In this document: piece by piece, positions 1-21,910 of the stretch
Layout: every line of letters starts with the position of its first letter
Position numbering within the stretch: position 1 is the first letter of the stretch
Source of the DNA: a virus
Virus record (IMG/VR): IMGVR_UViG_3300007345_000325
Span: 1 to 21,910 of that record
DNA length: 21,910 nucleotides
Direction: 5' to 3' (one strand)
Position numbers and translations under genes: made by a program
Notes under the pieces: model-generated
What the model saw: only the letters and a program-made list of their open reading frames with translations
What the model was told of the DNA's origin: nothing
The model's database searches: none

Positions 1-441
1 ATCTATCTGTTCTACATAATACTCATCAAAGTCAGAAGACAACTCTTTTAAAGCTTCAATTGTAGCAAAGAACACTTTTGCAGGAACTTTGTGCATCCAT
101 GTAGATTTAAATAGCTTTTCTCCAGCTCTATCACTACCAACAACAACAGTTGCTGTAGTTATGTCAGTAGTAGTTCTTATTTTATATTTTACAGATAAGT
201 CTTTAAGCTTTATTCTTGGGACTGTACATCCTTTCATAAAGTAAATCTTATCTTTCATTTGTGGTGTCCACTTAGCTGTATTAAAGTTTAAACCATGTAT
301 TTTTTCATTATAATCTTTTCTTTTAACTACATTTAATACTTCAGTAGTTGATGTGCTGACATCTCCTATCTTTATTTTATTATACTCATCTCTTTCTATA
401 TCTGCTGATAAAGCAATAAAAGGTACTTTTGTTATACTCAT
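1..441 (-). CDS. Unknown phage protein, 3' end outside the window
   Basis: An open frame runs from an ATG at 441 to the window edge without a stop, giving 147 codons and no C-terminus. The protein begins MSITKVPFIALSADIERDEY and is lysine-rich with alternating beta-prone stretches; a segment near residues 105-112 reads VVVGSDRA. I do not recognise a family and see no membrane segment or metal-binding motif. It is separated from the MoxR-type ATPase gene upstream by an intrinsic terminator, and the start codon is preceded by an A-rich leader (TAAACTAAAAAAA), as in many genes here. It is the most promoter-distal gene visible in the minus-strand series. Confidence 0.75.
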   Translation of the reverse strand, partial: MSITKVPFIALSADIERDEYNKIKIGDVSTSTTEVLNVVKRKDYNEKIHGLNFNTAKWTPQMKDKIYFMKGCTVPRIKLKDLSVKYKIRTTTDITTATVVVGSDRAGEKLFKSTWMHKVPAKVFFATIEALKELSSDFDEYYVEQID

Positions 442-453
442 TTTTTTTAGTTT

Positions 454-479
454 AAAAAAGCGGCTTTTACACCGCTTTA
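454..479 (-). terminator. Intrinsic terminator after the MoxR-type ATPase gene
   Basis: Read on the minus strand, AAAGCGG pairs with CCGCTTT (plus 457-463 and 472-478) around an 8-nt loop and runs into a T tract (TTTTTT, partly in the stem). It lies between the stop of the ATPase gene (535) and the ATG at 441, only about 13 nt from that start, leaving little room for a new promoter. Confidence 0.75.
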
Positions 480-534
480 GTTTTGAATTAATTTGTTAAA
501 GGTTTTGCAAAACAGGAAACCGCTTTACCTGTGA

Positions 535-1710
535 TTACTTTACAGTCATCTTCACCACCTTTTGATTCAACATTAGCTTTGAGAATTTGGCTTTGTTGCC
601 ATTAAGGATCTCCTTAACTATGTAATATCTCAAGTCATCAGTAAATGAATCACAGTCAGTTACCAAAGAGATAATTCTATCAATCATCTTTTGAGGTACT
701 GAACCTTTGTCAGCTGTAATTAAAGCAAAGTTTATAATCCTAGTACTAATAATACTAGAGATATCTGCTCTAAAATCATCATCTTTACCAATACAACCAG
801 TCAAAGAACCTTTAACATAGTTCCAATCATCATTAGTAAGAATCTGCTCAGGACTGATAATCTTATCTAACTTGTTATTGATAAACATAGCAAATAGTGC
901 AGATGGTTCTTCACCAATTGACCCATCACCAATCATATTAATTAGCGGCAACTCATCTTCAAACTTTTGAATAGAGCTAATAGAGTTAAAGAAAGTAGTA
1001 ATACTTCTAGGATTAACCTTCTGTGTTACAATCTCAGGATTCATCAACAAAAAGTTGATACATCTACCATCAATATTAACTTTCTCTGCCCAACGAGCCC
1101 ATACATTAGCATCAAACTTTACTTCTGTAGAGATAAATCTAGTCTTCTGAGCATCATCAAGAGAAGTTACTTGATACTCACCATTGTCTGGATTAGTAGT
1201 CAAGATAACATGCCAGTTCTTTGGAAGAGACCAAGAAATATATTCTTGTCTATCCAAGATCTCCATAGTTGCTTGCATAAATCTGTGATCAGCACGAGTG
1301 TAATCATCAAGAACCAAGAAACCACCTTCAGTTCTACCTTGAATCCATTCAGGTGCAGCATGAGCCATACGCTTTTCTACAACCTTGTAACCTTTCTTCA
1401 TGGCAGCATCAATTTGAGTCTCCATAATCCAAGTACTCTTACCTTCTTTATTTTGAATCTTAAATTCTTTAACAGGAAAACCAACAAGGTCACCTAATTC
1501 TTCTATCTGAGATAGATTAATCTTTACAACATCCATATCCATCTCTTTACCAAGCTGGACAATAGCAGAAGTCTTACCAAGGCCCGCATCACCTTCAATG
1601 TTTATTGCAACAGGTACTTTACCTTCTTTCTGAATATACTGGTTATTAGTAACCATATGCTTTAAAAAGCCTTTTAACTCATCAACGTTTAATTGTGTGA
1701 TTTTACTCAT
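535..1710 (-). CDS. MoxR-type AAA+ ATPase
   Basis: This 391-residue protein is an AAA+ ATPase of the MoxR / dynein-related (AAA_5) type. Visible motifs are Walker A GDAGLGKT (40-47), Walker B FLVLDD (131-136), a sensor-1-like TTNPD (171-175) and a conserved arginine in DDAQKTRF (185-192). MoxR-family ATPases usually act as chaperones that remodel partner complexes together with a VWA-domain protein. Here the gene directly upstream (ends at 1724, 13 nt away) encodes just such a partner, so the two very probably work together. The C-terminal half (about 200-391) is helical and has no motif I recognise. The start follows an AAAACAAA leader. The substrate in the phage cycle is unknown. An intrinsic terminator follows the gene. 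Confidence 0.9.
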   Translation of the reverse strand: MSKITQLNVDELKGFLKHMVTNNQYIQKEGKVPVAINIEGDAGLGKTSAIVQLGKEMDMDVVKINLSQIEELGDLVGFPVKEFKIQNKEGKSTWIMETQIDAAMKKGYKVVEKRMAHAAPEWIQGRTEGGFLVLDDYTRADHRFMQATMEILDRQEYISWSLPKNWHVILTTNPDNGEYQVTSLDDAQKTRFISTEVKFDANVWARWAEKVNIDGRCINFLLMNPEIVTQKVNPRSITTFFNSISSIQKFEDELPLINMIGDGSIGEEPSALFAMFINNKLDKIISPEQILTNDDWNYVKGSLTGCIGKDDDFRADISSIISTRIINFALITADKGSVPQKMIDRIISLVTDCDSFTDDLRYYIVKEILNGNKAKFSKLMLNQKVVKMTVK

Positions 1711-1723
1711 TTTGTTTTTTAAT

Positions 1724-2950
1724 TTAAATTTCTAATCTAATTTGTCTTCCTGGTAAGCTATCATTAAACTCAGATCTCTCTGATAATACCCATAGAACTG
1801 GTTTCCTGGGTTTTACATCCGTCCAAGCTTCTCCATCTGTAAAATAGATTAAGCTTGTAAACTCTTTTTTCTCATTAAATAGTTCTAGAACAGGTTCAAA
1901 TCTTGTACCTCCTCTACCTGCAACTGCTAGCTCAAACTTTCCATCATATTTCTTGACAGATTGCATCCTAGAATCACATTGTGCAATTGTGATATCAACA
2001 CCTGCTTTATACAAGTGATGTATCTCATTAATAAACTCTTTCAATTCATCATCACAAACAGAACCTGAAGTATCAATACCTACAAGCATGTTTTGTCTCA
2101 TCTTTACTTTAAGACCAGGATTGTCAGAGTATCTCTTGTTCTCTTTTCTCCTAACTTTTCTAGTAAAGATCTTAGTAGATATACCAGTAAATCTTCTGAT
2201 ATATGCTTTCCAATTAAATTTAGGTGGTATAACTTCATCAAGCTTAATAAGACCTGATATCTCACCTGGAACAAAACCTCTCTTCTTAAGAGTTTGCTCT
2301 TTAGCTTCAGACATAACTCTTTGAACTTGCTTTTCAATAAGCTTCTTCTCAGCTTCAGGCATGTTCTCAAACTCTTCCCATTCATGATCAGGAATATCAA
2401 CTTCTTTGTCTCCATCTCTACCACTGGCTTTTCCAATTGTAACTTTACATTGAGATTGCTCCATACCATCAAGCAGCTTGTCCATATTATCATCTCCACA
2501 GGATCCAGTATCTTTCTTATCTTGTTGAGCTTGCTTAAGCTTATCATAATAATATCTAGAACCAGCTTTCTTGTCTAGATTAAGATCAGGATAGTCATTT
2601 ATATCTATACCACCTTCAGGTAACCAGTGTCCATCTATATACTGATTGATCTCCATATCCATTGCAATATTGGCCATCTTCTTATCACTAAACATAGTGA
2701 AGGTTGTAAGATGCTGAAATGCTATGTGCAATAACTCATGCTTCAGTAAACCTAGTCTGTGTTCTTCTGACAAATCTGTCCAGAACTTTTCATTGATCAT
2801 CAATTGAAAGTTGATGCCATTTTTACATACACCTGCAGTTGGAAGTTGATCACTCCAACTTTTGTGTAACATTAATAAAAAGAAACCATAATAGGGTTCC
2901 TGTAACATCAAATCTTTTGATGTTTTACTTAGCGAATCTTGTCTATTCAT
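1724..2950 (-). CDS. DUF2201-type protein: HExxH metallopeptidase-like domain plus VWA-like domain
   Basis: The 408-residue protein has two recognisable parts. Near the N-terminus LLKHELLHIAFQH carries an HExxH zinc-peptidase motif (HELLH, 71-75), with acidic residues near 97-100 as possible third ligands. The C-terminal part is a VWA-like domain with a MIDAS pattern: DTSGS (293-297), GGT (347-349) and FTDGE (370-374). A charged, coiled-coil-like linker (about 185-225) joins them. This arrangement matches the DUF2201 family, whose bacterial members sit beside MoxR-type ATPases, as this one does. The metal ligands look intact, so both metal binding and peptidase activity are possible, but whether it cleaves anything is not shown by the sequence. 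The start overlaps the stop of the preceding gene by 4 nt (ATGA), implying coupled translation. Confidence 0.9.
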   Translation of the reverse strand: MNRQDSLSKTSKDLMLQEPYYGFFLLMLHKSWSDQLPTAGVCKNGINFQLMINEKFWTDLSEEHRLGLLKHELLHIAFQHLTTFTMFSDKKMANIAMDMEINQYIDGHWLPEGGIDINDYPDLNLDKKAGSRYYYDKLKQAQQDKKDTGSCGDDNMDKLLDGMEQSQCKVTIGKASGRDGDKEVDIPDHEWEEFENMPEAEKKLIEKQVQRVMSEAKEQTLKKRGFVPGEISGLIKLDEVIPPKFNWKAYIRRFTGISTKIFTRKVRRKENKRYSDNPGLKVKMRQNMLVGIDTSGSVCDDELKEFINEIHHLYKAGVDITIAQCDSRMQSVKKYDGKFELAVAGRGGTRFEPVLELFNEKKEFTSLIYFTDGEAWTDVKPRKPVLWVLSERSEFNDSLPGRQIRLEI

Positions 2951-3381
2951 TGTATTATGTTTACTTGGATTTCTTTGTATTTAAAATCAAGAGCATTAAA
3001 TATTCTCTTTTTCTCATTGATAATCTCTTCAATCATCAACTCTGCTACCCATGGTTTTTTAATGCGAGCATTTGGTCCTATCATATGACCTAACCATCTT
3101 TCTTTAAGCTTTAAATCTTGCTTATGTACCATAGCTACTCCCTTGGGTCTATGTTTATTTACTAAATCACGAAATAGTCTTGTAACTCTTACATCTACAG
3201 GCGCCCAATCCTCAAGATGAGGATTACCATATAACCATAAGAATAATAACTCTTCTCTGTAATCATCTACTACAGTAGTGGGATCTCCCAGATTTACAAT
3301 TGCTTGCATTGCCATATAGTGATTGTCTTTATCACTTGACCGCATCATAGTTAATAAGTTCTTTAAAACTTCTTTATTCAT
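2947..3381 (-). CDS. Unknown protein upstream of the VWA/MoxR pair
   Basis: A 144-residue, probably all-helical soluble protein that I do not recognise. It has no cysteines, no transmembrane segment and no nucleotide-binding motif; a tryptophan/arginine-rich middle (around WAPVDVRVTRLF, 59-70) and a lysine-rich C-terminus are the main features. It overlaps by 4 nt with the VWA/metallopeptidase gene downstream and with the GIY-YIG gene upstream. That tight coupling suggests a shared transcript but does not show a shared function. The start at 3381 is supported by the ATGA overlap. Confidence 0.8.
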   Translation of the reverse strand: MNKEVLKNLLTMMRSSDKDNHYMAMQAIVNLGDPTTVVDDYREELLFLWLYGNPHLEDWAPVDVRVTRLFRDLVNKHRPKGVAMVHKQDLKLKERWLGHMIGPNARIKKPWVAELMIEEIINEKKRIFNALDFKYKEIQVNIIQ

Positions 3382-3878
3382 ATTTTTCCTTTATAAAATC
3401 TTCCTAATATATTTCCATTCAGATAATAATCTCTTTCTAAAACCTCATACTTAAACTGCGCTTTAGTTTCTTCATATGTAAGAGACGCTTTACTAAAACA
3501 AATCTTAAGAATGGTTCTGTATATCATTCTACCATCTTTGTATGCTTGTTTTAGTTCTTTGTTGCTACTGAAATAGTTTTCATAGTCTAGCTTAGTGACC
3601 ATTTCATACTTCTTAGCTCTTTTGTCTGTCATAGCAGCCAGCGCTTTCTTTCCAAACTTTTTCTTTCTATTACTGTAAAAGTTTTTCTTACCAATATAAG
3701 AGTACATTATTCCACTTTTACTATCTAAGTAGTTCATCATGTAAACAAATCCTACAGCACCTTTTGGAATCAACTTCTCATTAAAGTCTATAAGTCTTTT
3801 TCCTGACTTACTTAATGGAGAATCTATTTCCATTTTCCAAGGATACATGTCCTTTTTTATTCTACTTTTTAATCCCAT
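3378..3878 (-). CDS. SegE-like GIY-YIG endonuclease
   Basis: This 166-residue protein resembles the SegE-type GIY-YIG nucleases of phages. The first half of the signature is GFVYMMN (43-49) and the second is YIGKKNF (61-67), followed by a basic lysine/arginine-rich loop. NYFSSNKELK (101-110) corresponds to the conserved Y-x-G-S-S-K-E-L-K segment, and LTYEETKAQF (133-142) carries the candidate catalytic glutamate. Family members cut DNA at defined sites and often act as homing endonucleases that spread their own gene. The gene overlaps by 10 nt with a NUMOD1-containing gene upstream; NUMOD1 is a DNA-binding module typical of homing nucleases, so the two may form a nuclease plus specificity module. 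The GIY tyrosine is at position 46; the final functional state is unproven. Confidence 0.8.
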   Translation of the reverse strand: MGLKSRIKKDMYPWKMEIDSPLSKSGKRLIDFNEKLIPKGAVGFVYMMNYLDSKSGIMYSYIGKKNFYSNRKKKFGKKALAAMTDKRAKKYEMVTKLDYENYFSSNKELKQAYKDGRMIYRTILKICFSKASLTYEETKAQFKYEVLERDYYLNGNILGRFYKGKI

Positions 3879-4261
3879 TCAGTTTGTTTTTGGGTATTTG
3901 CTTCATTTAATTTATTTAAGACTCCTCTTACTTTAGATTTTAATCGGCTGTCAAGAGTTGTTTTATCTAACAACCATCTTAAATAACTTTTATCTGTTAT
4001 TCTAGAAATAGCTGTGCCTTTATATTTACCAAATGGCATTTTAGCCACTTTATATATACTTGTTTTTGTGGATTTATTACCCCAAGTTTTTTCTACAAAC
4101 TTATAAGCCCTGCCTTTATGTCTTAAAACTTTACCTGAATCCATATTTTTTCTAATTCTGTGTTCAGAAATTTTAAGCATTTGACTAGCTAAACGTATAC
4201 TTTCATATTGATTTCCTGTAAGAACATCTCTTACACATATCATTTCTCCTTTTAATCTCAT
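3869..4261 (-). CDS. NUMOD1-like DNA-binding domain fused to a DUF3820-like domain
   Basis: The 130-residue protein seems to combine two modules. Residues about 8-58 (VRDVLTGNQYESIRLASQML and on to RAYKFVEK) have the pattern of NUMOD1/IENR1 domains: a strand with D-x-x-T-G, then a helix-turn-helix in which a residue set picks DNA, then a final strand. Residues 75-118, starting MPFGKYKGT and including YLRWLLDK, match the DUF3820 family, a small domain with F-G-K-Y-K-G and Y-L-x-W-L signatures that also occurs at the end of some exonucleases. No nuclease active site is visible. It lies between the primase gene (4-nt overlap) and the GIY-YIG nuclease gene (10-nt overlap). A role in guiding the neighbouring nuclease is an inference. 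Confidence 0.7.
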   Translation of the reverse strand: MRLKGEMICVRDVLTGNQYESIRLASQMLKISEHRIRKNMDSGKVLRHKGRAYKFVEKTWGNKSTKTSIYKVAKMPFGKYKGTAISRITDKSYLRWLLDKTTLDSRLKSKVRGVLNKLNEANTQKQTEWD

Positions 4262-5238
4262 ATTAATTTTTTTAATAGAGGTAATAAAACTTCTCTAGTT
4301 TTAACAAGACCATGTAGCTTAATAGAATCAGATAAATCTTTTTCCATATCTAGAATCACGTAATCAAAATCATACTTCTCTTTATATCTTTTCATAGATC
4401 TAATACCTGCTTCATCATTATCAAACAAAACAAATATCTTTTCATACTTTGGTATTATACTTTTGAGCATGCTCTCTGGTATCAAAGTATTCTCACTATC
4501 AGGTGCAATTGACTCTGTATCATTTAACTTAAGTCTCTCAAAGGTCATTAAGTCTTTTAGTGAAGATGTAATTACAAGATACTTTTTATCATATTTCAAT
4601 TGATCGGATCCTTGGATATAGTTCTTAACCTTTATAAATTTCTTATCAGAAACTTTAGGTTGATAAACTTTATATAGTGTACCATCATCTTTAAAGTAAC
4701 CATATAGACTAAGACCTTTAATAGTAATTGAACTTTCCTTACCATTATTATCTTCTTTAGTCATCACATAGTACTGTAGCGGGGCCACATTATACTTCTC
4801 AAGTAGTCTAGAACCAATGTTAAACTTAGTCCAATACTTTTGATCAATTGTTGTCCAGTGTCTGATCTCATAATCAGTTACCTTATATCTACTATGAACT
4901 TTATATTCTTGTATAGGATTACAATCATTGTTTAGAACATATTGATTATAGTCTTGAATAATTTTCATAGCAGCTTGTCCCCGTGTAAGGCTAAAAATAA
5001 TTTTAACAAGCTCAACAGAGTCACCACCATTACCAGAAGAAAAATCTTTAAAACAATATCTTCCTGTAGTAGCATTAAGGTAAATACACATAGAAGGAGT
5101 ACGCTCTCTTGTATTTACTATAGATCTTATCTTCACATCTTGACCATCAAGTGTTTCAGATAATCCTAAGTAATGTTCAAAAGGCCATCCTGTGGGTATA
5201 TCTTTTAAATCAGAAATTAAATTTTTAATTGAAATCAT
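4258..5238 (-). CDS. Toprim-domain DNA primase, diverged
   Basis: This 326-residue protein looks like a compact phage primase that would make RNA primers for replication. The N-terminal third (about 45-95: RTPSMCIY, then FKDFSSGNGGDSVELV) follows the layout of the CHC2-type zinc module of DnaG, but the paired cysteine/histidine ligands are absent. The Toprim domain lies at about 217-320: LVITSSLKDL (221-230) and FVLFDNDEAG (269-278). DND gives the metal-binding aspartates, but where classical Toprim domains have a catalytic glutamate (E-G-x-x-D) this protein has serines (S-S-L-K-D). Such SLKD variants may form a separate phage subfamily; I could not check. The gene follows the SSB-like gene after a terminator and overlaps the next gene by 4 nt. 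Confidence 0.8.
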   Translation of the reverse strand: MISIKNLISDLKDIPTGWPFEHYLGLSETLDGQDVKIRSIVNTRERTPSMCIYLNATTGRYCFKDFSSGNGGDSVELVKIIFSLTRGQAAMKIIQDYNQYVLNNDCNPIQEYKVHSRYKVTDYEIRHWTTIDQKYWTKFNIGSRLLEKYNVAPLQYYVMTKEDNNGKESSITIKGLSLYGYFKDDGTLYKVYQPKVSDKKFIKVKNYIQGSDQLKYDKKYLVITSSLKDLMTFERLKLNDTESIAPDSENTLIPESMLKSIIPKYEKIFVLFDNDEAGIRSMKRYKEKYDFDYVILDMEKDLSDSIKLHGLVKTREVLLPLLKKLI

Positions 5239-5253
5239 AATATTAGTTTAGAC

Positions 5254-5280
5254 AATAAAAGGGAGCCATTTCTGACTCCC
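5254..5280 (-). terminator. Intrinsic terminator after the SSB-like gene
   Basis: On the minus strand GGGAGTCA pairs with TGGCTCCC (one G-U pair) around a GAAA tetraloop and is followed by TTTTATT. This is a textbook intrinsic terminator. It would lower expression of the primase (start at 5238) relative to the SSB-like protein, which is usually needed in high amounts. Confidence 0.88.
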
Positions 5281-5304
5281 TCTTGAGTTAGTAGTTTAGC
5301 TCTA

Positions 5305-5991
5305 CTAGTCTAGGTTGAAATCAGAACTTGTTTTCATTGGTATAGTTATATCATCATTATCTCCAAAAGATTCAACTGGCTTGTTCTCTATCTTTCTTAA
5401 ATGTTTTGATTCGTCATAGGTTTGTACAGTTTCTGCATTTGGTGCATAACCATACTTTCTATTTTGCGCTTTAGCAAACCAACAATCATAAGCAATGTAA
5501 CCTGATTTATTTTCATACTCTTTGCCTGCAAGACAAGTGTATAAATATTTATCTTGATATGGTGCAGTTTCGTTAAAAGCTTTTACAAAATCTTCAATTG
5601 TTTCATGCTTATCATCTTGTTCTGCAAACCAATCAGTAATACCAAGAGCAGTAGATAAGTTCTTTAAGAACATTAAGATTGATCTATCTCTTTGAATTTT
5701 AATTCCTGATTTAGTTTCTCCATCAGCAAATGCATATTGACTTGCTTTTACTCTACCTATTTGACCTTTATAATGACCTTTGCTTTCATCATTTCTATCT
5801 ATCATAAACCCTTCAAAACCTTCTATAGGTTTAGTTTCCATTTCTAACATAAGATGAAAAGCATTTTCTATAAATCTAAATTCATCTAATCTTACACTAT
5901 TGATTTTTAATTCATGATTTCCTGGTCCAAATGTTTTGGGCATTCCGCTACTTCCACTACCTGTGGACAAATCTGTTGTACTTAAAGCCAT
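5305..5991 (-). CDS. SSB-like protein paired with a Sak4-type ATPase (putative)
   Basis: The 228-residue protein begins with a serine/glycine-rich stretch (residues 4-17), then a body rich in predicted beta strands and aromatic residues, and ends in an acidic tail (ESFGDNDDIT ... SSDFNLD). This outline, and the gene's place immediately downstream of a Sak4-type RecA-like ATPase (25 nt gap), fits the single-stranded DNA-binding or annealing partners found next to such ATPases in other phages. The C-terminus lacks the exact D-D-I-P-F tip of bacterial SSB. The start at 5991 follows an AAAACAAAAATCA leader. A strong terminator follows, in keeping with high expression of this gene alone. The assignment rests on context and outline, not on a clear motif. 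Confidence 0.65.
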   Translation of the reverse strand: MALSTTDLSTGSGSSGMPKTFGPGNHELKINSVRLDEFRFIENAFHLMLEMETKPIEGFEGFMIDRNDESKGHYKGQIGRVKASQYAFADGETKSGIKIQRDRSILMFLKNLSTALGITDWFAEQDDKHETIEDFVKAFNETAPYQDKYLYTCLAGKEYENKSGYIAYDCWFAKAQNRKYGYAPNAETVQTYDESKHLRKIENKPVESFGDNDDITIPMKTSSDFNLD

Positions 5992-6016
5992 TGATTTTTG
6001 TTTTAATTGTTAATAA

Positions 6017-6739
6017 TTACTTATATATTTTATTCCAGTGAGTTTTTATCTCACCCTTGTCATTCATTTCAGAAACTACTATCTCTTCATTTCTTAAGTG
6101 GTCTGGTCTAGCGCCACATGTTACATTATCATTATTTTTAAAGTTGATAACTGTCTGATTACCTTTTCTAAACATGTAACCAATAGCATCTGCATTAGCA
6201 CATATAAGAGATTTTATTTTACCTGTCAAATCAATGTTTGCAGCCATAACCATCTCACCTTTATCATCTACTACTTTATCTTTAATATGACCTGATAAAA
6301 TAATATGGGGTGCTAATGTATCAATAAAATCTAAAACTTGAAAGAAAGCTTGACGAATATATAAATACCCTGCACCATTTGGTAACGTAGTTACATCAGT
6401 CCCATCATAGTTTTTACCCATAGGGGTTTTTCTATAAAGTTTAATAGCCAATGGCATTACCATAGCTTCTAATGCAGTTACTGTATCTACTGTAACATAA
6501 TCATAAGGTTTATCAGCATCTTTTATGGCCTTACCTGCATCAAGCAGCTCTTGAAGATTTTCAATCTTAACCTTTAATGCTTCAACATACTCACTGCCAT
6601 TCTCTAAGTCCAATATAAGATTGTTCTTTAAGCCTGCAAATGCTGTAGTTTTACCTGTTTTAGGTTTGCTATAAATTATTAATCTCTTTGGATTAACTCT
6701 TTCTACTTTTACTTTTTTTGTTGGAAGTACTATACTCAT
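6017..6739 (-). CDS. Sak4-type RecA-like ATPase (AAA_24)
   Basis: This 240-residue ATPase has the RecA-like core of phage Sak4 / AAA_24 proteins. Walker A is YSKPKTGKTT (23-32), followed by a strand LILDLENGSE (41-50), Walker B YVTVDTVTAL (81-90) with the aspartate at 85, and ILSGHIKD (147-154), which corresponds to the conserved S-G-H sensor segment. Sak4 proteins promote single-strand annealing and exchange with help from an SSB, giving phage homologous recombination and replication restart. The gene lies between a small unknown gene (4-nt overlap) and the SSB-like gene, the expected partner. It is the right size for the family and has no obvious defects. Confidence 0.88.
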   Translation of the reverse strand: MSIVLPTKKVKVERVNPKRLIIYSKPKTGKTTAFAGLKNNLILDLENGSEYVEALKVKIENLQELLDAGKAIKDADKPYDYVTVDTVTALEAMVMPLAIKLYRKTPMGKNYDGTDVTTLPNGAGYLYIRQAFFQVLDFIDTLAPHIILSGHIKDKVVDDKGEMVMAANIDLTGKIKSLICANADAIGYMFRKGNQTVINFKNNDNVTCGARPDHLRNEEIVVSEMNDKGEIKTHWNKIYK

Positions 6740-7347
6740 TTTATTTTCTTTTCTATTTTTTCTAATGCGCTTGCTATTCTATCCAAAGTATTTAACCAAT
6801 CTGGAAAATTCTTCATCTCTTCTTCATCTTCTTTCCAAGGAACATACTTAGGATCATCTTCTTCCTTCTTCTTCAACCCTACATCAAGATACTCTTCAGT
6901 AAAGTTTGGAAAATCAGCAGGTTTAGTTTCTACTTCTTCTTTAGGGGGATTTTTTAGATAATCTTGATAAGCATTATAAGGTATCTCTTTACCTGTTTTC
7001 TTATCAATAGCAAGCAATTCTTCAATTGGTACTACATATACTTCATAATCATTACCAGACTTACTAGTCTTTTGCTCCAAAGGATACTCTTCTGCATAAA
7101 AAGGATTATGCTTTAATTTATACAATGTGTGTGTTGGATCTTCTGATACTGCATTAAAATCACTAAGTTCTGTATAGATATCCTTTCCTTGTTTTAATTC
7201 ATTAGGAAAGAATTGCATCTTTAGCGCTTCTCCTGGAGGAGCCCACGCAGACTTAGCAATAAAATAAGGGTCAGCAATCTTCAACCTCTTAAATGTAGGC
7301 AAGTGTGTTGCCATAAGAATCTTTTGATTCTCTTGTCTTGTAGTCAT
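6736..7347 (-). CDS. Unknown acidic protein between helicase and Sak4 genes
   Basis: A 203-residue soluble protein that I do not recognise. The N-terminal half contains a short beta-prone region (DYEVYVVPIEELL, about 103-115). The second half is rich in proline, glutamate and lysine with a disordered look, and ends in a helix with heptad spacing (LDRIASALEKIEKKIK, 188-203) that could form a coiled coil or bind a partner. It overlaps both neighbours by 4 nt (helicase upstream, Sak4 ATPase downstream), so it is almost surely made together with the replication proteins. A role as a replisome accessory factor is possible from context only. Confidence 0.75.
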   Translation of the reverse strand: MTTRQENQKILMATHLPTFKRLKIADPYFIAKSAWAPPGEALKMQFFPNELKQGKDIYTELSDFNAVSEDPTHTLYKLKHNPFYAEEYPLEQKTSKSGNDYEVYVVPIEELLAIDKKTGKEIPYNAYQDYLKNPPKEEVETKPADFPNFTEEYLDVGLKKKEEDDPKYVPWKEDEEEMKNFPDWLNTLDRIASALEKIEKKIK

Positions 7348-8345
7348 ATTTGTATTTTGTTATTTTGTGTTGGTGTATTCATTTCTACTATTCTTATAGT
7401 ATCTCTATCTAATCTAAAGAAACTTATTCTAGTATCACCATTTCTACATTTAAGGAAATGAAATACTAATGTTTCTGGATCAGTTATTTGTATTCTTTCT
7501 GGGCCATAATATCTAATTTTTCTAGCAGCTGGTTTGTTAATACCAAGTACTATATCAGCATGTTGCAATAATGCATCAGCGCCAAATAAATCAGAATCTA
7601 AAACATAATTACCATATGTACCTTCCATAGCACGTTTAGGGTCATCAATATTTCTATTCAACTGACTTAAAATAACAAATGATAGTGGATACGTTCTCTT
7701 CATAAAAGTTAGCGCTTCACCAAGATTATATAACATTTCAAATCTATCTTTCTCATGCTTATCTCTTTTGAATAAAGCTGAGTGATCTACAGTTACTAAA
7801 AGTTTAGGATATACTTTACTTCCATTAACTTCTTTAACATTAGTTTTGAAATGATAATCTATACTTGCGCAAAATTCATTAACAGTACACGGTCTATAAA
7901 TAGAAAAGACCTTATTATTTTTGTTTAGTGTACTAGTGTATTGTTTACATTTATTATAAATCTCTTCTTCCAAAGGTTCATACTTACTATGAAGGACACC
8001 ATAATCTTTCTGAGTTATAGCAGAGAATGCTCTCATACCAAGAGTTTTCTCAGGCATCTCAAATTGAAATTGTAAAACTTGAAAGTCTTGATCTTGATTA
8101 AGAGCAATAACTTCTGTAACAAGCTGCTCCATAAACAAAGTTTTACCGACACCAGGTCTAGCGCCAACTACAGTTAGAGTATTCCACTCTAAACCATTTA
8201 GTGTAGCATCATTAAACTTAGGCCATGCAGTTGCAAGACTTTTAATTCTACCATCCATTCTCCCTCTCATTTCTAAGAGAGCTTTCTCATAAGCACGTAC
8301 TTTACTAATAGCCTTTAGAGGCTTTGCACCATTAAATTGTTCCAA
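7344..8345 (-). CDS. DnaB-type replicative helicase (SF4), C-terminal domain only
   Basis: The 333-residue protein carries the RecA-like motor of DnaB helicases: Walker A GARPGVGKT (61-69), LQFQFEMP (91-98, the L-x-F-S-L-E-M-like segment), Walker B LLVTVDHSAL (182-191) and SQLNR (227-231). It would unwind DNA ahead of the fork as a hexamer. Bacterial DnaB is about 450-470 residues; the N-terminal primase-interacting collar domain is missing here, leaving only about 45 residues before the motor. In the phage, the primase is a separate gene (4258-5238). The gene overlaps its downstream neighbour by 4 nt and starts 1 nt after the stop of the upstream gene, so the cluster is translated together. 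Confidence 0.9.
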   Translation of the reverse strand: MEQFNGAKPLKAISKVRAYEKALLEMRGRMDGRIKSLATAWPKFNDATLNGLEWNTLTVVGARPGVGKTLFMEQLVTEVIALNQDQDFQVLQFQFEMPEKTLGMRAFSAITQKDYGVLHSKYEPLEEEIYNKCKQYTSTLNKNNKVFSIYRPCTVNEFCASIDYHFKTNVKEVNGSKVYPKLLVTVDHSALFKRDKHEKDRFEMLYNLGEALTFMKRTYPLSFVILSQLNRNIDDPKRAMEGTYGNYVLDSDLFGADALLQHADIVLGINKPAARKIRYYGPERIQITDPETLVFHFLKCRNGDTRISFFRLDRDTIRIVEMNTPTQNNKIQI

Positions 8346-8346
8346 A

Positions 8347-8940
8347 TTATACTATTTTTTCTCTAAATATATCTAGATCTTCATTAGGGCCCTCATAATT
8401 TAACATGTCGCAGTAAGTAGCCAAATCAGACTCAAATGATTTATCTGAGCCTTGTTTTCTAATAAAGTATTGGGATGTTCTCATATATTCATAATTTTTC
8501 ATACTATACTCAAGTACATACTTTCTAGTAGCCTTTAATATAGTTTCCCATGTGTAATCATAATTTTCAAAGAACCATCTAAAACCTGATTCTAAATTCT
8601 TTACATTAGTTCTTGCATACTTACCACTTCCAAGTTTTTTAGCAGGAAATAATGAGTTATATAACTTTATGTTAGTATCAAAGTTATCTCCTAGTAAATC
8701 CTTAGAAGTTTTCTTTTTACTCTTTCTAAAATAAGAGCCTAATTCTTCCATAAAGATAAGGCTTTTACTACTTAATTGCAAGTTATCAGTAAGCCAACCT
8801 TCTGCTAATAACCTATGTACTTCTAGGTCAGAATTAGCTAAAGATTTAGATACAGATACCTTATTCTTCATACAGTGTAATACATATAAAGAGTTAGGTG
8901 TTAACTTCTCCTTTATTAATCTATTAAATATTTCATCCAT
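8347..8940 (-). CDS. Winged-helix-like protein, possible helicase loader or replication initiator
   Basis: A 197-residue protein without a motif I can name firmly. Its first 70 residues (SLYVLHCMKNKVSVSKSL, then LLAEGWLT) have the spacing of a winged helix-turn-helix domain. A basic linker (RKSKKKTSKD, 72-81) follows, then a helical domain rich in aromatic residues (FRWFFENYDYTWETI, YMRTSQYFIRK). It lies between the uracil-DNA glycosylase gene and the DnaB helicase gene with gaps of 1 nt on both sides. Helicase loaders and origin-binding proteins are often placed there in phages, so this is a reasonable but unproven guess. No Walker motif is present, so it would not be a DnaC-type ATPase. Confidence 0.72.
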   Translation of the reverse strand: MDEIFNRLIKEKLTPNSLYVLHCMKNKVSVSKSLANSDLEVHRLLAEGWLTDNLQLSSKSLIFMEELGSYFRKSKKKTSKDLLGDNFDTNIKLYNSLFPAKKLGSGKYARTNVKNLESGFRWFFENYDYTWETILKATRKYVLEYSMKNYEYMRTSQYFIRKQGSDKSFESDLATYCDMLNYEGPNEDLDIFREKIV

Positions 8941-8941
8941 G

Positions 8942-9655
8942 CTACCAAGTTAAGGAAAAATTATTATTGTCTTTTAAAATCTTTTGAACATCTGTAAAAA
9001 CATTTTTACAATCCCACTTCTGTCCTTTATTGTATACAGCACTTGCTGGATGACTAATCAGAAATTTATAATTCATATCATGTACAGTATCTTTCCACTC
9101 ATGAGCTTGTTTACCCATATAGATATATACTAATCCTGTATGACCAAATGTAAGATGATCAAATAAATAGGCCAGGAACGGCTTCCATATAGGATAATGT
9201 TGTCCTATTTTACCTACAGTAGTTGTAAGTGCAGTATTTAACATTAGCACGCCTTGGTTGGCCCATCTTGTGAGATCTGGATTATGTGACTGACCTACTC
9301 CATCATATACAGTTCTGTTTACTTCATCTAAAATAAACTTTAAACTTGGTTGCTGCTCCATGGTATTGCTACAACTAAATGCAATGCCATCAGCTACTCC
9401 TAATTTAGGATAAGGATCCTGTCCTACTATAACTACTTTAAGTTCATTATAAGGACATTCTTCAAATGCTCTAAATAACTGACTAAGCTTAGGAGTAAAT
9501 CTTTTACCATCTTTAGATAGTGTTACTAATTGTTTAATTATATTTTCAAAATCAGAACTAAATATAAAAGATTTAAGAGGTCTACTCCAACCTGATGGTT
9601 CTAATTTTTTAAATATTTTTTGTTTAATGTCTTCTATGTCTATGGTTTTTGTCAT
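8942..9655 (-). CDS. ung: Uracil-DNA glycosylase, family 1
   Basis: The 237-residue protein has the family 1 uracil-DNA glycosylase signature. VVIVGQDPYP (74-83) contains the water-activating aspartate (D80) of G-Q-D-P-Y-H, with proline in place of histidine at the last position. LMLNTALTT (137-145) holds the uracil-contacting asparagine (N140), and SHPAS (201-205) matches the H-P-S-P-L-S loop with the catalytic histidine (H202). Length and motif order are normal. It would excise uracil from DNA, either protecting phage DNA from misincorporated dUTP or acting on host DNA. It is divergent from the lone plus-strand gene at 9684 with only 28 nt between the start codons, and is the first gene of the replication core in transcription order after that point. 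Confidence 0.93.
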   Translation of the reverse strand: MTKTIDIEDIKQKIFKKLEPSGWSRPLKSFIFSSDFENIIKQLVTLSKDGKRFTPKLSQLFRAFEECPYNELKVVIVGQDPYPKLGVADGIAFSCSNTMEQQPSLKFILDEVNRTVYDGVGQSHNPDLTRWANQGVLMLNTALTTTVGKIGQHYPIWKPFLAYLFDHLTFGHTGLVYIYMGKQAHEWKDTVHDMNYKFLISHPASAVYNKGQKWDCKNVFTDVQKILKDNNNFSLTW

Positions 9656-9683
9656 ATTTTATTTATATTTGATAAAATTCAAA

Positions 9684-9980
9684 ATGGAATCTCTTCAAGT
9701 ACAAGAAATTAAAGATGGTGCTATTATAAACATCAAAGTAAATAAAACTTTTTATATGATGTGTAAAGCATCTTTGTATACTCTTTTTAAAGAAACGTAT
9801 GATATAAAAAATGGTAATCCAGAAACTTTTATAAAAAATATTGTCTCTAATCCATATGAAAAACTTGATGAAAAAGAAAGAATCTTTCATACTTTTACAT
9901 TGCTAATAGCTGAAATTGAAGCTCAAGCTAAATCTCAAGGCTTTCTTCAAGAAAAAGAAGTTAAACCTAATGAAGATTAA
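9684..9980 (+). CDS. Lone plus-strand gene of unknown function
   Basis: A 98-residue protein starting MESLQVQEIKDG; I prefer the ATG at 9684 to one at 9627, because the longer form would begin inside the uracil-DNA glycosylase gene with a stretch unlike a coding sequence. Codon use and the RNY pattern look real. The protein is soluble, helical in its second half (HTFTLLIAEIEAQAKSQGF, 74-92) with a charged tail. I do not recognise it. It is the only plus-strand gene in the window: it is divergent from the glycosylase gene and its last 14 nt overlap the end of the convergent gene at 9967-10329. A sequence TATATTTG (9664-9671) fits the -7 element of Bacteroidota promoters (TAnnTTTG), but no matching upstream box is at the right distance. 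Confidence 0.82.
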   Translation: MESLQVQEIKDGAIINIKVNKTFYMMCKASLYTLFKETYDIKNGNPETFIKNIVSNPYEKLDEKERIFHTFTLLIAEIEAQAKSQGFLQEKEVKPNED

Positions 9981-10329
9981 CATTATAAAATTCACCAATC
10001 TCTATACAGGCTTGAATAGCCAAACTTAATTCATCTTTATCACATTCTGCAAAAGACTTATAATCATTTACTATAAGTAATCCTGCTTTATCTTTTACTA
10101 GCTTTTTCATATCATCAAAGCTATAGCCACTTTCCTTGGCCAGTTCACGTATACATTTATGCACTTTAGATATTTGTGCACCACTTCCATTAGAATCAGA
10201 GATAGACAAAAATATGTCTACCTCTTGTCCTTCAGAAAGTTTTTCAGTAAATAACTTAAAAGCTACCTTATCCATTTTCTTTGGATAGACTAGCTTCCCG
10301 TTCTGCATTTTTAATTTTGCTGAAAACAT
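9967..10329 (-). CDS. NinB-like small recombination protein (tentative)
   Basis: The 120-residue protein begins FSAKLKMQNGKLVYP, then KLSEGQEVDIFLSI, continues with VHKCIRELAKESGYS and DDMKKLVKDKAGL, and ends KSFAECDKDELSLAIQ with a final helix. This layout (an N-terminal strand with N-G-K-L, a central helix with E-L-A, and a C-terminal K-S-x-A-x-x-x-K-x-E-L block) is like lambda NinB/Orf-type proteins, which help load recombination proteins on SSB-coated DNA. The resemblance is by eye only. The start at 10329 creates a 62-nt overlap with the upstream gene; I keep it because the N-G-K-L strand would be lost from the ATG at 10275. The stop lies inside the end of the plus-strand gene. Confidence 0.72.
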   Translation of the reverse strand: MFSAKLKMQNGKLVYPKKMDKVAFKLFTEKLSEGQEVDIFLSISDSNGSGAQISKVHKCIRELAKESGYSFDDMKKLVKDKAGLLIVNDYKSFAECDKDELSLAIQACIEIGEFYNVNLH

Positions 10330-10546
10330 TTATTAATTCTTTTACAAGGTTTATATCTTTTACTTCTAAAGCTGTAACATCATCTACAGTTACATGGAGC
10401 TTTCCACTTAATGTTGTATCACCCACCATTATTATACCACCTGCAAGTCTTTTACGAAAGTAATAATAATCATAACCATTATCACTTTCTTCATCATATA
10501 CCATAACTTTCTCAAAGTCTAGGTCCATTAGTTCTTGTTCAGTCAT
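10268..10546 (-). CDS. Unknown small acidic protein
   Basis: A 92-residue protein, strongly acidic at the N-terminus (DEESDNGYDYYYF, 18-30), followed by beta-prone segments (GGIIMVGDTTLSGKLHVTV) and a C-terminal helix. I do not recognise it. It overlaps the next gene by 62 nt, the largest same-strand overlap accepted here, and its own start overlaps the upstream gene by 8 nt. No cysteines, membrane segment or known motif. Confidence 0.7.
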   Translation of the reverse strand: MTEQELMDLDFEKVMVYDEESDNGYDYYYFRKRLAGGIIMVGDTTLSGKLHVTVDDVTALEVKDINLVKELINVFSKIKNAEREASLSKENG

Positions 10547-10952
10547 TCTTTTCTAATTTTTTCTTATTACTCCAAACTTCTTGGTTTAAAATTTTAGATT
10601 CATATTCTTTTCTAACCATCATATACTTACCGTGGGTAGGATCAAACTCACCAAGATCTTTAATTCTTTCTTTTCTAAAAAAATTAATTACTTGAGAAGC
10701 TACAAACCAATTCTCTTTATCAGGAGATTCTAGTAATCTTACAGCATTTTTAACACTATCTGGATCCATATAACCAAGATACTGTAACAACCTTAATTCA
10801 GCAAGAAACACAAAAGGTTTGTAAGTATCTTTTTTTGTTCCTTTGACATACATATACCATAGCATATGTAAGTTATTACATTCTGGAGCATTTGTTATTT
10901 CAAAATGCTCCAAGCATATTTTTTTACTTAAGTTTCTTATTCTTCTTTCCAT
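10539..10952 (-). CDS. Unknown basic helical protein
   Basis: A 137-residue protein with several likely helices, including LAELRLLQYLGYMDPDSVKN (51-70). The N-terminus (MERRIRNLSKK) and C-terminus (NKKKLEKND) are basic. I do not recognise a family; binding to nucleic acid is possible but not supported by a motif. It overlaps its neighbours by 8 nt downstream and 16 nt upstream, typical of the tightly packed small genes here. Confidence 0.75.
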   Translation of the reverse strand: MERRIRNLSKKICLEHFEITNAPECNNLHMLWYMYVKGTKKDTYKPFVFLAELRLLQYLGYMDPDSVKNAVRLLESPDKENWFVASQVINFFRKERIKDLGEFDPTHGKYMMVRKEYESKILNQEVWSNKKKLEKND

Positions 10953-11146
10953 GATAATATTGCTTTTCTTACTTCTTTACCTAAGTCAGCATCATTAGGA
11001 TAATCTTTATATAAATCAATTATACGCTCTCCTAAATGGCAGAGACTAAATTTATTTTCTTCTATAGTCTCTCTTATACGATCATAATCATGTAGATTAC
11101 TATCTATACCTCTTACCTGTCTATGTTTATTTAAATCTTTACTCAT
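10937..11146 (-). CDS. Unknown small protein
   Basis: A 69-residue charged protein with a helical pattern (RIRETIEENKF, GERIIDLYKDYP). Not recognised. It overlaps the next gene by 16 nt and the upstream gene by 8 nt, and its position in the coupled series is the main reason to accept it. Confidence 0.7.
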   Translation of the reverse strand: MSKDLNKHRQVRGIDSNLHDYDRIRETIEENKFSLCHLGERIIDLYKDYPNDADLGKEVRKAILSWKEE

Positions 11147-11462
11147 AAGCTGCCTCTATTTCTGCGTTTTCTTTCATATCTTCAATGAAGCTTGCTAGTT
11201 CACCCCATACCATAAATCTATTAACTCCATAATCAAATATCATCCAATCATATGTACCTTCCTCTATTTGCTCTTCATATTGTTCATACAACTTTTCAGC
11301 AATTGGCATTAAATATTCCCAACCTGGGATATCTTCCATGTCATCTAATTTTTCTCCACTATAGTCAACTAATATCTGATTCTTTTTAACTATAGCATGC
11401 ATTCCATCATGTTTTCTAGTTGCTTTTAATAACTCTTTTATATGTTCATCTGATTTACTCAT
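11139..11462 (-). CDS. Unknown acidic protein
   Basis: A 107-residue acidic protein (many glutamates and aspartates, notably YEQYEEQIEEGTYDW near 59-73, and ENAEIEAAYE at the end). Small acidic phage proteins sometimes mimic DNA to block host enzymes, but nothing here shows that. It begins MSKSDEHIKELL and is separated from a small zinc-ribbon gene by only 3 nt upstream. Confidence 0.75.
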   Translation of the reverse strand: MSKSDEHIKELLKATRKHDGMHAIVKKNQILVDYSGEKLDDMEDIPGWEYLMPIAEKLYEQYEEQIEEGTYDWMIFDYGVNRFMVWGELASFIEDMKENAEIEAAYE

Positions 11463-11465
11463 AAT

Positions 11466-11591
11466 TTACTTTTTTTTCTTTTTACTTTTGCTATCTAATG
11501 TCTCTAGACATTCTTTACATACCCACACTCCAAGATCCTCCATTTCAGATCTTTCTTTTTCTTCTCTACATTTATAACAAGGTATAGCCAT
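11466..11591 (-). CDS. 41-residue zinc-ribbon protein
   Basis: This gene is too short for most gene finders. The 41-residue protein begins MAIPCYKC and has two CxxC knuckles, C5-x2-C8 and C25-x2-C28 (CKEC), 16 residues apart, which would bind one zinc ion in a treble-clef or ribbon fold. It ends in a run of lysines (KSKKKKK). It fits precisely between its neighbours (1 and 3 nt gaps), supporting a real gene. Such miniature zinc proteins in phages may bind nucleic acid or host RNA polymerase; no specific function can be assigned. Confidence 0.78.
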   Translation of the reverse strand: MAIPCYKCREEKERSEMEDLGVWVCKECLETLDSKSKKKKK

Positions 11592-11592
11592 A

Positions 11593-11910
11593 TTATTTAT
11601 TATTTAAAGGTACTGCTACCATAGCACTACCACGATTATTGAAAAATATTACAAACTTATATCCATCCATTTCAAAAGTTTCTACAAATCTAGGATCACC
11701 TGGATTCTTATAATATTTAATATCAATCATTTCAGCTTTACTCCATTCTTCATCTGCAAGCTCCATTCTTGTTTTTCCTTGTTCTTTACCACACCCTACT
11801 AAATGGTAAAGCAAACCAAGAGTACATATTGTTAATAAAACAATAAATCTAACTCTTGCACCTTTATTAGTTCCTAACCATTTATCAAATTTTTCAAATT
11901 TATTCATCAT
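11593..11910 (-). CDS. Small membrane-anchored protein, candidate lipoprotein
   Basis: From the ATG at 11910 the protein has 105 residues; an upstream ATG at 11937 would overlap the preceding gene by 38 nt, and the ATG pair at 11910/11907 directly follows an AACAAAG leader. A basic N-terminal region (about 20 residues) is followed by a hydrophobic stretch (FIVLLTICTLGLLYHLVG) that ends in cysteine: LVGC fits a lipobox, so the protein could be a lipoprotein facing the periplasm, or a simple membrane anchor. The remainder (about 65 residues) is soluble, with a beta-rich end (KFVIFFNNRG). A role at the host envelope, such as exclusion of other phages, is possible but unproven. Confidence 0.75.
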   Translation of the reverse strand: MMNKFEKFDKWLGTNKGARVRFIVLLTICTLGLLYHLVGCGKEQGKTRMELADEEWSKAEMIDIKYYKNPGDPRFVETFEMDGYKFVIFFNNRGSAMVAVPLNNK

Positions 11911-12223
11911 CTTTGTTTTTAGTTGCCACTTTACCATCTTTTACCATGTACAAACAATTAGTGTTTAGATAAACTTCTTGAGTACCTCCCTTAACAGAGA
12001 TGTCTACTGAACCTTCACCCCAATCTTTTACTATAGTCTTTGGTTCTATGTTGATAGATTTGTAGAAAGGGTGTATACCTATATTAAAATCTTGTTCTAA
12101 CTCTTCTTTTGTGTCGTACTGTATATAAAATGGCGCATCTTCTACATCTACATGTAAGATTGAAATCCCTTCTTTGGGCACCATATTAACTACTGCATCA
12201 AATCTGTTTATTGTTTTCATCAT
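11900..12223 (-). CDS. Unknown small protein
   Basis: A 107-residue soluble protein with alternating strands and turns (ISILHVDVEDAPFYIQY, EVYLNTNCLYMVKDGKV). Not recognised. Two adjacent ATG codons (12223 and 12220) follow an AACAAAG leader; either could be used. It ends NKDDE, the same five residues encoded near the start-signal of the next gene upstream, because a 17-bp sequence is repeated at 11903 and 12216. Confidence 0.78.
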   Translation of the reverse strand: MMKTINRFDAVVNMVPKEGISILHVDVEDAPFYIQYDTKEELEQDFNIGIHPFYKSINIEPKTIVKDWGEGSVDISVKGGTQEVYLNTNCLYMVKDGKVATKNKDDE

Positions 12224-12314
12224 CTTTGTTTTGTTTTGCTATTAAATATGCTATATAGAGATCTCTATCAAAGTGATCCCAATGTTCCATCCAATCTGCT
12301 ATGTTAGTGCTCAT
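12198..12314 (-). CDS. 38-residue unknown protein
   Basis: A short frame from the ATG at 12314 to a TGA at 12198 gives a 38-residue protein beginning MSTNIADWMEHWDHFDRD, then a helix (LYIAYLIAKQNKDDE). The start overlaps the stop of the Myb/SANT-like gene by 11 nt and the end overlaps the next gene by 26 nt, which is the same stepping seen along this region. It fills what would otherwise be an 80-nt gap. Tryptophan- and acid-rich, not recognised. Confidence 0.6.
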   Translation of the reverse strand: MSTNIADWMEHWDHFDRDLYIAYLIAKQNKDDENNKQI

Positions 12315-12678
12315 TTTCTAAAACTTTTTTAGGAAGCTTAAACATCATTTCTTGGATATCTATATGGGCTTGTATTTCTCTTATAGATTTTTCTATACTT
12401 TCTTTTTCTTGTTTCATTTTATGTAGCATAAACACTAATAAATCAGAATGAAATTCTTGCATAGAGTTAAGATAATCTATAGCTTCTTTATCACTAATAT
12501 GATTTAAGAAATAACCTTCTCTTCTTAAATCACCTATTTTATCTTCTATTTTTTCTTGTCTTCTACCTAAATGTTGACATAAATGTAGAATTCCTTTCTT
12601 AAAATAATTTTTTACAACATATTGGACTTCTTCTTCTGTCCACTTTTTACCATCATTTGGCTGTTTACTTTTACTCAT
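12304..12678 (-). CDS. Myb/SANT-like DNA-binding protein with a coiled coil
   Basis: The 124-residue protein begins with a short lysine-rich region and then KKWTEEEVQYVVKNYFKKG (11-29), followed by LGRRQEKIEDKIGDL (37-51). This spacing is that of a Myb/SANT or similar trihelical HTH domain (W-T-x-E-E-x-x-x-V/L; G-R-x-x-x-x-I-x-x-K). The C-terminal part (about 65-115) is a long charged helix with heptad-like hydrophobic spacing, suggesting dimerisation. It is probably a sequence-specific DNA-binding protein, maybe a regulator of phage genes. It is the first gene after the tRNA. Confidence 0.75.
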   Translation of the reverse strand: MSKSKQPNDGKKWTEEEVQYVVKNYFKKGILHLCQHLGRRQEKIEDKIGDLRREGYFLNHISDKEAIDYLNSMQEFHSDLLVFMLHKMKQEKESIEKSIREIQAHIDIQEMMFKLPKKVLENEH

Positions 12679-12698
12679 AATTTAAATTTAAAAATTAG

Positions 12699-12772
12699 TA
12701 CACCCATTAGGAGTCGAACCTAAGACCTACTGCTTAGAAGGCAGTTGCTCTATCCATCTGAGCTATGGGTGC
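12699..12772 (-). tRNA. tRNA-Arg(UCU)
   Basis: A complete cloverleaf on the minus strand. The acceptor stem GCACCCA pairs with TGGGTGT (first pair G-U) with discriminator A; D stem GCTC/GAGC; anticodon stem ACTGC/GCAGT around the loop CTTCTAA, giving anticodon TCT; a 5-nt variable region; and T stem TTAGG/CCTAA around loop TTCGACT. CCA is not encoded. It reads AGA, a common arginine codon in these AT-rich genes, so it could support phage codon use. It is followed by a T-rich stretch (ACTAATTTTT). Located between the radical SAM gene and the Myb/SANT-like gene. Confidence 0.96.
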
Positions 12773-12777
12773 ATCAG

Positions 12778-13620
12778 TTAAAAAATATACCTTATTGTGT
12801 CTAAATCAAAGTACTGTGAGTATAGTTCTTTAAACTCCTCAAGTAACCTTGTTTTATGTTTCAAAGGATACCTCATAACGCCTGAACTATTTTTTACTTC
12901 ATAGCTGAGGCTCATTAATTCTTTGGCCTGGTCAGAAGACCTTGCCATTTGATTAGCATGATTAGTTAATGCAATTACCTCACATTTATTTACTCCTGCT
13001 ATATCTTTTACCATCTTAAATAACTCACTGTAGTCTTGTTTCCATTTCTTATAGAAAACAAGAGGACTGTAGTTAACGTGCACTTCCCACCCAAGGTCCT
13101 TAAGTCTATTGATCTCAGGGATCCTATCTGCAACCTTCTGCATCTTAGGCTCTAATACATCTGCAAACCTCTGAGGCATAAGACTAACTCTTACCCTAGG
13201 TTTTTTGTTAAAATGATTTACATCAAGCTTTAGCAACTTTGGATACTTAGTGGCCATTGTACTATTAAGCTGTGGATGATCATCATATCTTTTAAGATAA
13301 TCTATCAGTGGTTCTGGTAAATGTTTCTGCATCAATACTAAATCAGTATTACAAGCTACATCTACCATAGTATATTTAGGATCCTGCTGATCAGGGACCT
13401 TGGTAAAACCTTCTTCCCACTTAACAACAGATTCAAATATGTCATCTACATTAGTATTTACAAATACTCTATGACCATTGTACCGTGACATATAACAATA
13501 AGTGTCTACACAGCCACCAAAACATCCATAGATTAGATTTGGTGCTATACAGTTTGCACTATTGTTATTGTCTTTAGTAACCAAGGTCTTAGTCTGCTGA
13601 ATCTTAATTGCCTTGCTCAT
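12778..13620 (-). CDS. Radical SAM protein of the spore photoproduct lyase type
   Basis: This 280-residue protein has the features of spore photoproduct lyase-like radical SAM enzymes: a cysteine cluster in YGCFGGCVDTYCYMSRYNGH (31-50), followed by VFVNTNVDDIF, with later segments (VRVSLMPQRF and EVHVNYSPLVFY) that fit the barrel strands. The lyase reverses thymine-thymine spore photoproduct in DNA using a [4Fe-4S] cluster and S-adenosylmethionine. The cysteines are at 33, 37 and 42, so the spacing is CX3CX4C rather than the usual CX3CX2C; I checked this against the DNA and it is no reading error. C24 lies nearby. It is shorter than bacterial lyases (about 340 residues). A DNA photodamage repair role is likely but not certain. 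Confidence 0.82.
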   Translation of the reverse strand: MSKAIKIQQTKTLVTKDNNNSANCIAPNLIYGCFGGCVDTYCYMSRYNGHRVFVNTNVDDIFESVVKWEEGFTKVPDQQDPKYTMVDVACNTDLVLMQKHLPEPLIDYLKRYDDHPQLNSTMATKYPKLLKLDVNHFNKKPRVRVSLMPQRFADVLEPKMQKVADRIPEINRLKDLGWEVHVNYSPLVFYKKWKQDYSELFKMVKDIAGVNKCEVIALTNHANQMARSSDQAKELMSLSYEVKNSSGVMRYPLKHKTRLLEEFKELYSQYFDLDTIRYIF

Positions 13621-13628
13621 TATTTACT

Positions 13629-13856
13629 CTAGAAAGGTTCTTCTTCTTTTTTATTCTCTCTCGCGTCTGTTTTCCAGTCAAACTTTGTGAGATCTTTTTC
13701 ATTATAATCTGCCTCCGCAACTGTCTTGTTGTACTCATCCCAGTTATAAATTTTAAGTTCATACATCTTTAACACATCTCCTGATGTTAATCCTGGAGGT
13801 AATTCTCCATCATTTGCATTCATTATATCAATACATAATTCTTTCATTCTTCCCAT
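13629..13856 (-). CDS. Small unknown protein with an acidic EEEPF tail
   Basis: A 75-residue soluble protein: a helix at the N-terminus (MKELCIDIMNAN), a GELPPGLT turn, then a charged tail ending ENKKEEEPF. The last residues are similar to the acidic-PF tip with which bacterial SSB recruits partner proteins, so this protein may use the same docking sites; this is an inference from five residues. It overlaps the HTH gene upstream by 13 nt. Confidence 0.72.
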   Translation of the reverse strand: MGRMKELCIDIMNANDGELPPGLTSGDVLKMYELKIYNWDEYNKTVAEADYNEKDLTKFDWKTDARENKKEEEPF

Positions 13857-14308
13857 TCTTCAAAGAATTTAGTTAATACTGCTCTAATTGTACTTTCTGC
13901 ATTTCTTGTTCCACAAACTCTAGAATATTTTTCAAGATTATTACATAGTTTTTCATCAAGAGCAAGTCTATAACCACTCTTTTTACCAAATATACTATGT
14001 AAGCTTATAATTCTTTTAGCCATTACATTCTTCTTAAGTCTCACTTTTACTTCATACGGAAACTTCTTCTTTAATGTATCTGTGTTAGTTATAAAACTTT
14101 GATCATCTTTAAACTTGAGAGCATTTATCTTATTATGATGCACTCTATTTCTACATGTATTTAAGAAATCAGCTACTGCTTGTTCTGTCATACCGCATCC
14201 ATAGTACATTGCACCAATAATATAAGATCTCTGATCTACATACTGATCTTGTCTTGTTTTAGGAATAGAATTGAAAGCTTTTTTAAGTTCTTTCTTATCT
14301 AATGTCAT
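13844..14308 (-). CDS. HTH-type DNA-binding protein (putative)
   Basis: A 154-residue basic protein. Residues 38-61 (GCGMTEQAVADFLNTCRNRV and on) fit a helix-turn-helix in which T-E-Q-A-V-A-D-F-L forms the first helix and the arginine-rich stretch the recognition helix. The region 115-150 (YRLALDEKLCNNLEKYSRV, then STIRAVLTKFFEEW) resembles a ribbon-helix-helix or small dimerisation module. No catalytic motif. Probably a phage regulator or DNA-binding accessory protein. It lies 3 nt downstream of a small membrane protein gene. Confidence 0.72.
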   Translation of the reverse strand: MTLDKKELKKAFNSIPKTRQDQYVDQRSYIIGAMYYGCGMTEQAVADFLNTCRNRVHHNKINALKFKDDQSFITNTDTLKKKFPYEVKVRLKKNVMAKRIISLHSIFGKKSGYRLALDEKLCNNLEKYSRVCGTRNAESTIRAVLTKFFEEWEE

Positions 14309-14311
14309 ATT

Positions 14312-14491
14312 TTATATAAAAAATGGCCATAGGAGACCTTTTAGTTCTGCCTCAAAGGGCCCAATAAATAATGTGTAAGCAAACTCATGACTTTGCGCAA
14401 TTAAATACAAAAAGTATGCAGCACAAATTTGAGATACTACAGAATATACCGCTACTACCACCATTGCTAGGTGGAAACTAAAATTTTCCAT
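14312..14491 (-). CDS. 59-residue membrane protein
   Basis: A frame from ATG 14491 to TAA 14312 gives a 59-residue hydrophobic protein beginning MENFSFHLAM, with a long hydrophobic segment (VVVAVYSVVSQICAAYFLYL, 11-30) and a second hydrophobic end (GLLWPFFI, 52-59). It may be an inner membrane protein with one or two spans. The leader contains AACAAACAATTT. The gene fills the 197-nt gap between its neighbours. Possible roles, such as holin or exclusion factor, cannot be told apart from sequence. Confidence 0.72.
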   Translation of the reverse strand: MENFSFHLAMVVVAVYSVVSQICAAYFLYLIAQSHEFAYTLFIGPFEAELKGLLWPFFI

Positions 14492-14505
14492 AAATTGTTT
14501 GTTAA

Positions 14506-14832
14506 TTAAATTAAGTTTGTTAGATCTGCATCTTCTGCATAAATATCTATTTCTTTTTTTAGACTTTCTTTTAACTTAGTTTTAGTTTGCATAACTCTTT
14601 CTACAGTTAAAGTCATATCATCTGGAATTAAAAGAAATCTTTCTAATGAATAATATTTATAAGGAGCAGAAGCATCTGTAAGTTCTATTTCTTCAAAAGC
14701 AACTCCGAGCTTACCTTCTTGTAATCCCATTTCCACTACTTCTGTAATAGTATATACACTGCCTTCTTCTATCCATTCATATTCTGAGATATTTTCAGGC
14801 TTATTACTGCTATCAATACAAATTGCTTTCAT
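14506..14832 (-). CDS. Conserved-looking small protein, KAICID family, unknown function
   Basis: The 108-residue protein begins MKAICIDSSNKPENI and continues with EYEWIEEGSVYTITEV, LGVAFEEIEL, and YKYYSLERF. I recall this pattern (K-A-I-C-I, W-I-x-x-G-x-x-Y-T, E-E-I-x-L, Y-x-x-x-R-F) in small hypothetical proteins of Bacteroidota and their phages, probably a small beta barrel (SH3-like), with no known function. The tail (about 75-108) is a charged helix specific to this protein. It overlaps the ClpS-like gene upstream by 20 nt. Confidence 0.78.
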   Translation of the reverse strand: MKAICIDSSNKPENISEYEWIEEGSVYTITEVVEMGLQEGKLGVAFEEIELTDASAPYKYYSLERFLLIPDDMTLTVERVMQTKTKLKESLKKEIDIYAEDADLTNLI

Positions 14833-15067
14833 ATACTTCTAAACTTGCCTCTACCTTTACGTAATTTAAGGTTTCTAATATTTCATACATTTTATTAAAA
14901 GGTCCTGATGCAATATCTGTTTGACCTTTATTGTGTGCTAAAATTGCACATTGCTCTGCTTGAATAGGTGTGTGACCACATATTTTAGTCAAGCATGCTG
15001 TGACATACTCAAAACTGAGTTTGTCATCATTATACAAAGTAATCTTATGTGTTTTAGATTCACCCAT
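14813..15067 (-). CDS. ClpS-like adaptor (N-recognin fold)
   Basis: This 84-residue protein resembles ClpS, the adaptor that delivers N-degron substrates to ClpAP/ClpCP. HKITLYNDDKLSFEYVTACL (7-26) matches the strand-N-D-D-helix start of ClpS; AEQCAILAHNKGQTDIASG (37-55) matches the A-x-x-x-x-x-x-x-H-x-x-G block, with H45 corresponding to the substrate-pocket histidine. The end (residues 56-80) matches the last helix and strand. N13-D14-D15 are the residues that grip the free alpha-amino group in known ClpS. It is about the size of the ClpS core but lacks the long N-terminal tail that enters the Clp ATPase. It could redirect host proteolysis or compete with host ClpS. No other Clp gene lies in the window. 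Confidence 0.8.
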   Translation of the reverse strand: MGESKTHKITLYNDDKLSFEYVTACLTKICGHTPIQAEQCAILAHNKGQTDIASGPFNKMYEILETLNYVKVEASLEVYESNLY

Positions 15068-15104
15068 ACAATAATATACTAATTTTTGGGCAGATAATAG
15101 CTAT

Positions 15105-16199
15105 CTAACCCAGGTTAACATTATAATCTTTCCATTCTATTTTGGAAGCATCTAGACCTTCTAAGGCAGTCTTTACCCATTTTTCATCTACAGTATGTTT
15201 ATAACATAATATATGTACTATAGCTTTTTCATCTGGATTAAGTCTCAGTAATCTCCCTATTCTCTGAGCAGACTTTCTTTCATTACCATATGCATGCATA
15301 ATAATTCCTTGTCTAAGGTTTGGAATATTAACTCCCTCATTTAATTGCATTACAGAAGATAACTTATTTATAGTACCTTCTTTAAATAATTCAAGATTAT
15401 CTTCAGAGTCAGGATTCTTACTGTGGTAACTATGCTCACATAGTCTATCAGCTTGTTCTTGAGTATTAGCAAACATTATACATTTATCATTAATACTATT
15501 AAATAATAACTTAGCATACTGCTCTTTGCTTGGATACTCTTTCATTGCTTTCATCCTCATTATACGCAGTATATGCATACTACCTGCACCAGTGTCAATT
15601 CTATTACACCAGTAACCATAGTTCTTTTGCTCTGAAGTTTTAAAACTTTTATTCTTCATTTCTACTAGATAATTATTCTTTGTGCTTAACTCAAGCTCGT
15701 GTACAATTATCTGATAATCATTTAGAATATTATTATCTACAGCACTATCAGTAACAAATTCATACACTATTGGGCAGAACTGATCTACCAATTTACCTTT
15801 TTCAGATTTGTGATACTTAGGTGGTGTACCTGTAAGACCCAGAATCTTGCCATTATACTCATTTAAGAATTCTCTATGAGAATCTAATAAGCTATGGCAT
15901 TCATCTAGATATACTATATCAAAGTCTTTTGGATTCTGTTTATTTAAGCTTAAGTAAGTTGTAAATGTAGCTCTTGCTAACAAATTTTCTTTATCAAACT
16001 TTCTTGCCTCTGCTCTCCAACTATCAAAAATTGATAGTTTTGGTGCAACTACAAGTATTTCTAACATAGGAGAATAATTACTTTCCAAATGATTTAGTGC
16101 TACAAGTGTCTTACCGACACCAGTAGCTAATCCTAAACCACATCTGTTAATACCTATAGTTTTTTTGAGAGCTTCTGCTTGTACTTTATCTCTATTCAT
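15105..16199 (-). CDS. SF2 (DEAD/DECH-box) helicase
   Basis: The 364-residue protein is a superfamily 2 helicase with both RecA-like domains: LATGVGKTLVAL (24-35, motif I), VVAPKLSIFDSW (50-61, motif Ia), YLDECHSL (97-104, motif II, DECH), LTGTPP (122-127, motif III), VMQLNEGVNIPNL (283-295, motif V) and AQRIGRLLRL (311-320, motif VI). It is compact compared with SNF2 or RecG types (often over 450 residues) and the Q-motif region is minimal. Its likely job is unwinding or remodelling at forks or recombination intermediates, as for phage UvsW-type helicases. It overlaps a small unknown gene by 4 nt upstream; the ClpS-like gene follows 37 nt later after a weak hairpin. Confidence 0.9.
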   Translation of the reverse strand: MNRDKVQAEALKKTIGINRCGLGLATGVGKTLVALNHLESNYSPMLEILVVAPKLSIFDSWRAEARKFDKENLLARATFTTYLSLNKQNPKDFDIVYLDECHSLLDSHREFLNEYNGKILGLTGTPPKYHKSEKGKLVDQFCPIVYEFVTDSAVDNNILNDYQIIVHELELSTKNNYLVEMKNKSFKTSEQKNYGYWCNRIDTGAGSMHILRIMRMKAMKEYPSKEQYAKLLFNSINDKCIMFANTQEQADRLCEHSYHSKNPDSEDNLELFKEGTINKLSSVMQLNEGVNIPNLRQGIIMHAYGNERKSAQRIGRLLRLNPDEKAIVHILCYKHTVDEKWVKTALEGLDASKIEWKDYNVNLG

Positions 16200-16417
16200 T
16201 TAACAACGCCTTTTAATTTTAACTTCATTTCTTCTGCCCAATAGCCTTTGATATCAATTCTTTTCTTTTTTCTATCAAATTTAATTATCCAAGCTTTTGG
16301 TATCCAAAATTTGACACCAGGTCTAACTTCAATAAGATGAGCTGCATCACTAGATCTATACAATTTAGTATAGTTAAAATGACATGTAATATTCTTATCA
16401 ACTCTAAATTGTCTCAT
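16196..16417 (-). CDS. Small basic protein upstream of the SF2 helicase
   Basis: A 73-residue basic, beta-prone protein (VKFWIPKAWIIKFDRKKKRI, 35-54) that I do not recognise. It overlaps the helicase gene by 4 nt and starts 4 nt after the HNH-type gene, so the three are expected to be co-translated. A nucleic-acid binding role is plausible from its charge only. Confidence 0.75.
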   Translation of the reverse strand: MRQFRVDKNITCHFNYTKLYRSSDAAHLIEVRPGVKFWIPKAWIIKFDRKKKRIDIKGYWAEEMKLKLKGVVK

Positions 16418-16421
16418 ATAG

Positions 16422-16826
16422 TTATTTTAAATATTTCATAATTCTTGCTTCTTTTGGATTACTGTGAATCCAATTGTGACAATTCCTACAAACAGGAATC
16501 CACGTACTCTGTATCAAATAATACACATCACGGTCACTGCCTGCATAGGTGTGATGGATATCAGTAGCACTACTACTACAACCATCTACTTTAACTTTAC
16601 ATAAGGAATTATCAGTAAGATATCTTTCTCTTAACTTAAGATACTCAACATCTTTCTTCTTTCTTTTGGTAGAAACACGAGGGATAGATACGTTTGGTTT
16701 CTTTGGCTTATTAGTACTGCTTTTGTGGCAACTCCAGCAATATTTACAGTACCTATTACCCTCATGATTCTTCCATATAACAGTCATCTTTTGACAACCA
16801 TCACATTCTTTTAGCTTTTGTTTCAT
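16422..16826 (-). CDS. HNH-type zinc nuclease, NinG-like (putative)
   Basis: The 134-residue protein has an N-terminal zinc ribbon, C8-x2-C11 and C27-x2-C30 (with C33 close by), then a lysine-rich linker (NKPKKPN, STKRKKK). The C-terminal domain has C76 and C83, IHH (90-92), and PVCRNCHNWIH (111-121) with C113-x2-C116 and H117/H121. This cysteine-framed H-H plus C-x-x-C-H layout fits HNH endonucleases and is comparable to phage NinG-type proteins. It may nick or cut phage recombination intermediates, or be a free-standing HNH nuclease. It overlaps the small gene upstream by 4 nt. No intron or interrupted gene is visible near it, which argues against homing in this location. Confidence 0.78.
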   Translation of the reverse strand: MKQKLKECDGCQKMTVIWKNHEGNRYCKYCWSCHKSSTNKPKKPNVSIPRVSTKRKKKDVEYLKLRERYLTDNSLCKVKVDGCSSSATDIHHTYAGSDRDVYYLIQSTWIPVCRNCHNWIHSNPKEARIMKYLK

Positions 16827-17023
16827 TTTGGAACACCTTTATTGACATAGTGTCTAATTAAATCAAGCTTTTCATAAGTAGACCTGGGCCTTCTAAACCC
16901 AGGTATATCTTCTACCCACCAATAATTTTCATTTCTCACAGTTCTCCAATCTTCTAAGTCAAAATTCTTAGTAAGATCTACAAACTCTTGATCAATTTCT
17001 GATAATGGTGGTCTTTTATACAC
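16823..17023 (-). CDS. Small unknown tryptophan-rich protein
   Basis: A 66-residue protein with a charged N-terminal half and a middle rich in tryptophan and aromatic residues (NENYWWVEDIPGFRRPRS, 31-48). Not recognised. It overlaps the HNH gene by 4 nt and the upstream gene by 8 nt. Confidence 0.72.
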   Translation of the reverse strand: MYKRPPLSEIDQEFVDLTKNFDLEDWRTVRNENYWWVEDIPGFRRPRSTYEKLDLIRHYVNKGVPK

Positions 17024-17510
17024 TTTTAAGTCTTGGTAAGCTATTAGGATCTCTTTTTAAACTTAAAAAGTTTGAACTTAAGATTCCTTCTTCAATAAAT
17101 ATACGAATTATTTCATTTTTATCAATATTTAAATCTTTAAAATTTAAAGTGTTTCTAACTTTATCATCAGTATCAGTATTACCAAGCATAAACTTGGTAA
17201 AACTTGTATCAGGAAACCATTTAGCAAACAATCCATTAGTAATAGTAATTACTTTTTTTTGTTTAGCTTCATTAAGCACACGCTGTGCTCTTCTATTAAC
17301 CTTTTGGATTCTGATTTTCTTTTGCTTACTCATCTTTTCTACTTCTTCAGCAGGTAAAGACTTAAGACCATATAATGCTCTCTTATACAGAAAGTTCTGA
17401 TATTGAGAATATTGGTCTGTTTCATATTTAGTATAAGTATTTTTCTTATACAACTGGTACTCTTCTAATTTTCCAGAGTACTCAAATTTTTGTTTTTTAG
17501 TCGAACTCAT
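17016..17510 (-). CDS. Unknown basic protein
   Basis: From the ATG at 17510 the protein has 164 residues and starts MSSTKKQKFEYSGKLEEYQL. An upstream in-frame ATG at 17537 would add 9 residues but lies only 7 nt from the base of a terminator hairpin, which would sit in the ribosome footprint; the ATG at 17510 has an A-rich leader instead. The protein is strongly basic (KKNTYTKYETDQYSQYQ; KQKKIRIQKVNRRAQRV), helical, with a tyrosine-rich first third. Not recognised; possibly a nucleic-acid-binding protein. It is the first gene after the terminator at 17541-17569. Confidence 0.75.
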   Translation of the reverse strand: MSSTKKQKFEYSGKLEEYQLYKKNTYTKYETDQYSQYQNFLYKRALYGLKSLPAEEVEKMSKQKKIRIQKVNRRAQRVLNEAKQKKVITITNGLFAKWFPDTSFTKFMLGNTDTDDKVRNTLNFKDLNIDKNEIIRIFIEEGILSSNFLSLKRDPNSLPRLKSV

Positions 17511-17540
17511 ATACAACTGTTTTTTTGGTAAATTCATAAA

Positions 17541-17569
17541 TAAAAAGGGGAATATTGCTACTCCCCTTT
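17541..17569 (-). terminator. Intrinsic terminator after the 158-residue protein gene
   Basis: On the minus strand AAAGGGGA pairs with TCCCCTTT (plus 17562-17569 and 17544-17551) over a 10-nt loop and runs into TTTTTATTT. The gene upstream ends at 17586. Strong stem plus U tract on the transcribed strand. Confidence 0.88.
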
Positions 17570-17585
17570 ACTATTGTTTATCTTA

Positions 17586-18062
17586 TTATCCTCCTATAGA
17601 GAAATCTTCATTAGCTTTCATTGCACCTGATGTCTTTTGACCTTCATATGCTGCACGTAATTCAGCAATATTATCATGCTGTACATAAGATTCTTCTTTA
17701 GTTCCTGTTGGATCATAAGTAGTCTTACGATAAATTGCAGAACCTTCTTTAGAACAAACAATTCCTGTTTCTCCTGCTACTTTTAAATCTCTATCTGGAT
17801 TTTTAGTATTAAATGGCTCTAATGATTCTGTAATACGAATTCTACCATCAAGTTCTTGACCTGCAAAAAATCCTAATGCTTTAAGATCTTCTGTTTCACC
17901 TTGTAATAAAGTTGAAATTGCTTTATTCTTTAAGAAACCATTATCATCAATAACTGATCTTACTTGTTCTAATCTAATAAAACCGTACTCTGGATTGTTC
18001 TCTGATACATTAACAATCGCTCCTGTTGTAGCATTAGCTACTACTTTAACTTTTTGATTCAT
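17586..18062 (-). CDS. Conserved-looking unknown phage protein, ends in GG
   Basis: A 158-residue protein starting MNQKVKVVANATTGAIVNV, then NPEYGFIRLEQVRSV, GFFAGQELDGRI and YRKTTYDPTG. It seems beta-rich with an acidic/disordered C-terminal tail ending FSIGG. I have an impression of similar hypothetical proteins in marine Bacteroidota phages, but no function. It is flanked by a structured leader with a possible pseudoknot (18104-18152) and a strong terminator, so it appears to be an individually controlled, perhaps abundant, product. DNA-binding (SSB-like or DNA-packaging) is conceivable but not supported by a motif. Confidence 0.8.
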   Translation of the reverse strand: MNQKVKVVANATTGAIVNVSENNPEYGFIRLEQVRSVIDDNGFLKNKAISTLLQGETEDLKALGFFAGQELDGRIRITESLEPFNTKNPDRDLKVAGETGIVCSKEGSAIYRKTTYDPTGTKEESYVQHDNIAELRAAYEGQKTSGAMKANEDFSIGG

Positions 18063-18103
18063 AGTTAAATTTTTAATAAATAAATAAATAATTAAATAAT
18101 TGA

Positions 18104-18152
18104 TGGCAACTAGATACTATACTTGCACATTGCCAAATGCAAGTAAGTTGGC
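18104..18152 (-). promoter_or_regulatory. Structured leader RNA: hairpin with pseudoknot-capable loop
   Basis: On the minus strand ACTTGCA pairs with TGCAAGT (plus 18121-18127 and 18138-18144) over a 10-nt loop containing TTTGGCAATG. The loop sequence TGGCAA can pair with TTGCCA 11 nt downstream of the stem (plus 18104-18109, 6 bp), the layout of an H-type pseudoknot; the loop sequence TTGGC can instead pair with GCCAA upstream (18148-18152). This alternative pairing is typical of regulatory leaders. The start codon of the following gene is about 40 nt downstream of the fold. A candidate promoter TTGCAT-N17-TAGTAT overlaps the same stretch. No known riboswitch class was recognised. Confidence 0.45.
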
Positions 18153-18174
18153 TTAAATAAATTAAGCTATTACA

Positions 18175-18435
18175 TTAAGATGATATATTCTTTATATCAA
18201 AATCTGTAGGAAATTGTTCTCCGTCATCATCAGGAAATCCTGTAAAATCTCTAAGATCTTCTTCAGGTTCTTTTGATGCTTTACTTTTTGTGTCTACTGC
18301 TGATCCACTAAACGGATTAATAATAGTATCACCATAGTCTGATGCTATAAAGTATTGAATGTCTTCATCAGTCATAGATAAGTATTCATCTATAGAGATG
18401 TATATTACTTTTCCATTAGGTAACTGATAATTCAT
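18175..18435 (-). CDS. Small acidic unknown protein
   Basis: An 86-residue protein starting MNYQLPNGKVIYISIDEYLS, then MTDEDIQYFIASDYGDTI; the second half is acidic and probably disordered (EPEEDLRDF, FPDDDGEQF). I recall similar N-termini (N-Y-Q-L-P-N-G-K) in small hypothetical proteins of Bacteroidota phages; no function is known. It is preceded by a long structured gene-free region and followed by the leader element at 18104-18152. Confidence 0.78.
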   Translation of the reverse strand: MNYQLPNGKVIYISIDEYLSMTDEDIQYFIASDYGDTIINPFSGSAVDTKSKASKEPEEDLRDFTGFPDDDGEQFPTDFDIKNISS

Positions 18436-18503
18436 ATACTAATTACGGAATAAATCTTTAAAGGTTAACGTGTAAACAATAAATATTTACCATTATATAG
18501 CTA

Positions 18504-18537
18504 ACAAGGGAAAAATATTTTCTGATTTCTCCCTTGT
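18504..18537 (-). other. Stem-loop in the gene-free region
   Basis: ACAAGGGA (18504-18511) and TCCCTTGT (18530-18537) form an 8-bp stem that extends to about 12 bp (A-rich against T-rich sides with one G-U on the minus strand). There is no U tract right after the stem on either strand, so it is not a standard terminator. Confidence 0.6.
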
Positions 18538-18579
18538 CATCTGCTACAAGCATATATTCGACTAAAATATAATGAGTAA

Positions 18580-18648
18580 AACCTGCTCTGACCCTCATAG
18601 TCACCGCAGACTATTGTTTAATTAAAACTCAAGGGTCAGTTACAGGTT
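18580..18648 (-). ncRNA. Candidate three-way-junction structured RNA
   Basis: Nested complementary pairs: outer stem AACCTG/CAGGTT (18580-18585 with 18643-18648), then CTGACCCT/AGGGTCAG (18588-18595 with 18632-18639), separated by a small internal loop. Inside lie two hairpins: ATAGTC-accgca-GACTAT (18597-18614) and GTTT-aatta-AAAC (18616-18628). Together they form a compact three-way junction of 69 nt. The pairing works on both strands; the minus strand matches local transcription. It does not match a hammerhead core or a tRNA by eye, and I could not assign a known family. It may be a small RNA, a leader element, or a DNA structure at an origin. Confidence 0.5.
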
Positions 18649-18655
18649 AAATGAA

Positions 18656-18701
18656 AGACACCAAGGAAGCCCACTAATGAGCCCCACAATTAATGGTGTC
18701 T
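18656..18701 (-). terminator. Possible terminator hairpin after the gene at 18709-19143
   Basis: AGACACCA (18656-18663) pairs with TGGTGTCT (18694-18701) around a 30-nt loop. On the minus strand the stem is followed by TTCATTT, a weak U-rich tail. It begins 8 nt after the stop codon of the preceding gene. The long loop makes terminator function uncertain. Confidence 0.45.
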
Positions 18702-18708
18702 AATGTGT

Positions 18709-19143
18709 TTAGATTATTACATCTTCAAATCCCATACTACAAGATGCATATAGATCATCTCCATATTTAAACTCTATAGTATATGGAAAATATTCTGTAT
18801 AACCTCTAAATGATTTTACATAACAGACAACTTCATTATCTACATTAATCAGATTATTTTCATGAAGTTGTTCAAGTATCTCATCTGCATTTGACAGTCC
18901 TACTTTAACTCTATCCCATTTACATCTAATTACATCTCCTTCGTGACACACTATTGGCAAACCTTTACCGAGCATAATTTGCACAAACAATGTAGACGCT
19001 TCAGTACTTTTTAATAAAAGTTCTGTAAATAGATCTGCAATTTGATTTGCTTTTTGTGTACTTTGTGTTTCTTTACATATGGTCTCAACCATTGATGTTA
19101 TATCTCTTTCTGTAAGGTTTATACCTACTTTTTTTATCTGCAT
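18709..19143 (-). CDS. Unknown protein
   Basis: From the ATG at 19143 the protein has 144 residues, starting MQIKKVGINLTERDITSMVE. An in-frame ATG at 19203 is possible but the extra 20 codons coincide with a 17-bp hairpin and would read through it, and the AAAAACAAAACT leader in front of 19143 matches the start-signal pattern seen elsewhere here. The body has a helical first half and a beta-rich second half (VVCYVKSFRGYTEYFPYTIE, then YGDDLYASCSM). Not recognised. No transmembrane segment. Confidence 0.75.
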   Translation of the reverse strand: MQIKKVGINLTERDITSMVETICKETQSTQKANQIADLFTELLLKSTEASTLFVQIMLGKGLPIVCHEGDVIRCKWDRVKVGLSNADEILEQLHENNLINVDNEVVCYVKSFRGYTEYFPYTIEFKYGDDLYASCSMGFEDVII

Positions 19144-19156
19144 AGTTTTGTTTTTA

Positions 19157-19197
19157 AAGCATAAGACTGAAGACATTACATCTTCAGCCTTGTGCTT
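19157..19197 (-). terminator. Strong hairpin downstream of the EDLPF-tail protein gene
   Basis: A stem of about 17 bp: TCTTCAGTCTT-A-TGCTT on one side and AAGCA-C-AAGGCTGAAGA on the other (minus strand), with one mismatch and one G-U pair, around a 7-nt loop TGTAATG. It lies between the stop at 19215 and the start at 19143. The tail is only TTTAAAAA, so it is a weak terminator, a processing site or a translation block for the alternative start at 19203. Confidence 0.6.
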
Positions 19198-19214
19198 ATC
19201 CACTTAAAAAAATC

Positions 19215-19826
19215 TTAGAATGGTAAATCTTCCAAATCAGGTTCTCTACCTTGAGTTATATCTACCACATTCCTATACTCATATTGATTATTAAGATCTG
19301 TATTTGGATCTAAATGCGGAAACTCTTTAACTACTGCATCAATACAAGTAGGTAATATATCAGGTCTTAACATCTTTCTTGGACTATCTGCAACAGAATC
19401 ATAATGCTGAACAACAGCACTTAATCCTTCTTGCTTTAGATAGCTACTAAGATTACTTGCAACCTTAGCTACAAATTTACCTAAGTTAATATTTCTGAAG
19501 TCATCACCAATGTGTATACCTGGTACAACCTTCCTCATAGTAACTCTTTTACCACCACTAGTAAGATCTATATCCCATTTTGCACCATCAAATTCTTGTA
19601 TGTAATCAATAAATTGCTTACCCAATAGATTCTTCATCCACTTCAATGGTTTATTTTGATGTTGAAAAGGATAATAATGAAATCCTACTATTACTTCAGT
19701 CTCTTGCTTGTCAAGGTCTGCTTCATGCATAACCCATTTGTCATAGTAACTACAACTAAATCTAAGTAAGTTACCTTCTTTTTGAGCTACTAATGAAGCT
19801 CCTCTATTTTTCTTTTTATATGCCAT
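19215..19826 (-). CDS. Unknown protein with SSB-like EDLPF C-terminal tip
   Basis: A 203-residue soluble protein with basic N-terminus (MAYKKKNRG), beta-prone and aromatic body (VIVGFHYYPFQHQNKPLKWM) and C-terminal sequence REPDLEDLPF. The last residues match the acidic-hydrophobic tip (D-D-x-P-F) of bacterial single-stranded DNA-binding proteins, which binds many repair and replication enzymes. This suggests either a second SSB-like protein or a mimic that docks on SSB partners; no OB-fold motif can be read by eye. The SSB-like gene at 5305-5991 lacks such a tip. The gene is followed by a strong hairpin. Confidence 0.75.
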   Translation of the reverse strand: MAYKKKNRGASLVAQKEGNLLRFSCSYYDKWVMHEADLDKQETEVIVGFHYYPFQHQNKPLKWMKNLLGKQFIDYIQEFDGAKWDIDLTSGGKRVTMRKVVPGIHIGDDFRNINLGKFVAKVASNLSSYLKQEGLSAVVQHYDSVADSPRKMLRPDILPTCIDAVVKEFPHLDPNTDLNNQYEYRNVVDITQGREPDLEDLPF

Positions 19827-19842
19827 TTCTAATCATAAATTA

Positions 19843-19865
19843 TGGAGGTGCACTACACACCTCCA
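19843..19865 (-). terminator. Perfect 8-bp hairpin over the stop codon of the coiled-coil gene
   Basis: TGGAGGTG (19843-19850) pairs with CACCTCCA (19858-19865), loop of 7 nt. The TAG stop codon of the gene at 19853-20086 lies in this hairpin. The minus-strand tail TAATTTAT is only weakly U-rich. It may be an inefficient terminator or an RNA-stabilising end. Confidence 0.5.
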
Positions 19866-20086
19866 AGTAAATAACTTGTAGCAATTGCTATTGTAACAAA
19901 TACTACTAATATAAGTACAGAGCTTTGAATAGTATATTCATATTTCAATGAACGATACTTTTCTCTAGCACTTTCCAACTCTTCTTTTCTTACAGCATAA
20001 TCAGCCCAATAAGCAGAGTAATCTACTTCTTTTTGTAATCTTGCTATGTCAGCTTCAGCTTGCTTCATCTCCTGATATGTCCCCAT
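19853..20086 (-). CDS. Coiled-coil protein with C-terminal membrane anchor
   Basis: A 77-residue protein. Residues about 4-50 (EMKQAEADIARLQKEVDY, then YAVRKEELESAREKYRSLKY) form a charged helix with coiled-coil spacing, and 54-77 (SSVLILVVFVTIAIATSYLL) is a transmembrane segment at the C-terminus. It is therefore likely tail-anchored, with the coiled coil in the cytoplasm. The start overlaps the lipoprotein gene by 32 nt; an ATG at 20068 would reduce this to 14 nt. Function unknown. The topology is the reverse of an i-spanin. Confidence 0.75.
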   Translation of the reverse strand: MGTYQEMKQAEADIARLQKEVDYSAYWADYAVRKEELESAREKYRSLKYEYTIQSSVLILVVFVTIAIATSYLLGGV

Positions 20087-20225
20087 ATTCTATATCATTT
20101 TGACCATAAGCATCACAGCTTACGTGTCCAGTTCCACAACTAGACATAATTAATACTAATGCAATAACAGCTATAACTGGTATAGCAATCTTCATAAAAT
20201 CTGATAACGTAATTGTTTTTCTCAT
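20055..20225 (-). CDS. Small lipoprotein
   Basis: From the ATG at 20225 the protein has 56 residues: basic start (MRKTIT), hydrophobic core (IAIPVIAVIALVLIM) and a lipobox MSSC, giving a mature lipoprotein of about 27 residues beginning CGTGHVSCDAYG. An ATG at 20255 adds 10 residues and overlaps the upstream stop by 11 nt; the A-rich leader AAAAAAAGAAAA favours 20225. The S-C-D-A-Y-G segment is one I associate with small Bacteroidota lipoproteins, consistent with such a host. It would be exported and lipid-anchored in the envelope; function unknown, possibly related to exclusion or lysis. Confidence 0.78.
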   Translation of the reverse strand: MRKTITLSDFMKIAIPVIAVIALVLIMSSCGTGHVSCDAYGQNDIEYGDISGDEAS

Positions 20226-20244
20226 TTTTCTTTTTTTAGAGAGT

Positions 20245-20445
20245 TTATAAATCATTTGTGTTCAGCATACCTAATTCTCCATACATCATTACACTATGGA
20301 GTTTAAGCAATTTTTCTTTTATAATTGCAAGATTACTTTCTGTTAACTTGCATTTATATTTATTTCTAATTTCTCTTTCAGTAATAGACTCGCTATGTAC
20401 TGCAATGTGCAACTGTTGCACTTCTTCAATCATAAAAGCATTCAT
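20245..20445 (-). CDS. Unknown small protein, HTH-like
   Basis: A 66-residue protein: MNAFMIEEVQQLHIAV, then ITEREIRNKYKCKLTESNLAIIKEKLLKLHS. The spacing of two helices around S-I-T-E-R-E-I and the basic stretch could be a small helix-turn-helix but no family is clear. Start follows an AAAACAAAATT leader. It lies next to the small lipoprotein gene (11 nt overlap with its longer form). Confidence 0.68.
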   Translation of the reverse strand: MNAFMIEEVQQLHIAVHSESITEREIRNKYKCKLTESNLAIIKEKLLKLHSVMMYGELGMLNTNDL

Positions 20446-20454
20446 AATTTTGTT

Positions 20455-20592
20455 TTAAGTGATAATTTGTAATTTAATAACTTTGATTTCAGTACCTTCA
20501 TCTGCTCTTTTATGAGCAAGATCTATATTAGAGGTAAATAATTCTTTTCCATCTTTAATGTAGATGTAACATTCATCTGTTGCTTGTAGCAT
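20455..20592 (-). CDS. 45-residue unknown protein
   Basis: A frame from ATG 20592 to TAA 20455 gives a 45-residue protein starting MLQATDECYIYIKDGKELFT, then ADEGTEIKVIKLQIIT: short beta strands. It fills a 153-nt gap, has an RNY codon pattern, and starts 6 nt after the upstream stop. Not recognised. Confidence 0.65.
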   Translation of the reverse strand: MLQATDECYIYIKDGKELFTSNIDLAHKRADEGTEIKVIKLQIIT

Positions 20593-20598
20593 ACTAAT

Positions 20599-20724
20599 TT
20601 ATTTTAAAAGTGTTAATATATTTTTTACTGATAATATTACTGCACATACTGCCCACATGACAGTAAGTGCAATAAATATTTTTGTGCATGTTTTACCAAA
20701 CACTATTTCTTCAAATCTGCTCAT
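20599..20724 (-). CDS. 41-residue membrane protein
   Basis: The ATG at 20724 gives a 41-residue protein MSRFEEIVFGKTCTKIFIAL and one transmembrane segment (TKIFIALTVMWAVCAVILSV). A longer frame from 20817 would overlap the upstream gene by 107 nt, so I prefer the shorter form, whose start overlaps the upstream stop by 14 nt. Function unknown. Confidence 0.68.
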   Translation of the reverse strand: MSRFEEIVFGKTCTKIFIALTVMWAVCAVILSVKNILTLLK

Positions 20725-21160
20725 ATCTGGGGCATTTAGTTTCTCTACTACCAATATATAATATAGTCTGTCCTTTATTGGTTCTATGTATACTAAAATA
20801 ACAATCTGAATTAGCATTTCTAGTAAACTTTTTATGATTTCTAGTTAAGTGTACAGACTCATAGTCCAGTCTACCATAATATAATATCTGAGTACCAGGA
20901 CCATCATATTTAGTTTGAATCTTTTTTATTTCTTTAATAGTAATACAACCTGCCATAACATCTCTATATACTGCTATATAAGGCACTGCATTATGAAATA
21001 AATTTACAATCTTAGTTTGGTTATCATCTTTTAATCTGCAGATTCTTTTGTGTGGACACACAATATAATCTACATCATCCAATATATCCTCAATGTCTAG
21101 CTGAGGACTGTTTTCTTGCTTGCTATACGTAGCAAAGTTATATGAAAAATCTGTTTTCAT
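20711..21160 (-). CDS. Unknown cysteine-rich protein
   Basis: A 149-residue protein. First half helical and acidic (SPQLDIEDILDDVDYIVC), then cysteines at about positions 35, 41, 72 and further C-terminal ones (NSDCYFSI, TKCPRY), which might bind zinc or be scattered. Beta-prone end (ILYYGRLDYESVHL). Not recognised. It starts after the terminator at 21185-21220 with an AAACAAATTAAA leader. Confidence 0.72.
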   Translation of the reverse strand: MKTDFSYNFATYSKQENSPQLDIEDILDDVDYIVCPHKRICRLKDDNQTKIVNLFHNAVPYIAVYRDVMAGCITIKEIKKIQTKYDGPGTQILYYGRLDYESVHLTRNHKKFTRNANSDCYFSIHRTNKGQTILYIGSRETKCPRYEQI

Positions 21161-21184
21161 TTTAATTTGTTTTTTTAAGTAAAT

Positions 21185-21220
21185 AAATAAAAAGGGGCAG
21201 TTTTTTTCACAGTCTGCCCC
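21185..21220 (-). terminator. Intrinsic terminator downstream of the gene at 21316
   Basis: On the minus strand GGGGCAG (from 21220) pairs with CTGCCCC (ending 21194) over a 13-nt A-rich loop, followed by TTTTTATTT. Strong terminator. It lies within the in-frame open extension that follows the stop at 21316. Confidence 0.85.
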
Positions 21221-21315
21221 GTTCTTTCACGGCTTAATCCCATACAGACATCAGTTAATGCACTAACTAAATTGTCCAAGGTTTCATCATATCTCCGTGT
21301 CTGGTAATCACCAGC

Positions 21316-21543
21316 TTAGGCCCCATGAGATTTTATAGAGTAAATTTGGGCCGTACAACCTCTATCAACCTGCTGTGTCAGGTCAATTCTAATAATTTCT
21401 TTGTTCATTCTTTTGTATTCTTCATCAGTAGCAAATGCATTTAATGTGGAGAAGTAAATGTTATTCCATCCACACTTGTTTATTTCAAAGTACTCTTTTC
21501 TTATGTCGCTTATTGCACACGACTTTGCTATTGATTTACTCAT
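21316..21543 (-). CDS. Unknown protein with in-frame open extension after its stop
   Basis: A 75-residue protein starting MSKSIAKSCAISDIRKEYFE and ending YSIKSHGA. No motif is recognised. After its TAA stop the same frame continues open for 46 codons (21315-21175): it starts AGDYQTRRYDETLDNL and includes LVSALTDVCMGLSRERTG, before a TAA at 21175. The extension includes the terminator hairpin. The simplest reading is that the TAA is real and the extension is chance; a premature stop in a formerly longer gene, or stop readthrough, is also possible. The start follows an AAAACAAAG leader. Confidence 0.72.
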   Translation of the reverse strand: MSKSIAKSCAISDIRKEYFEINKCGWNNIYFSTLNAFATDEEYKRMNKEIIRIDLTQQVDRGCTAQIYSIKSHGA

Positions 21544-21555
21544 CTTTGTTTTGGT

Positions 21556-21669
21556 TTAATTAATAATTGCATTCCATACGTACTGTCCATTACAAAACAA
21601 CACAGCACTAACTAAATAAATAACCAGTATCGATGCTGTAATTATTCTTTCTGATTTCTTGTTTGACAT
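21556..21669 (-). CDS. 37-residue membrane protein
   Basis: A frame from ATG 21669 to TAA 21556: MSNKKSERIITASILVIYLV then SAVLFCNGQYVW. A basic N-terminus followed by a single transmembrane segment, typical of tiny phage membrane proteins. Leader AAACAAATCAAT. It fits between its neighbours (12 and 10 nt gaps). Confidence 0.68.
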   Translation of the reverse strand: MSNKKSERIITASILVIYLVSAVLFCNGQYVWNAIIN

Positions 21670-21679
21670 ATTGATTTGT

Positions 21680-21859
21680 TTATGATCCACATGACAGACA
21701 TTCATCGTCGTCATCTAGCTCTGGGTTAGTAACTATCTCTGGCTTCAGTATCTTCTTCAGCTCGTATATCGCACTGTGCGTGTCGGCATCCTCAAAAAGG
21801 TTGCCAGTCAGTGTGCTCCTCAGTGCCCTTATCTCTGCATTAATCTCTTTCTCGTTCAT
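21680..21859 (-). CDS. 59-residue acidic protein with CxxC end, GC-richer than neighbours
   Basis: A frame from ATG 21859 to TAA 21680 gives a 59-residue protein starting MNEKEINAEIRALRSTLTGN, with a helical middle and an acidic tail DDDDECLSCGS (48-58 region), where C-x-x-C might bind a metal but one pair alone is weak evidence. Codon use is unlike the rest of the window: GAG, CTG, AGG, GAC, GCC are common, and GC is close to one half. Start overlaps the preceding stop by 4 nt (ATGA). Function unknown. Confidence 0.75.
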   Translation of the reverse strand: MNEKEINAEIRALRSTLTGNLFEDADTHSAIYELKKILKPEIVTNPELDDDDECLSCGS

Positions 21860-21910
21860 CTTAGGTATATGTTTATATGGTTTGTAATCATTACGTCATC
21901 GCCACCGATC
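21856..21910 (-). CDS. 3' end of a gene cut by the window edge
   Basis: Seventeen codons (IGGDDVMITNHINIYLR) followed by TGA, open to the edge of the window, with stop overlapping the next start by 4 nt (ATGA). The tight overlap and lack of other explanation make it likely to be the end of a real gene; too short to identify. Confidence 0.55.
   Translation of the reverse strand, partial: IGGDDVMITNHINIYLR

Follow-up and report, generated by a model that had tools for sequence, protein, structure and literature searches.

What is the compact, branched structure that lies in a gene-free stretch of this viral DNA, just past the stop codon of one small gene and before the signals that precede another? 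In the window, by which we mean the whole stretch of 21,910 nt that was analysed, it takes the form of a three-way junction on the strand that bears most of the long ORFs. Tentatively, we take the junction for an accessory structure in the 3'-UTR of the mRNA whose last gene is the 164-aa one; an mRNA-tail structure of this accessory kind is more probable than a new RNA of wide conservation.

We read the window as part of a crAss-like phage, since its replicative helicase has matches in 35 phage records (27-31% identity in the 20 listed), many of them carrying the name 'uncultured phage cr...', which we take to denote crAss-like phages. The two genes on either side of the locus are themselves uninformative: the 164-aa ORF has no PHROG match and, in the 154-aa part scanned, no Pfam match, and the 86-aa ORF matches neither PHROG nor Pfam. 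The 158-aa gene two ORFs downstream has relatives at 46-94% identity on IMG/VR contigs of 32-114 kb; relatives of a 203-aa neighbour protein were not found in viral contigs or phages. Elsewhere in the window a protein with a spore photoproduct lyase match (Pfam SPL, E 5e-18) is encoded at 12781-13620 on the minus strand, adjoining a tRNA-Arg gene, and at 535-2950, also on the minus strand, a 391-aa ATPase (PHROG 1297) is followed by a 408-aa ORF that by eye resembles a VWA-type protein.

Table 1. Features of the locus, in coordinates of the window
Feature	Coordinates	Strand	Basis or remark
164-aa ORF upstream of the junction, start position provisional	18709..19203	minus	in tract common to L005
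Accessory stretch, from stop of the 164-aa ORF to the conserved block	18571..18708	minus	138 nt in the window
Hairpin H1, 5' neighbour of the junction	18656..18701	minus	fold
Three-way junction	18580..18648	minus	26 bp fold; homologue in L005
Conserved junction block ATATTTTAGTCGAATATA	18553..18570	minus	common to relatives
Covarying hairpin (likely), candidate terminator	18504..18537	minus	likeness to more distant relatives
Promoter-like motif TTAGCTATATAATG	18491..18504	minus	sequence
86-aa ORF downstream, first gene past the promoter-like motif	18175..18435	minus	ORF list

The setting is as the first-pass annotation had described it, with no ORF of at least 50 aa in 18436-18708 and with hairpins on either side of the junction; the full fold of a third flanking hairpin is seen in 18436-18708, a segment drawn at 18508-18546 clipping its end. 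The fold is real as well. Helices of 6, 8, 6 and 4 bp, which had been noted as closing 69 nt, are recovered when the plus strand is folded as RNA (-24.2 kcal/mol, z -5.07), and the minus strand folds better still (-29.7 kcal/mol, z -5.62); on neither strand is any of 200 shuffles as stable. Since the junction might owe its prominence to having been selected from some 22 kb, we also scanned the 69-mers of the whole window on both strands at a step of 2, and the junction ranks first among them. When the entire window was shuffled 24 times with its dinucleotides kept, the minima ranged from -20.9 to -27.5, none of the 24 reaching the -29.7 of the junction, in a comparison slightly biased towards the real window by the step of 4 used for the shuffled ones. 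Folded whole, the stretch 18436-18708 scores z -7.30 as minus-strand RNA and z -4.07 as plus-strand RNA.

The same annotation had been able to match the junction to no RNA family, and this holds for Rfam 15, which gives no match at gathering score; a search at lax limits returned five matches to the junction region (E 0.97-8.4), all far under their gathering scores. The sole Rfam match at cut-off in the window is a tRNA (12699-12772), and ARAGORN reports only tRNA-Arg (12698-12772), so that the junction is neither tRNA nor tmRNA. It shares with structured RNAs of Rfam the form of a compact three-way junction, here of 69 nt, and compact three-way junctions occur in some riboswitch and ribozyme families. 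Like intrinsic (Rho-independent) terminators it has a stem with a few U residues after it, but unlike them it is branched and falls outside the simple stem-and-loop form; a scan of 17500-20500 for such terminators (GC-rich simple stem, loop of 3-8, then a T-rich run) flagged four sites, neither the junction nor the covarying hairpin among them. No homologue of the junction was found in genomes by exact pattern, a kind of scan that would miss a diverged homologue, or in phages by BLAST, and a 26-nt plasmid match (E 0.8) was put down to chance. A scan of genome contigs with the 86-aa protein alignment likewise gave no match. Among the best literature matches, titles and the openings of abstracts name neither the junction nor the TTAGCTATATAATG motif, which does not imply their absence from print.

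The distribution of the junction was followed through its neighbours. Searched with the 86-aa protein alignment, IMG/VR yielded 105 relatives, of which 80 were kept; the alignment of the 164-aa upstream protein yielded 9. In IMG/VR the 18-mer of the conserved block matched 16 contigs, 14 of which were taken as real; L127 and L130 match the 18-mer but lack the junction, and neither aligns with the window in BLAST at 1e-5. These 14 amount to fewer independent cases, as the same printed sequence recurs in L003/L004 (as L021/L022), L018/L019 and L023/L025. The accessory stretch is absent from 10 of the 14: the upstream stop stands 7 nt from the block in eight contigs and within the block in two. 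One further contig, that of L005/L014, has a stretch of 156 nt holding the same three-way junction, and another, that of L002/L118, starts 8 nt ahead of the block. The L002 contig, the closest relative of the window (93.8% identity over 1074 nt), thus starts at the insertion site, perhaps a matter of strain variation. In L026 and L027 the upstream stop and the block are separated by 84 nt of unrelated, hairpin-rich sequence, the fold of which surpasses shuffles to a moderate degree (z -2.68 in L026 and -2.56 in L027, with 4/200 and 3/200 shuffles as good); it resembles a three-way junction, but L027 has an equally good alternative fold.

Direct searches for the junction agree with this narrow distribution. 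A covariance model (R1) built from the two copies, when run on 34 chosen records, recovers nothing beyond those copies; these records are part of the records behind the loci, the remainder being covered by BLAST of the loci alone; an exact-pattern scan of IMG/VR finds only the L005 contig. L007, L008 and L009 match a 17-mer of the junction, and none folds into it, so these matches were taken as chance. A short frame open across the block in the window and in L005 (57 aa in the latter) was rejected as a gene by eye on account of single-base differences in loop length between L026 and L027 and an in-frame stop in L016 and L028.

Past the conserved block the hairpin listed in Table 1 as a candidate terminator is likely, if not overwhelmingly so, to covary. 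In the 13 close sequences from which its pairs were counted, a 39-sequence alignment being left out, two-sided changes occur at 4 of 12 pairs (a number reached by 9/500 shuffles), 92.9% of cells are paired, and the covariation score is reached by 0/500 shuffles. Further pair types are no more frequent than in shuffles (424/500), and with the partner shifted by one column 4 pairs are kept and the score is 0.278 against 0.293. We take this hairpin, which runs into TTAGCTATATAATG, for a candidate terminator of the upstream operon by comparison with more distant relatives, whose hairpin at the corresponding position is rich in GC and has T residues after it.

These observations suggest how the junction might work as an accessory structure of the 3'-UTR. 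The transcript of the 164-aa gene would run through it in an untranslated 3' tail, the junction would precede the putative terminator of the upstream operon and, beyond that, the putative promoter of the next, and it may assist in forming or protecting the upstream mRNA's 3' end, a part often played by stable hairpins close to the 3' ends of bacterial transcripts. Recombination breaks near the adjoining conserved block would explain why it moves along with the upstream gene. The junction indeed lies after the stop codon on the coding strand, and the proposal is supported by the strand of the gene, the greater stability on that strand and the place between the stop codon and the covarying hairpin, as well as by the promoter-like motif that comes after this hairpin and by the likeness of the window to L005 in the upstream but not the downstream gene. 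The unrelated hairpin insert in the same gap of L026 and L027 fits a role that needs structure and not sequence. Post-stop position, coding strand and high stability are what it shares with bacterial and phage 3'-UTR hairpins near mRNA 3' ends, from which it differs in being a branched three-way structure, in having been found in only two phages and in having a function that is only predicted. Against a 3'-UTR role stand the 10 contigs without an insert, by which the junction is dispensable, the moderate stability of the L026/L027 insert and a sequence identity of the junction no different from that of neutral sites. The failure of the terminator scan to flag either the junction or the covarying hairpin lowered our confidence and raised that in a functionless passenger. 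Should the junction be transcribed, it would illustrate from nature how an mRNA tail can vary among phages while the adjoining signals stay fixed.

The main rival, which we regard as somewhat unlikely, is precisely such a passenger: a neutral palindromic insert, either a product of chance or in decay, that was brought in with a recombined gene tract and does nothing. One argument for it is the comparison with L005: 70/74 junction positions are identical between L005 and the window, as are 40/44 fourfold sites in the 164-aa gene (p 0.47, no difference, the numbers being small). The near-identity of the junction need not mean selection, since the adjacent fourfold sites, in an apparently recombined tract, are equally similar. 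At fourfold sites the 86-aa gene is identical at only 10/20 (Fisher p 0.0006 against the 164-aa gene), the 158-aa gene at 33/48 and the 203-aa gene at 18/26. Identity per 60 nt is 80-97% over 18741-19220 and 45-76% over 19221-19820; bins of high identity are found in other places too (four between 19821 and 20180 at 85-98%; those of 17001-17540 at 78-97%), so that identity per bin cannot by itself prove a tract and fourfold sites are the better guide. For the 164-aa gene the nearest relative of the window is L005 among the six compared, L002 lacking the gene because its contig ends, and for the 86-aa gene (nine compared) the window is nearest to L002 and L005 to L018. The window and L005 thus appear to have a common tract on the upstream side only, and the different nearest relatives of the two genes place a recombination boundary probably in or near the intergenic stretch.

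A passenger also accords with the presence of the junction in just two of the 34 records searched with the covariance model, and with the fate of H1, which has been wholly replaced between the window and L005: the two versions cannot be aligned, though each phage has a hairpin between the gene and the junction. What speaks against it is the stability of the junction, beyond that of all 24 whole-window shuffles, and the pattern of change in its stems. The two homologues show two one-sided changes, no two-sided change and no broken pair; that both changes keep pairing is consistent with the fold but is no covariation, and two changes prove little.

A 3'-UTR role is also to be weighed against the first-pass proposal of a new small RNA, which we would picture as a discrete phage transcript, processed or made from its own promoter, that acts in trans on host or phage RNA. 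The compact, stable fold and the UGCGGU loop, identical in both copies, would suit such an RNA, which we nevertheless consider unlikely: ahead of the junction there is no convincing promoter (a Bacteroidota-type pattern has only two matches, each with 2 mismatches), the region has fewer sigma-70-like sites than its shuffles do (12 vs 17.4), and the junction was not found in the other 32 records searched. Rather unlikely, too, is an element acting at the level of DNA, a small palindromic cassette, mobile or prone to recombination, for which this site is the point of insertion. Such a cassette would fit the finding that phages differ in which of two hairpin inserts they hold here, and the tract boundary in or near the stretch; yet the junction is present in a single copy per record wherever it occurs, and the scans made gave no copy outside the L005 contig bar the one 26-nt chance match. 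A slim chance may be given to a variant in which the gap is an accessory slot of crAss-like phages, where different branched RNAs (the junction with H1, or the L026/L027 insert) would be swapped along with the upstream gene, each being a phage RNA directed against a host target.

The remaining early suggestions were a leader element, here taken to include a riboswitch acting on the 86-aa gene, and an origin structure. Both are very improbable in spite of the position of the junction upstream of the replication-side gene block: a leader is opposed by the terminator- and promoter-like signals between the junction and the 86-aa gene, and an origin by the 10 of 14 block contigs without the junction and by the 109-kb relative G004, where the sign of the GC skew switches from the 40-45 kb bin to the 45-50 kb bin and the genes change direction at about 42-43 kb, the element lying several kb away at 49.6 kb; nor is there an Rfam match.

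The conserved neighbouring site is perhaps more useful than the junction itself, and its motif TTAGCTATATAATG may merit more attention. Upstream of the 86-aa gene it occurs in strict form in 55/78 loci and in loose form in 14 more, 9 lacking it by these patterns (two of the 80 loci were too short and were left out, and there are near-duplicates among the loci). If one mismatch is allowed, 12 of the 13 records chosen contain it and 8 of the 13 contain it on both strands, and a backwards control gave none. Of the two copies in G004, the one at 49771-49784 (+) belongs to the same junction, and the one at 26189-26202 (-) has the portal gene on one side and on the other a 432-aa gene, itself followed by the major head protein. 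We regard TTAGCTATATAATG as a putative promoter, and together with the covarying hairpin it offers a testable promoter candidate for uncultured crAss-like phages. Several more distant relatives (L031 at 385, L032 at 533, L053 at 785 and others) have a second TTAGCTATATATT about 1.4-2.3 kb further upstream, after a TTTGTATTTG-rich tract. Just past TTAGCTATATAATG, at 18472-18490 on the minus strand, the window reads GTAAA..TTTAC where L005 has GCAA..TTGC and L023 TGAT..ATCA, by eye a possible covarying 5'-UTR hairpin, the predicted folds of which differ between loci.
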